Source of the DNA: Woodsholea maritima DSM 17123
Lineage (GTDB): Bacteria > Pseudomonadota > Alphaproteobacteria > Caulobacterales > Maricaulaceae
NCBI RefSeq assembly: GCF_000382325.1
Contig: NZ_KB908056.1
Span: 124,001-188,000 of the forward strand
Direction: 5' to 3'
Length of the DNA stretch: 64,000 nt
Numbering within the stretch: position 1 is the stretch's first letter; each line of letters opens with the position of its first letter. Made by a program: the position numbers and the translations under genes. Shown here piece by piece: positions 1-64,000 of the stretch. The notes under the pieces are model-generated. The model was not told the origin of the DNA and ran no database searches. It saw nothing but the letters and a program-made list of their open reading frames with translations.

Positions 1-48
1 GACGCGGCGGTTAAACTGTGCTTGAGCTTCCTGTTTATCGCGGCGCAT
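1..48 (-). CDS. mrdA: Penicillin-binding protein 2 (MrdA), first 16 codons only
   Basis: Partial gene running off the left edge. An ATG on the minus strand at 48 opens 16 codons, MRRDKQEAQAQFNRRV. A short polar start followed by FxRR just before the membrane anchor is how MrdA proteins usually begin. It lies 32 bases downstream of mreD, where mrdA normally sits in the mreBCD-mrdA-rodA operon. MrdA is the elongasome transpeptidase that crosslinks side-wall peptidoglycan. The call rests mainly on position, because the catalytic domain is outside the window. Confidence 0.6.
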   Translation of the reverse strand, partial: MRRDKQEAQAQFNRRV

Positions 49-80
49 GGCCCAAAATCGTCCCTAAACCAGTAAGGGGT

Positions 81-587
81 TTAAAAAAAGCTCGTGCGTT
101 CTTTACGCCGAGCAAACACCCAGGCAAAGACCGGAAAGAGGATGATGGTCAAGACACCATCGGTAATCAAGGCCGTTATACCGGTCGGTGCACCGACCGC
201 AGCCGCACCGGCCAGGGCGGCGACCCCCAAAGCGATCGCGCCTACCAGCAAAAACCGGCCCAACACGGTCATAAATTCAATCCCGCCTTCAATCTGGCGT
301 GGACGACCTATGGAAAACGCCACCAAATACGCCAGCGCCCACACGCCCATCGGCCCACCCGACAACAAATCCTGGGCCACGCCGGTTAAGAAAATCAACC
401 AGGGCGGCGTCAAAGTCGGGGTGCGTACACTCCAGATGAAGAGCGTGATCAGCGGCAATAACAAGCTGACATGGGGGCCTGTCGGAATGCGTGATGGCGC
501 AGCATAGAGAATAAGGCTGATCACCAGGGTCAGTGGGATCAGAATAAAATCCGGCCAGGACGAGCGATCATTGGACTTTTTACGCAT
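81..587 (-). CDS. mreD: Rod shape-determining protein MreD
   Basis: 168-residue, very hydrophobic protein with about five membrane segments, the usual size and layout of MreD. It is an inner-membrane component of the elongasome that links MreB and MreC to the MrdA-RodA peptidoglycan synthase. The start codon overlaps the mreC stop by one base (TAATG), so the two are probably translationally coupled. The order mreB-mreC-mreD-mrdA is the classic one. The C-terminus is short and basic (ARRKERTSFF), probably cytoplasmic. MreD sequences are poorly conserved, so the identification leans on context and topology. Confidence 0.88.
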   Translation of the reverse strand: MRKKSNDRSSWPDFILIPLTLVISLILYAAPSRIPTGPHVSLLLPLITLFIWSVRTPTLTPPWLIFLTGVAQDLLSGGPMGVWALAYLVAFSIGRPRQIEGGIEFMTVLGRFLLVGAIALGVAALAGAAAVGAPTGITALITDGVLTIILFPVFAWVFARRKERTSFF

Positions 588-1498
588 TATCCGGCCTGCC
601 CTTGGCTGGGGGCTTCACCTGCATCTTCACTCACCAAGGGGACCGGCGGATTAGCCTCTGGCGCAGGGGTCGGCTCATAGGGCCAGACCCAGACCAGATC
701 AATCGGTGCCGCCTCAGAGTAAAGGCGAACCCGCCAGTGCCCATCACGATCGCGTACAGCCTCACCAATCGGAAGCCCGCGCGGTAAGACATTATCATCG
801 CCCGAAGAAACGATACGGTCGCCCTCAATCAGATCTGGTTCACGACCCAGATATTCCAAACGTGGGAAATCAGAGTTATCACCCACCAACAGCGCGCGGG
901 CATTGGAGCGATCCGCCATCACCGACACACGACTGTTCAAATCAGTCAGCATTAAAACGCGCGAGGAGGTCATCCCGACATCGACCGTACGTCCCACCAG
1001 GCCATAGATATTGACCACCGGATAGCCTTCGCGGATGCCGTCTTCATAGCCAATGCCGATAAGGCGCGCACGTACGAACGGCCCGCGCTGTTCAGCCACG
1101 GTCCAGGCCGAAATACGCGTCCCGAGCGCAGGCGTTTGCAGATTGAGCGCCTCTTCATAGAGCTGTACCCGATCGCGCAGGGTCAAGGCCAGATCGCGCC
1201 AGGCGCGCAATTCGATCAGCTCTTCGTGGAGAGCACGGTTTTCCTGGGCCAATTCCCACTGACGTTTCCACCATGGCCCGATATTGCGAAGCCCGCGCCA
1301 GGGTTTAGCCCCGATTTCCAGGGCGGGCGTCGCCACATCATCAAACATGGCGCGAAAGGTCGACAACATGGGCGCGCGATGCGCCGGGCGATCAAAGGCG
1401 ATCAAGGCCGCAGAAATGCCAATAAGAATAATGAAGAAGGTCCGCGAGAAGCGGACCCCATCATCGCCTTCGCGCTTTGATGGTCCAAACAGAGCCAC
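587..1498 (-). CDS. mreC: Rod shape-determining protein MreC
   Basis: 303 residues, starting at a GTG preceded by AAGGA. MreC is a bitopic periplasmic scaffold of the elongasome. A short cytoplasmic start is followed by one membrane anchor (about residues 18-38), a periplasmic coiled coil (about 75-120, rich in Glu, Arg and Leu), and a beta-rich domain containing the typical run around SRVLMLTDLNSRVSV. The last 30 residues are Pro/Ala/Glu-rich and look disordered, as in many alphaproteobacterial MreC proteins. It sits 34 bases after mreB and shares one base with mreD. Confidence 0.93.
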   Translation of the reverse strand: MALFGPSKREGDDGVRFSRTFFIILIGISAALIAFDRPAHRAPMLSTFRAMFDDVATPALEIGAKPWRGLRNIGPWWKRQWELAQENRALHEELIELRAWRDLALTLRDRVQLYEEALNLQTPALGTRISAWTVAEQRGPFVRARLIGIGYEDGIREGYPVVNIYGLVGRTVDVGMTSSRVLMLTDLNSRVSVMADRSNARALLVGDNSDFPRLEYLGREPDLIEGDRIVSSGDDNVLPRGLPIGEAVRDRDGHWRVRLYSEAAPIDLVWVWPYEPTPAPEANPPVPLVSEDAGEAPSQGQAG

Positions 1499-1532
1499 GC
1501 GCGTCCTTGCCCCTCTTCCCGGTTAGAGCCGC

Positions 1533-2625
<1,093 letters not shown>

Positions 2626-2663
2626 ATCACACACTTGTGCGACGGGTTGGCCAACAATGCAAG

Positions 2664-3422
2664 TCAGTCCGTGCCATCCATCGCACCTGAAGGTGTTTTT
2701 CTTTCAGGTCCGCGCATCCATTTACGGGCAAAAAGCATGATCGCGAGCCACGCTGCGGCCGCGAGAAACAGCAAAACCCCAGTTAAAACACGACCTTCAC
2801 TTAAAAGCGTCATCAAACCTTGCCCGGCAAAGGCCACCAACGCTGTCTTGGGGATAATTCCGATGCCGGCCCCCGCGATGAAGGCGAAATAGGACATGCG
2901 CGAGACGCCCGCGGCCATATTGACGACAATGAAGGGCGCAGAAGGAACGATTCGCACCATCAAGCTGGCCCAAAATCCATTACGCCCGACAAAATCAGAG
3001 ACCCGATTGACCATATCCCCGCCATAGCGGCGTAAAACATCTGCGCCCAATAAACGCCCGACCCAAAAATTGATCGAGGCCGAAATGATCGTCGACACCC
3101 AGGAGACACTAAAGCCCGTCACCGGCCCAAATGCGAACACTGCCGCCGCGATCAGCGCAAATTGCGGCACCCCGATGAAGGAAAGGACCACAAAAATGAT
3201 ACCGGTAATGGGTAGGGCGTACCATTCATGGGCCACACTGGCGAGCCAGCTTTGAACCGCCCCCGGTTCAATCCCCAAAACGAAACGTCCCACAATGAAA
3301 ATCGCCGCGACCAGTGCGAACAGGCCCAGCGACACGCCAATGGCCCGCGCGGCGCGTTTATCCATGCGGCTAAAAAATTGGATGATCGCCTTCATCACGT
3401 CAGGACCACTTTCTTTGTGCAT
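2664..3422 (-). CDS. TVP38/TMEM64 (VTT-domain) inner-membrane protein
   Basis: About 252 residues with some six hydrophobic segments. The central block has the VTT/DedA-like pattern: FGPVTGF, then MVRIVPSAPFIVVNMAAG, then IAGAGIGIIPKTALVAFAG. Family members are membrane proteins of the DedA-TVP38 superfamily; several act as lipid scramblases or carrier-lipid flippases, but the job of this one is not known. I start it at the ATG at 3422, with AGGG six bases upstream. A longer TTG reading from 3500 lacks a ribosome site, and a shorter ATG at 3395 is possible. It follows ligA by some 90 bases and may be cotranscribed with it. Confidence 0.85.
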   Translation of the reverse strand: MHKESGPDVMKAIIQFFSRMDKRAARAIGVSLGLFALVAAIFIVGRFVLGIEPGAVQSWLASVAHEWYALPITGIIFVVLSFIGVPQFALIAAAVFAFGPVTGFSVSWVSTIISASINFWVGRLLGADVLRRYGGDMVNRVSDFVGRNGFWASLMVRIVPSAPFIVVNMAAGVSRMSYFAFIAGAGIGIIPKTALVAFAGQGLMTLLSEGRVLTGVLLFLAAAAWLAIMLFARKWMRGPERKTPSGAMDGTD

Positions 3423-3511
3423 TTTGCCCTGCTCAGCCCCATGGCCCTTGTTATAACAGGGTATTACCTCTTCGCATAAGGCTTTGAAAATTTCCGTCAA
3501 GCCCGCGTGCT

Positions 3512-7560
<4,049 letters not shown>

Positions 7561-7602
7561 GAAGCCCTTTACGCCCTTTAAATGCTTACAAACGTGACGG
7601 CC

Positions 7603-8439
7603 TTACCCGAAGATACGGTTGAGCGCGCGTTGTAAATAGGTTGGATCTTTATCTTCGACACCCAGCTCAGGTAGCGTGATTCCCCGTGCACTTAAGAGCG
7701 AATAGCTATCCTCATACCACTCAGAACCCGGGAAATTATAGCCCAGAACAGACGCGACCTGGGTCGCTTCCATATCCACGCCCAAGGCGACATAGGCTTC
7801 GACTAAGCGGTGCAACGCTTCAGGGACATGGCTGGTGGTCTGATAATTCTCGACCACACCGCGGAAGCGGTTGATCGCGGCCAGGTAATAGCCATTGCGC
7901 AGATACCAACGCCCGATATCCATTTCCTTACCCGCCAAGTGGTCACGGGTCATGTCGATCTTCAAGCGTGCATCCTGAGCGTAAACACTTTCAGGGTAGC
8001 GACGCACAACCTGTTGCAGGGCATCCATGGCCTGCTGCGTTGTGGATTGGTCCCGGCCCACATCATAGATGCGCTCATAATAGCAGATCGCGACCAGATA
8101 ATAGGCGTAAGGCGTCATTTGCGAGCCCGGGTGCAGCGCGATAAAGCGCTGAGCATCGGAAATCGCCTCATCATAGCGCCCGCCTTCATAATTGGCGTAG
8201 GCGGCCATTAGCATCGCGCGCCGGGCCCATTCCGAGAAGGGGTGCTGGCGCTCCACCTCATCGAACATCGCCGCCGCATCGCGGTCACGCCCGCGCTCAA
8301 GCATGTTGAAAGCTTCGTTATAAATCCCTTCAACCGGACGCTCAACATAAGCCAATTCAGCTGAGGGTTTATTGCGATTACAGGCCGATAAACTGGCCAC
8401 GGCCCCAAGCATCAGAGCAAGTTTTGCAAGCGTTTTCAT
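7603..8439 (-). CDS. bamD: Outer membrane assembly lipoprotein BamD
   Basis: 278 residues with a lipoprotein signal peptide ending in LSAC (Cys20), followed by several TPR-like helical repeats. The motif EAFNMLERGRDRDAAAMFDE is a typical first TPR, and HPGSQMTPYAYYLVAICYY is the well-conserved BamD segment. BamD works with BamA to insert beta-barrel proteins into the outer membrane and is usually essential. Its place between lpxC and recN is typical of alphaproteobacteria. The perfect 12-bp palindrome ATCGTTAACGAT lies about 80 bases upstream (8518-8529). Confidence 0.96.
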   Translation of the reverse strand: MKTLAKLALMLGAVASLSACNRNKPSAELAYVERPVEGIYNEAFNMLERGRDRDAAAMFDEVERQHPFSEWARRAMLMAAYANYEGGRYDEAISDAQRFIALHPGSQMTPYAYYLVAICYYERIYDVGRDQSTTQQAMDALQQVVRRYPESVYAQDARLKIDMTRDHLAGKEMDIGRWYLRNGYYLAAINRFRGVVENYQTTSHVPEALHRLVEAYVALGVDMEATQVASVLGYNFPGSEWYEDSYSLLSARGITLPELGVEDKDPTYLQRALNRIFG

Positions 8440-8632
8440 CCACGCACCACTTTAAGGTCTGGCCGAACCACTCTCATCCAAGAGCGCCTCGGGTCGGTGA
8501 AGGTCTCGTCCGCACACATCGTTAACGATTTGCGCGAACCCTCGTCTTTAAGCTTTTAGCCGATTGCTGGCCAAGCACAAAGCCTTGCTTCAGGGCAAAA
8601 TTGCGGCAAGTCAACTTTTTTCAGGAAAATTC

Positions 8633-8658
8633 AGGGGATAAGCCTGCTGCCATCCCCT
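8633..8658 (-). terminator. Hairpin after lpxC
   Basis: AGGGGAT and ATCCCCT are perfect 7-bp arms separated by 12 bases, 15 bases past the lpxC stop. The bases that follow on the minus strand (GAATTTTCC) give only a short U-run. It could be a weak terminator or a processing hairpin between lpxC and bamD. Confidence 0.4.
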
Positions 8659-8672
8659 AAAAAGAGGTGCTT

Positions 8673-9569
8673 TTAACGCGCCATCGCGAGTTTGAGCGCT
8701 TCAGCATCGTTCAGCGCGACCACACGCCAGGCCGATTTATCCGCCAACAGCGTATGGACCGCGTGATTGTTGAAGCCATGGCCCGGACGATAGGCCCGGT
8801 AAAGCCCCAGGATCGGCATGCCCGCCAGATAAATATCGCCCAGAGCGTCCAGGGCCTTATGACGCACAAACTCATCATCAAAGCGCAGGCCACCGGCGTT
8901 ATCGACGCCCCGTTCGCCTACCACAACAGTGTTGTCCAGCGAGGCTCCACGCGCCAGACCGGCCTTCAACAAGGCATCATAATCGCGGCGAAAACCAAAG
9001 GTGCGCGCCGGAGCAATCATCTGGCTGAATACGGCCGGGTTCACTTCAAAGGCAAAATGCTGATGCCCGATGGAGGCATCGGCAAAATCAATCTCAACAT
9101 CAATCGCCGCGCGAAGTGCCGGGATCCAGGCGGCTTTACGCCCACCCTGCTCCACCTCAACGGTTTTAAGCACCTGGATAGCGCGGCGCACCATCGGCAG
9201 CGTGACCAGGCCCGCTTGGTCGATCAACTCAATAAAAGGCGCAGAAGATCCGTCCATGGCAGGCACTTCAGGTCCGTCCAGCTCAATGAGGACATCATCA
9301 ACGCCCATACCCGCCAGCGCCGCCATCAAATGCTCAACGGTCGCCACCGAGGCACCATCATCATTCAATAACGTCGTGCCCAGATCGGTCGAGCGTACAC
9401 TGTCAAACAAAGCCGGAATAACGCGGTCATTCACGTCCAGATCAACGCGCGCGAAGACAATCCCGGTCCCGGCGGCCGCAGGCTTCATCACCATGCGCAC
9501 ACGCTGGCCCGTATGAAGGCCCACACCGGCACAGACCACAGGTCCACGTAAGGTTTGACGGTTTGTCAT
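8673..9569 (-). CDS. lpxC: UDP-3-O-acyl-N-acetylglucosamine deacetylase LpxC
   Basis: 298 residues, full length. LpxC carries out the committed step of lipid A synthesis, a zinc-dependent deacetylation in the cytosol. Ligands and catalytic residues are present: TVEH with Glu79 and His80, HKALD with His237 and Asp241, and the general acid His264 in RPGHGFNNH. ELDGPEVPAMDGSS is also characteristic. It follows ftsZ in the same direction but beyond a 733-base gap and a terminator hairpin, so it has its own promoter, probably in the AT-rich part of that gap. Confidence 0.98.
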   Translation of the reverse strand: MTNRQTLRGPVVCAGVGLHTGQRVRMVMKPAAAGTGIVFARVDLDVNDRVIPALFDSVRSTDLGTTLLNDDGASVATVEHLMAALAGMGVDDVLIELDGPEVPAMDGSSAPFIELIDQAGLVTLPMVRRAIQVLKTVEVEQGGRKAAWIPALRAAIDVEIDFADASIGHQHFAFEVNPAVFSQMIAPARTFGFRRDYDALLKAGLARGASLDNTVVVGERGVDNAGGLRFDDEFVRHKALDALGDIYLAGMPILGLYRAYRPGHGFNNHAVHTLLADKSAWRVVALNDAEALKLAMAR

Positions 9570-9771
9570 AACTGCGCACTCTTCTCTTGCTGATCAGGCA
9601 CGCAGCCCCTTCAGCGTTCACCTGCCCGGATCTTTATCCCTTAAGGGTCAATCACCGAAACTTCAGGCCATCCAAACGTCATTGGCGTGCAAAGTCTGCG
9701 CTTTAGCCACACCGACACCTCATCCCACGCCTGGCAAGATATCAGGGCTGAACGCAATCACAATTAAAGCT

Positions 9772-9829
9772 TTGTTACGAAGTGTAACAATTTAAAGCGT
9801 TGAAATAATGAAGTAAAAATTTAAAGCGT
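9772..9829. promoter_or_regulatory. Palindrome and two direct repeats, possible lpxC upstream control region
   Basis: TTGTTAC-GAAGT-GTAACAA is a perfect 7-bp inverted repeat (9772-9790). It runs into the first of two exact AATTTAAAGCGT repeats, which start 29 bases apart. The block lies 200-260 bases upstream of lpxC in an otherwise GC-rich region. No regulator is known to me for this pattern. Confidence 0.35.
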
Positions 9830-10011
9830 GTACTTTTGTTACTTAACACGCCCTCGTCTAACTTGCCTTTAAAGCCCAGGCGCAGAGGTGGGAGGTATAT
9901 TTGCGTCCCCACGCCCGTTAATGAACACCCTCTCAGGATCGCTTCCTTTAGATCCTCAGGCACGGTCTACATGAAGATGGGTATTACAAACCACCTAGCC
10001 TTTGTCATCCC

Positions 10012-10092
10012 GGACAAGCGATAGCGCAGAGCCGGGATCTGTAGCGTTTGCCATCAAGGTCCATAGATCCCCGATCCAGTCGGGGATGACGT
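10012..10092 (+). repeat. Dispersed palindromic intergenic repeat, copy A
   Basis: Begins GTCATCCCGGAC and ends TCGGGGATGAC, so its outer ends are inverted repeats. Inside are two hairpins: ATCCCGG...CCGGGAT and ATCCCCGA...TCGGGGAT. The same element in inverse orientation lies at 29281-29371; the two share the core TTTGCCATCAAGG and the flanking ATAGATCCC. It resembles small non-autonomous palindromic repeats found between genes in many alphaproteobacteria. Confidence 0.75.
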
Positions 10093-10246
10093 GAAAAGGA
10101 AGTCTGTTATGCCAGACTTGATCTGCTCCGCTGAAGCAATGACCGCCACAACTCGCAAATTAATTTAATGCGCTTTGCCACCCTTGCTTAATAATCAATA
10201 AAATTACTTAAACAGTATATAGAAAAAACTTTAATGGTACTTTGAA

Positions 10247-10277
10247 ACAAATACGGCTGCCCCATAGGGGCAGCCGC
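10247..10277 (-). terminator. Terminator hairpin after ftsZ
   Basis: CGGCTGCCCC and GGGGCAGCCG form a perfect 10-bp GC-rich stem with a 3-base loop, about 26 bases past the ftsZ stop. On the minus strand it is followed by TATTTGTTT. It marks the probable end of the dcw transcription unit. Confidence 0.7.
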
Positions 10278-10302
10278 TTGATTTTGGTAAGGATGAAAGT
10301 GC

Positions 10303-11742
10303 TTAGTTCGCTTGGCGACGCAAGAAGGCCGGGATTTCCAACTCTTCTTCATCGAAGCCGTCATTTTGGCGGGTCTGAGCTTTATGCTCAACCTGCGGCG
10401 CGACTTTAGACTGAGGCTTTGGGGCCTCCTGCTTTGGGCGACGACCAAAGAGGGAGAAGCCACGCTTCTCTTCTTTGGGCTCAGGCTTGGCTTCAGCCTT
10501 TGCAATGCCTGGTGCCACTTCAGCTAAACGCTCTTGAGAACGCACAACCGCAGGCTTGGTCTCAGACGCTTCAGGCGCTTGGCTCGCAGCCCATGCTTCA
10601 CGCTCAGCCAGGCTGGCGGGCGGCATGCTCTGACGGCTGACCGCTTTTGGAGTTTCATTGACCGCAACCGCATCGGCGGTACGACGGATCAACGGCTCAG
10701 CTTGACGCTGGGGGCGGTTAGTGCGCACCCCCAAAGTGTTCACAACCCCGCCATCGCGCCCAGAGCCCATATGCTCCTCGCACTCAATGCCGGTGGCCAC
10801 GACCGACACGCGCATCGTGCCTTCCATATTCATGTCGAAGGTTGAGCCCACGATGATGTTGGCATCAGGATCGACTTCGTTACGGATTTCATTAGCCGCT
10901 TCGTCAACTTCATACAGCGTCATGTCCATGCCGCCGGTGATATTGATCAGAACGCCGCGCGCGCCCTTCATAGACACATCATCGAGCAGCGGATTGGCAA
11001 TCGCGGCATGGGCCGCTTCAATCGCGCGCTTCTCGCCTTCGGCTTCGCCCGTCCCCATCATGGCTTTACCCATTTCGCTCATCACGGTGCGAACATCGGC
11101 AAAGTCCAGATTGATCAGGCCAGGCATAACCATCAAATCGGTAATGCCGCGCACGCCCGAATGCAGCACCTGGTCCGCCATCGAGAAGGCTTCGGCAAAG
11201 GTGGTTTTCTCGGTCGCGATACGGAACAAGTTCTGGTTCGGGATCACAATCAACGTGTCCACATGCGCTTGAAGCTGTTCGATCCCAGCTTCAGCCAATT
11301 TCATGCGACGAGAGCCCTCGAAATGGAAAGGCTTCGTGACCACCCCCACGGTCAAGATCCCTTGTTCACGTGCAGCGCGTGCGATCACCGGAGCAGCCCC
11401 CGTCCCGGTGCCACCGCCCATACCAGCGGTGATGAAAACCATGTGCGCGCCCGACAGGTGCTCGAGGATTTCCGCCAGCGAGTCTTCTGCAGACTGTTCG
11501 CCCACTTCCGGACGCGCCCCAGCGCCAAGGCCCTCGGTAATCCCAGCGCCCATCTGGATACGACGATCGGTTTTAGACCGGGTCAAAGCCTGGGCATCGG
11601 TATTGGCCACAACAAAGTCGACCCCTTCAAGGTCGGCTTCGATCATGTTGTTAACCGCATTGCCGCCAGCACCGCCAACGCCGAAGACGACAATGCGCGG
11701 CTTCAACTCTGTGGTTTCGGGAAGGGATAGATTTAAGGCCAT
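10303..11742 (-). CDS. ftsZ: Cell division GTPase FtsZ
   Basis: 479 residues. FtsZ is the tubulin homologue that forms the division ring. The GTP-binding signature GGGTGTG is at 109-115, and a T7-loop region ([11 protein letters not shown]) follows. A long Glu/Ala/Pro/Lys-rich linker (about 325-460), typical of alphaproteobacteria, leads to the C-terminal peptide [12 protein letters not shown] that binds FtsA and other partners. GGAG sits eight to nine bases before the ATG. The 168-base gap after ftsA holds a CtrA-type site (11814-11828) and a GATTC site (11785-11789, GANTC class methylated by CcrM), matching the kind of cell-cycle control known for Caulobacter ftsZ. Confidence 0.99.
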
Positions 11743-11813
11743 TTGAATGAGGCTCCATACGCGAGGGGGCTTAACGTTAATGGTGATTCTTTTGTGAGTG
11801 TTAACCGCATCGC

Positions 11814-11828
11814 TTAATCGAGCGTTAA
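11814..11828. promoter_or_regulatory. CtrA-type full site upstream of ftsZ
   Basis: TTAA-TCGAGCG-TTAA matches the CtrA consensus TTAA-N7-TTAA exactly. It lies 72 bases upstream of the ftsZ ATG. Three more TTAA tetramers (11771, 11777, 11801) and a GATTC methylation site lie between it and the gene. CtrA control of ftsZ is established in Caulobacter crescentus; control here is inference. Confidence 0.6.
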
Positions 11829-11910
11829 AGCCAAAGGCAAAAATTAGGAATACTTACTAGAACATAAACGGAACTTCACTGTAATAGCGAAGCAACCCTC
11901 TGAAAAAGCC

Positions 11911-13239
11911 TTAAAAACTTTCTGCAAACCAGCTGAGCATGCTGCGCTGACTTTTATCACCGCGCTGCTTTTTTTTAACATTTGCGCGCCCAGACCCGCC
12001 GGAAGCGTTAATGCGCGGCGGCCCCGCGATGGCTTCGGCAGCCCCGCGGGTGCGGCGCACCACCACCCCGGCGCAGGCAGAAAAGCCCGGACCTGAGACC
12101 GCATCGCCCAAACCATTGACATGTTGCGGCCGGCCCAAACGCACTTGCTTGCCTAGAACCCTACCCGCCAATTGCGCCGTCCCGGGCAATTGCGCCGCGC
12201 CGCCCGTCAGCACCAAAGTGCGGCCCGAGGCCTTATCCACCCCAGCCGCGGCTAGGCGATCACGCATCAGCTCAAAAATCTCTTCCAAGCGCGGGCGAAT
12301 AATAGCGTTCAGCATCGCGCGCGGGGCAGAGCCCATCATGCTTTGCGGATCATTGCCCATGGGCGGAATCTCGATCATCACCTGATCATCATCCGGACTA
12401 TCCAGCGCAGAGCCATAAAGCGCCTTGATCCGCTCTGCCGCCGACATCGGGGTCGAGAGCCCGCGCGCGATATCACTGGTCACATGAGCCCCGCCCACCG
12501 GCGCGCCATCGACATGCAGCAAAGAGCCTTCGGCGAACACGGCCGCCGTGGTCATGGTCGCGCCCATATCAATCACCAGCGCGCCCAATTCGCGCTCATC
12601 ATCGGTCAAGGTCGACAAACCCGAGGCATAGGGCGCAGCCACCATGCCCACAATGGACAGCTGACAGCGCTCCACACAGGTCGCCAGATTGCGCAAGGGA
12701 TCAATATTGGCGGAGACGAAATGCAGCTCCACCCCCAAAGACCGGCCAAACATGCCGCGCGGATCTTTAACGCCGCGATGGTCATCCACGCGCCAGCTTA
12801 ATGGAATAGCATGCAGCATCACCCGGTCCGGGGTATGAAATTCACCCAGGCCCGCATCCAGCGCCCGGCGCAAATCTCGGTCCGTGACTTCCCGGTTGGA
12901 GAGATTAGCCTCCACCGATAGCCGTGTTGAAGAAGGCCCACCGGCCGCAGTTACCAACGTCACCGCCGTCACCGCATGACCGGCCATACGCTCCGCCTGT
13001 TGAACGGCGGCGCGGATGGATTTCTCCGCCGCCTCCATATCCACCACCGCGCCAGAGCGAATACCCCTGCTCGATTGATGGCCCACGCCGATAATGCGCG
13101 GGCGCGGCCCGGTCAAAGTCTGCTCAACCTTGGCAATAAAGCACACGACTTTGGACGCGCCGATATCCAGCGCGGCAAAAATACCGGGCTTTGAGGCGGT
13201 GGTGGCTTGATCAGCTTTAGAGCGAAACAGGTTCAACAT
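11911..13239 (-). CDS. ftsA: Cell division protein FtsA
   Basis: About 442 residues from the ATG at 13239, which has AGGA eight bases upstream. A longer reading from 13308 would overlap ftsQ and adds no family-like sequence. FtsA is the actin-like protein that tethers FtsZ to the membrane. ALDIGASKVVCFIAK is the first phosphate loop, ALVIDMGATMTTAAVF the second, and LVLTGGAAQLPG the adenosine motif. The extreme C-terminus (MLSWFAESF) is the amphipathic membrane-targeting helix. Start is 10 bases after the ftsQ stop. Confidence 0.96.
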   Translation of the reverse strand: MLNLFRSKADQATTASKPGIFAALDIGASKVVCFIAKVEQTLTGPRPRIIGVGHQSSRGIRSGAVVDMEAAEKSIRAAVQQAERMAGHAVTAVTLVTAAGGPSSTRLSVEANLSNREVTDRDLRRALDAGLGEFHTPDRVMLHAIPLSWRVDDHRGVKDPRGMFGRSLGVELHFVSANIDPLRNLATCVERCQLSIVGMVAAPYASGLSTLTDDERELGALVIDMGATMTTAAVFAEGSLLHVDGAPVGGAHVTSDIARGLSTPMSAAERIKALYGSALDSPDDDQVMIEIPPMGNDPQSMMGSAPRAMLNAIIRPRLEEIFELMRDRLAAAGVDKASGRTLVLTGGAAQLPGTAQLAGRVLGKQVRLGRPQHVNGLGDAVSGPGFSACAGVVVRRTRGAAEAIAGPPRINASGGSGRANVKKKQRGDKSQRSMLSWFAESF

Positions 13240-13249
13240 GGAAATAGTC

Positions 13250-14182
13250 CTATGCCTCGCGGCCAAAATGCTGCGCGGCTTGTGCACGATCGGGCCAGGC
13301 CCGGACAATCAATTCACCCGGTGTACGCAAATCAAACGCCTGCGCATCCAGGCCCAAAACGCCGCGATCATTTTGCAAGCCCATGACCAGAGCCAGAGCC
13401 GAGGCCGGATCATCCTGAGGCAACATCAGATCAGCGCCAGAGACCAGGCGCAAATTCCAGCGCCGCTCCCCAACTCTTACCGCATGGGTGATAAAAGGTT
13501 TTAATTCCGGGCGATGATCGAGGAGATCAATAATCTCCGCGACCGCGACATCGGCCCCAGCCCCGACCACACGGGGAAGATCGGCATATTGGCGCGGATC
13601 GGCCTGGGCAATCACCACGCCATGGCGATCAATCACGTGGTGATAGCCCCCCACCTGCCACAGGGCATAGGGTTTACGCTCTTCAATCACCACAGAAATA
13701 CGATTGGGCCACAGACGGGCTACACTCGCGCTTTCAACCCAGCTCAAACTTTCAATGCGCTGGCGTGCGGCTTCGGGATCAATGGACAACATGGAGACCC
13801 CACCGGCTGCGCCCATAATCTCGGCAATTTCAGCGGCGCTGACCTGCTCTGCGCCTGCCACATCGACGGTGCGCACGATGAAACCGGCTTGGGTCAGGCG
13901 CGCATCAGCCATCGCCAACAGGCCCGCGCCCATATCATCCAGGCGGCCTAAACCCGCAGCCCCGCCAATGATCAAAGCCCCGATCACCAACACCCCAATC
14001 AGGAACAGGCGAAAGGCATAGCTGGCGCGATAGCTGGCCGTGCGCCATTGCGCAGCCAACCAGTTGGACACCTGGCGCTGAGGGGCCGTCCCGGCCACCT
14101 TGGTCGTGTTTTGACGTCGCGCGCGTCCGCGCTGAGGCTTATCCTGAGCGCGAGACGTATCGGCGCGCTTTACCTTGGGCAA
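13250..14182 (-). CDS. ftsQ: Cell division protein FtsQ
   Basis: About 310 residues. FtsQ is a bitopic divisome protein that bridges early and late components. It has a basic cytoplasmic start, one membrane segment ([15 protein letters not shown]), a POTRA domain (around [14 protein letters not shown] and [14 protein letters not shown]) and a beta domain with [14 protein letters not shown] place the start at TTG 14182 because GGAGG lies seven bases before it. A GTG at 14203 in the same frame adds seven residues but has no good ribosome site. Either way the start lies inside the 3' end of ddl, which suggests coupling. Confidence 0.92.
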
Positions 14183-15102
14183 CTCGCATCCTCCGCCATC
14201 CACCGCACGAGATCTTCAAATGAGATCCCGCTCCACGCCGCTTGTTCAGGGGCAAGGGATGTCGGAGTCATGCCGGGTTGGGTGTTAATTTCAAGTAACC
14301 ATACTTCATTATCTCCACCCTCATCCCAGCGGAAATCCGAGCGGGATAGGCCCTGACAGCCCATAGCCTTGTGTGCGAGTAAAGCCAAATTCTTTGCTTT
14401 TTCAGCGATTTCTTCAGGGACTTCAGCGGGCAGAACATGGACAGAGCCCCCCGGGGCATATTTGGCTTCGTAATCATAAAATGCAGTGCGCGGGATAATC
14501 TCCGTCACGCCCAGCGCGCGATCGCCCAAAACCGCCACCGTCAGCTCGCGCCCCGGGATATAACGCTCAACCAAAATCTCCTCGCCCATCTGCCACTCAG
14601 TTGAGCCCAGCTCAGCCGGAGGGCGATTGGCCCCTTCCTTGACGATGAAGACGCCCACAGACGAGCCTTCGGCGTTTGGCTTGGCCACATAGGGCGGGGT
14701 CATGGCATGGTTTTGAGCGGCCTCAAAGCGGTTGACCAGCAAACCTTCCGGGCAGGCAATCCCAGCAGCACGCAGAACAATCTTGGCACGCTGCTTATCC
14801 ATCGCCAGAGCCGAAGCCAATACGCCAGAATGGGTATAGGGCTTACCCAGATGGTCCAAAATGCCCTGCACCCGGCCATCTTCGCCCCACATGCCATGAA
14901 GGGCATTGAACACGATATCGGGATCAATCTCAGCCAGGCGTTGGGCCAGGTCGCGGCCCGCATCCACCTCAACCACCTCATACCCGCACGCGCGCAAAGC
15001 CTTGGCACAGGCCGCGCCCGACACCAAAGAAACATCGCGTTCAGCCGATAAGCCCCCCATCAGGACGGCGATCTTTTTGGCGGGTGTGTGTGCTGCGCTC
15101 AC
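14170..15102 (-). CDS. ddl: D-alanine--D-alanine ligase
   Basis: About 310 residues from a GTG at 15102 with AAGGA eight bases upstream. An ATG at 15168 would overlap murB and has no supporting site. Ddl makes the D-Ala-D-Ala dipeptide used by MurF, with [20 protein letters not shown] is the standard start, [16 protein letters not shown] is the conserved N-terminal segment, and the ATP-grasp part ends with [14 protein letters not shown]. It lies between murB and ftsQ as in most dcw clusters. Confidence 0.97.
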
Positions 15103-15131
15103 GAGTGTGATCCTTAAATAAAAAAAAGCGT

Positions 15132-16052
15132 TTAAGACTGACGAAGGCCAAGCCGCTTGACCTCCCATTCCATATCAACCCCGGCTTGGGCGCGTATATC
15201 CTCGCGCACCGCCTCGACCAGGCTTTCAAGATCTTCCGCCGTGGCCGTCCCATCATTGATGAGAAAGTTCGCATGTAAAGTAGAGAATGAGGCCCCGCCG
15301 ATTGTCCGCCCGCGAGCGCCGACTTTATCGACCAATTGCCAGGCCGAAAGCCCGCCCGACAGCGCCGGATCGGGGTTTTTAAAGGTCGAGCCAGAGGTTT
15401 TTTCGCGAATGGGCTGGGTCTCTTCACGCTTGGCGGTGATGGCATCCATGCGCGCGGTAATCGCGCCGGGATCATCGCGGTGGCCTTCATAAAGCGCCTC
15501 AACAAAGATCCAGTCTTCAGGTGCCCCGCAATGGCGATAGGTATAGGCAAGCTCTTCAAGGGGCGCGATGATCCGCCGCCCATCACGGTCCAGCGCCACG
15601 GCCTCAACCAGGACATCCTTGGTTTCGGTGCCATAGCATCCGGCATTCATGCGCAGCGCCCCGCCAATAGTACCGGGCACGCCGACATAAAATTCCAGCC
15701 CTGCAATACCAGCTTTCGCGGCCGTCTTGGCCGCCATTTTATCCAGACAGGCCGCCCCAGCGCGCAGGCGCGTCTCGCCCACGGCCTGCGCCTTGCCAAA
15801 GGCCGGGCCCAGCTTGATGACCACGCCCGGCACGCCGCCATCGCGCGCCAAAGTATTCGAGCCTGCGCCCAGCACATGAACGGGAATATCATGGGGGGTT
15901 TCGGCCAGAAAGCGCGCCAGATCAGGCTCATCAGCAGGAATATATAAAACTTCTGCCGGGCCACCCACACGCAGCCAGGTGATGTCTTTTAAGGGCGCGG
16001 CCTCAATATATTTTCCCCGCACCGGGGGCAGGCGGTCGATGACAGCGCTCAT
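15132..16052 (-). CDS. murB: UDP-N-acetylenolpyruvoylglucosamine reductase MurB
   Basis: 306 residues. MurB reduces UDP-GlcNAc-enolpyruvate to UDP-MurNAc with NADPH and FAD. The FAD-binding part has [25 protein letters not shown] is the conserved glycine-rich turn, and TSGSTFKNP carries the catalytic serine. The length and lack of the extra loop fit the type II enzymes usual in alphaproteobacteria. GGAGGG lies six to seven bases before the ATG, and the gene starts three bases after the murC stop. Confidence 0.97.
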
Positions 16053-16055
16053 GAC

Positions 16056-17474
16056 TTAGCCCTCCGCACCCAAGGCGGTTAAGCTCTCTGGCAGTTCCGC
16101 AGCCCAGGCGGTGATATCGCCCGCGCCCAGGCAGACCACAACATCGCCCGCGCTCATGCGCGCTTTGACATCTTCAGCAACGCTTTGGCGCGTAGTGGCA
16201 CTGACATCACGGTGGCCATGGGCGCGCACGCCCGCCACCAGGCTCATCTGATCGGCCCCCTCCAAGGGGCTTTCACCCGCCGCATAGACCGGGGCAATCA
16301 TCACGCTGTCAGCATTGTTAAAACAGGTACAGAAATCATCGAATAAATCACGAAGACGCGAATAACGATGCGGCTGCATCACCGCGATGACTTTGTGATC
16401 GCCAGCGGCCTGGCGTGCGGCTTTTAACACCGCTTCAATCTCAACCGGGTGGTGGCCATAATCATCAATGATGCGCACCCCATCGACGATGCCGGTCTGG
16501 GTAAAACGCCGCTTGACCCCGCCGAAATTGCCCAGCGCTGCACGTGCCGCCGCTTCATCTCCGCCCAGATTTTTCATCACCGCCAAGGCCCCCGTGGCGT
16601 TCTGCACATTATGCTCGCCCATCATCGGCAGGTGCAGATCTTTCCAATGCTCATGATCGCCCTTACGCGGCTGGAAGACGACATCGAACACGGCCCCTTC
16701 TGGGCCCATGCGCACATTGACGGCGCGCACTTCAGCCTGAGGGTTAAAGCCATAGGTGACCACGCGGCGATCTTCGATCTTCGCGGTCAGGGCCTGAACC
16801 TCCCCATGGTCAGCGCACAGGGCGGCAAAGCCATAAAAGGGCAAATTCTCAACGAATTGATAGAAGGCCGCACGCAAAGCATCAAAGCTGCCATAATGCT
16901 CCATATGCTCGGGGTCGATATTGGTGATAATGGCGATGGAGCTGCGCAATTTTAAAAAAGAGCCATCGGATTCATCGGCCTCCACGACCATCCAATCACC
17001 TTCACCCAGCTTGGCATTTGATCCGTAGGCGGAGATAACGCCACCATTGATTACCGTCGGGTCAAACCCGGCCGCATCCATCAAGGCCGCCACTAGCGAG
17101 GTCGTCGTGGTCTTGCCATGGGTCCCACCCACGGCAATGGTGTATTTCAGGCGCATCAACTCGGCCAGCATTTCAGCCCGGCGCACGATCGGAATGCGCG
17201 CCGCGCGCGCGGCCATAATCTCTGGATTATCGCGCTTGACGGCACTGGAAATCACCAAGGCCCCGGCCCCATTGATATTCTCGCCCGCATGGCCGATATG
17301 AACATGGGCCCCTTTGGCGCGCAGCCGCTCCACAATCGGACTATCTTTGATGTCGGAGCCGGTGACCTGATAGCCCAGGTTCAACATCACTTCGGCAATA
17401 CCGCTCATCCCGATACCCCCGATCCCGACAAAGTGAATGGGACCAACGGCATGGGCAAGATTGGGGGTCGTCAT
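16056..17474 (-). CDS. murC: UDP-N-acetylmuramate--L-alanine ligase MurC
   Basis: 472 residues, normal length. MurC adds the first amino acid of the stem peptide. The Rossmann start [18 protein letters not shown] is diagnostic, the ATP loop is [13 protein letters not shown], and [11 protein letters not shown] and [10 protein letters not shown] are conserved Mur-ligase motifs. Start is five bases after murG; the stop is three bases before murB. Confidence 0.98.
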
Positions 17475-17479
17475 AAGGC

Positions 17480-18571
17480 TTATGTCCTAGCGGCAGTTTC
17501 AATTAAATCAGCCAAGGCCTCATGGGCCTGAGGGCGACCGCGAAGACGTGCGGCTTCAGCCCGTTTGGCAAGGGCGGGGCTGTCCATCAGCCAACCTTCC
17601 AAACACTGATACAGGGTTTCATCGGTAAAATGGGCCTCGTCAATCACTTCGGCGGCCCCAGCGGCCTTCATCTCGGCGGCATTGGCGCTTTGATGATCAT
17701 CCATGGCAATGGCGAGCGGAATAAAGATTGCGGGCCGACCTACAGCGGCCAGCTCTGACACGGTCGAAGCCCCGGCGCGCGCGATCACGATATGGGCTTC
17801 GCCATAGAGCGTGCCCATATCATCGAAGAAGGGCTCGCACACCGCCTGCACCCCGGCCTGATCATAAAGCTGACGGGCCTCGGCAAGGTTTTCCTCACGC
17901 GTTTGCTGCACCACGCGCAGGCGCCGGCGGATCGGTGCGGACAGGCGCGCAATGGCTTTGGGCGGAATGGTCGACAAGATCCGTGCGCCCTGCGACCCGC
18001 CCAGGATCAAGATCTTGATCGGGCCATCATCATGCGGGGCTTCATAGGGACGCTGGCGGGCCTCCAACACATGGGCGCGCACGGGATTACCCAATACCTC
18101 ATGGGCGGCACCAGCGGGCAAACGCTCCAAGCGCTCAAAGCCGGACGCCACGCGATAAGCCGAGCCCGCAAACACGCGATTGACCCGGCCCAGAACCGCA
18201 TTTTGTTCGTGCACGACATAGGGAATGGCGAGCGCCTTGGCGGCCTGCATCGCGGGAAAGGCCGGATAACCGCCAAAGCCCGCCACGATATTGGGCTGCC
18301 AGGCCCGCATCAGGGCTTTGGCTTGATTGACACCTTTCAGAAGCTTCAGCGTGTCTTGAACAAAGCGGATAGGATTTTTGAGCGAAGGACTTGCGGCCTC
18401 CACCTCGATAATCTCAGACGCAGGAAAGCCGCGCGCATGCACCGCGCCGCGCGCATCGGTGACCAGTTTCACCTGCCAGCCGCGCGCGATCAGCGCCTCT
18501 GCCGCGGCGCGGGCGGGAAATAGATGTCCGCCCGTACCCCCGGCGGCGATTAAAATGCGCTTTTCACTCAT
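17480..18571 (-). CDS. murG: UDP-GlcNAc:lipid I GlcNAc transferase MurG
   Basis: About 363 residues from the ATG at 18571, with GAGGG just upstream; an in-frame TTG at 18598 is unlikely. MurG converts lipid I to lipid II at the inner face of the membrane. [12 protein letters not shown] is the N-terminal glycine-rich loop, GGYPAFPA and [12 protein letters not shown] are conserved acceptor-domain motifs, and the donor site is GGSQGARIL with [11 protein letters not shown]. It lies between ftsW and murC. Confidence 0.97.
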
Positions 18572-18607
18572 CACACCCTCGATCTTCAAGGCCCCCAAGC
18601 CCCGAAG

Positions 18608-19720
18608 TTAGACATTCATACTATAGGCCCCAGGCCGCCGGCGTGTCAGCGCCAATAATAATCCCGCCCCATAGGCCAGCGCCAACATTGACGAGCCGCC
18701 ATAGGAGACAAAAGGCAAGGTCATGCCCTTGGGCGGGATGATATTCAAATTCACCCCGATATTGATCAGCGCCTGCAGCCCGAATTGCAGTGCCAGCCCG
18801 GCGGTGGCCAATTGCACAAAGTGATCATTCAGCTTCATGGCATTCATCCAGGCGCGGGCAAATAAAATCGCATATAGCCCAATAATGGCGAGCGAGGCGA
18901 TCAGGCCATATTCTTCGGCCGCGACGGAAAAGACAAAATCCGTATTGGCTTCGGGCAGGATGCGCTTAATCTCGCCCTCCCCCGGGCCGACCCCAATCAG
19001 GCCGCCGCGCGAAATCGCTTCGAGCGCGAACTCCGTCTGCGCGCCTTGTTCGGGATTGAGAAAGCCCTCAATCCGCGCCGCCACATGGGGCAGAAAGACA
19101 TAGGCTGCAAAGGCCCCCGCCCCGGCAACCACGCCCAGCCCCACAGTCCACATCATCGACAGACCGGCCGCAAACAGCATCGCGCCAAAGATCGCGCCCA
19201 GCAAAACCGTCTGACCAAAATCAGGCTGCAAGATCAACAAAGCCACGCTGAACAGGAAAATCCCCAAAGCAATCAAACGCCCCGGCACCGGCTCACCGCG
19301 GCTTTCCTCAGCAAACAGCCAGGCGGCAATCACGATGAAGGAAGGCTTTAGAAACTCACTCGGCTGCAGGGAAAACCCGCCAAAGCGGATCCAGCGCGCC
19401 GCGCCATTGACCTCATACCCAATGAAGGGAATGGCCAGCATCACGCCCAAAGAGCATAACAGCCCCAGCCCGGCCAGGCGACGCACATCGCGCACGCTAA
19501 ACGTGGCCAACACCAAAACGATGATCGCGGATAAAACCGAAAACGCACCATGGCGGTAGAGATAATAGAAGGGATCGGCAATGCCGCGCCGTTCCGCCGC
19601 CGCCGGGCCCGCCGCAAAGGACAAAATGACCCCGATGGCGATCAAAGCAAAGAAGGTGAACAGCAAGGTCTGATCAATACCGCGCCAGGCCCGCGATAAT
19701 GAAAAACGCGATTGGCTCAT
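18608..19720 (-). CDS. ftsW: Lipid II polymerase FtsW (SEDS family)
   Basis: 370 residues with about ten membrane segments. FtsW is the septal peptidoglycan glycosyltransferase that works with FtsI. NGAARWIRFGGFSLQPSE and DTVFSVAAEEYG-like NTDFVFSVAAEEYG are SEDS signature segments, and KGMTLPFVSYGGSS is the conserved C-terminal motif. It overlaps the murD stop by four bases. Confidence 0.97.
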   Translation of the reverse strand: MSQSRFSLSRAWRGIDQTLLFTFFALIAIGVILSFAAGPAAAERRGIADPFYYLYRHGAFSVLSAIIVLVLATFSVRDVRRLAGLGLLCSLGVMLAIPFIGYEVNGAARWIRFGGFSLQPSEFLKPSFIVIAAWLFAEESRGEPVPGRLIALGIFLFSVALLILQPDFGQTVLLGAIFGAMLFAAGLSMMWTVGLGVVAGAGAFAAYVFLPHVAARIEGFLNPEQGAQTEFALEAISRGGLIGVGPGEGEIKRILPEANTDFVFSVAAEEYGLIASLAIIGLYAILFARAWMNAMKLNDHFVQLATAGLALQFGLQALINIGVNLNIIPPKGMTLPFVSYGGSSMLALAYGAGLLLALTRRRPGAYSMNV

Positions 19721-21135
19721 GATGTGCGCTCCATCGCGCTGGCACCCTGATAGGCCTGGCGGAGAATTTCGACATGGGCCTTAAAGGCGGCCCCGCGCGC
19801 TTCAAAATTGGCAAATTGATCGAAGCTGGCACAGGCGGGCGACAGCAGGACCGTCGGCGCTTCATAGCTTGACGCCAAGCCATCATCAAAGGCACGCTGG
19901 GTGGCATCTTCCAAACTGCGACACTGCACCAAAGGAAGGCTTTGGCCCAATTGCTTGATCAGCTTGCGTGCATCGCGCCCATAGACATAGGCCGCGCGGA
20001 CCGATTGCAGATGGGCGAGCGTCGCTTCCACCCCATCGGATTTCGCCTCTCCGCCTAAGATCCAGAAAATATCGCGAAAGCGTTGCAGGGCCTGGCTGGC
20101 GGCTGCGCCATTGGTGGCTTTACTATCATTGATAAAGGCGACGCGATCAATCGGGGCCAAGCGTTCCTGGCGATGAGCGAGGCCTTTAAAGCTGGCAATT
20201 GCGGCTTTGATTACATCCGGGCGAATATGGAGCGTGCGCGCAACACTATAGGCGATACCGACATTCTGGCCATTATGGCGGCCCTCTAAGCTGGGATGGC
20301 CATTCAAAGAGAGCACATGCTGGGACCGGCCCAGGGCCGCATCATAAAGCTTACCGCCCAGCACCGAGACCCCATCGCCCAGCACCTTCTTGGCGGATAC
20401 CGGACGCGGCTTTAACCGGCGATTGCGCAGCTTGGTATAAAGGGTCTGGCTCATCACATCATCCATACCCAAAATGACGCCATCATCAGGGCCAGATTGG
20501 GTAAAAATATGGGCCTTTGCCGCCACATAACCGGCCATATCGCCATGGCGTTCAAGATGGTCCGGGCTGAGATTGGTCAGCACCGCGACCTGACACTGCA
20601 GATTATCGGCCAGCTCCAACTGATAGGATGATAGCTCCAGCACATAAACCCGGCCGGGCTTGGGCGGATCAAGGTCCAAGACCGCACGCCCGATATTACC
20701 CCCCAATTGCACATCCAAGCCCGCTTGGCTCAATATATGGGCAATCAAGGCGCAGGTCGTCGATTTACCGTTGGAACCCGTAACCCCGATCACCTGGGCA
20801 TGAGGGTCTTTGGCAAAGGCCTCGCCCAGCAAGGTGATGTCATTGATGATCGGCACGCCCACCGCCTTGGCCATCGCGGCAATGGGATGGGGCTTTGGCA
20901 GGGTATGCGCAATTCCCGGTGAAATCACCAAAGCGCCGCAATCGCCCCAATCACGCGCATAGAGATCATCCAAAATGAGACCGGCGGCTTCGGCGCCCTC
21001 ACGCTTGGCAGCGTCATCATCCCAGGGGGAGACCTCTGCGCCCCCCGCCGCTAAGGCCTTAGCCGTAGCCATCCCCGTCCGGCCAAGACCCAGAACGGCC
21101 ACGCGCGTGCCCTGATAGGCGCGGATGGGGATCAT
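19717..21135 (-). CDS. murD: UDP-N-acetylmuramoylalanine--D-glutamate ligase MurD
   Basis: About 472 residues from the ATG at 21135, with GAGG eight bases upstream. The longer reading from 21228 would lie inside mraY. MurD adds D-Glu to UDP-MurNAc-L-Ala. VAVLGLGRTGMATAKAL is the N-terminal Rossmann start, VTGSNGKSTTCALI the ATP loop, ELSSYQLE and NLSPDHLERHG the central motifs, and FINDSKATNG the C-terminal one. It starts five bases after mraY and overlaps ftsW by four bases. Confidence 0.97.
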   Translation of the reverse strand: MIPIRAYQGTRVAVLGLGRTGMATAKALAAGGAEVSPWDDDAAKREGAEAAGLILDDLYARDWGDCGALVISPGIAHTLPKPHPIAAMAKAVGVPIINDITLLGEAFAKDPHAQVIGVTGSNGKSTTCALIAHILSQAGLDVQLGGNIGRAVLDLDPPKPGRVYVLELSSYQLELADNLQCQVAVLTNLSPDHLERHGDMAGYVAAKAHIFTQSGPDDGVILGMDDVMSQTLYTKLRNRRLKPRPVSAKKVLGDGVSVLGGKLYDAALGRSQHVLSLNGHPSLEGRHNGQNVGIAYSVARTLHIRPDVIKAAIASFKGLAHRQERLAPIDRVAFINDSKATNGAAASQALQRFRDIFWILGGEAKSDGVEATLAHLQSVRAAYVYGRDARKLIKQLGQSLPLVQCRSLEDATQRAFDDGLASSYEAPTVLLSPACASFDQFANFEARGAAFKAHVEILRQAYQGASAMERTS

Positions 21136-21140
21136 ATACT

Positions 21141-22244
21141 TTACCTCAGTTTTAGGGTGGAGAGCCCGATCAGCGCCAAGACGAAGGCGATAATCCAGAA
21201 GCGGATCACAATCGTTGATTCGGCCCAACCTAATTTTTCAAAATGGTGGTGGATAGGTGCCATCTTGAAGACGCGCTTGCCAAACATTTTGAACGAGGCG
21301 ATCTGGATCATCACCGAAAGAGCTTCAAGCACGAAGAGCCCGCCAATGATCGCCAGCACAATCTCGTGCTTGACGGCTACGGCCATCGTGCCCAAGGCCC
21401 CGCCCAGCGATAGCGATCCGGTATCGCCCATAAAGACTTTGGCCGGCGGGGCGTTGAACCATAAAAAGCCCATGCCCGCGCCAATGAAAGAGCCGCAAAT
21501 CACCGCCAGCTCGGCCGTGCCAGGGGTGAAGTTCAAGAACAGATAATCAGAATACACCACATTGCCGACGAAATACGCGATCAAGCCGAAACAGGCCGCC
21601 GCCATCATCACCGGCACGATCGCCAAACCATCCAGACCATCGGTGAGGTTGACCGCGTTGGAGGCACCCACAATCACGATCATCCCAAAGAGATAAAAGC
21701 CATAGCTGAGCGGGATCATCAGATCCTTCATGAAGGGCACAGCCACCGAGGTCGCAAAATTATCTGGCACATCCGGCGCACTGGAGAGGAGATAGGTCAT
21801 CGAGACCACAGCCACCCCGGCAACGGCAAATTGCAGGACCAGCTTACCCTTGCCTGACAGACCATCAGAAGATTTCTTGGTGACTTTGCGCCAATCATCA
21901 ATGAAACCGATCGCGCCAAAGCCCGCCGTCACCACGATCACCACCCACAGATAAGGGTTTTTCAGATCCCCGAATAACAGCGTTCCAACCAAAACCCCGA
22001 CCAAAATGATAAAGCCGCCCATGGTGGGCGTACCGGCTTTAGTCACGATATGGCTTTGCGGGCCATCCGCGCGGATCGGCTGGGCTGAACCTTTGGATTT
22101 GAGCCAGCGAATAAAGGGCGCGCCCATCACCAAGGCCACGACCAGGGCGGTCATCAAGGCCCCACCGGTGCGGAAGGTCAGGTAATTAAACAGGTTGAAG
22201 ATCTGAAACTGATCCGCCAGGGGTGAGAAAAACAGATAAAGCAT
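21141..22244 (-). CDS. mraY: Phospho-MurNAc-pentapeptide transferase MraY
   Basis: 367 residues, about ten membrane segments. MraY transfers phospho-MurNAc-pentapeptide to undecaprenyl phosphate to give lipid I. Motifs are [27 protein letters not shown] (catalytic Asp pair), [13 protein letters not shown] and [12 protein letters not shown], and [11 protein letters not shown] closes the protein. It is five bases after murF. Confidence 0.98.
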
Positions 22245-22249
22245 GGTGA

Positions 22250-23686
22250 CTAAGCCTCCGTCGCGCGAACGGGCTCACCCTGTTTCAGGCCCGCAACAAT
22301 TTTATGAACACCAGAGGCATTTGACCCTTTAATCAGCACCACATCGCCATCTTTTAGCAGTTCACGAAGTTTCGACAGCGCCTCACCGGGTGAACGCGCG
22401 ATATAACCGCCTGTGGGAACACTCAAATCACGCTCCTCCTTGGCTTCTGGTAGGGCCGCAACCAGGGCGCGCATCAAATCGCCCACACCGATCACGATAT
22501 CCACCTCGGCGCACTCAAGACGCTCGGCCAGACCTTCATGCAGGCTGACCGCATCCGGGCCCAGCTCCAGCATCTCGCCCAGAATGGCAATGCGCCGGCC
22601 CCCTTCACGCGGGGTGCGTGCGCCTAAATTCCCAATCGCCGAAGCCATAGAGACCGGATTGGCATTATAGCTGTCATCAATGATGGTGACTTGCCCGCCC
22701 TGCCAATCAAGATCAAACACATCCCCGCGTCCGGCCCCGGCGCGAAGGCCCGACAAAACATCGGCGATCATTTCCGGTTCACACCCGGCGGCCACACCCG
22801 CGGCCATCACCGCCGCCGCATTCCAGGCCTGATGCATGCCTGGCATCGCCAGGCGAATGCCGATATGGCGGCCCATAACATCCAATGTGCCGACCCCGCC
22901 ATCTGGACCATCATTATAATTGACGATACGCACGGCTGCGCCCGCTTTGACCCCGAAATCCAACAGGAAAGCGGCCCCCGAGCGGGTCGCATAATCAGTC
23001 AGGATGGCGGCCTGATCATCATCACGCGGCAAAACCGCCACGCCATCTTTCAACAGACCTTCAAAAATCTCGCTTTTGGCTTTGGCGATATTCTCAATCG
23101 TGCCGAGATTTTCCAAATGCGCGGGGGCGATCCGGGTGATGACGGCGATATGAGGGTTGACTTGCGCGCTGAGGCCCCGAATTTCACCGGCATGGTTCAT
23201 GCCCATCTCAAAGACGGCGCGCTGGGTCTCGCGCGGCATCCGCGCCAAGGTTAGCGGCACACCCCAGTGGTTATTATAAGATTTGACTGAGTTATGGGAT
23301 TTTCCGGCCTTATGAAAAACGGCTGCAAGCGCGTCTTTGACCGAGGTCTTCCCGACCGAGCCGGTAACCCCAACACGAATGGCATCACAGCGCGTGCGCG
23401 CCGCTGCGCCCAAACATTGCAGGGCTTCAAGAACATCATCTACGACCAGGCGCGGGCCATCACAGGCCGAAGGGTCAGACACCAGCGCCACCGCTGCCCC
23501 CGCCGCCATCGCAGCGCGGGCAAAGTCATGACCATCACGCTGATCTTTCAAGGCCACAAAGATGTCGCCTTTTTCCAAGGATCGCGAGTCGATGGATACG
23601 CCGCTGGCCTGCCAGTCTGATCCGCCGATCAACTGCCCGCCCGTGGCTTCACAAGCCTCTGCTGCGCGCCATAACGGATCACTCAT
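22250..23686 (-). CDS. murF: UDP-MurNAc-tripeptide--D-Ala-D-Ala ligase MurF
   Basis: 478 residues. MurF completes the pentapeptide by adding the dipeptide made by Ddl. The ATP loop is [16 protein letters not shown], followed by [14 protein letters not shown] and [10 protein letters not shown], both typical of Mur[14 protein letters not shown] and LGEMLELG complete the set. It overlaps murE by four bases. Confidence 0.97.
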
Positions 23687-25164
23687 GCCCCTATCCCCTT
23701 CTCGGCCACGGCTTTACGGGCGGCCTCACAATCATCAAAGGGGATAATCTCGCCTTTGACAATCTGTCCCGTTTCATGGCCTTTCCCGGCAATTAACAAA
23801 CAATCGCCTGCCTTTAAGCGCGCAACGCCGTCTTGGATCGCCGCCCAGCGATCCCCGATCTCGCTGGCGTTCGGACATCCTTCCAGCACTTGAGCCCGGA
23901 TCGCCGCAGGATCTTCCGAACGCGGATTATCATCCGTGACGATGATATCATCGGCCAGCTTGGCCGCAACCGCGCCCATTTTGGCGCGCTTAGAGGGATC
24001 GCGATCCCCGCCCGCGCCAAAGATCACCCGGACCTTGCCCTGGGTATGGGGGCGCGCGGCACGTAACAGCTTATCCAGACCATCGGGCGTATGGGCATAA
24101 TCAATCAGAATGGGCGCGCCCTCCCCGGTTTGTGCGGCCAGCTCCAAGCGCCCAGCGACGCCGGTCAGCTCAGCCAAAGCCCCAAATACCTGGCGCGAGG
24201 ATAGCCCGCTTAACAGCGCTAAGCCCGCCGCGACAATCGCATTGGCGGCCTGAAATTCCCCCATCAAAGGCAGCTCCAACGTGTCTTCCTGGCCCTGATA
24301 GGTATAGCGCACGCTCTGGCTGGCATTATGGGGCGTAATTTCTTTGATTTGCAGGCCTTCCCCGCGCCAGCCGACCCGCATCACCGCATGGCCCAGCCTT
24401 TCGCAGTCTTTGGCGACGCGCTCGCCATATTCGCCATCGACATTGATGACGACCGGCGCATCATGGTCCATCAGATCACGGAACAGGCGGAATTTAGCTT
24501 GATAATAATCTTCAAAATCAGGGTGATAATCCAAATGATCCTGGGTGAGATTGGTAAAGGCCCCTAAATTGACCTTCGCGCCATCCATGCGTTTCTGCTT
24601 TAAGCCATGGGAGGACGCCTCCATGGCCAAATGGGTCACGCCTTCAGCCTTTAAGGCTGACAGGCTTTGATGCAGGCGGATGGCGTCCGGCGTGGTATAG
24701 CCCACCTCGGTACGGCCCGTGGCGCGCGTCACCCCAAGTGTGCCCAACGCGGCCGCCTCTTTCCCGGCTAAAGCCCAGATTTGGCGCAGAAATTCTACGG
24801 TAGAGCTTTTACCATTGGTGCCGGTGACCGCCACGATCATCTCTGGCTGGCCCGGATAAAAACGCGCGGCCATTTTCGATAAAGCCGCCGGCACATCCTC
24901 AACCCCGATCAGAGGGGCTGATGTCGGCGTGCCTTTGGGGGCCAAAATCGCCACAGCCCCGGCGGCTTCGGCCTTAGCAATAAATTCGCGCCCATCGACC
25001 TTTACGCCCGGCAAAGCGGCAAAAATCTCACCCGGTTTGACGTGACGGCTATCAAGATTGAGACCCGTGACATCCAAATCATAGGCCGCCTCAGCTACAT
25101 CCCAATCTGCGTCAATCAGGTCTTTCAAACGATGCGTCAAAGCCGTGTCGACAGTCATGATCAA
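23683..25164 (-). CDS. murE: UDP-MurNAc-L-Ala-D-Glu--meso-DAP ligase MurE
   Basis: 493 residues. MurE adds the third stem residue. DDNPRSEDP contains the DNPR motif that selects meso-diaminopimelate, as expected for a Gram-negative. GTNGKSSTVEFL is the ATP loop, and MEASSHGL and NLTQDHLDYH are conserved. The frame opens at TTG 25164, with AGGA six bases upstream. An ATG two codons later (25158) is also possible but is spaced further from that site. The start is two bases after ftsI. Confidence 0.97.
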   Translation of the reverse strand: MIMTVDTALTHRLKDLIDADWDVAEAAYDLDVTGLNLDSRHVKPGEIFAALPGVKVDGREFIAKAEAAGAVAILAPKGTPTSAPLIGVEDVPAALSKMAARFYPGQPEMIVAVTGTNGKSSTVEFLRQIWALAGKEAAALGTLGVTRATGRTEVGYTTPDAIRLHQSLSALKAEGVTHLAMEASSHGLKQKRMDGAKVNLGAFTNLTQDHLDYHPDFEDYYQAKFRLFRDLMDHDAPVVINVDGEYGERVAKDCERLGHAVMRVGWRGEGLQIKEITPHNASQSVRYTYQGQEDTLELPLMGEFQAANAIVAAGLALLSGLSSRQVFGALAELTGVAGRLELAAQTGEGAPILIDYAHTPDGLDKLLRAARPHTQGKVRVIFGAGGDRDPSKRAKMGAVAAKLADDIIVTDDNPRSEDPAAIRAQVLEGCPNASEIGDRWAAIQDGVARLKAGDCLLIAGKGHETGQIVKGEIIPFDDCEAARKAVAEKGIGA

Positions 25165-25166
25165 GC

Positions 25167-27020
25167 TTATTCCTGCGGGCGTGTGCCAGCGGTTGAGGGT
25201 TCATAGGTGGCCGGGCGGACAATATCGCCCGGTAAAGGTTCTTCAGGGCCGGGGCGCACAGGCGCTTGCGCGCGTGGGGCGAACATCGCCGCCACCGTTT
25301 GCGCGCGCGCCTCTGGATCGGCAATGCGCCGGGATGGATTCAAAATGGGCCCCACACGTTCGATAATCGCCCCCGCCGTCGGAGCCGCATTCCACCCGGC
25401 GGTCGCAAAGCCATGCGTCTCTGCGATCCGCTTGGGTCTATCCAGCATCGTCAATAAGACATATTCAGGGTCATCGAAAGGAAAGATTGCGATAAAAGAT
25501 GTTCGCAAACTCGAGCGCGAATAGCGCCCATTGACCACGCGTTCGGCTGTGCCGGTCTTGCCCGCAATCGCATAATCGGCCACGTCCGCTTGACGTCCAG
25601 AGCCCTCAGTCACGACCTTGCGCATGGTGGCCAGTACCAGCGCGCTGGTCGCGGGCGATAAGACCGGATCGCCGACCACCGTTTCGCCTGGCGCAACCGG
25701 GCGAAGGGTGGGCGGCACATAGACCCCGCCATTGGCGATCGCCGCAAAAGCCGCCGTTAAAGCCAAAGGACTGACCGAGATCCCGTGACCATAGGAAATG
25801 GTCATGGTCTGGATACGCTGCCAGCGCTCTGGCGTGATCGGATCACCGCTTTCCAACAGCTCAACCGGGGCACGCTCTAACAAGCGCAAGCGCTGCAAGA
25901 ATTCGCGCTGCGCCTGTGGCCCTATCGCATCCGCGACCCGCGCCGAGCCAATGTTTGAGGAGTGGATCAGCACTTCTTCCAGGGTCAGCGGGCGGCGCTG
26001 AGGATGAAAATCGCTGATCGAGAACCCACCAATGCGCAAGGGGTAGGTCGCATCGACCACATCATCGAGGTGGAATTGCCCGCTTTCCAGCGCCATGGCC
26101 AGATTAAAGACCTTGAAGGTCGAGCCCATTTCATAAACGCCGCTGGTCGCGCGGTTAAACACGGCCTCGGGATCACTATCACCCGGACGGTTAGGGTCAA
26201 AATCGGGTAGCGAGACCATGGCGATAATCTCGCCCGTGCCCACCTTCATCAAAACGGCGGCCGCGCCTTCAGCCTGATAGCGCGCCATGCGTTCACGCAG
26301 CACGCTTTCCACCGCATGCTGGGCGGTCAGATCAATCGACAGGCTGATCGGGCGCCCATCGCCCGCATCCAGCGCCGTTTCAAACGCCGCCTCAGCCCCG
26401 GCAATGCCGTGCATATCGCGGTCGGTATAGCCCAGAATGTGCGAAGCCGCATGGCCGCGCGGATAAACCCGGCCCGGCTCAACCCGGAAATGGATCCCGG
26501 CAAGGCCCAGCATATGAATGGCCTGGCGCTGGGTCGGCGTCAGACCCCGCGCGACCCAGACAAAGCGCCCATTAGACGAGAGCTGCTCGCTCAGGCGCTC
26601 CACATCAATATTGGGCAGCACGCTGGCCAATTGCTGGGCGGTTTCGCCCGGATTCCAGACATAGCGCGGATCGGCATAGACAGAGTGGTAATCGAGATTA
26701 TCAGCCAGGATTTCGCCATTGCGATCCCAAATTTCCCCGCGCGGGGCGGCCCGCTCAGCCACCACGACGGTTTCTTCGACCACGCCCCAGTCTTTCAGCG
26801 ATAGACCCACAGCGCGCGCGCCCATCAAGGCAAAGCACGCACCCAGACCTAAACCCAAAAGGCCCAAACGCAACCGCGTCAGGGCCATGGCCGAAGCCGC
26901 TTCATCTTCCAAGCGCAACAGCCGCGTCACATCGGCGGGCGCGGCCTCCCCCCAGGGCAAGGGATCAGGCCCTTTGGAAACGGTGGTGACTTTGGGACGC
27001 CCCCAGGGAAAGCGGATCAT
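25167..27020 (-). CDS. ftsI: Septal peptidoglycan transpeptidase FtsI (PBP3)
   Basis: 617 residues. FtsI crosslinks septal peptidoglycan with FtsW. The cytoplasmic tail is about 48 residues, then one membrane anchor (about 50-70), the dimerisation/pedestal domain starting around RGEIWDRNGEILADNL, and the transpeptidase domain. Active-site motifs are EMGSTFKVFN (SxxK), HSSNIGSARVA (SxN) and AGKTGTAERVVNG (KTG). The C-terminal Pro/Ala/Arg-rich tail looks flexible. It is nine bases after ftsL. Confidence 0.98.
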   Translation of the reverse strand: MIRFPWGRPKVTTVSKGPDPLPWGEAAPADVTRLLRLEDEAASAMALTRLRLGLLGLGLGACFALMGARAVGLSLKDWGVVEETVVVAERAAPRGEIWDRNGEILADNLDYHSVYADPRYVWNPGETAQQLASVLPNIDVERLSEQLSSNGRFVWVARGLTPTQRQAIHMLGLAGIHFRVEPGRVYPRGHAASHILGYTDRDMHGIAGAEAAFETALDAGDGRPISLSIDLTAQHAVESVLRERMARYQAEGAAAVLMKVGTGEIIAMVSLPDFDPNRPGDSDPEAVFNRATSGVYEMGSTFKVFNLAMALESGQFHLDDVVDATYPLRIGGFSISDFHPQRRPLTLEEVLIHSSNIGSARVADAIGPQAQREFLQRLRLLERAPVELLESGDPITPERWQRIQTMTISYGHGISVSPLALTAAFAAIANGGVYVPPTLRPVAPGETVVGDPVLSPATSALVLATMRKVVTEGSGRQADVADYAIAGKTGTAERVVNGRYSRSSLRTSFIAIFPFDDPEYVLLTMLDRPKRIAETHGFATAGWNAAPTAGAIIERVGPILNPSRRIADPEARAQTVAAMFAPRAQAPVRPGPEEPLPGDIVRPATYEPSTAGTRPQE

Positions 27021-27029
27021 CTCAGCCCC

Positions 27030-27380
27030 CTATTGCCAGCGGCGCGGGGTCGCATCGCGCGCATCGGCAGAGGCGCGCCGGGTCAAGGCACTTTGCTCGC
27101 CCGGGGCGATACGCGGTAAGTCACTCAACGCGATTTCTTGATCGGCGCGCACGGGCTCAAAGCCCAAATGCTCGCGCGCCAACATCCGCAGATATTCAGG
27201 GTCTTCCAAATGGGCGATATTGGCCGACAAGGTATTGATCTCGCCGCGCTCCTCAGCCAGTTCGCGTTGCAACTGCGCCAGACGCGCTTCCGATGAAGAG
27301 GCTTCGGTCTTGGCGACATAGAGCGCAAACACCAAGATCGCGGCGACCAAAGCACCCAGGCCATTAATCACTTTCAACAT
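27030..27380 (-). CDS. ftsL: Cell division protein FtsL
   Basis: 116 residues: a very short cytoplasmic start, one membrane segment (about 4-22), and a periplasmic coiled coil rich in Glu, Arg and Leu (about 28-60). FtsL bundles with FtsB and FtsQ to activate FtsWI. Sequence conservation in this family is low, but size, topology and the place between rsmH and ftsI identify it. DPEYLRMLAREHLGFEPV is the usual motif after the coil. Confidence 0.93.
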   Translation of the reverse strand: MLKVINGLGALVAAILVFALYVAKTEASSSEARLAQLQRELAEERGEINTLSANIAHLEDPEYLRMLAREHLGFEPVRADQEIALSDLPRIAPGEQSALTRRASADARDATPRRWQ

Positions 27381-27382
27381 CG

Positions 27383-28384
27383 TTACAGCTCCAACAAGCG
27401 GCTATAGGGGGGCACACCGGCGATGACATCATTGGCCGGATCAAAGGCTTCGGCTTGAGTGCGGATCGCCGCACGCAATTTCGCCGAGCGCGCACGCGCA
27501 TTGACCGCGGCTTCTTCGGCGCTCGCTTCCAGGGCCTTTTTACGGATTAACGTTAATGAAGGCTCCGGGCCCGCACTGACATCCGGGGTATGACGCGAAC
27601 CGCGCGGCACCAGGCCCGCCCGCTCACGCATGAAGGTCTTCACAATGCGATCTTCCAAGGAATGGAAGGTCACAACGACCAAGCGCCCAGCCGGTTTCAA
27701 GATCTGCTCCGCCGCGCTTAAACCGCGCCACAGCTCACCCAGCTCATCATTGATATAGATGCGCAGGCCCTGGAAACTGCGCGTGGCGGGATGGATCTTT
27801 TCCTTCTTACCGCGCACCGCACTCTCAATAATGCTCGCCAGCTGTAATGTCGTGGTGATCGGGGCCTCCGTGCGGGCCCGCACGATCGCCGCCGCGACCC
27901 GGCGCGAATGACGCTCCTCACCATAGATCCAGAAAATCTTCGCCAGATCTTCCGCGCTCATCAAATTGACGGCATCGGCCGCGCTGGGACCATCTTGGGC
28001 CATGCGCATATCCAGAGGGCCATCTTTCTGGAACGAAAAGCCGCGCTCAGCCTGATCAAGCTGCATCGAGGAAACGCCCAGATCCAGCATCACCCCATCA
28101 ACGCCGGAGCTATCGGCCGCCTCAACAATATCCTTCATGGTCGAAAACGGACCCTGGGCCAGCGCAAAACGCCCCGAAAAGGCCGCCTTCATATCTTCCG
28201 CATGGCCGCGCACATTGGGATCGCGATCAATGCCCAGAACGCGTGTACCTTCAACACCCAACACCGCGCGCGTATAGCCGCCCGCCCCAAAAGTGCCATC
28301 GACATACAGCCCGCCATCGCGCGGTTCCAGCGCGTGCAAGACCTCATCCAACATCACCGAGATATGCGGCTTCTTATCCATCAC
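27383..28384 (-). CDS. rsmH: 16S rRNA (cytosine(1402)-N4)-methyltransferase RsmH
   Basis: 333 residues. RsmH (formerly MraW) methylates C1402 of 16S rRNA. Motifs: [13 protein letters not shown] at the start, [16 protein letters not shown] for SAM binding, [20 protein letters not shown], and [15 protein letters not shown] with [13 protein letters not shown] near the end. It overlaps mraZ by four bases and is two bases before ftsL. Confidence 0.98.
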
Positions 28385-28842
28385 GCCTGCCCCTTGGGTG
28401 CTTTAAAGCCCGGCTGACGCAGGGCGTGCTTATTCTGTTTGGCATAGGCGAGACTTTCGTCTTCCTTGGCCTTGTGCGCGGCGGGATCCCAGATCTCAAA
28501 CCGCCGACCCAGGCCGACAAAAGTCGCTTTTTTCTGATCCAGGCCCGCATGCTCGATAAAGTCCTTGGGCAAGGTCACCCGGCCATTGGCATCCAGTCCC
28601 AAAGGCCGCGCGCCGCCGAAAATCACCCGCTCAAACGCCATGCGGTCATCGTCATAGGGGTCCATGGCATCAATGGCGTCTTGGAAGCGCTCCATCAGCG
28701 CCTGACCGCCACCCTCCAGATAGGGACCCTCGAACGAGCGCCAGACATAGATCGGCCCCGCCCCCACCACCGTGCGGAATTCCGCAGGGACCGAAACCCG
28801 GCCCTTGGCATCAATGCCATTCGTGGTGGTGGAGAGAAACAT
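28381..28842 (-). CDS. mraZ: Transcriptional regulator MraZ
   Basis: About 153 residues from the ATG at 28842. A longer frame opens at 28878, but [19 protein letters not shown] is how the family normally begins. MraZ has two AbrB/SpoVT-like DNA-binding halves, here around [13 protein letters not shown] and [13 protein letters not shown]. In E. coli it represses its own operon by binding TGGGN repeats. Three TGGGA repeats spaced 10 bases apart lie 51-75 bases upstream here, so autoregulation of the whole dcw cluster is likely. Confidence 0.96.
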
Positions 28843-28892
28843 CTCCCAGCCCTGCCCCAAATCACGCCGCGACCCCATGCCGTGGTTAACAA

Positions 28893-28917
28893 TGGGATAA
28901 CATGGGATGAGATGGGA
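28893..28917 (+). promoter_or_regulatory. MraZ operator: three TGGGA boxes at 10-bp period
   Basis: TGGGA occurs at 28893, 28903 and 28913, each separated by five bases, so the boxes fall on one face of the helix. MraZ of E. coli is known to bind TGGGN repeats with this spacing. The boxes read on the plus strand, opposite to mraZ, and end about 50 bases upstream of its ATG. Confidence 0.75.
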
Positions 28918-29192
28918 AACAATGACATTAACAGCCCCAAAGCGGGATTTTGGGCCAAAAAGTGCCTTTTTGCCTATCAGGGCAGTGACTTAAACGGAAT
29001 ATTAAGGGAACAAAATGCGTTCAACGGGGTAAAAAAGGTTAACGCCCCGCCCAAAACACGAGTTTTAAGACTTATGAACAGCCCCGCCGAGACGGTGATT
29101 TGGGCGATTTTATGACCCAAACCTCGATTTAGGGGCAAAGTGGGCGCTCATCCCATGGCAAGGGCGGTTGCGAACGGGTCTGAGCGTGCGTG

Positions 29193-29274
29193 GCTATGGA
29201 CCCCGGATCAAGTCCGGGGCCGCGATGATGCGACAATGCCGACCGGGTTCCCGGCCTTGAGCCGGGACCCATAC
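29193..29274. repeat. Palindromic intergenic repeat, variant B
   Basis: Two hairpins in a row: ACCCCGGATCAAGTCCGGGG and, 30 bases on, GGTTCCCGGCCTTGAGCCGGGACC. It follows the same two-hairpin plan as copies A and C, and sits directly next to C, but the sequence is different. Confidence 0.55.
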
Positions 29275-29280
29275 TTTATC

Positions 29281-29371
29281 CTGTCATCCCCGACTTGATC
29301 GGGGATCTATGCGCCTTGATGGCAAACTCAATAGATCCCGGATCTCACTTCGTTCGTCCGGGATGACAGTC
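29281..29371 (-). repeat. Dispersed palindromic intergenic repeat, copy C
   Basis: Inverse-orientation copy of the element at 10012-10092. On the minus strand it begins GTCATCCCGGACGAACG and ends GATCAAGTCGGGGATGAC, with the shared core TTTGCCATCAAGG. Only the first hairpin loop and a few single bases differ, so the two are clearly one family. Confidence 0.75.
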
Positions 29372-29463
29372 TTTACTATATTATGGGAAGGTTCCATTCG
29401 GCCCATCGGGCCGCTAGGACAGCGTCCTCAAGTAACCGATAGCCGATAGGGCTAATCAATAAA

Positions 29464-29841
<378 letters not shown>

Positions 29842-29898
29842 AAGGCGCATTCCTTGGCCTTTTTCATAAAAACGTCAAGCGTGGGATGTGGTTGAAGT

Positions 29899-30579
29899 TC
29901 AGCGCTGGGCGCTCAACGCGCCTATCATCGCGCACAGGTGAGGCCCGGCCTGCCCGCTTAAATCCGCAGGCGTATAACGGCGCTGAACGGCGCAGATCAG
30001 ATCACTAAACGCTCCGGCTGCGCTGACATCATACCCGATGGTGGAAAGACGCTGGGCCAGCGCCGCTTCCTCAAGGATGTCCTCACTCGCCCCCCCTTCG
30101 GGAAAGAGCCCAATGCCCTGAGCGGCCAAACGCGCCCAGGGAAATTTCTCCCCCGGATCGGTTTTGCGCGACGGGGCGATATCACTATGACCAACAACAT
30201 CCAGGGGATGAATAGCATGACGGCTGAGAATATCCTGACAAAGGGCGATGACCGCTTCGATCTGAACGGCGGGAAAATCCGGCAAGCCAAAATCATGCCC
30301 GCCATTGACGATCTCAATCCCGATGGAGGCCGAGTTAACATCGCGAACCCCGTTCCAGGCACTGACCCCGGCATGCCAGGCCCGCTGATCCTCCGCGACG
30401 AGGTTTAAGATCGTGCCGTCTTCCTCCACGACATAATGGGCACTGACCTGAGCGGCAGGATCGCACAGGCGCTCAATCGCCGCCTGCCCGCTCTCCATCC
30501 CGGTATAATGCAGCACAAGCATCGAAATCGGCAGCTTGCGCGCATTGAAATTTGGGGACGGACACGGGATCACTTTCAT
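29899..30579 (-). CDS. ampD: 1,6-anhydro-N-acetylmuramyl-L-alanine amidase AmpD
   Basis: 226 residues without a signal peptide, so cytoplasmic. AmpD removes the stem peptide from anhydro-muropeptides during wall recycling and so keeps beta-lactamase inducers low. It belongs to the amidase_2 family: zinc ligands His24 (LVLHYTG), His131 (VGHSDIAP) and Asp141 (KTDPG), with the catalytic Glu89 in SIGIEIVN. The C-terminal 60 residues resemble a small helical peptidoglycan-binding domain. It starts three bases after the EamA transporter gene. Confidence 0.93.
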   Translation of the reverse strand: MKVIPCPSPNFNARKLPISMLVLHYTGMESGQAAIERLCDPAAQVSAHYVVEEDGTILNLVAEDQRAWHAGVSAWNGVRDVNSASIGIEIVNGGHDFGLPDFPAVQIEAVIALCQDILSRHAIHPLDVVGHSDIAPSRKTDPGEKFPWARLAAQGIGLFPEGGASEDILEEAALAQRLSTIGYDVSAAGAFSDLICAVQRRYTPADLSGQAGPHLCAMIGALSAQR

Positions 30580-30582
30580 CGA

Positions 30583-31497
30583 TCAGGGCCTGGGTCTTTG
30601 CATGACTTCAGCCGGGTTGATCGTGCGCGCCCGGCGCGCCGCCACAATGCCGACCCCGCCCAGGGCCAACAAGCCGCCGACAATCATCTGCCAACTGATG
30701 GCATCGCCGGTGATGAAAACGCCTGATAGCACGCCAATTAATGGCCCCATCAAGGTCAAAGGCGCAATCAAGCTGGCATCATAACGCTTGAGCATCAGAT
30801 AATAGACGCCATGGCCGAAGATATTGACCAGGACAATCGTATAGCCCAACGCCGCAACGAATGTCCAACCGCCCGCGACCGAGCGCGCCAGCTGGTCATG
30901 CTCAAACAATAAGGTCGCCAGTAAGAGCGGCGGGAAAGACACCAGCCCGATCCAGGCCTGCATCTGAATGACGCCCATCTGAACTTTCTTGACCAGAATT
31001 GAGCCCGCCGCCGCAGCAAAGGCTGCGCCCACGCCAATCAACAGGCCGAAGGTCAAAGACAGCTCGCCCGGCTTGGCGATCACCAATCCCACCCCAACAA
31101 AGGCCATGCCCATGCCCGTGATGCGCACCCAGCGCACCTTCTCCTTCAAGAAAATCACCGACAGGATCGTCATGAAGGGCACGGTTAATTGTACCGTGAT
31201 GGCCAGGCTGGACGGGGTTGCAAACTGCAGCGCCAAGAACATCAGCGAATACTGCACCGCGCCCATCATCAAACCGGTCAAAATCACCGGGCCAATGGGG
31301 CGTGGAATCGGAAATAGCCAGGGCGCCAGACAGGCATAAAGCCCCAAATGGCGCATGAAGGCGAAGAAAAAGGGCGGTGATCCTTCAAATCCAGGCACGA
31401 TGACGGGTTGTCCGGTGACGGACCATTTGGCGACGACGAAATTAACGCCCCAAACCAAACATACCAGGAAGAAGAGAAAAAAATGACGCGGGCTCAT
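30583..31497 (-). CDS. EamA/DMT-superfamily permease
   Basis: 304 residues with about ten membrane segments in two EamA halves (WGVNFVVAKW at the start of the first; FLKEKVRWVRITGMGMAF at its end). Such proteins export amino acids or other small metabolites; members closest to this pattern are annotated as O-acetylserine/cysteine exporters, but substrate cannot be read from sequence. It sits directly before ampD. A perfect 20-bp palindrome (31523-31542) lies 26-45 bases upstream of the ATG and may be its operator. Confidence 0.88.
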   Translation of the reverse strand: MSPRHFFLFFLVCLVWGVNFVVAKWSVTGQPVIVPGFEGSPPFFFAFMRHLGLYACLAPWLFPIPRPIGPVILTGLMMGAVQYSLMFLALQFATPSSLAITVQLTVPFMTILSVIFLKEKVRWVRITGMGMAFVGVGLVIAKPGELSLTFGLLIGVGAAFAAAAGSILVKKVQMGVIQMQAWIGLVSFPPLLLATLLFEHDQLARSVAGGWTFVAALGYTIVLVNIFGHGVYYLMLKRYDASLIAPLTLMGPLIGVLSGVFITGDAISWQMIVGGLLALGGVGIVAARRARTINPAEVMQRPRP

Positions 31498-31522
31498 AAC
31501 CCGCGTCTAAACGTATACCTTG

Positions 31523-31542
31523 TTTAGTGCAAGTGCACTAAA
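31523..31542. promoter_or_regulatory. Perfect palindrome upstream of the EamA gene
   Basis: Arms TTTAGTGCA and TGCACTAAA flank a 2-base centre. No T-run follows in either direction, so an operator is more likely than a terminator. No regulator gene is adjacent. Confidence 0.5.
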
Positions 31543-31544
31543 TG

Positions 31545-31826
31545 TTACGATCTGTCACCATCAACGGTCCAGCCATGGGGACCACGACGCGCAACCAGAA
31601 CATCATTGTCTTTTTGACGTGCTTTACGCACACGGATTTTACGATAGGCCCAATATGCCACGCCGCCCATGGCCGCGACACCCGCCACAACCAGCGCCGC
31701 CGCCGTCAAGAAAGCGGCCAATAAAACAACGAGGCCAATAAAGGCAGCAGCCAGGATCGCGGCCAAAATGGCCCGCAGCAATCCCACAGGCCCGTTTTCG
31801 AAAAAGGCTGCACGCATCATAGTCAT
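31545..31826 (-). CDS. Small membrane protein of unknown function
   Basis: 93 residues. Not recognised. A short start is followed by a long hydrophobic block (about residues 14-62) that can form two membrane segments, then a basic patch RKIRVRKARQK and a polar tail ending in DGDRS. The basic-after-hydrophobic pattern suggests the C-terminus is cytoplasmic. Size and composition resemble small Ala-rich envelope proteins. Base use matches its neighbours. Confidence 0.65.
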   Translation of the reverse strand: MTMMRAAFFENGPVGLLRAILAAILAAAFIGLVVLLAAFLTAAALVVAGVAAMGGVAYWAYRKIRVRKARQKDNDVLVARRGPHGWTVDGDRS

Positions 31827-31927
31827 TGGGATCTGCCTCTTCTGATGTCATTTATTACCATCCCCACGTGGCCCTAGAATTGGGTATAAGACCTGTGTTC
31901 GTCAATGGGGGTTAGCTTACAGATGCG

Positions 31928-32611
31928 TTAGGAAAGCCCGCGCTGTGACAAAATTTCGCGGTAAGCGGCGTTAATCGTCGCCATTTTATCCACGGCCAGC
32001 TTCTGCATTTCACTGGGCGCGCCGCGCGCAAGCAAGCGATCGGGGTGATTGTGAAACGCAATCCGGCGATAGGCGCGTTTCAAATCCTCATTATCAATGT
32101 CCGGATCAACCCCGATGATCAAATAGGGATCATCCTTAGGTAAGCCCACATGGCCTAAGCGGATGCGGCGATATTCGCGCTCGGAAAAGCCGAAAATATC
32201 CGCGACCTCTTGCAGATAATCTTCCTCCGCCGCAGTGACACGCCCATCAGCCTTGGCAATATGAAATAGCCCATCGAGCACATCTTCCAACACCGCCGGG
32301 TGACCGCGAAAGCGCCGCGCCAGGCGCTTGGCATAGCCCTCAAAGCCCAGCGTGGTTTGCTTGGCCAGATCAAAGGCGCGTTGTAGCGCGCCTTCCGCGC
32401 CTGGGGTCGGGCGAAAGACTTGGGAGAAGGCGAGAATTTCTGAGTTGGTGACATGGCCATCGGCCTTGGCCATTTTGGCCCCTAAACCAATAAGCGCCAT
32501 CGCAAATTCGGCGTCATTCACCCGCCGGCCCGGCACACAATCCGCCCCGTCACAGCCAAAAGGATCGGCTGGTCCCACCAAGAGCTCGGATAAGCGTCGC
32601 CATAGTCCCAT
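31928..32611 (-). CDS. DjlA-like co-chaperone: TerB-like domain plus C-terminal J domain
   Basis: About 227 residues from the ATG at 32611; the frame extends to a TTG at 32683 without a ribosome site. The N-terminal part is a TerB/DjlA-like helical domain with two acidic DGHVT and DGRVT motifs (about 51 and 122). The C-terminal part is a J domain with HPD at 189-191 (AFHNHPDRL), which would stimulate an Hsp70 such as DnaK. E. coli DjlA has an N-terminal membrane anchor; this one does not, although the amphipathic start MGLWRRLSELL could touch the membrane. Confidence 0.85.
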   Translation of the reverse strand: MGLWRRLSELLVGPADPFGCDGADCVPGRRVNDAEFAMALIGLGAKMAKADGHVTNSEILAFSQVFRPTPGAEGALQRAFDLAKQTTLGFEGYAKRLARRFRGHPAVLEDVLDGLFHIAKADGRVTAAEEDYLQEVADIFGFSEREYRRIRLGHVGLPKDDPYLIIGVDPDIDNEDLKRAYRRIAFHNHPDRLLARGAPSEMQKLAVDKMATINAAYREILSQRGLS

Positions 32612-32924
32612 CCCCTTACTATACCCAGCTCTGCGCGCTGTGCCATTTTCTTTGTGCACCTGCGTTGTGGAATTTATGTTCAAGTTTACTTGAGCGGTCT
32701 ATCAGCTAGCAATTCTTCAGGGAAGGTATTGTCCGAACCATACCTTTGTCATCCCGGAGGAGCGCTAGCGCCTGTCGGCTACTTGAGCGCGACGCTTGCC
32801 CGGGATGACATGATTTATTTGCCCAATAACGCAAACCCACCTTCAGCGGCAAAGCGCCCCTCACCCTCTATTTGCCAGCCCCCGCGCTTCGCGCTATCGC
32901 TAAGGCAAAGACACGGAGGGTGAG
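32612..32924. other. Intergenic region between the djlA-like gene and the oxoprolinase gene
   Basis: Divergent promoters must lie here. It contains a palindromic repeat of the GTCATCCCGG type (32750-32812): ATGTCATCCCGG-like outer ends invert, and a GCGCTAGCGC hairpin lies inside. No gene is supported. Confidence 0.6.
32750..32812. repeat. Palindromic intergenic repeat, variant D
   Basis: Outer ends TGTCATCCCGG and CCGGGATGACA are inverted repeats and match the ends of copies A and C. The interior is shorter and different, with a GAGCGCTAGCGC hairpin. It looks like a reduced member of the same repeat family. Confidence 0.6.
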
Positions 32925-35900
32925 ATGAGCGGTATGTGGGAGTTTTGGATTGATCGCGGCGGCACTTTTACTGACATTCTGGCCCGTACGCCCGATGGCG
33001 ATGTCCAAGCGCTGAAACTCCTCTCAGACAGTGAAGCCTACCGCGATGCGGCCTCTGAAGGCGTGCGCCGCCTGATGGGGCTCAGCGCAGATGCGCCCCT
33101 GCCCGCCAACGCCGTTCAGGCCGTCAAAATGGGCACGACCGTCGCCACCAATGCTCTGTTAGAGAAGGCGGGCGCCAAGACACTCTTCCTGGTCAATGAG
33201 GGCTATCGCGACATCTTACGCATTGGCGATCAAACGCGCGGCGATCTTTTCGCACTCAATATCGAAAAACCGCGCCCGCTTTATGATCAAGTGATTGAGA
33301 TTGCCGGGCGCATGAATGCCGACGGCCAAGAGATCACGCCCCTGGATGCAGATGCCGCGCGTGAGGCTTTGCGCGCCGCCAAAGCCGACGGGGTAGAGGC
33401 CATCGCCATCGCCCTGATGCATGCCTATGCCAACCCGGCCCATGAAATTCGCCTGGGGGAGATCGCGCGCGATGTCGGCTTTAGCGCTATAACCCTCTCC
33501 CATGCGGCCAGTCCCTTGATCAAAATCGTGCCGCGCGCCTCCACCGCCGTGATGGACGCCTATCTGACCCCGGTGTTGCGCGATTATGTCGGGCGCGTGC
33601 ATCAACGCCTGGATGAAACGCCGCTTTTCTTCATGCAATCATCTGGCGGATTGGCCCAAGCCCATCATTTCCATGCCCGTGATGCGGTCCTGTCGGGTCC
33701 GGCGGGCGGTGTGGTCGGCATGGCGATGACCGCCAAGGCGGCAGGCTTTGACAAGGTGATCGGCTTTGACATGGGCGGCACCTCCACCGATGTCTCGCGC
33801 TTTGACGGCCAGTATTATGAGCGCACCGGCGAAACCAAGATTGAGGGCTGGACCCTGCGCGCGCCCATGCTGGGCATTCACACCGTGGCGGCGGGCGGCG
33901 GATCTGTCCTCTTTTTCGACGGCGAGCGCGCGCGCGTCGGCCCGCACAGCGCCGGGGCCAATCCCGGCCCGGCGGGCTATGGCCGTGGGGGCCCCGCCGC
34001 CGTTACCGATGCCAATATCGTTTTGGGCCGCATCCAGGCCGAAGGCTTTCCGCGCGTCTTTGGGCCTGATTTCAACGGGCCATTAGACGTCGCCGCTTCA
34101 CGCAAAGCCCTGGACATGCTCGCCAAGGAAATGGGCCTTGAAAGCGCGGAAGCGGCCGCTGAAGGCTTCCTCACCGTCGCGGTTGAAGCCATGGCCGGAG
34201 CCATCAAACATATCTCCATCGCCCAGGGTATTGATCCGCGCGGTTATGCGCTGAATGCTTTTGGCGGCGCGGGCGGACAGCATGCCTGTAAAGTCGCTGA
34301 GACTTTGGGGATGAGCACGGTGTTAATCCATCCCCATGCCGGGCTATTATCGGCCTATGGCATTGGCTTGGCGAGCCTCATCGAAACGCGCGAAGCCGCC
34401 TTTGATGTCGCCTTTGATGGGACAAGCCTAACCGGCGCCAAGGCCAAGCTGGAAACCCTTCGCGGCGAGGCTGAGGCCGCGCTTCACGCCCAGGGCGGGC
34501 AAAATTTAAGCGCCCAGTATGAGCTGCGCCTGCGCGCCAAGGGCTCGGACACGGCGCTGCCCATCGCATTGAGTGATATGGCGCAGATCCGCGAAGACTT
34601 TACCCGCGCGCACAAGCGCCTGTTTGGCTTTAGCGCCGATCATCAGGCGCTGATCCTCGATTCTGTGGCTGTGATTATCGAAGCCGCTCCGCCCGGCACG
34701 CCCAAGAGCGAAAGCGCGTTGAAGCGCGAAAAAGGCACCCCCAAGCCCGACACCATTGTGCGCCTTTATGATCAGGGGGAATGGCATGGCGCCCCGGTCT
34801 ATACGCTAGAAAACCTCAACGCCGATGTCCATCTAACCGGCCCGGCGCTGATCCTGGATAAAAATCAAACCATTGTGCTCGATCATGGCTGGTATCTCAC
34901 GCGCCAGAGCGACGGCATGGTGGTGATGACCCGCGACAAATCACACAGCCCCAAAACCGCGCTTTCCACTGAACTCGATCCGATCACCTTGGAGCTCTTC
35001 AATCGGCGCTTCATGAATATTGCCGAGCAAATGGGCGTCGTACTGGAACGGACCGCCCACTCGGTCAATATCAAAGAACGCCTGGATTTTTCCTGTGCGA
35101 TTTTTGATGGCGCAGGCGATTTGGTCGCCAATGCGCCCCATATGCCGGTTCATTTGGGATCCATGTCGGCCAGCGTGCGCGCGGCTTTAGAAGCCCATCC
35201 CGATATGGGCCCTGGTGATGCCATTGCCCTTAACGCGCCCTATAATGGCGGCACGCATCTGCCTGATGTGACGGTGATCCAGCCCGTGTGTGATCCCACA
35301 GGAGAGCGGATTTTCTTTGTCGCGGCACGCGGCCACCATGGCGATATTGGCGGGGTCCAGCCCGGCTCGATGCCGCCCTTCTCCACCACGATTGATGAAG
35401 AAGGCGCAGTTTATAACGCCGTTAAGATCGTCGATGCCCATCATTTCCAAGACGATGCCGCACGCGCGCCCTTGCTGGCTGGGCCCTATCCAGCGCGTAA
35501 TCCCGATCAGAATATTGCCGATCTTAAAGCCCAACTCGCCGCCTGCGCCAAAGGGCGTCAGGCTCTTGAACATATGGTCAAGGATTTCGGCCTCGACGCG
35601 GTCAAAGCCTATATGGGCCATGTCCAGGATAATGCTGAGCGCGCAGTGCGCCGCGTCATTGGGGCGCTGAAAGATGGCGCGGCCGTGATGCAGCTTGATC
35701 AAGGCGGCCAGATCGCGGTCAAGATCACGCTCGATCAAGCCTCGCAGAGTGCGCATATTGATTTCACCGGGACCAGCGCACAAAGCCCCACGAATTTCAA
35801 CGCGCCCAGCGCGGTGGCGCGCGCCGCCGTGCTCTATGTGCTGCGCTGTCTGGTCGATGATGACATCCCCTTGAATGAGGGGTGTTTGAAACCCATCACG

Positions 35901-36512
35901 CTCACCTTGCCTGAAGACTGCCTGCTCAATCCCAAATCCCCCGCTGCGGTGGTCGCGGGCAATGTGGAGACCAGCCAGCTGGTCGTCGATGCCTTGTTTG
36001 CCGCCACGCGGCGCATGGCCGCCGCGCAAGGCACGATGAATAACTTCACCTTTGGCAATGCCCGCCATCAATATTATGAAACCATCTGCGGCGGGGCTGG
36101 GGCCGGTCTGGGCCAGCACGGTGGCTTTGACGGGGCCAGCGGGGTGCACACCCATATGACCAATTCGCGCCTGACCGATCCTGAAGTGATGGAGCGGCGC
36201 TATCGCGTACGTATCGAGACCCATCAGATCCGCGAGGCTAGCGGTGGGGCCGGGCGCTTCAAGGGCGGGGATGGCACAGTGCGCCGGATCACAATGTTAG
36301 AGCCGATGGAAGCCGCGCTCCTCTCTGGACGGCGCACGGTAAACCCGCCGGGCTTAGAGGGCGGCGAAGCCGGTCAACCCGGTGCGGCGTATTTCATTGA
36401 AAAAGACGGGACGCGTCATGCGCGCCCCGCCCTGTTCAGTCTCAGCCTCAAAGCCGGTGAAGCGATTGAGATCCACACCCCCGGCGGGGGCGGATGGGGT
36501 CAGCCCGATTAA
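32925..36512 (+). CDS. 5-oxoprolinase / hydantoinase family protein, HyuA-HyuB fusion
   Basis: 1195 residues. The N-terminal part (about 1-660) is HyuA-like with [24 protein letters not shown] and [15 protein letters not shown]; the C-terminal part (about 685-1195) is HyuB-like, beginning [20 protein letters not shown] and carrying HHGDIGG and TPGGGGWG at the very end. The fused form is that of ATP-dependent 5-oxoprolinase, which opens 5-oxoproline to glutamate in glutathione turnover; hydantoin substrates are also possible. GGAGGG lies five bases before the ATG. It is alone on the plus strand and its stop overlaps the convergent XRE gene by four bases. Confidence 0.93.
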
Positions 36513-36748
36513 GCGGGCTTACCCCTCTCGGGTTCAGGTTGATATTGAAAAACCTCTTCTAGGGGCACGCCAAAGACCAGAGCGATTTTAAACGCGACCT
36601 CCAGCGAAGGAGAGTATTTGCCCTGCTCAATCGCGATCAAGGTCTGACGCGTCACGCCCACCTGACGGGCCAAATCGGCCTGGGTCATTTCATTCGCGTG
36701 AAATCGCAAGGTACGGATCTGATTGGTAATCGCAGTGGGTTTGGCCAT
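36509..36748 (-). CDS. XRE-family transcriptional regulator
   Basis: 79 residues, almost all helix-turn-helix. The motif runs [21 protein letters not shown], with the recognition helix [16 protein letters not shown]. Small regulators of this type often follow a gene for a DUF2178-like membrane protein, as here (gap three bases). It probably represses its own two-gene operon through TTACA-N8-TGTAA in the promoter (37208-37225). Confidence 0.9.
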
Positions 36749-36751
36749 GAC

Positions 36752-37174
36752 CTAAACCCCACGGCGATACAGCATGAAGCGCGAGCCCGCGCCCACCAGC
36801 TCTGAAATCACCAATCCCGCCCATACCACATGGAATAGCACAACCGGCTGCATCTCAATCAAAAAGCCCAAAATGGCCAGGGCCAGGGTAAAGCCCTGCA
36901 CCGCGCCGGCATTGCGCCCGACTTTGAGGGTGATCAAGCGATCACGTTCATCGGTAAAATCAATCTCTTTAAAGTCAACAATACCAATCGCAATATGACC
37001 GGCCACAATAATCACCACGCTGGCGATCACCGCCATGATCACCGAGCCGCGAAGGCTGGCCATCGTCAAAGCCTCCCCCGCTTCAGCCATCCCCAACACA
37101 TTATGGATATATCCAACCCCAACCACAACCAGCGCCGCGATCACCGACACTGCACTCTTTTCACCTGCCGTCAT
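36752..37174 (-). CDS. DUF2178-like four-helix membrane protein
   Basis: About 140 residues from the ATG at 37174, which has GGAG eight bases upstream; an ATG six codons earlier (37192) lacks a site. Four hydrophobic segments are separated in the middle by a cytoplasmic loop, IDFTDERDRLITLKVGRN, whose DERD..I..K pattern is typical of DUF2178 proteins. These are commonly paired with a small XRE regulator; the function is unknown. It may act as a membrane sensor for its partner, but that is inference. Confidence 0.75.
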   Translation of the reverse strand: MTAGEKSAVSVIAALVVVGVGYIHNVLGMAEAGEALTMASLRGSVIMAVIASVVIIVAGHIAIGIVDFKEIDFTDERDRLITLKVGRNAGAVQGFTLALAILGFLIEMQPVVLFHVVWAGLVISELVGAGSRFMLYRRGV

Positions 37175-37207
37175 GTCAAAAACTCCAACCATGATGTCTA
37201 TTATTCT

Positions 37208-37247
37208 TTACATGAGTGGGTGTAAGGCAGGCGCAACAACATGTCAA
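37208..37247 (-). promoter_or_regulatory. Putative promoter and operator of the DUF2178-XRE operon
   Basis: On the minus strand TTGACA (37247-37242) is followed after 17 bases by TACACC (37224-37219). The inverted repeat TTACA-CCCACTCA-TGTAA (37225-37208) overlaps the -10 position, where an XRE repressor would block transcription. Confidence 0.4.
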
Positions 37248-37268
37248 TTATTTTTTACCTAGAGTCAT

Positions 37269-37304
37269 AAAAATTAGTCCCACCCGCTAAGCGGATGGGA
37301 CTAA
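37269..37304 (-). terminator. Terminator after the RimK fusion gene
   Basis: On the minus strand TTAGTCCCA and TGGGACTAA pair, with an inner CCGC/GCGG extension, followed by TTTTTAT. It lies about 25 bases past the stop of the gene at 37329. Confidence 0.75.
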
Positions 37305-37328
37305 AACCGATACAATTCAACAAGTTTT

Positions 37329-38753
37329 CTATTCTACACTCGGGCGGAGAATCTCCTCACTCACCACCGGTTTACGGCGCGGCTTGGGTTTACGCACCAC
37401 ATGAACGTGGTTTTCAATATATTCCAGGATCATGCTGGTCACATCTTTTCCAGAGGTGGACTCGATCCCCTCCAAGCCCGGCGAGGAATTAACCTCCAAG
37501 ATTTTAGGCCCACTATCGGCGCGTAATAAATCCACACCCGCCACCGATAAGCCCAATGCCTTAGCCGCTTTCACGGCCGCCGCGCGCTCTTCCTTGGTGA
37601 TACGCACCTTCAAACCCTGCCCGCCGCGATGAAGGTTGGAGCGAAACTCACCCTCTGCGCCTTGACGCTTCATCGCAGCGACCACTTTACCGCCGACAAC
37701 GAAGCAGCGAATATCCGCACCGCCCGCTTCTTTGACGAATTCTTGAACGATGAAGTTCGCATCCAGTCCCCGGAAAGCATCAATCACCGATTCGGCCGCC
37801 TTCTTGGTTTCCGCCAAAACCACACCGCGCCCCTGGGTACTTTCCAACAGCTTCACGACCAGAGGCGAACCGCCAACATGGTCGATCAAATTCTTGGTGT
37901 CTTTAGGCGAATGGGCAAAGGCCGTGGTCGGCATGCCAATACCTGCCCGGGCCAAAACCTGGTGCGCATAAAGCTTATCGCGGCTAGCCCCAATGGCATC
38001 GGGCGCGTTCAGACAGTATGCCCCCGTCAGCTCGAACTGGCGCAAAACCGCCAAGCCATAATTGGTCATCGAGGCGCCGATACGCGGGATCACCGCGTCA
38101 TAGCGATCCAGCTTGCGCCCATCATAAAAGATCGCTGGAGAGAGCGCATTGATGGCCATTGTACAGCGCGCCGTGTTGATGGGTTCAGCGATGTGTCCGC
38201 GCTCCATCGCGGCTTCGACAAGGCGCCGCGAGGAATAATTGTTGGGCTCACGCGTTAGAATGGCGATCCGCAAGGGGCGCTTGACGGGCTTGCGCCGTGG
38301 GAAATCACGATAAAGATCATAGCTGAGCTCACCTTGTGCGCATGACACGGTGGGATTGACCACCATATCAGGCTGGATCGCAACGCGCCCTAACAGCATG
38401 CGATACATCATGGTTTCGCGATTGGTCAAAGTCAGCTCGATGGGCCAGCTGCGCTCACCAATTTTCAAATGAGTTTGGATGACCCAGCGCAATTCCGCTT
38501 CGCCATTGGAGGAGATCACCTCGCGCCGATCGACCGCACGCGCCGCACAGGTCACCTCAACATCAGGTTGATCGGGAATAGGGTGCATCAAGAAACGCAC
38601 TTGGGGATTATTCGCCGGGCCAAAGGGCTCAATCGCCACCGCATGCAGTGCGGACGTGCGCGCGCCAGTATCGACCTTGGCCTTGATCGCAGGCAGGCCC
38701 AAATCGGGAAATGCGGCCCACTCTTCCCAGCCTAAAACAAAAGTATCGCTCAT
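37329..38753 (-). CDS. Fusion of a retropepsin-like protease (RimB/PF05618 type) with a RimK-type glutamate ligase
   Basis: About 474 residues from the ATG at 38753 (AAAGG five bases upstream; another ATG directly before). Residues 1-140 match the family annotated as ATP-dependent zinc protease, with the aspartic-protease motif [14 protein letters not shown] (Asp28). Residues about 165-460 are a RimK-type ATP-grasp ligase: [47 protein letters not shown] and [14 protein letters not shown]. RimK adds glutamates to ribosomal protein S6, and RimB in Pseudomonas removes them, so both activities may sit in one chain. The tail is basic. No rpsF is nearby. Confidence 0.85.
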
Positions 38754-38940
38754 CATAACCTTTAAAACCAAATGTCGAATGCGGGGCGTGTAACCGAGGA
38801 TCGCTTCAGCGTCTACTTCCAAAACACCCAAATCTGAAAGGGATTTAGATCAAGCGCCTCAGGATCGAAGGCAGGACAACCTTAAGCGGTTTTGCCCCCC
38901 TGGGCCAAGAGGGAACGCCCAATTATTTTGAACCCATTCA

Positions 38941-38969
38941 AAAAAGAGGGGGCGATGCCCCCTCTTTTC
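38941..38969 (-). terminator. Terminator of the methionine operon
   Basis: On the minus strand AAGAGGGGGC-ATC-GCCCCCTCTT is a 10-bp stem with a 3-base loop followed by TTTTTG, 18 bases past the metH stop. Confidence 0.85.
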
Positions 38970-38986
38970 ATACATTCCGCTTTATT

Positions 38987-41653
38987 TTACTCCGCCGCCT
39001 GGGCCAATTTTCTTGGATCGTAATCCAGAATGGGGCTCAGCTCTTTTTCGGCCCGCGCGATATCCCAGCCCTTGCGCGCGGCATAGTCTTCGACCTGATC
39101 GCGCGTGATCCGCCCAACCGCGAAATATGCGCTGTCAGGATGAGCAAAATAAAGCCCTGATACCGAAGAGGCGGGCATCATCGCCCAGCTTTCGGTGAGG
39201 CTGATCCCGGTATTGTCTGTGGCGTTCAACAGGGCAAACAGCGTGCCCTTTTCGGTATGATCGGGTTGCGAGGGATAGCCCGGTGCCGGGCGGATGCCCT
39301 TATAGCTTTCCTTGATGAGGTCTTCATTGGACAAGGCTTCATCCTGGGCATAGCCCCAGATCGTTTTGCGTACCCGCTCATGAAGATATTCGGCAAAGGC
39401 CTCGGCAAACCGGTCCGCCAAAGACTTAAACAAGATCTCAGAATAATCATCATTGGCGAATTTAAAACGCTGGGCGATCGCTTCTTCATCAGCCCCGGCG
39501 GTCACGGCAAAGCCGCCCACCCAATCGTCTTGCGTGGCACTAACAAAGTCAGAATTGCAATAATGCGGGCGGTCATTGGTCTTTTCATTTTGCTGACGCA
39601 ACCCGAAAAAGCGCCCCGCTTCACTTTGACGGCTTTCATCGGCGAAGACCACAACATCATCGCCCTCGCGCTTGGCGGGCCATAGACCGACAACCCCGCG
39701 CGGTTTCAGCCAGTTTTCTGCGACCATGCGATCGAGCATGTCTTGCGCATCTTTAAACAGAGTGCGCGCGGCCTCCCCGCGCTTGGGATCCTCCAAAATC
39801 TGGGGATAAACGCCTTTAATCTCCCATGACATGAAGAAGGGGGTCCAGTCGATATAGGGCCGCAAATCACCCAAGGTCACATCATCAATGACCGTCACCC
39901 CCAGTTGAGCCGGGCGATAGGGCGTATAACCGCCTTGATCGGCATCAAAGCTGTTGGCGCGCGCGCGCTCAATCGTCAGGCGCGCCTTGCTTTGCTTAGC
40001 ACGAGCCCGGGTTTCGCGGATTTTCTCATGCCCGGCAGCGATTTCCACCTCAAAGGCGGGGCGCTGTTCCGCCGACAAGAGCCGAGAGACCACACCCACC
40101 GCGCGGCTGGCATCGCCAACATGGACCACCGGGGTCACGGTTATCTCTGGGTGGATCTTCACCGCAGTATGGGCGGGGCTGGTCGTCGCACCGCCGATTA
40201 ACAAGGGCTTATTGATGCCCAGACGCTCCATCTCCTGGGCGACGAACACCATTTCATCCAGCGACGGCGTGATGAGGCCAGACAGGCCAATAATATCAGC
40301 GTTATGCTCCTCCGCCGTTTTGAGGATTTTATCGCAGGGCACCATGACGCCCAGATCAATGACGTCATAGCCATTACATTGCAGAACCACGCCGACGATA
40401 TTCTTACCGATATCGTGGACATCACCCTTCACGGTGGCCATGACGATCTTGCCGTTTGATTGCTGGGTCAGGCCCAATTCCTCGCGCTCTTTTTCCATAT
40501 AGGGAAACAGATAGGCGACGGCCTGCTTCATCACGCGCGCCGATTTCACCACCTGCGGCAAGAACATCTTCCCCTCACCGAAGAGATCGCCGACGACATT
40601 CATGCCGTCCATCAAAGGCCCTTCGATGACATGCAAAGGCCGCTCGCTGGCCAGATGCGCCTCTTCGGTATCTTCAATGATAAATTCGGTAATGCCTTTG
40701 ACCAGCGCATGCTTGAGGCGCTCACGCACCGGCAGTTTGCGCCATTCTTGATCGACCTTTTTGACCTCGCCCTTTTGATCGCGATAGCCTTCAGCCGCTT
40801 CTAACAAGCGCTCCGTCGCATCCTCGCGCCGGTTCAGGATCACATCCTCCACCAGCTCGCGCAAAGTGGGTTCGATCTCGTCATAAATATCCAGCTGGCC
40901 CGCATTGACGATGCCCATATCCATCCCCGCCTTGATGGCGTGATAGAGAAAGACCGAGTGCATTGCACGCCGGACCGGCTCATTGCCCCTAAAGGAGAAG
41001 GAGACATTCGACACCCCGCCCGAGACGTGACAGCCGGGCAAGTTCTCGCGAATGCGCCGCGTACCTTCAATGAAGGCGACGCCATAATCATTATGCTCTT
41101 CAATCCCGGTTGCGACGGCAAAGATATTGGGATCGAAGATAATGTCTTCCGGCGGGAAGCCCACCTCTTGGGTCAACAGCTCATAAGCGCGCTGACAAAT
41201 GCGGAATTTATCATCTGCCGTTTCGGCCTGGCCCTGTTCATCAAAGGCCATCACCACCACAGCCGCCCCATAGGAGAGGCATTTGCGCGCCTGCTCCAAA
41301 AAGATCGTCTCGCCTTCCTTCATGGAGATGGAGTTGACGATCGCCTTACCCTGTACGCACTGGAGACCCGCCTCGATCACATCCCATTTCGAGGAATCAA
41401 TCATGATCGGCACGCGCGCAATATCGGGCTCGCCGGCGATCATATTCAGGAAGGTGACCATGGCCTGCTTTGAATCCAACAGGCCCTCATCCATATTGAT
41501 GTCGATGATTTGGGCCCCGTTTTCGACCTGCTGTAGCGCAATCGCCAAAGCCTTTGCGTAATCGCCCTCAACGATCAGCTTACGAAAAACCGCCGAGCCC
41601 GTGACATTGGTCCGCTCGCCCACATTGACGAAGGTTGCAGTAGATTGGGTCAT
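38987..41653 (-). CDS. metH: Cobalamin-dependent methionine synthase, C-terminal part (folate, B12 and reactivation domains)
   Basis: 888 residues. Methionine synthase moves a methyl from 5-methyl-THF via cobalamin to homocysteine. This polypeptide lacks the homocysteine domain but has the folate domain ([12 protein letters not shown] at 10-20; about 8-280), the cobalamin domain with lower-ligand His413 in DVHDIG plus [13 protein letters not shown] and IGGATTS, and the reactivation domain (about 560-888) ending with [15 protein letters not shown]. The missing domain is the next gene upstream, six bases away. It is the last gene of an operon and is followed by a strong terminator. Confidence 0.97.
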
Positions 41654-41659
41654 ATCCGT

Positions 41660-42727
41660 TTACGCCAGTTCAAAAGGTTCAAGTCCAGCCAGGCGCATGG
41701 CCTGAGGGCGGGCGGGGATGGCGCGCGGGTCCACGCCCTCAACACACTCGGCAATGGCACGAATATGGTTCGGCGTGGTGCCACAGCACCCCCCGACCAC
41801 ATTCAGCAATTTACCCTTGGCCCAATCACGAATGAAGGCCGCGGTTTCAGCCGGGGTTTCATCATATTCCCCAAAGGCATTAGGAAGACCGGCATTGGGA
41901 TAGGCGATGATGCGGGTGTCGGCGACGCGCGACATCTCAGCGACATATTGGCGAAGCTCTTTCGCGCCCAGCGCACAATTGAGCCCCACCGCCCAAGGCC
42001 GGGCATGGCGCACAGAATTCCAGAAGGCTTCGGTGGTTTGACCCGACAACGTACGGCCCGACGCATCCGTAATCGTACCAGAAATCAGCACCGGGATGTC
42101 CGCATATTCAGGGGCTTCCACACGGAAATCCAAAATCGCCTTGATCGCCGCCTTGGCATTCAAAGTGTCAAAAATCGTCTCTATCAGGAAGAAATCCACA
42201 TAGGGAGCCATGGCGCGCACCTGGGCGATATAGGTCTTACGCACATCTTCAAACGTGACATCGCGATAGCCCGGATCATTGACATTGGGCGAAATCGACA
42301 AGGTTTTATTGGTCGGGCCAATCGCCCCGGCAACAGCGCGCACAATGCCGCTCGCCCCCTCAACCTCATCAGCGGCCTCACGCGCCAGACGCGCGCCCTC
42401 GCGCGCGATCTCATCGGCGAGCTCTTCCATCTTGTAATCGGCCTGCGCAATCGTGGTCGCAGAGAAGGTATTGGTTTCAACGATATGAGAGCCCGCTTCG
42501 AAATACGCTTTATGGATCGCCTTGATGGCTTCGGGCTGGGTCAGGTTCAGCATATCATTATTGCCTTTGACCGAGACCGGCCAATCGGCAAAGCGCGTCC
42601 CGCGATAGCCGTCCTCATCCAGCTTCAAGCCCTGGATCTGGGTGCCCATCGCCCCATCGAGTACAAGAATGCGTTGCGTGGCCAGCGCATTGAGCGCAGC
42701 TAAACGGTCCTGACGGGTCATCGCCAT
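41660..42727 (-). CDS. Methionine synthase, homocysteine-binding part (separate gene)
   Basis: 355 residues. The Hcy-binding barrel begins [15 protein letters not shown], and the zinc-thiolate ligands are Cys251 (VGLNCALG) and Cys314-Cys315 ([11 protein letters not shown]), as in the first module of E. coli MetH. It stops where the folate domain would start, and that domain is in the next gene (gap six bases). Both parts are intact, so this is a stable gene split and not a frameshift; a split metH is known from Caulobacter relatives. It is 20 bases after metF. Confidence 0.95.
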
Positions 42728-42747
42728 TGTCCTTCGTAAAATGGGCC

Positions 42748-43638
42748 TTAGGCGGCCAGAGTTTCAACTGGCTTCACGCCCAATAAATGACAGGTCGACA
42801 AGGATAATTCGGCCCGATTAAGGGTGTAGAAATGAAAATCCTTAACGCCCTCTGCCGCCAAACGCTCGCACAGCTTGGCCGCGACATTGGCGGTGATCAG
42901 CTCGCGGGTTTTGGCATCATCTTCAAGTCCGGCATAAAGCTGATCCAGATGCGCCGGAATATTCGCCCCGCATAGACCCGCCATCCGCTTCAAGCCTACG
43001 AAATTGGGCTGTAACATAATGCCCGGCACCAAGGTGACAGAAAGGCCTGCCTTTGCCACCGCGTCGCGATAGCGCAGGAATGTTTCGGGTTCAAAAAAGA
43101 ATTGCGTGATCGCCCGGCTCGCCCCGGCGTCCACCTTGGCCTTTAAAACGTCAAGATCATGGTCCAGCCCCGTGCTTTCAGGATGGACCTCGGGATAACA
43201 CCCGACAGAAACCTCGAAATCAGCAATGGCCTTGATCCCCGCGGTCAGCTCGGTCGCATTGGCATAGCCGCCCGGATGGGGCATATAGGCCTCGCCCAGA
43301 CCTTGAGGGGGATCACCGCGCAAGGCTACAATATGGCGCACACCCGCATCCCAGTATTCGCGGATCACCTCATCGACCTCTTCACGGGTCGCAGACACAC
43401 AGGTCAAATGCGCGGCTGGCTTCAACTGGGTCTCTTCGACAATGCGGCGCACTGTGCGGTGCGTGCGATCACGCGTTGAGCCCCCGGCCCCATAGGTCAC
43501 TGACACAAAACGCGGGCCCATCACCTCTAAGCGGCGAATAGACTCCCACAAGCGCTCTTCCATCTCATCGGTTTTCGGCGGAAAGAATTCATAGGAGACA
43601 TTTAAGTTTTGCGTCAGCTCACCCGGGGTGTGCGTCAT
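42748..43638 (-). CDS. metF: 5,10-methylenetetrahydrofolate reductase MetF
   Basis: 296 residues. MetF is the FAD enzyme that makes 5-methyl-THF for methionine synthase. The barrel has [15 protein letters not shown] near the start, [37 protein letters not shown] and [26 protein letters not shown] is the conserved FAD-side segment. It overlaps the regulator stop by four bases and supplies substrate to the two metH genes downstream. Confidence 0.97.
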
Positions 43639-44630
43639 GGGGAGACATCCTTATTCAGTGTTTTATTTTTGCTATTAGCGCCGTCATCAGCTTTGATTTT
43701 CACAGCCGTCCAGATGAGGACGGTCAAGCGCCCATCTTCGGTGCCTGGGGCCAGCGCGGTGATGGGCTTGGGTTCCAGCCCCGCATTTTTCAGCCAGCCT
43801 GCCACTTCCTCAGCATGGAAGCCTAGACGACGATGATGGTGTTCTTCGCGCAAGAATTCCAGCTTATGCGGCGCGAAATCGGCAATCACGATCATCCCAC
43901 CTGGCTTCAACACGCGGGCACATTCGGCCAGCGCCCGAGAAGGCTCATCAAGATAATGCATCACCTGGTGAATGGTGATGAGATCGGCCGATTGGTTATC
44001 CAGCGGTAAAGCGGTCGCATCGCCTTGGCGCACAAAACGGTCGGTTAAACCAGCTTTGGCAATGTTTGAGCGCGCGATATTGAGCATGTTGTGGCTGAAA
44101 TCCACACCCATGCCGTCTTCGGCTGCGGCAGCAAACACTTCCAACATCCGGCCCGTGCCGGTGCCGACATCCAAATGGAATTTAAAGCGCCGATCTTCGA
44201 CGGTGGCGCGCATCGCCGCTTCAACCTGGGCTTCAGGAAAGTGCAGCGCGCGAATACGCTCCCAATCCTTGGCGACATGCTCGAAATAGCCCGCAGCCGC
44301 AGCAGCTCGCTCGCTCTTCACCGCTTCAAGGCGCTCCAAAGCACGCGACAGATCAGGATCTTCAGCTTGGGAGACAGAATTGATCAATTCAGCCAGCTTC
44401 GCACTGACCCCGGAGCGTTCCAAGCGATAGAAAACCCACGCGCCTTCCGGCAAACGCTCAGCCAAACCTGCATCGGTCAACATCTTTAAATGTCGGCTGA
44501 CCCGCGGCTGGCTTTGCCCCAAAACTTGCATGATCTCGCTCACGGTCAATTCGCCATGGCTGAGCAAGGTCACGACCTTGAGGCGCGTTGGCTCGGCCAG
44601 GGCGCGCAGTTTTTTTAGCAAATCATCCAT
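43635..44630 (-). CDS. ArsR-family regulator fused to a SAM-dependent methyltransferase domain (SahR-like)
   Basis: About 331 residues from the ATG at 44630. The frame is open to 44678, but that extension would place the operator palindrome inside the gene. Residues 1-95 are an ArsR winged helix (LAEPTRLKVVTLLSHGELTV; recognition helix SQPRVSRHLKML). Residues about 150-310 are a class I methyltransferase fold with LDVGTGTGRMLEVFA and VLKPGGMIVIADF. Regulators of this build (SahR and relatives) control methionine-cycle genes in Proteobacteria in response to S-adenosylhomocysteine. Here it heads metF-metH, which fits. The methyltransferase fold is more likely a ligand sensor than an enzyme. Confidence 0.88.
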   Translation of the reverse strand: MDDLLKKLRALAEPTRLKVVTLLSHGELTVSEIMQVLGQSQPRVSRHLKMLTDAGLAERLPEGAWVFYRLERSGVSAKLAELINSVSQAEDPDLSRALERLEAVKSERAAAAAGYFEHVAKDWERIRALHFPEAQVEAAMRATVEDRRFKFHLDVGTGTGRMLEVFAAAAEDGMGVDFSHNMLNIARSNIAKAGLTDRFVRQGDATALPLDNQSADLITIHQVMHYLDEPSRALAECARVLKPGGMIVIADFAPHKLEFLREEHHHRRLGFHAEEVAGWLKNAGLEPKPITALAPGTEDGRLTVLIWTAVKIKADDGANSKNKTLNKDVSP

Positions 44631-44645
44631 ATCAACACCATGACA

Positions 44646-44665
44646 ATATAAAGACATCTTTATAT
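44646..44665. promoter_or_regulatory. Palindromic operator of the methionine operon
   Basis: Arms ATATAAAGA and TCTTTATAT are perfectly complementary around a 2-base centre. The site ends 15 bases before the regulator ATG. A possible -35 (TTGAAG) lies about 15 bases upstream of TATAAA within the palindrome, so binding would block RNA polymerase. Likely bound by the ArsR-methyltransferase regulator. Confidence 0.65.
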
Positions 44666-44832
44666 CATTATCTTCCAAACTTCAATGTGCTTTATCCGCA
44701 TCCGTGGGCTTTGCACACAAACCACACTTCCTAAATAAGTGCAGGGGTTCGCCCCGCCCTTGCCCCATGACGAATTGTTCGCCCGCCCCAAACGGGGTAT
44801 TGCAAGACAATTAAATTAAGGATGGCTCGATT

Positions 44833-45573
44833 ATGACCCTGCGTGCGTTAGCAAAGTCTTGTTTCATCAGCTCCTTGGGCCTAGTCCTTCTCGGGCTGAG
44901 TGCGTGTACGACGAATCCTCAATCCTTGGAAGCCAATGACCCGCTTGAGCCGCTCAACCGCGAGATTTATGGCTTTAACACCACAATGGATGAGGTGTTT
45001 TTTGAGCCCGCTTCAAAGACCTATGTCGCTGTAACCCCCAAGGTGGGCCGCGAGATGGTCGGCAATGTCATGACCACGCTTAATCAGCCGGTGGTTTTTG
45101 CCAACACCACGCTTCAAGGTGACTTTGAAGGCTCGCTGATCACGCTGGCGCGCTTCGGCATGAATGCCACATTAGGCGTTGCAGGATTGTTTGATGTCGC
45201 GACTGTCGCGGGCCTACCCGAACGCCATGAAGATTTTGGCCAGACGCTGGGCGTTTGGGGCGTAGAGAGCGGGCCTTATCTGATGCTGCCAGTCTTTGGA
45301 CCTTCGAATTTACGCGACACAACAGGGCGCTTTGCCGACCGGTATGCGCACCCGCTGAAGTGGAATGAAGATGAACCCGCATCCTCGACCAAAATTGGGA
45401 TCCGCGTTCTCAATGGCATCCATCAACGTGCTGAGCTGCAGGACGCTATCGACAGCCTGGACCGCACCGCGATTGATCCCTATGTGCAATTGCGCACGAC
45501 CTATCACCAGCGCCGGAATATGGCCATAACAAATGGTGAGGATGCCTATGCAGACTTACCAGAGTTTGACTAA
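44833..45573 (+). CDS. mlaA: Phospholipid transport lipoprotein MlaA (VacJ)
   Basis: 246 residues with a lipoprotein signal peptide ending LSAC (Cys25). MlaA is an outer-membrane lipoprotein that removes misplaced phospholipids from the outer leaflet. The mature start NDPLEPLNREIYGFN is the family signature, and GPYLMLPVFGPSNLRD is the other conserved block. AAGGA lies nine bases before the ATG. MlaC is encoded 234 bases downstream in the same direction; the inner-membrane part (mlaBDEF) is not in the window. Confidence 0.95.
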   Translation: MTLRALAKSCFISSLGLVLLGLSACTTNPQSLEANDPLEPLNREIYGFNTTMDEVFFEPASKTYVAVTPKVGREMVGNVMTTLNQPVVFANTTLQGDFEGSLITLARFGMNATLGVAGLFDVATVAGLPERHEDFGQTLGVWGVESGPYLMLPVFGPSNLRDTTGRFADRYAHPLKWNEDEPASSTKIGIRVLNGIHQRAELQDAIDSLDRTAIDPYVQLRTTYHQRRNMAITNGEDAYADLPEFD

Positions 45574-45807
45574 CCCTCACCTTACACGGCAAATTTATCA
45601 CACTTTTTGAGCGATACAGACTCTGTCTCGCCATACTCTGGACGCATAGGCCAGGGATACTTATGTGCGTGTGCGCGTTCTTGAAGAAGGGCGCGCTTGC
45701 GCCTTTCTGATTATACACGCCTGCCTTCAAACAAAACACATATCCGCCAATAAATGGGTCGATCACAAAATGGGTAAGGCGGATCATAACAAAAGCGAGA
45801 CTTTGAC

Positions 45808-46434
45808 ATGAACCGCCTTTCTCTCTCCCCTGTTATCATAGGCCTCTCCGCCCTCATTCTTATAGTTAGCAGTTTCAATACGGCCCAAGCCAGCAGCCCG
45901 CAGGACGCTGAGAATTTTGTGCAGACCAATGCCCAAGCCGTGATTTCCACGCTGCGCGATTATCGCAGCGGCGGCACCGATCTCAGCGCCGTTAAGCGTG
46001 AATTTCGCCAAAAGATTGACGTTCTGGCCGATGTTGATCGCGTGACTAATTTTGTCCTGGGCCGCTATCGCCGCAGCGCAGACCCCGCCGCCCTAGAGGA
46101 ATTTCGCGGCGTGTTTCGCGAATTTGCCATCAATGCGTATGAGCGTGAGCTGGCCAATTATGGTGGCCAAACCTTAGAGGTTACGGGCTCGGTCCAACGC
46201 GGTGAAGGCGATTATATCGTCAATTCGCGCATTTATGGCGGGCCAGAAGGGCGTGAATATGACGTCAAATGGCGCGTCTTAGAGCATAATGGCCAATATA
46301 AAGTCGTGGATGCAGAAGTGCTGGGCATTTGGTTGGCGCAAAGCCAACGCGACCAGGTCACCTCCATCATTGGCGATCATGGCGGCGATGTCAGTGCCGC
46401 AACCCGCCAACTCCGTAACCGAATGCAGGGCTAA
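45808..46434 (+). CDS. mlaC: Periplasmic phospholipid shuttle MlaC
   Basis: 208 residues with a cleavable signal peptide (cut after TAQA near residue 28). MlaC carries phospholipids between MlaA and the MlaFEDB transporter. The Tol_Ttg2 pattern is clear: DAENFVQTNAQAVISTL, VDRVTNFVLGRYRR and EEFRGVFREFAINAY, with YDVKWRVLEHNGQYKVVDAEV near the end. A 234-base gap separates it from mlaA, and an AGAAGGGCGC hairpin-like stretch lies in that gap, so it may have its own promoter. Confidence 0.92.
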   Translation: MNRLSLSPVIIGLSALILIVSSFNTAQASSPQDAENFVQTNAQAVISTLRDYRSGGTDLSAVKREFRQKIDVLADVDRVTNFVLGRYRRSADPAALEEFRGVFREFAINAYERELANYGGQTLEVTGSVQRGEGDYIVNSRIYGGPEGREYDVKWRVLEHNGQYKVVDAEVLGIWLAQSQRDQVTSIIGDHGGDVSAATRQLRNRMQG

Positions 46435-46441
46435 ATCCGAT

Positions 46442-46469
46442 GAGCTTCAAGCCTTAGCGCTTGAAGCTC
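46442..46469. terminator. Hairpin between convergent mlaC and membrane-protein gene
   Basis: GAGCTTCAAGC and GCTTGAAGCTC are perfect 11-bp arms around a 6-base loop. It sits between two convergent genes and overlaps the stop of the minus-strand one. There is no T-run, so termination would be weak or need help. Confidence 0.45.
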
Positions 46470-46923
46470 AGGCCTTGGCCAAAGACGCGATATCCAACAC
46501 AAAATTCGACGCCAAGCCATGGGTGACAATAACACTCTGGCCCGATGACACGCTTTGAGCGAACGCAGCGGAAATTTCAAAGCTCTTATCACCAATATCG
46601 AGCATATGGCGCTTGGGCGCTAACAGGCCCACACCGCCCGTTTGGCGCAGGCTTGCCACGCCGCTGGTGCGCATATAAGTGCCGTTTGAGAGATCTTTAG
46701 CCGCTTTCTGATAGCGCCCAAGGCACGGCCACAGCGCCCAGATCCAGATCAGGCTGAGCGGTAAAAGGATCACGACAGGGTTAATGAAAAAAGCAAATCC
46801 CGGCAGAGCCCATAGCCCTAAGGCGACGCTTAACCCGACCAAGGCCAGACCCAACCCCATCAAGCCAAAGGCCTGGCGTTGACGCCAGGCCTTTAACTTT
46901 GCGATGCCCTCAACCGAGACCAT
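46468..46923 (-). CDS. Small membrane protein of unknown function downstream of ettA
   Basis: About 151 residues from the ATG at 46923. The frame extends further up but then lies inside ettA. Not recognised. A basic start is followed by two hydrophobic segments (about 16-38 and 42-65), then a soluble C-terminal part of about 85 residues with no cysteine and no known motif. It follows ettA by 10 bases and is probably cotranscribed. Confidence 0.65.
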   Translation of the reverse strand: MVSVEGIAKLKAWRQRQAFGLMGLGLALVGLSVALGLWALPGFAFFINPVVILLPLSLIWIWALWPCLGRYQKAAKDLSNGTYMRTSGVASLRQTGGVGLLAPKRHMLDIGDKSFEISAAFAQSVSSGQSVIVTHGLASNFVLDIASLAKA

Positions 46924-46933
46924 CTTGTCCAAC

Positions 46934-48598
46934 TTAACGCTCAAATTTCTGGAATTTGATGCGTCTTGGCATATCCGCATCCGGACCCAGACGGCGTTTC
47001 TTGTCTTCCAGATAATCAGAGAATGAACCTTCGAACCATTCCACATGGCTATCGCCTTCAAAGGCCAGCATATGGGTGGCAATCCGGTCAAGGAAGAAGC
47101 GATCGTGCGAGATCACCACGGCACAGCCTGGGAAATCTTCCAGCGCCGCTTCCAGCGCGGTCAACGTCTCAACGTCCAAATCATTGGTCGGTTCATCGAG
47201 GAGTAAGAGATTACCACCCTCTTTGAGCATTTTCGCCAAGTGGACCCGGTTACGCTCACCCCCAGACAGAACGCCCAGCTTCTTCTGCTGATCGCCGCCC
47301 TTGAAGTTGAACGCACCCACATAGGCGCGGCTGGAGACCTCTTGGTCACCCAACATCATCATGTCATTGCCGCCAGAGATTTCTTCCCAGACCGTTTTAT
47401 TCGGGTCGAGATTATCGCGGCTCTGATCGACATAGCCCAGCTTAACCGTATCGCCCAAAGTCAAAGTGCCACCATCAGGGGTGTCCTGACCGGTGATCAT
47501 CTTGAACAGAGTTGATTTACCCGCACCGTTGGGACCGATCACGCCCACAACACCGCCCGGGGGCAGAGAGAAAGTCAGATCACGCACCAGCAATTTATCG
47601 CCGAAGGCTTTATTAAGATGCTCAACTTCCAGCACTTTACCCCCCAGGCGCGGGCCCGGTGGGATGCGAATGGTGGCGGTTGAGATTTTTTCCTTATCGG
47701 CCTTATCGCGCATTTCCTCATAAGCTGAAATACGCGCTTTAGACTTGGCTTGGCGCGCTTTCGGGCTGGAGCGGATCCACTCCAGCTCGCGGGCCAGAGC
47801 CTTTTGCTTAGCGCCCTCTTCACGCGATTCTTGCGCGAGACGTTTTTGCTTCTGCTCCAACCAGGACGAATAATTGCCCTCATAAGGGATGCCCTGACCG
47901 CGGTCGAGCTCCAACGTCCAATTGGTCAACGCATCCAGGAAGTAACGGTCGTGGGTCACGACCAACAACGCGCCATCATAATTGGACAAGTGATGCTGCA
48001 GCCATTGCACGCTTTCGGCGTCCAAGTGGTTGGTCGGTTCGTCGAGCAGCAGCATATGCGGCTTTGAAAGCAGCAAACGGCACAGCGCCACGCGCCGGCG
48101 CTCACCGCCCGACAGATTGGTGACATCGGCTTCGGCGGGCGGACAGCGTAAGGCCTCCATCGCCATTTCGATCTTGGAATCGATATCCCATGCATCGCGC
48201 GCATCGATCTGCTCTTGCAGAGCGGTCATCTTTTCCATGGCTTCGTCGGTATATTCTTCCGCGATCGCCATCGCAGCCGCGTTGTAATCGTCGTAGATTT
48301 TTTTGTCTTCCGAGCCTTCGATTACGTTTTCCCAAACGGTTTTATTGGGATCGAGCTGGGGTTCCTGCGGCAGATAACCCACGCGCACGCCCTTTTCCGC
48401 CCAGGCTTCACCGGTGAAGTCCTGATCAAAACCGGCCATAATGCGCAACAGTGATGATTTACCTGCACCGTTAACACCGACCACGCCGATCTTGGCGTCA
48501 GGCAGGAAGTGAAGAGAAATGCCAGAGAAAACCTGCTTACCACCGGGATAGGTCTTTGCCAGTTTATCCATGTGGTAGACGTATTGATAAGCCGCCAT
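46934..48598 (-). CDS. ettA: Energy-dependent translational throttle protein EttA (ABC-F)
   Basis: 554 residues, the usual EttA length. EttA binds the ribosomal E site and gates the first elongation steps according to ATP/ADP. It has two ABC domains without membrane parts: Walker A GVNGAGKSSLL and GPNGAGKSTLF, signatures LSGGERRRVAL and LSGGERNRVHL, Walker B LLLDEPTNHLD and LLLDEPTNDLD. The inter-domain linker has the family's WIRSSPKARQAKSKARI segment. The start MAAYQYVYHMDKL is typical. Confidence 0.97.
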   Translation of the reverse strand: MAAYQYVYHMDKLAKTYPGGKQVFSGISLHFLPDAKIGVVGVNGAGKSSLLRIMAGFDQDFTGEAWAEKGVRVGYLPQEPQLDPNKTVWENVIEGSEDKKIYDDYNAAAMAIAEEYTDEAMEKMTALQEQIDARDAWDIDSKIEMAMEALRCPPAEADVTNLSGGERRRVALCRLLLSKPHMLLLDEPTNHLDAESVQWLQHHLSNYDGALLVVTHDRYFLDALTNWTLELDRGQGIPYEGNYSSWLEQKQKRLAQESREEGAKQKALARELEWIRSSPKARQAKSKARISAYEEMRDKADKEKISTATIRIPPGPRLGGKVLEVEHLNKAFGDKLLVRDLTFSLPPGGVVGVIGPNGAGKSTLFKMITGQDTPDGGTLTLGDTVKLGYVDQSRDNLDPNKTVWEEISGGNDMMMLGDQEVSSRAYVGAFNFKGGDQQKKLGVLSGGERNRVHLAKMLKEGGNLLLLDEPTNDLDVETLTALEAALEDFPGCAVVISHDRFFLDRIATHMLAFEGDSHVEWFEGSFSDYLEDKKRRLGPDADMPRRIKFQKFER

Positions 48599-48794
48599 GT
48601 GCCGGACGCGCTCCTAAGGAAGAGGGGGAAGATTAAAATTTAACCCATGCCTATATCCGATCCCGACCGGGTGTGGCAATGGACCCGGTGAGATTTCGCC
48701 GTTATCCATCTCAGACAAAGGTCTGACTAAATCGAGCTATACGTTACGCCCCTTACGCGATATCATAATGGCATTGTTTTTTTTGGGGGATGTA

Positions 48795-49580
48795 ATGATT
48801 AAATATTTAGTGGGCTTAGGCCTTACGCTTTCTGGTTTGTTCCTGTCGGGATGTGCACCGGAAGAACCCAGAACAATAACAGTCAGCGTTATGGGAGAAG
48901 TCACTCAGCCTGCTGAGACTTTTGCTATATCTGTTAGTGTAAACGCCCAGGCTTCTTCTCAATCTGAAGCGTTATCTGATTTGAGCCAGCGTTCAGCACA
49001 ATTGCTTGAAGTTTTAGGCCAAATGGAAGGACTATCGCACTTCGTAGTCGAAACAGACGGTGTATACGCTAACGCCTTATGCATGAGCGAGCAATCTCGA
49101 TACAATTCAGATAGGAATACCTCAGCGTGCAATGGCGAATTTATCTATGCAACATCACAAAACATTAGTGTTCGAGCCGCTCCAGCCAACATGCTTGGCA
49201 ACATGATTAGCCTCGCCATGGAGCATGGAGCCCATTCAGCCCAGTTTCAAAACTTTGGTATCTTTGATGAGATCCAACTTGCAGATTTGACTGTTATTGA
49301 TGCACTCGCAAAAGCAAGGCGCGAAGCATCCCTTATTGCAGAAGGTCTTAATGGTCGTGTGGGTGATGTCTTAACCGTGACGCCTCGGGTTAGTCGAGAA
49401 AGCAGTTACCTACTTCGCCAAGCCCAAAACATGGGTGAACCGCAACAAATTGTTATGCACGCTGCTGCGCCTAGAATTCCTATCCCGACCCAACCCAGTC
49501 CCATTATACATAATGAAATTATGACCATCACTTTCGAGCTTTTGCCGAAGGATGAAAGTGAAGCTTCGGATATAGAATAG
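48795..49580 (+). CDS. SIMPL-domain lipoprotein
   Basis: About 261 residues from the ATG at 48795 (an ATG nine codons earlier is also in frame). The signal peptide ends LSGC (Cys20). The SIMPL (DUF541) fold is suggested by VSVMGEVTQPAETFAISVSV, VETDGVYAN and IDALAKARREASLIAEGLNG. These proteins are periplasmic or surface proteins of poorly known role. The gene is visibly richer in A and T than its neighbours and uses rarer codons, which hints at recent transfer. A clean terminator follows. A second SIMPL gene lies at 57384. Confidence 0.78.
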   Translation: MIKYLVGLGLTLSGLFLSGCAPEEPRTITVSVMGEVTQPAETFAISVSVNAQASSQSEALSDLSQRSAQLLEVLGQMEGLSHFVVETDGVYANALCMSEQSRYNSDRNTSACNGEFIYATSQNISVRAAPANMLGNMISLAMEHGAHSAQFQNFGIFDEIQLADLTVIDALAKARREASLIAEGLNGRVGDVLTVTPRVSRESSYLLRQAQNMGEPQQIVMHAAAPRIPIPTQPSPIIHNEIMTITFELLPKDESEASDIE

Positions 49581-49590
49581 CCACCCAGCG

Positions 49591-49616
49591 CCCCACCCAA
49601 AAGGTGGGGCTTTTTC
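49591..49616 (+). terminator. Intrinsic terminator after the SIMPL lipoprotein gene
   Basis: GCCCCACC-CAAAA-GGTGGGGC followed by TTTTT, 11 bases past the stop. Confidence 0.9.
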
Positions 49617-49731
49617 ATCGCTTGATGTTATCTGATAACACATCCTTCATTGCGCATTTGAAAAAGGCGATTTAGCCTGCCTGCCAAAGGGCGAAATCGC
49701 CCATGGTAATAAACGCGGGGAGGAGACGTTT

Positions 49732-52050
49732 ATGCTACGAGTTTTATTACTCTCAGGGGCCAGCCTGGGATTACTGAGCGCATGTGCAGACAATACCGGC
49801 GGGGTGGAGCCCCATGCCTTCCGCGGGTCTGCCGCCTATGCCAGCGAAACCGCGCGCCAGATGGCTGCGCCGGTGGATACTCATACTGGGCCCAAGCTGG
49901 ATATCGAGCGGCTTTATGGTTCGCCCAGCCTTTATGGTGCAACACCGCGCGGTTTGACATTCTCACCAGATGGCGAACGCATCACCTTCCTGCTACCGAA
50001 AGAAACCGACCGGCTAAAGCTGGATCTCTGGGCCATGGATGTCGCCGATGGGAATACATACCAGCTGGTAGACAGTGATGTTCTGGCCCCCGAAGAGCGG
50101 GCCTTGACCGAGGCCGAGATCCAATATCGCGAGCGTGCACGGATCTCTAATACCGGTATCGTCAGCTATGACTGGGATGCCAATGGCGATGCGGTTCTGG
50201 TGCCGCTGGATGGCGATGTCTTCTATGTCGATGTGGAGACCAAAGTCGCACGCCGCCTGAGCGAAACCGAAGCCTTTGAAACCGACGCCCGTGTCAGCCC
50301 CGAAGGCGGGTGGGTGTCGTTCATTCGCGACCAAAATCTGTGGATCTATAATCTGGCCACCGGCCAGGAAGGCCCTGTCACGAACGAAGGCGGCGATCTC
50401 ATCTCCTGGGGTGTGGCTGAATTTGTCGCCCAGGAAGAGATGCAGCGTTATACCGGGTATTGGTGGTCGCCCGATGATCGCAAGATCGCCCTGACCCGTG
50501 TCGATGAGAGCCCCGTGGATGTCGTGGAGCGCTTTGAAATTGGCCCCGATGGCGTGGTCGTCCATGATCAACGCTATCCGCGCGCGGGTAAGAATAACGC
50601 CTTGGTATCCCTGCATGTCTATGACATTCGCACCAGCCGCATGGTCAATGTCGATCTGGGGGCAGACACCGACATCTATGTCGCGCGCGTCAACTGGTCG
50701 GCCGATGGCTCGACCCTCTATGTCCAACGTCAAAATCGTGAACAGAGCCGTTTGGATCTGTTGGCGGTCGATCCCAATACCGGGCGCTCGCGCATTGTCT
50801 TGAGCGAAGATGCTGGCCAGTGGATCAACCTCACCAATGACTTCACGCCTTTGGAAGACGGCGGCTTCATCTGGACCTCGGAGCGGACAGGCTTCCGCCA
50901 TGTCTATCACTATGACGCTGAGGGCAATGCCCGCACCTTGACCTCGGGCGAGTGGGTGGTCGGCAATATCACCCATGTCGATGAAGACAGCCAAGTGGTC
51001 TATTTTGAAGGCTGGATGGAGGATCCCACCCAGCGCCATCTCTATTCGGTGTCTTACGGCCCGGATGGGGCCTCAACGCCGCATCAAATCACCTCCGGCG
51101 AAGGGCGCTGGGGCGTGTCCATGGGCGAAGGCGGGGCCTTTATCGGATCTTATTCCGACATTCGCACCCCGACCCAGACCGGGCTTTATAATGTCAATGG
51201 CGAGCGTGTGGCCTGGATTGAGGAAAATGCCCTCAATGAAGATCATCCCTACTTCCCTTATCTCGATCGCCACGTCTATCCTGAGTTTGGCACCGTGATG
51301 GCCGCTGATGGCACGACCGAGTTGCAGTATGAAATCTACCGTCCCGAGGGCTGTGATGGCGCTCATCCCTGCCCCGCCATTGTCGAGGTTTATGGCGGCC
51401 CGCACGCCCAGCGCGTCACCAAAGGCTGGCAGTCTTTGAACGATCAGCTCTATGTCCAGGCGGGCTATGTCTATTTCCGCCTCGACAACCGGGGCTCATG
51501 GAACCGGGGTCACGCCTTCGAAGCGGCGCTTCATCGCGATATGGGCAATGTGGAGGTTCAAGACCAATTAAAAGGCCTCGACTATCTCAAAAGTCTCGAC
51601 TTTGTCGATGGCGAGCGGGTCGGTCTATGGGGCTGGTCTTATGGCGGCTATATGACCTTGATGACCACTTTGCAGGCGCCTGGAGCCTATGCGGCAGCCG
51701 TATCCGGCGCACCGGTCAGTGATTGGTCGCTTTATGATACGCACTATACTGAGCGCTATATGGGCACCCCTGAGAATAATCCCGACGGCTATGCGCGCTC
51801 GGATGTCATGACCCATATCGAAAACTATCAGACGCCAACCTTGATGATCCACGGCATGTCCGATGACAATGTGACCTTCGATCATGCGACACGGGTCTAT
51901 CACGCCCTGCAAGGGGCCAATCAACCCTTCGAAATGATGACCTATCCGGGTCAACGCCACGGCATTCGCGGCACGGAGCGTCAACGCCATCTGTTGCGCG
52001 TCATCTCTGACTTCTTTGCGCGTAAGCTAGATGGGGAGCGTTTGGACTAA
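49732..52050 (+). CDS. Dipeptidyl-peptidase IV, S9 family, lipoprotein
   Basis: 772 residues with a lipoprotein signal ending LSAC (Cys18), so probably anchored in the envelope and facing the periplasm. The N-terminal beta-propeller (about 60-520) has the DPP IV substrate motif in EFVAQEEMQRYTGYWWSPD (the glutamate pair that holds the substrate amino end). The C-terminal hydrolase has Ser636 in GWSYGGYM, the Asp in GMSDDNVTF and the His in GQRHGI. It releases Xaa-Pro dipeptides from peptides. It is a single gene with terminators on both sides. Confidence 0.94.
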   Translation: MLRVLLLSGASLGLLSACADNTGGVEPHAFRGSAAYASETARQMAAPVDTHTGPKLDIERLYGSPSLYGATPRGLTFSPDGERITFLLPKETDRLKLDLWAMDVADGNTYQLVDSDVLAPEERALTEAEIQYRERARISNTGIVSYDWDANGDAVLVPLDGDVFYVDVETKVARRLSETEAFETDARVSPEGGWVSFIRDQNLWIYNLATGQEGPVTNEGGDLISWGVAEFVAQEEMQRYTGYWWSPDDRKIALTRVDESPVDVVERFEIGPDGVVVHDQRYPRAGKNNALVSLHVYDIRTSRMVNVDLGADTDIYVARVNWSADGSTLYVQRQNREQSRLDLLAVDPNTGRSRIVLSEDAGQWINLTNDFTPLEDGGFIWTSERTGFRHVYHYDAEGNARTLTSGEWVVGNITHVDEDSQVVYFEGWMEDPTQRHLYSVSYGPDGASTPHQITSGEGRWGVSMGEGGAFIGSYSDIRTPTQTGLYNVNGERVAWIEENALNEDHPYFPYLDRHVYPEFGTVMAADGTTELQYEIYRPEGCDGAHPCPAIVEVYGGPHAQRVTKGWQSLNDQLYVQAGYVYFRLDNRGSWNRGHAFEAALHRDMGNVEVQDQLKGLDYLKSLDFVDGERVGLWGWSYGGYMTLMTTLQAPGAYAAAVSGAPVSDWSLYDTHYTERYMGTPENNPDGYARSDVMTHIENYQTPTLMIHGMSDDNVTFDHATRVYHALQGANQPFEMMTYPGQRHGIRGTERQRHLLRVISDFFARKLDGERLD

Positions 52051-52074
52051 GTCCAAGCGTCAAGCCTCAAACAC

Positions 52075-52107
52075 AACCCCCGCAAGCGCGCCTTGCGGGG
52101 GTTTTTT
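52075..52107 (+). terminator. Intrinsic terminator after the dipeptidyl-peptidase gene
   Basis: AACCCCCGCAAG-CGCGC-CTTGCGGGGGTT followed by TTTT, 24 bases past the stop. It isolates the next operon from upstream transcription. Confidence 0.92.
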
Positions 52108-52180
52108 ATGGCATGGCCCGTGCATGAATAAAATTACGCTCACGCTTTGATTTTTTACTTATCTTGGCGTGCGCACCGCG

Positions 52181-52195
52181 TTAAGTTTCACTTAA
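52181..52195. promoter_or_regulatory. CtrA-type full site upstream of the proteasome-like operon
   Basis: TTAA-GTTTCAC-TTAA matches TTAA-N7-TTAA exactly and is itself symmetric (GTTAAG/CTTAAC). It lies 100 bases upstream of the ATG at 52296 and just past the preceding terminator, a suitable promoter position. Confidence 0.55.
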
Positions 52196-52295
52196 CATAG
52201 GACCTCCGGCCCGCTATGGTCTGGGGGATAGATGACATAAAATTCGGGCGCGATGTGGGGACATCATCGCCAAAGGTATGAGGGGGAAGCCATCC

Positions 52296-53534
52296 ATGAC
52301 GTCTGAAGTGATGATCATGAACCGACAGGCCATCGCGCTGGCCGCAGATAGTGCCGTGACCTATGGCGGGGGCACCGACAGCGTTGTGACGTTGGAGGCG
52401 GAGAAAATCCTCACCCTCTCACCCACGATCGCCTTGATGGTGTATTCGCGCGGTGATGTGCTGGGCCGCTCCTGGTCACAGATTGCCCATGCCTTCCGCA
52501 AGGAATATGGCGATCAAGACTATGCCAGCGTCGAAGAGTGCGCCGCGACCTTCTTTGCTTTCATCGACAATAATCGCCGCCTTTTCCCGGAAGACGACGA
52601 GCGCGAAGAGTTTGAAGATCTGTTGCGCGCGGCCTTCTCCACCGTGCTCGATTATGCCAAAGGCCTGCGCAATTATCCCCATTCGCCCTACGCCTCCGAT
52701 GAAAGCGCGTTCGAAGCCGCCCTCGATATGTATCGCCGCATGCTGGCGCTGGATGAAGGCGGGGAGGTGCGCGACACCTTGGCCGTTTTTGAAGATTTCA
52801 CTCAAGAAGACTTTAATGGCCTTTATGGCGCGCTCATTGACGCCCTGATCATCGAGGCGCTAGGCATCTATGGCGAAGATGAAGCGGTCCGCGCCAAGCT
52901 TTATGACTTTGCCTATATGCTGATGGTCAAACCGGCCTTTTTGGAAACCTATGCCGGTCTCGTCTTTGCCGGCTTTGGTCAGGACGATATCTTCCCGGTA
53001 TACTCCCATTATTATGCCTCCATCCTGGTCAATGGCGTGATGAAACGCGGCCATGATGAAACCATCCATGTCGCCGTCGATGATGGGCCCAGCGCCTTCG
53101 TGCGCACCTTCGCCCAGGCCGACATGACCCACGCCTTCTTGCGCGGTGTTCATCCCACCATGTTCGATCTGATGATCTCGTTGAACATGCGCGCCAATGA
53201 AATTGCGGCCGAAGTGGCGTTGACCGAAGCGGGCCTCTCGCGCGATCAAGTCGTCGAGGTCATGGGCCGGATGCAGGATCATGTGCTGCCCGAGCTCTCC
53301 ATGGAGTTTATTCGAGTCAGCCAAGCCGTTTCACAAGAAGAATTTATCGACCCCTTCATCAAGGTCGTGTCGGCATCGGGTAAGCGCCAAATCGCGGAAA
53401 CCGCCAAATCACTGGTTGATCTTAACATCCTCAAAACCAATCTCCATATGGTACAGACCGGTGTGGGCGGGGATGTCGATGTCGTGATGATCTCGCGCAC
53501 GCACGGGGTCGAATGGTTTGCACAAAAGTCCTAA
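52296..53534 (+). CDS. Uncharacterised proteasome-type Ntn-hydrolase-like protein
   Basis: About 412 residues. The ATG at 52296 has AGGGGGA eight bases upstream; an ATG at 52278 has none. After removal of Met the chain starts with Thr, and counting from it gives Asp17 in ALAADSAVT and Lys36 in EAEKILTLSP, close to Thr1-Asp17-Lys33 of proteasome beta subunits. ALMVYSRGD then sits where beta subunits have their glycine turn. The middle (about 70-370) is acidic and helical with no motif I know; the end, VGGDVDVVMISRTHGVEW, again looks like a beta-strand core. Proteasome beta subunits are about 200-240 residues, so this is much larger. No ATPase partner is adjacent. I know similar proteins only as hypothetical. 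The hydrolase fold is inference. Confidence 0.6.
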   Translation: MTSEVMIMNRQAIALAADSAVTYGGGTDSVVTLEAEKILTLSPTIALMVYSRGDVLGRSWSQIAHAFRKEYGDQDYASVEECAATFFAFIDNNRRLFPEDDEREEFEDLLRAAFSTVLDYAKGLRNYPHSPYASDESAFEAALDMYRRMLALDEGGEVRDTLAVFEDFTQEDFNGLYGALIDALIIEALGIYGEDEAVRAKLYDFAYMLMVKPAFLETYAGLVFAGFGQDDIFPVYSHYYASILVNGVMKRGHDETIHVAVDDGPSAFVRTFAQADMTHAFLRGVHPTMFDLMISLNMRANEIAAEVALTEAGLSRDQVVEVMGRMQDHVLPELSMEFIRVSQAVSQEEFIDPFIKVVSASGKRQIAETAKSLVDLNILKTNLHMVQTGVGGDVDVVMISRTHGVEWFAQKS

Positions 53535-53555
53535 TGGATGAAAAGGTTTAGTCCC

Positions 53556-54188
53556 ATGACTACGGACAATACCCGCTTGAATATCGAACGCGCGCGTGAA
53601 GCGCTTCACCGCGCCAAACCCTCCAGCTTGGCCGCCATTCGCTCACCGCGTCCGGTGGATCTGCGCCAATTGGATGCTGAGCAAACCCAGCGCGCCAAAA
53701 TTGACCTGCACGCCGATGCCTTCCGCCACACTTTGCGGGAAAAACTGGGCGTCCATACTTTCAATGGCGATTATCAACCGATGATGACGCCCACGGCGCG
53801 CGCATTGATGAATGATCCCATGTGCGATGCGGATGTGTGTATGCCGCGAAGCCTGTCCTCTTTAATGCCGCAACCGGCCCCCGCCCCGCGCCTGGATCGC
53901 GGTGAGGACGCACAGATTGATATCAACGCGGTTCTTGAAACCGGGGTCGCCCTGCGTGACGCTCAAGGCGATGACGCCGCCATCACGCCAGAGATCGAGA
54001 TCACACCCGAAGAAGAGCCCGTAAGTACCGAAGCTCATGCGGAGGTTACGCCCTCCCCCTCTATCGCGACGCACGACAAGGCAATCGAAAGCGACGTTGA
54101 GATCGAGAGCCAAGAAGCGCCTTTGACTGAAATGAGCCCGGCCTCTGAAGCGCCGAAGAAGCGCAAAAAATTCCTCGGCCTTTTCTAA
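53556..54188 (+). CDS. Acidic protein of unknown function, partner of the Ntn-hydrolase-like gene
   Basis: About 210 residues from the ATG at 53556, with AAAAGG nine bases upstream, 21 bases after the previous stop. Not recognised. The N-terminal 105 residues are mixed and probably folded, with helix RLNIERAREALHR, then LHADAFRHTLREKLGVHTF, and a Cys pair in MCDADVCMP. The next 95 residues are Pro/Glu/Asp/Ala-rich and probably disordered. It ends in a basic-hydrophobic tag, PKKRKKFLGLF. No signal peptide, so cytoplasmic. A strong terminator follows. Confidence 0.7.
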   Translation: MTTDNTRLNIERAREALHRAKPSSLAAIRSPRPVDLRQLDAEQTQRAKIDLHADAFRHTLREKLGVHTFNGDYQPMMTPTARALMNDPMCDADVCMPRSLSSLMPQPAPAPRLDRGEDAQIDINAVLETGVALRDAQGDDAAITPEIEITPEEEPVSTEAHAEVTPSPSIATHDKAIESDVEIESQEAPLTEMSPASEAPKKRKKFLGLF

Positions 54189-54203
54189 GCGGATACGAAG
54201 TTA

Positions 54204-54239
54204 CAAAAAAAGCGGTCTCCGGCGAGACCGCTTTTTTTG
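54204..54239. terminator. Bidirectional terminator between the Ntn operon and the fRMsr gene
   Basis: AGCGGTCTC-CGGC-GAGACCGCT is a 9-bp stem flanked by seven A before and seven T after, so it works on both strands between convergent genes. Confidence 0.93.
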
Positions 54240-54255
54240 TTGAATGAGCCAGCCC

Positions 54256-54768
54256 TTAAGCGACGAGCAGGCGCGCGCAAATCGCCTCCAAGCCCTCTTG
54301 GTCAATCTCATCAAAGGCCGCGGGCTGATCACTGTCGACATCCAACACGGCCCGTAAGCGCCCTTCGCCGTCGAACACAGGGACCACGATTTCTGACTGA
54401 CTGCGCGCATCACAGGCAATATGGCCAGGAAAAGCGTGCACATCGCGCACCAGCTGGGTCTCCCCCGCTTGCGCGGCCGCCCCGCACACCCCTCGCCCGA
54501 AGGGAATGCGTAAACAGCCCAAAGTGCCCTGATAGGGACCGACCACCAATTCGTTGGGCTTATGGGGATCGACTTCATAAAAGCCGGTCCAGAAAAAGCG
54601 GGGCGCAAAACTAAGGGCCAAAATACAGGCCGCGCTGGCATAGCGGGCCGTGGTGCTGGTTTCACCGGCGACAACGCTTTCAATTTCTTTTAAAAGCTCA
54701 CGATAGCGCGCGCGCTTGTCCGCAGGTGAGGCCTCTTGCGCCAGGGCTTCGATAGTGGGTTCCGCCAT
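54256..54768 (-). CDS. msrC: Free methionine-(R)-sulfoxide reductase (GAF-type fRMsr)
   Basis: 170 residues, a single GAF domain. fRMsr reduces free Met-R-sulfoxide. The three functional cysteines are in place: Cys85 (TLGCLRIPF), Cys95 (GRGVCGAAA) and Cys119 (PGHIACDARSQSEIVVP). The order VVGPYQG, GRGVCG, GHIACD is diagnostic and separates it from signalling GAF domains. It lies 11 bases after the EAL gene and may be cotranscribed with it. Confidence 0.92.
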   Translation of the reverse strand: MAEPTIEALAQEASPADKRARYRELLKEIESVVAGETSTTARYASAACILALSFAPRFFWTGFYEVDPHKPNELVVGPYQGTLGCLRIPFGRGVCGAAAQAGETQLVRDVHAFPGHIACDARSQSEIVVPVFDGEGRLRAVLDVDSDQPAAFDEIDQEGLEAICARLLVA

Positions 54769-54779
54769 ACTGAGTCCCG

Positions 54780-56594
54780 TTATAGCTGTTGCTCTTGCGC
54801 GCTAATATCGGGGTCTTGATGCGATTTGGGAACCACCCGGCTCATCATCGTCAACATATAGCGCTGCATAAAATCACTGACCCGATCGCCCGGCACGGGA
54901 TGACCCAGCGCATAGCCCTGAACGCCATCACATCCCAATCGACGCAGCACGTCCATCTCGCCCTGGGTTTGTGCCCCCATACCGATGACGTCACTCTTCA
55001 GCGCCCGGCCCAAAGCGATCAAGGCCCCCAAAACCTGGCCCTTATGACGGTCCTGATCGGCTTCAGCGATCAGACTGCGGGCAATCTTGATTTGATCAAA
55101 GCGAAAATCATTGAGCGCATGTAGGTTAGACAGCCCCGCCCCAAATTCATCCAAGGCCAGTTTAAAGCCCAGAATGCGTAAACGCTCCAGCAAGGGTAAA
55201 TGGCGCGCCAAATGATCACCCAGGGCCACTTCACTGATTTCCAAACACATCCGCTCTGGCTGAATATCAAATTCCTTCACATAACCTTTTAAAAGCTTTT
55301 CCAGATCTGGGTCATCCAATTGCGCTTCTGCTAGATTGACCGACATCGTCAAGCTTTCAGGCCAAAGCTTCAGACGTTCAAAAGCCCGGCGTAAAATCAC
55401 CCGCCCCAACCCTTGCATCAGTCCACGGTCTTGCGCGATGGGCAGGAATTCCTGCGGCCCCACGGGGGGATCTTGACGCGGCCAGCGGGCCAAAGCCTCA
55501 AAGCCGCGAATTTTACCGGTCACCAAGCACGCTTGAGCTTGAAACGCTAAATCAATGCGGCGCGCCTCGATCGCTTCACTTAAAGAGATCTCCAAGGCGA
55601 AGCGGCGCTGGCGCGTGGTATTCATAGCTTCATTATAAAAGACGATGATATCTTCACTGTCGCGGATCAACGCACTATCGGTATGCTTTAATAAAGTCTC
55701 GCCATCTGCGCCATCAAAGGGATAGACCGCAACCGAGAATTTGAACTCCAAATCCTTTTCCACCGGTTCGTCATGCTTGAGATAGGCTTGGAGCTGGCCC
55801 AAAAGGCGCTCTAAGTGAGAGGACAGGGCCTCGACATCCCCACACTCTCGGATGAGCAGCGCAAATCCATCTTCCGTCAGCCGACCCAAGCGCATGGTTT
55901 TATCACTCATCGCGCGCAAGGCCTGGGCAACATGCATCAAGCAGGCATCTCGCCCCCCCGGCACATCACTCAAGCGTCCCTTCTTAAACCCAACCCCCAT
56001 GCGCACGACGGCCAGGTGTTCGTGGTGCGTGGCCGCGTAATTGATCGCGCTATTGACCGCCTCAATAAACAAGCCCCGGCGCGGCAATTGGGTGATACTG
56101 TCATGGGTTGCCAGGCGATGCATTTCATCACGGCTGGTTTCCATTTGGCGCAAATCGCGTACCGCCGTGACATAACCATCGCCGCAAAATAACCGCCGGG
56201 TTTGCATCTCAACCGGGATATGGTCTTGCATGCCCTTTAAAGTCCCCGGCGCATTGGCACTGTGATAGGGTAAATCATCGCGCGGCCAACCGACTTCAAA
56301 TAAATCGCTGACTTTAGTGCCTGTTAAAACATGCGCGGGCCATCCGATAAGGTGTGCAAAGGTGACGTTGACATCTACGATGCGTCCGTTTTTGTGAATG
56401 ATCAAACCTTCAAAGGCGGCGTTGGCCAAATCGCGCATGGCGCGCATTTGACGACGCGCATGCCATAGCCAGGCCCCAAGGCCAGCCACACTCAGCCCCA
56501 TCGCCCCAATGCCGATCAGGCTCACCACACCCGTGTGCTGGGCCAGCCACGTTACAATTGCCCCAATCATATGTGCGCCTATTGACGATCTCAC
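54780..56594 (-). CDS. Membrane-bound PAS-GGDEF-EAL protein with degenerate active sites
   Basis: 604 residues from a GTG (an ATG eight codons later is also possible). One membrane segment (about 22-44) is followed by a PAS domain (about 52-150), a GGDEF domain (about 155-325) and an EAL domain (about 333-575). The GGDEF signature is replaced by TEDGF (240-244), so no cyclase activity is expected. The EAL domain keeps EAL (366-368), Asn420, Glu452 and Lys503, but the usual DDFG is DEFG (482-485) and the Glu of the GVET motif is Gln542. Phosphodiesterase activity is therefore doubtful; it may act as a c-di-GMP sensor or scaffold. Confidence 0.88.
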   Translation of the reverse strand: MRSSIGAHMIGAIVTWLAQHTGVVSLIGIGAMGLSVAGLGAWLWHARRQMRAMRDLANAAFEGLIIHKNGRIVDVNVTFAHLIGWPAHVLTGTKVSDLFEVGWPRDDLPYHSANAPGTLKGMQDHIPVEMQTRRLFCGDGYVTAVRDLRQMETSRDEMHRLATHDSITQLPRRGLFIEAVNSAINYAATHHEHLAVVRMGVGFKKGRLSDVPGGRDACLMHVAQALRAMSDKTMRLGRLTEDGFALLIRECGDVEALSSHLERLLGQLQAYLKHDEPVEKDLEFKFSVAVYPFDGADGETLLKHTDSALIRDSEDIIVFYNEAMNTTRQRRFALEISLSEAIEARRIDLAFQAQACLVTGKIRGFEALARWPRQDPPVGPQEFLPIAQDRGLMQGLGRVILRRAFERLKLWPESLTMSVNLAEAQLDDPDLEKLLKGYVKEFDIQPERMCLEISEVALGDHLARHLPLLERLRILGFKLALDEFGAGLSNLHALNDFRFDQIKIARSLIAEADQDRHKGQVLGALIALGRALKSDVIGMGAQTQGEMDVLRRLGCDGVQGYALGHPVPGDRVSDFMQRYMLTMMSRVVPKSHQDPDISAQEQQL

Positions 56595-57046
56595 CAGCCC
56601 CTAGGGCTAGCAAACCAGCCTTAAAGGGGCGTTGCACATACGGGCTGAGCATCGCTTACCTTCACGTCGTTTTCCGGTTCATCCCCGCGTGTGTGGGAAG
56701 GCTCAGTTTAAGACGTTGCGCAGGGCCTGATAAGGACGAGCTTTCAAAGTCGACATTCGAGGACAGCCCTTACCATCCAATCACCAACATCCACCGCGCG
56801 CTCGGGAACAGAGCGCATATGAACTAAGCTCCCGCTCAGTGCGCGCCTATAAGGGTCGTGAGTGACCAAACACCGGCCTGCCAGGCAGCAGCCTGGCATC
56901 ACAAAGCGCTCTGAAATAAAGGAAAGGGTGGAGCTCAATGAGCCATAACCGAACCCAACGGGTTCGCAAGCGCAAACGCGCGCCGCCCGGCCAGGCCGCC
57001 CAATCGGAGGCGTCCGCGACGCGGACTGCCGCGAGATCGATGGAAA
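56595..57046. other. Intergenic region between the EAL gene and a tRNA
   Basis: About 450 bases, no supportable gene. It contains a hairpin TGCCAGGC-AGCA-GCCTGGCA (56879-56898) that lies about 150 bases past the tRNA 3' end and could be part of its trailer. A 50-codon frame at 56938 with a ribosome-like site runs into the antisense of the tRNA and is rejected. Confidence 0.6.
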
Positions 57047-57123
57047 TGGTGGGCCCGGAGGGACTTGAACCCCCAACCAAGCGGTTATGAGCCGCCGGCT
57101 CTAACCAGTTGAGCTACAGGCCC
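57047..57123 (-). tRNA. tRNA with CAT anticodon, probably tRNA-Ile2
   Basis: A 77-base cloverleaf with encoded CCA. Acceptor stem GGGCCTG/CGGGCCC, D arm GCTC...GAGC, anticodon stem GGCGG/CCGCT with loop CTCATAA, variable TGGTT, T arm GGGGG-TTCAAGT-CCCTC. The anticodon is CAT. The stretch GGCTCATAACCGCTTGGTT closely resembles bacterial tRNA-Ile2 (whose C34 is changed to lysidine and reads AUA) and less so elongator tRNA-Met; initiator features are absent. Confidence 0.92.
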
Positions 57124-57351
57124 ACAAAACTGGCGAGCGAGGAGGTATAGCGGCTCTTTTCGCCCATGCAAGGGCCTAGACCAGCCTGGTGTGATGAAGA
57201 TGAACGAAGCCCGCGCACGCATTTCAGGGCGCGTTCATCGCGTGGTGTTTAGATCTGCAACGATCAACGGGCCGGGCGCGTTAACACCAGATGGACAAAT
57301 GCTTGCCTTTTTCTCGCCTTCAACGAAGAGTGGGATGGCCCTTCGAGGGAC

Positions 57352-57367
57352 AAGCGAATATTCGCTT
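57352..57367. promoter_or_regulatory. 16-bp perfect palindrome before a SIMPL gene
   Basis: AAGCGAATATTCGCTT is fully self-complementary, followed by a short T-run. It ends 16 bases before the ATG at 57384, between promoter and start. It could be an operator or a short leader hairpin. Confidence 0.4.
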
Positions 57368-57383
57368 TTTTGGGAGATACCAC

Positions 57384-58127
57384 ATGCTACGCACCGCCCT
57401 ATTATCTTGCGTTTTGGCCTTACCGGTTTTGAACGCCACGCCGAGCTTCGCCCAAGGCGTCCAGATCGTCGATCAACAACCCAGCCTGACTTTAAATGTC
57501 GCCGGTGAAGTGCGCGCGGCCCCCGACATGGCCAGCGTCTCTGCCGGGGTCGTCACCCGCGGTGAAAGCGCCGCCGAAGCGCTGGCTGAAAATGCCCGCG
57601 TCATGAACGAGGTGTTTGCCCAGCTTAACCGCTCTGGCATTGCTGAACGTGACCGCCAGACCACCAATCTCAGCGTCCAGCCGGTTTATGAAAACCGCCC
57701 CTATAATGCCAATGAAGAAGAGCGTGCGCCGCGCATTGTCGCCTATGAAGCGCGCAACACAGTGACGGCGATTGTACGCGATTTGGACAAGGTCGGGCGC
57801 ACCATTGACGCCTTGGTCAATTCCGGGGCCAATCAATTACAAGGCGTGGAATTTGGCCTGCAAGACCAAAGCATGATCGAAGATCAGGCCCGCCGCCAGG
57901 CCATGACCAAGTTGCGCGAACGTGCAAACCTCTATGGCGAAGCGGGTGGATTTGAAATCGGGCGTATTCTGACTTTGAGCGAAAGCGGATCTTACCGCCC
58001 CAGCCCTGTCATGTATGCGCGCGCCGAAATGGCCTTTAATGATGGCGCAGCGCCCAGCCCCGTTGCCGGGGGTGAATTGGTGGTCAGCGTCAATGTCAAT
58101 GCCAGCTTCGCGATCATCGAAGACTAA
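57384..58127 (+). CDS. SIMPL-domain periplasmic protein
   Basis: 247 residues from the ATG at 57384, with GGGAGA six bases upstream. The signal peptide is cut after SFAQG-type sequence near residue 23, with no lipobox. SIMPL (DUF541) features: LTLNVAGEVRAAPDMASVSAGV, NLSVQPVYENRPYN and DQARRQAMTKLRERANLYGEAGGFEIG. Role is unknown; some members affect envelope stress and biofilm. It has the same general fold as the lipoprotein at 48795 but a base composition like the rest of the window. A terminator follows. Confidence 0.85.
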   Translation: MLRTALLSCVLALPVLNATPSFAQGVQIVDQQPSLTLNVAGEVRAAPDMASVSAGVVTRGESAAEALAENARVMNEVFAQLNRSGIAERDRQTTNLSVQPVYENRPYNANEEERAPRIVAYEARNTVTAIVRDLDKVGRTIDALVNSGANQLQGVEFGLQDQSMIEDQARRQAMTKLRERANLYGEAGGFEIGRILTLSESGSYRPSPVMYARAEMAFNDGAAPSPVAGGELVVSVNVNASFAIIED

Positions 58128-58155
58128 GGCTCTTACACTGCCAAACACAAAAATG

Positions 58156-58182
58156 AAGGGAGCTCTTGGGCTCCCTTTTTTT
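58156..58182 (+). terminator. Intrinsic terminator after the SIMPL gene
   Basis: AAGGGAGC-TCTTGG-GCTCCCTT followed by a run of T. It lies between convergent genes and probably serves the plus-strand one mainly. Confidence 0.88.
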
Positions 58183-58185
58183 GTC

Positions 58186-58914
58186 TTACGTGCCTTCAGG
58201 CTCTGATTTCGGTAGAAAGTCTTCAACCGGCCTCAGCGCAAAAGACCGCCCCGTGGCGCGTGCGCTTTGCAAGCGGTCACAGCGAAAGGTACGCGGGCCT
58301 TCACGTAGATCATCCTGGGCGATGACATACCAGACCGGATATTTCAGCAACAGATAATGCGGCTCAATCACGCGGCGCGAGAGCGCGCCATCTTCGCGCT
58401 GATAGCTGATCTCCAGCGCCTCTTGATCCATAAACGCCTGGTGGAGGGCTTGGACCACGGGTTTCGACGGTGGCGCGATGCTCGATTGCACCGGAAGAGA
58501 GGCCGTCGGCCCGATCAAGATCCGCGACTTCAAACGCTCTATCCTGGCGCGCTTTTCTGGAGAGAAAGAGGCCACCAATTGGCGACGCACCGCGCCCAGA
58601 TTACCCAGAAAGATCGCCGAGCCCATATGCTCAGCCACCTCAATACTGATCAGCAAATCAACCGCTTCGGCGTAGGCAAGATTTAACCGCCCCACACCCC
58701 ATCTGCGATCCAAGCGTACCCCGCCGCCACGTCCGCGATCGGCATCCAGGGGCAGGCCTTGCTCGCGCATCAAGGCCAGATCGCGCGTGATCGTGCGGGC
58801 GCTGACGCCATGATGACGCGCCAAATCCTGGACCGTGCAAAGCACATCCTCTTTCAACTGCGCGGCCAGCAGATCCAACCGCCGCATACGATCTTGGGTT
58901 TTCGCACGGGTCAT
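58186..58914 (-). CDS. YafY-type transcriptional regulator (HTH_11 and WYL domains)
   Basis: 242 residues. An N-terminal winged helix (MRRLDLLAAQLKEDVLCTV; recognition helix SARTITRDLALMRE) is followed by a middle segment and a WYL domain with PVWYVIAQDDLREGPRTF. WYL domains bind ligands such as nucleic acids or small molecules. It is divergent from a VOC-family gene, with a palindromic site in the shared promoter region, so it probably controls that gene and itself. YafY-VOC pairs of this kind are common. Confidence 0.9.
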   Translation of the reverse strand: MTRAKTQDRMRRLDLLAAQLKEDVLCTVQDLARHHGVSARTITRDLALMREQGLPLDADRGRGGGVRLDRRWGVGRLNLAYAEAVDLLISIEVAEHMGSAIFLGNLGAVRRQLVASFSPEKRARIERLKSRILIGPTASLPVQSSIAPPSKPVVQALHQAFMDQEALEISYQREDGALSRRVIEPHYLLLKYPVWYVIAQDDLREGPRTFRCDRLQSARATGRSFALRPVEDFLPKSEPEGT

Positions 58915-58924
58915 CGAACAAATA

Positions 58925-58939
58925 CGACATAAAATGTCG
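58925..58939. promoter_or_regulatory. Palindromic operator in the WYL-VOC divergent promoter
   Basis: CGACAT-AAA-ATGTCG is a perfect 6-bp inverted repeat, 10 bases upstream of the regulator start. An overlapping TGTC-GCATTT-GACA repeat (58935-58948) includes TTGACA, a possible -35 toward the VOC gene. Confidence 0.55.
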
Positions 58940-58996
58940 CATTTGACAATAAGAAGCCCTCCACAGCCCTCCCCCCCCTTAAGGAAAGGTCCTCTT

Positions 58997-59362
58997 ATGA
59001 AAATCAGCTATTGTGTACTCGGCACCAATGACCGGGCCGCCGCCACATCGTTTTATGACGCCCTCTTCGCCCTGAAAGGCATTACCCAGGTCGCCGCCAC
59101 CGATCGTATGACCTATTGGCAAACGCCCGATTTTGCCTTTGCTGTGGCCACGCCCTTTGATGAACAACCCGCCACCCATGGCAATGGCACGATGGTGGGC
59201 TTTTGCGTCGGCACGAAGGATGATGTCAAAGCCTTCCATCAAAAAGCCTTAGACTTAGGTGGCACCTGCGAAGGTCAGCCCGGCGAGCGCGGGCCGTTCT
59301 ATTCCGCCTATGTGCGCGATCTGGACCACAATAAGCTCTGCTTCTTCGCCGATTTTGCCTAA
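58997..59362 (+). CDS. VOC (glyoxalase/bleomycin-resistance fold) protein
   Basis: 121 residues from the ATG at 58997, with AGGAAAGG eight bases upstream; the longer frame has no site. One VOC module pair: MKISYCVLGTNDRAAATSFYDAL at the start and YSAYVRDLDHNKLCFFADF at the end. Proteins like this bind a metal and a small substrate, but the substrate cannot be told. It is divergent from a WYL regulator that probably controls it, and followed by a terminator. Confidence 0.87.
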   Translation: MKISYCVLGTNDRAAATSFYDALFALKGITQVAATDRMTYWQTPDFAFAVATPFDEQPATHGNGTMVGFCVGTKDDVKAFHQKALDLGGTCEGQPGERGPFYSAYVRDLDHNKLCFFADFA

Positions 59363-59376
59363 GGCCCAATCAAAAA

Positions 59377-59404
59377 GGGAGCCCACCGGGCTCCCTTCGT
59401 TTTA
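59377..59404 (+). terminator. Intrinsic terminator after the VOC gene
   Basis: GGGAGCCC-ACC-GGGCTCCC followed by TTCGTTTT, 14 bases past the stop and between convergent genes. Confidence 0.82.
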
Positions 59405-59422
59405 TGCTCTCAATGCATAGGC

Positions 59423-60151
59423 TTAGTGGCCCATAAAGACCTCACGCCCATGCAGATCCTGCACCGGGCGCGCATTTTCATGGAAGATATGGGCGAAAGC
59501 TTCGATCTGATCATGCGAGGCTTCCAGCGCGTGGCTCATCACCGTCCAGGACACAATTTCTGAGCAAGGCGGCGTGGTCAAAGAGCCCTGATAGCGATAA
59601 CCGGCGTGATCACTGGGCAAGAAGGCGGTATAATCAATCGCGCCATCAATATCATGGCTGCCGACATCGCCGGGAATAGCGGACCAAATCTTGGCCAGCT
59701 CCGCATTCTCCGCGCCTTCTTCGAAGAAGACACCAACCACGGCGAGATTGCCATTTTCTGCGGCATGCACGAAATGCACTTCCAACGGATAGGCATGGCC
59801 ATCCACAGTATGCTCACTCATATGGTGGAAGTGAAACTGGATGAGGTTATAGGTCACCCCATCAAGCACCAAGGAACTGCCCGCAGGGGTATTCACCTGG
59901 GCGGTGTGACCATTATTCGCAACCTGCAGATGATCGCCGCCGGTCCAATGCAGCTCTGGCATATGGCCATCACCGGCATGGGCATTATGAAGATCAACGG
60001 GCGATTGCTGATGCCCCGCGCTGCACACGGCAAATTCCGCGCTGATTTCGCCCCAATGTTCTGGGCCATGCGCACCGTGATAGCCCCACTCATCGCCATA
60101 AGCGAGGCTGGAGCCGAACATGACCAATGCAAGAGAAAGTGCCAGCTTCAT
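59423..60151 (-). CDS. Alpha-class carbonic anhydrase, periplasmic
   Basis: 242 residues with a signal peptide cut near residue 19 (AYG-DEW). It hydrates CO2 in the periplasm. Zinc ligands are His107 and His109 (LIQFHFHHMSEHT) and His126 (PLEVHFVHA). Other family marks are QQSPVDL and YQGSLTTPPCSEIVSW, and a Cys pair (Cys43 and the Cys in TPPCSE) can form the usual disulfide. It is a single gene with no operon partner. Confidence 0.96.
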   Translation of the reverse strand: MKLALSLALVMFGSSLAYGDEWGYHGAHGPEHWGEISAEFAVCSAGHQQSPVDLHNAHAGDGHMPELHWTGGDHLQVANNGHTAQVNTPAGSSLVLDGVTYNLIQFHFHHMSEHTVDGHAYPLEVHFVHAAENGNLAVVGVFFEEGAENAELAKIWSAIPGDVGSHDIDGAIDYTAFLPSDHAGYRYQGSLTTPPCSEIVSWTVMSHALEASHDQIEAFAHIFHENARPVQDLHGREVFMGH

Positions 60152-60275
60152 ATTAAACGTCCCTAATTGGGCCCAACCGTAGAGAAGCGGAGGGGCAGGA
60201 TGGAGTTCAAATTTCAGCCAAGCATCACCCTAAGGAGTGCATACTTCTTAAACCACATATCCAAAAATTAGACCA

Positions 60276-60307
60276 CAAAAAACCCGGCGCGCGGCCGGGT
60301 TTTTTTC
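60276..60307. terminator. Terminator after panD
   Basis: CCCGGC-GCGCG-GCCGGG flanked by A-run and T-run on both sides, so it can work in either direction. It lies just past the panD stop on the minus strand. Confidence 0.9.
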
Positions 60308-60324
60308 AGTGTCTTTTGTAGAGC

Positions 60325-60690
60325 TTAAGCCGCTTTAGGCGCACTGACCACATCATTATGTTCATCCAGCAGGACAACTGTGGGCTTATACGCTTTCGCC
60401 GCTTCGGCGGCCATGGCCGCATAGGCCACCACGATGATCCGGTCGCCGACCTGGGCCAGGCGCGCGGCCGCACCATTAATGCCAAAGGTTTTCGAACCGC
60501 GCGGTGCCTCAATCGCATACGTGGTGAAGCGATCACCGGTATTGATGTTCAACACATCAACCTGCTCGTGGGGTAAGATACCAGCCGCATCCAGCAGATC
60601 GGCATCAATGGAAATGGAGCCTTCATAATGAAGGTCAGCCTGGGTCACCGCCGCGCGGTGAAGCTTGGCTTTCATCATGGTGAGCTGCAT
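60325..60690 (-). CDS. panD: Aspartate 1-decarboxylase PanD
   Basis: 121 residues from the ATG at 60690, with AAAGGA nine bases upstream. PanD makes beta-alanine for pantothenate. It cuts itself between Gly24 and Ser25 ([12 protein letters not shown]), and Ser25 becomes the pyruvoyl group; the exact match of this position with E. coli supports the start. [14 protein letters not shown] and [19 protein letters not shown] are also typical. The C-terminus is intact ([12 protein letters not shown]). No other pantothenate gene is nearby. Confidence 0.96.
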
Positions 60691-60840
60691 AGGGCTGCAT
60701 CCTTTATAAGTCTTGGGGCCTAACGGGCGTTTTTTCTTGCCAAGAACACATGAGCCCGCATCATACTGGCGCGGGGTATACCTGATCTTACCCCACCAAT
60801 ATAGGGCCTGGACGCACACAGCTAAAGGGGGAGACAAGCG

Positions 60841-61650
60841 ATGAGTGTCATTCGCACAGCGGTTTTACAACATGCCATGCAGGCCGATATGGACCTGAAT
60901 GCGGATACGGGCGTGCGCATGATTGCCGAGGCCGGTGAGGCCGGGGTTCAATTGGGCGTCTTCCCCGAGGTCCAACTCTCCCCCTTCTTTGCCAAGCATA
61001 AGGGCGGCGATGCCAGCGCCTGGGCCATAGATCTTCACCATCCGATCTTGAAGCGCTTTTGCGATGCCGCGCGCGCCGCGCGCATGGTGGTGGTGGCCAA
61101 TATCTATCTGGAAGATGAGGGAAAACGCTATGACGCCTCGCCGGTTTTCGATGCCGATGGGCGCCTGTTAGGCGTCTCAAAAATGGTTCATATCGCCCAG
61201 TTTGATGGCTTTTGGGAGCGTGATTACTACACCCCCGGATCGCGCTTTGCTGTCTATGACACGGCCATCGGGAAGCTGGGCGTGGTGATCTGTTATGACC
61301 GCCATTTCCCCGAAAGCTATCGCGCCTGTGCGCTGGCGGGCGCGGAATTTATCGCCACACCAACCTGTGTGGAGCGCGATGAACCCCATGACCTGTTTGA
61401 GGCCGAGTTACGCACATTGTCCTATCACAATTCCATCTATGCCCTGTTCGCCAATCGCTGCGGGGATGAAGACGGGCGCAGCTATGCCGGACGATCCGCG
61501 ATTTACGGCCCTCAAGGTGATCAATTGGCCCGCGCCGGCGACGAGGCCTGCGTATTGATGGCTGATTGCGACAAAGAATTTCGCCAACGGGTCGCACAAA
61601 GCATGGATTTCTTAGGGCAATTAAAAAAAGGCCCCTTTGGCAAACCTTAA
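60841..61650 (+). CDS. Nitrilase-superfamily amidohydrolase
   Basis: 269 residues. The catalytic triad is clear: Glu43 ([10 protein letters not shown]), Lys114 (GVSKMVHI) and Cys151 ([12 protein letters not shown]). The RHFPE after the cysteine and the HI after the lysine place it among carbamoylase- or beta-ureidopropionase-like members, but the substrate cannot be read with confidence. It is divergent from panD across a 150-base gap; a beta-alanine-releasing activity would make sense of the neighbourhood but is only a guess. Confidence 0.9.
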
Positions 61651-61729
61651 ATTGCGCCCAATTTCGCCTTCTGCCTTTTCCTGACCCCAAGGGTTATGAT
61701 AAAGTTAACGCAAATTGGGGGATGTGCCG

Positions 61730-62473
61730 ATGCGTGAGCCGAATTCAGGACCCTTATCGCGATTAAAACACCTCTGGCCCATGATCGTGGGTATTGCGGT
61801 GATCATCGTGTTCGCCCTGGCCATGAGCCGCCCGGCACATAGCCAACAAGAACGCCCCCAAGCCCAAAACTTTTCCCAAAGCTTTCCCCAAAACATTCAA
61901 CGCGTCCAAGCTGAAACCCCTGATACGCGCCTTCGCCCCATTGACTGGGACGCGGTCGAACGCGATCTGGCGATCCAGGCCCGGCGTAATCTCTCTTCCA
62001 CTCAAGCCTTTGCCAGTCAGCCGAATTTCTTGCCTGTGAATGGGGCGAGCCAGGAAGATGTCGCGGCCGCGCGCCTACCGCTTTTGCTACCGCGCATCCG
62101 CCTAGCCTATACCTCCCCGCCAGAATTTGACGGGGCTGAGCGCGGTCTCTTCCTGTTTGCTCGTCCTAATTTCTACACCGCGACCTTCTATGTGAACGGC
62201 GCGATGGTGGAGCTGATGGGCACGCGCGTCATTCATGTGCGCCTGCCCGCCACGACACAAAGCCAACGGGTCGGCGTCCTCCTCAATAGCGAAAATGGCT
62301 TTGTCACCCGCACTGAAAGCGGCATAGAGATGAGCTTTGATCGCTATGGCGCAAGCTATACAATCACCCTCAGCTGCGATGATATGGAGGGCGATCCGCG
62401 GTGTTTAGAGCCTGATTATATTCAGTCCATCGCGCGTAGCCTTGAAATACGCGGCGGGCAAAGCGGGGAGTAA
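61730..62473 (+). CDS. Conserved-looking membrane-anchored protein of unknown function
   Basis: About 247 residues from the ATG at 61730, with GGGGGA eight bases upstream; an in-frame TTG at 61715 is unlikely. Not recognised. One N-terminal membrane segment (LWPMIVGIAVIIVFALAM) leads to a Gln/Pro-rich linker and a periplasmic domain with FLPVNGASQEDVAAARLPLLLP and FYTATFYVNGAMVELMG. One Cys pair (SCDDMEGDPRC) may form a disulfide. It is two bases before the M23 peptidase gene, so the two probably act together in the envelope. Confidence 0.75.
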   Translation: MREPNSGPLSRLKHLWPMIVGIAVIIVFALAMSRPAHSQQERPQAQNFSQSFPQNIQRVQAETPDTRLRPIDWDAVERDLAIQARRNLSSTQAFASQPNFLPVNGASQEDVAAARLPLLLPRIRLAYTSPPEFDGAERGLFLFARPNFYTATFYVNGAMVELMGTRVIHVRLPATTQSQRVGVLLNSENGFVTRTESGIEMSFDRYGASYTITLSCDDMEGDPRCLEPDYIQSIARSLEIRGGQSGE

Positions 62474-62475
62474 TC

Positions 62476-63327
62476 ATGAAAAGCATGAAGCTCTCTTACA
62501 TCCTCGCCGCCGCTGTGGCCGTGATTGCGCTGTTTCTCTTATTCTTTTGGGAGCGCCCAGCCCCGGATCGCACTCCCGATCCGGATGGACCGCATGAACC
62601 CGGCGATCCGGACCCCAATCCAGATCCAGATCCCACTCCGGATCCTGACCCCGCGCCCCCTGTAGATAGCGCAGGCATCGAGGTGAGCTTTGGCGATCCC
62701 GGCGATCTGGTGGAAGAGTCTGGCACAGGCTTAGAACTGGATTTAAACTTCGCACCGGGCATGCGCTTCCCCGTTGAAAGGCCCCGCGCCTTTGCCAACA
62801 GCCAGGTCTATGGCGTCGGCGGTCTTCATGGCCCCGCCGGCGGGCAATGCGATGCGCGCAATTACAGCTATCCCTGGCGCGATAATTTCTGTGAGACGCG
62901 CGGCTATGCCACGCCCATGTGTCCCGCAGGAACCGGCCATCAAGGCCAGGATATTCGCCCGCCCCATTGCCCCCCGGCGCAACCGGACGATCAGCGCACC
63001 TTCTATGCGGTTGCGACCTTTGACGGCCAAATCACGGGCCTGCATCGTCATGTCATGACCCTGACAGACACTGTGGGCCGCCAGTATAAATATCTCCATC
63101 TTGATCCCAATCAGTATGAGGTCGCGTTAGGGGACCTGGTGAGCCGAGGTCAGCGCCTGGGCGTCATCTCCAATTATTTTGGCGACACACCCACCACCTA
63201 TCATCTGCACTTTGAGATGCGCCAATCGGTGGAGCTGGGTGGGGCTTATGTCATGACCCCCGTCTCGCCTTATGTGGCTTTACGCGAGGCTTATCTGCGC
63301 TTGATAGAGGGCGATGAAGACGCATAA
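62476..63327 (+). CDS. M23-family metallopeptidase with an Asp-Pro spacer
   Basis: 283 residues. A membrane anchor or uncleaved signal (about 6-24) is followed by a DPxP spacer (about 31-62), then the peptidase domain. Zinc motifs are His155 and Asp159 (GHQGQD) and His243-His245 (YHLHFEM), with His208 as the extra catalytic histidine (KYLHLD). Four cysteines in the inserted loop (residues 125-165) suggest disulfides. LytM-type enzymes cut peptidoglycan crossbridges or act as amidase activators; with a complete motif set this one is probably active. GGGGAG lies five bases before the ATG. Confidence 0.88.
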   Translation: MKSMKLSYILAAAVAVIALFLLFFWERPAPDRTPDPDGPHEPGDPDPNPDPDPTPDPDPAPPVDSAGIEVSFGDPGDLVEESGTGLELDLNFAPGMRFPVERPRAFANSQVYGVGGLHGPAGGQCDARNYSYPWRDNFCETRGYATPMCPAGTGHQGQDIRPPHCPPAQPDDQRTFYAVATFDGQITGLHRHVMTLTDTVGRQYKYLHLDPNQYEVALGDLVSRGQRLGVISNYFGDTPTTYHLHFEMRQSVELGGAYVMTPVSPYVALREAYLRLIEGDEDA

Positions 63328-63330
63328 AAA

Positions 63331-63357
63331 AAGGGGAGCGCCAAGCTCCCCTTTTAA
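63331..63357 (+). terminator. Intrinsic terminator after the M23 gene
   Basis: AAGGGGAGC-GCCAA-GCTCCCCTT followed by TT and preceded by an A-run, so it may also serve the convergent gene. Confidence 0.88.
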
Positions 63358-63375
63358 ACGATTGAGATCTGGGCC

Positions 63376-63672
63376 TTAACCCTTTTTATGCTCATCGCGC
63401 CAACGCTCCATGGACGCTGAGATACCAAAGGTTTCACGGTATTTGGGCGAGCCGGTCGGACGCGGTGGATTGTCTGCGGTGAAATTCATGATCTCGGCCA
63501 GCTTGTTATGCGCTGCGCCCGATTGCCCAGCCCCGATATAAGCGTGCAGCTCAACCAGCGCATTGGACAAAGGATCATCGGCCCGGATGACGAAATACGG
63601 CTCGTCTTCGGCCAAATGGGGCAAGCAATCAAATTGAGAGGGGTTGGCTTTGGAGCCGAGGGGGGCGGTCAT
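63376..63672 (-). CDS. Small protein of unknown function
   Basis: 98 residues. Not recognised. No signal peptide or membrane segment, acidic, with DDPLSNALVELHAYIGAGQSGAA in the middle and a C-terminal SPKYRETFGISASMERWRDEHKKG. The start has GAGCGC just upstream, which is a weak ribosome site. Codon use matches its neighbours, and a real terminator-like gap lies at each side, so it is probably a gene. Confidence 0.6.
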   Translation of the reverse strand: MTAPLGSKANPSQFDCLPHLAEDEPYFVIRADDPLSNALVELHAYIGAGQSGAAHNKLAEIMNFTADNPPRPTGSPKYRETFGISASMERWRDEHKKG

Positions 63673-63851
63673 GGCGCGCTCCTGAAAATGGATATGATCT
63701 TATGTTAACCCTAACCTAGATTTTGACTTTCGAGGAGCCTCTTTTCCAGCCCATTCTCACAGACCCAGGGGGCGATAGATCGACGCGGGTGATTAAGACT
63801 GTACCCACCTTTGCGCGCGAGACTATGGACAAAATTCGTGAGGAGATGCGC

Positions 63852-64000
63852 ATGCCTATTATGCTTTGGGATGACAGCCTGGATATCGGCGTGGCCGAGA
63901 TGAACCGCGAGCATCAGGGCCTTCTCGACCTCATGAATGCGCTCTATGACGCCTCGCACGGGGGTAAAACCGGACCTGAAGTGCTTGACCTTCTCAAAAA
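63852..64000 (+). CDS. Bacteriohemerythrin, start only
   Basis: First 49 codons of a gene that runs off the right edge. AGGAG lies six bases before the ATG at 63852; earlier in-frame ATGs at 63825 and 63846 lack a site. The start MPIMLWDDSLDIGVAEMNRE is followed by HQGLLDLMNALYDA. The WxxSLxIGVxxMNxEH pattern with the first iron-binding His is that of bacterial hemerythrins, which bind oxygen at a di-iron site. The remaining ligands lie beyond the window. Confidence 0.85.
   Translation, partial: MPIMLWDDSLDIGVAEMNREHQGLLDLMNALYDASHGGKTGPEVLDLLK

Follow-up and report, generated by a model that had tools for sequence, protein, structure and literature searches.

A threonine Ntn-hydrolase candidate of the PMI-4 type in Woodsholea maritima is paired with a small gene coding for a basic-hydrophobic C-terminal tail

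Introduction

Which kind of enzyme is encoded at positions 52296–53534 of a 64,000-nucleotide stretch of the Woodsholea maritima DSM 17123 genome (NZ_KB908056.1, positions 124,001 to 188,000; hereafter the window), and what does it work with? The original prediction, made from the letters of this DNA, had proposed an oversized threonine Ntn-hydrolase of the proteasome type. The analysis presented here points to a threonine Ntn-hydrolase of the PMI-4 type with a dedicated, probably membrane-tethering adaptor encoded just downstream. We consider this statement as a whole likely; the exact role of the adaptor, perhaps that of a tether, is put forward with less confidence.

Results

Start codon and active centre

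The hydrolase gene (52296..53534, forward strand), delimited by its open reading frame, its homologues and the predicted fold, codes for 412 amino acids, and a genome search found a single copy in its own genome. The protein reads MTSEVMIMNRQAIALAADSAVTYGGG...AEKILTLSP; counted without Met, Thr is residue 1, Asp residue 17 (in AADS) and Lys residue 36 (in KILTLSP), exactly as the original prediction had read them. The codons, all on the forward strand, are those of Thr2 (52299..52301, the expected N-terminal nucleophile Thr1), Asp18 (52347..52349, Asp17 in Thr1 numbering) and Lys37 (52404..52406), which aligns with proteasome Lys33 in the profile alignment to archaeal beta subunits. The original prediction had staked its case on the conservation of these three residues, and they were the same in 77/77 rows of alignment A2, where M1, T2, D18, S19, T22 and K37 were all invariant. 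The same six residues were invariant in alignment A1, made of 18 rows retrieved by tblastn or with the phrog_5990 profile. Because the scans searched for peptide patterns spanning the ADS motif (and, in the viral scan, a VGG motif), the conservation of D18 and S19 in scanned loci is partly due to selection, and Asp18 is therefore best judged on A1. Near the C-terminus, Val-Gly-Gly (residues 390–392, 53463..53471, forward strand) was aligned by the A2 profile with Ser-Gly-Gly of archaeal beta subunits. The Ser169 equivalent, assigned by eye, was Val390 in 77/77 A2 rows, and the Gly47 equivalent, also placed by eye, was Gly in 44 of the 77 rows, Asn in 23, Ser in 6 (the window included), Asp in 3 and Ala in 1.

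An alternative longer in-frame start lies at 52278, and a G-rich, Shine-Dalgarno-like stretch was read from the sequence at 52280–52287, ahead of the 52296 start. The codon 5' of Thr was a start codon in 160/160 best-scoring loci of two scans (142 ATG, 9 GTG, 9 TTG), every one of which matches from query residue 1, and 64 of the 160 had a further in-frame start upstream. Since the variation at this codon stays within the set of start codons, translation probably begins there, and Thr would come first once Met is removed. Removal of Met by methionine aminopeptidase is established chemistry.

Predicted fold and helical insertions

AlphaFold2, run on A2, gave a hydrolase model with a pLDDT of 92.3 and a pTM of 0.89. 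A Foldseek search with this model yielded 10 matches at E ≤ 0.001, all of them proteasome entries; the superpositions of these ten best matches were poor (TM by target 0.39–0.48, rmsd 17–21 Å), presumably because of the insertions described below. VIA-align, used as a second look at Foldseek's own candidates, ranked yeast beta5 (5d0v_Y, T1C) highest (Z 15.4, 3.7 Å, 186 residues aligned to a 212-residue chain), on a par with Anbu 5lox (Z 15.2, 3.5 Å, 199 aligned), and the first residues that it aligned were residue 2 of the model and residue 1 of the chain. The model and the proteasome matches agree on the proteasome-type Ntn-hydrolase fold that had been proposed, and the Ntn sandwich, on which the original prediction had hung its structural claim, appeared as a predicted proteasome beta fold throughout the AlphaFold2, Foldseek and VIA-align analyses. 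The best viral structure match was a siphovirus entry annotated as a proteasome beta subunit (E=4e-4). In a sequence search with the A2 profile, archaeal beta subunits came out on top (E=0.006), their Thr1, Lys33 and GG motif lining up with those of the family, and PF00227 matched 7/77 members of A2 at E ≤ 5 (best 2.4e-4).

The secondary structure of the model, from which the helix names are inferred, shows two helical insertions on the forward strand. The first (approximately residues 91–215, 52566..52940; net charge -16) comes after the H1/H2 pair (helices 60–71 and 79–90) and holds helices 99–126, 135–151 and 170–194, and the second (approximately residues 285–360, 53148..53375) belongs to the H3/H4 part, with helices within 287–360 after helix 276–283. 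The C-terminus of the model consists of strands 395–400 and 404–409. The original prediction of an oversized subunit with an extra helical part was right as to size and helical character, but the extra residues form two insertions rather than one added domain. Greater acidity of the insertion in the lineage that carries the partner gene described below was considered and rejected, the median being -9 in its 29 rows and -9.5 in 48 rows elsewhere.

Family membership and distribution

No Pfam family matched the hydrolase at E ≤ 1, and none in NCBIfam or PADLOC at E ≤ 5; it matched phrog_5990, a phage family of unknown function, over residues 1–411 (E=1.3e-51). Fuchs, Alva and Lupas (2021; PMC8665760) described 22 new proteasome homologues, among them PMI-4 (representative HDY66466.1), which has insertions after H1/H2 and between H3/H4. 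Its 501 sequences (at 90% identity) are assigned there to many bacterial phyla, to Euryarchaeota and to phages. Insertions at these two sites are also given for PMI-3, which carries no phage mark in Table 1 of that paper. The hydrolase family has a proteasome-like core with Thr1/Asp17/Lys33, carries both insertions at these sites and is found across several bacterial phyla as well as phages, and thus, matched by published description, fits PMI-4; the candidate that the original prediction had called uncharacterised is accordingly not of an unknown family. According to the same paper, genomic context and co-occurrence gave no hint of function for the new homologues, and among the open-access papers listed in our searches we found no functional or experimental study of PMI-4.

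Relatives were thinly spread. The phrog_5990 profile placed the hydrolase in 20/61 related genomes, the A2 profile matched 16/289 genomes of the class (one by a 31-residue match, E=6.5e-4) and 10/398 genomes of the phylum, and tblastn found relatives in 13/50,697 phage records and 9/72,556 plasmid records. A scan of genome contigs confirmed at least 367 relatives and a scan of viral contigs gave 170; since the best 80 of each were kept, the kept sets represent the closest relatives, and the viral set holds near copies. Viral contigs scanned with the single hydrolase protein gave no relative, whereas the alignment query did find relatives. The copies in phages (L022, L023, L026, L027 and L028) were variously placed: behind the lysin as the final gene (Javan85), late in the satellite Javan421, beside lysis genes or among head genes; in several they looked cargo-like. 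In genomes of the same order (L220, L221, L222) the hydrolase has a third, divergent form and is accompanied by a small adjacent ORF that has no C-terminal tail, and the tail was likewise absent from the small ORF adjacent to the divergent same-order copies L020, L021 and L222.

A small partner gene follows the hydrolase gene

Absent from the original prediction was the adjacent partner gene (53538..54188, forward strand), recognized from the gene table and the partner profiles, which begins 3 nt past the hydrolase stop and codes for 216 amino acids; a start at 53556 gives the N-terminus of its relatives. It contains a CDADVC motif (C96–C101, 53823..53840, forward strand), both Cys of which were invariant in 16/16 Maricaulaceae-type partners. 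The pairing was already apparent in the first neighbour table, which picked the longest non-overlapping ORFs irrespective of tails and showed a small same-strand gene family at +1 in 31 Parvularculaceae-type and 12 Maricaulaceae-type loci. Among the best-scoring loci, partner profiles built for three clades (A3, A4, A5) matched just downstream of the hydrolase in 72/75 loci of this alphaproteobacterial lineage and in 0/86 other loci, which were mostly viral contigs. Fifty-nine of the 75 lineage loci had served to build the profiles, and 13 of the remaining 16 matched. The partner alignments, for which the ORF picker was biased to basic tails, included 27/40 Parvularculaceae-type partners in A5 and 22/25 in-frame fusions in A6; L053, L076 and L078 had been left out because the wrong ORF was picked, and the profiles matched all three. 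At L103, L105 and L109 no partner profile matched; each of these loci has a small ORF on the same strand that ends in its own basic tail. In a survey of the class, with genomes taken regardless of a partner, L202, L206, L210 and L211 had a tailed partner by script and L207 by eye; L201 and L203 also had one but are repeats of L060 and L103.

A same-strand ORF of 90 amino acids followed the hydrolase in 72/72 lineage loci and 3/78 other loci. As such an ORF is common at other ORF ends (339/745 in lineage loci, 323/602 in the others), the pairing rests on the partner profiles and the tails. Pfam contained no family for the window partner and gave only one weak stray match in each of seven families for 27 Parvularculaceae-type partners, NCBIfam gave only one weak stray match for 16 Maricaulaceae-type partners, and PDB sequences yielded no convincing match. 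Homology of the whole partner between clades was not supported, as only the tail matches, and this only between two of the three clades. Within the reach of these searches, the pairing is new. In a predicted fold of an in-frame hydrolase-partner read-through, the outline of the hydrolase was unchanged and the partner was mostly disordered, with its helices reaching block pLDDT values of 53–72 and its tail at about 36–41; no docking of the partner was seen in this fused one-chain monomer model, which is silent on subunit interfaces and membranes.

The partner ends in a basic-hydrophobic tail

The partner of the window ends in KKRKKFLGLF (54156..54185, forward strand), a tail identified by partner alignments, hhalign and tail patterns. 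Parvularculaceae tails often read KKKRFGIF or RKKFLGLF, those of the third clade RRSWLGRLFGR and similar, and the partner at the hydrolase locus of G012 (L032) has the variant KKRKLFGLF. With patterns that, like the WxxRKxYF pattern used below, were written after the sequences had been seen, a strict tail was found in 50/72 partners (0/16 in the third clade) and 0/885 other ORFs of at least 100 amino acids, and a loose one in 68/72 partners and 31/885 other ORFs. A same-strand ORF with a basic-hydrophobic tail stood at the hydrolase stop in 68/72 lineage loci and 0/78 others with 700 nt of room, and such tails occurred at 14/745 other ORF ends in lineage loci and at 16/602 in the others. The 72 partners of the pattern test are the 75 minus three wrong picks and the 72 roomy loci are the 75 minus three short ones, so that the two sets differ.

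When two partner families were compared by hhalign, the match was limited to the tail (last 13 columns, E=1.4e-5, probability 80%); the tail of the third clade gave no hhalign match (E 0.11 and 0.05). Searched against the whole 3.1 Mb genome, a degenerate DNA pattern coding for FLG[LI]F ends gave a single match, at the end of the partner, and its reversed control likewise gave one. In 41 genomes of the family the FLG[LI]F pattern gave 12 matches, nine of which were partner ends by position, in eight genomes with a hydrolase place by phrog_5990 and in G705. Of the remaining matches, two were not such tails and one ends an acyl-CoA ligase-like ORF (named by reading) in G003, a genome with no hydrolase match; this ORF also ends in the strict tail. 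The tails of other clades extend 2–4 residues beyond the hydrophobic part (RLFGR, RLFKGR, FGLFRRK), which suits an amphipathic membrane motif more than an end of the HslU type. The partner tail may resemble the membrane helix of FtsA.

Partner and C-terminal extension largely exclude each other

A C-terminal extension of the hydrolase with the pattern WxxRKxYF was present in 86/86 non-lineage members (48 rows after thinning to 80% identity) and in 0/74 lineage members among the best-scoring loci, and the hydrolase of the window lacks it. In 29 further loci, some of which repeat earlier ones (L201, L203, and phage records close to IMG/VR ones), 7/7 partner-bearing hydrolases were devoid of the extension and 16/22 partnerless ones had it; L008, L020, L021, L215, L219 and L222 had neither. 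The rule of exclusion is strong, yet not absolute. All 29 lineage rows grouped together in a quick, unrooted tree (SH-aLRT 99). In an unrooted tree with more distant rows the partner label needed 3 changes, with L207 labelled partnerless, although its downstream frame, by eye, does hold a partner (KKKRGFFGWLFGR). To judge from these trees, much of the trade between partner and extension reflects one or a few clade-level events.

Genomic neighbourhood

A terminator-like hairpin of the upstream peptidase gene (52075..52103, forward strand) precedes the pair (4 found in the scan of the region, 2.5 expected in shuffles). A promoter-like site ahead of the operon (52192..52220, forward strand, 9/12 matches) was at chance level (2 found, 1.3 expected). 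A perfect hairpin with a 15-bp stem and the loop CGGC (54205..54238), terminator-like on both strands, follows the partner; it was read directly and is absent from the scan list. Because of the hairpin before the pair and the perfect hairpin after it, hydrolase and partner look like one transcript.

By Pfam, the neighbours code for an ABC-F-like ATPase (3.7 kb upstream of the hydrolase), a SIMPL-domain protein, a DPP IV-type peptidase, GAF and GGDEF-EAL proteins and a second SIMPL-domain protein. The two SIMPL-domain genes (PF04402; 48768–49580 and 57291–58127) flank the hydrolase operon and have no known link to it. No AAA+ family was found among the five nearest annotated neighbours scanned in Pfam, in keeping with the original prediction that no AAA ATPase is adjacent. 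That prediction had also set the protein apart from HslV, and the genome indeed has a separate HslV-like PF00227 gene (G000:C2:107067-107579), directly followed by an HslU-like gene that ends in DLSKFIL (both named by reading). A second, weak PF00227 match in the genome (G000:C3:306023-306199, 14 bits, E=0.047, below cut-off) lies in a 286-aa frame. A tie to the cell cycle, also suggested originally, was borne out by no analysis here. Apart from the partner, no single family in the gene table was common to the neighbourhoods of all three clades; the other recurrent neighbours were clade-specific and, named by reading, look like housekeeping genes.

On the rhizobial plasmids L024, L029, L200, L196 and L197 a related hydrolase gene lies about 1–3 kb from a pair of genes for multiubiquitin and an E1-like ThiF protein, with a ClpP-type gene in four of the five loci. 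This proximity was seen in 5/7 annotated alphaproteobacterial plasmid loci viewed; since several of the rhizobial plasmids look related, it may be one event. Outside rhizobia, multiubiquitin/ThiF baits gave 0 matches in 27 loci (13 of them under 5 kb); the same baits matched in 5/5 rhizobial loci.

Discussion

Proposed mode of action

We propose that translation starts at the Met before Thr1, that methionine aminopeptidase removes this Met, and that Thr1, Asp17 and the Lys33 equivalent (Lys36) would then attack an amide bond of a protein or peptide. In the alphaproteobacterial lineage, the hydrolase would be made from a two-gene operon with the small, largely disordered partner, the N-terminal part of which may bind the hydrolase or its substrate, while the basic-hydrophobic C-terminal tail would anchor the complex, most likely at the inner face of the membrane. 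Taken by itself, the role of membrane tether or adaptor for the partner is our tentative choice, at a little less than an even chance, and some role other than those discussed here is improbable.

Two further readings concern the partner. Its C-terminus might enter a pocket of an oligomeric hydrolase and switch it on as the tail of HslU does with HslV, only with no need for ATP. HslV is activated by peptides from the C-terminus of HslU, for instance EDLSRFIL (PMC4106860 and PMC6429459). The partner tails KKRFGIF and KKFLGLF resemble the DLSKFIL end of the genome's own HslU-like protein, and the five scanned neighbours hold no AAA+ family. A docking end needs its carboxylate, however, and the tails of other clades run 2–4 residues past the hydrophobic part; nor did the fused model show docking, but that model is of a monomer, and pockets of this sort are formed between subunits. 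We regard activation by docking as unlikely. It is slightly less probable still that the partner is the dedicated substrate of the hydrolase, to be cut or ligated by an enzyme that is connectase-like rather than a general protease. The one-to-one pairing of the genes and the predicted disorder of the partner would suit a substrate, and connectase, a member of the family, is a specific ligase (PMC8665760); yet the one element that matches between two clades is the extreme C-terminus, which would be an odd cleavage site, and the best-scoring loci outside the lineage gave 0/86 matches to the partner profiles. The tether or adaptor remains the role that we prefer. A broader arrangement, in which a two-component, ATP-independent proteasome-like system has the WxxRKxYF extension in cis in the phage type, as opposed to a separate, fast-evolving tailed partner that places or switches on the hydrolase in the alphaproteobacterial lineage, is conceivable but rather doubtful.

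As to the hydrolase itself, Val at the Ser169 equivalent in 77/77 rows and the variable Gly47 equivalent are what might be expected of an inactive pseudo-enzyme or pure scaffold that retains the fold. Against this, every row of A1 and A2, whether from phages or from bacteria, keeps Thr1, Asp17 and Lys, and a start codon sits just before Thr in 160/160 best loci, which leaves a pseudo-enzyme very improbable, and an active threonine hydrolase is the reading that we retain. Its origin is a separate matter, compatible with our best explanation: the presence of the hydrolase in phages (such as Javan85), satellite phages (such as Javan421) and IMG/VR contigs would suit a cargo of mobile elements, for defence or lysogenic conversion, later domesticated in the lineage, but PADLOC gave no match, positions in phages vary and the trees are unrooted, so we hold this origin to be plausible at somewhat less than even chance.

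A partner whose profile matches 72/75 best loci of one lineage provides an experimental handle, two proteins to be studied together, and a concrete lead on what such PMI-4-type enzymes work with. The pair could show how a proteasome-like enzyme works with no neighbouring ATPase and how bacterial genomes came to use a hydrolase that phages also carry.

Comparison with known systems

With the beta subunit of the 20S proteasome the hydrolase has in common the core fold, the Thr1/Asp17/Lys33 pattern and the GG motif; it differs in being twice as long, in having no AAA+ family among the neighbours scanned, in matching 0 Pfam families where 20S beta subunits score above the PF00227 cut-off, and in lacking a propeptide, for its start codon abuts Thr in 160/160 best loci, whereas in 20S beta subunits autocleavage of a propeptide exposes Thr. 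The HslV/HslU system shares the fold and, in the partner, a hydrophobic C-terminal tail, but HslV is a compact subunit with no insertions, compared with 412 aa and two insertions here, and HslU is an AAA+ unfoldase, whereas the partner of the hydrolase is small and mostly disordered. Anbu has the fold in common (Z 15.2) and differs by its long C-terminal helix H5, in place of which the hydrolase model ends in strands and has insertions. Connectase, as described in PMC8665760, likewise combines a proteasome-like fold with insertions but has no H1/H2, which the hydrolase model does have (helices 60–71 and 79–90). The closest likeness is to PMI-4, with which the hydrolase shares the catalytic residues, the two insertion sites and the spread over bacterial phyla and phages; to PMI-4 as published, which came with no informative context, the present analysis adds a partner gene and the absence of the C-terminal extension.
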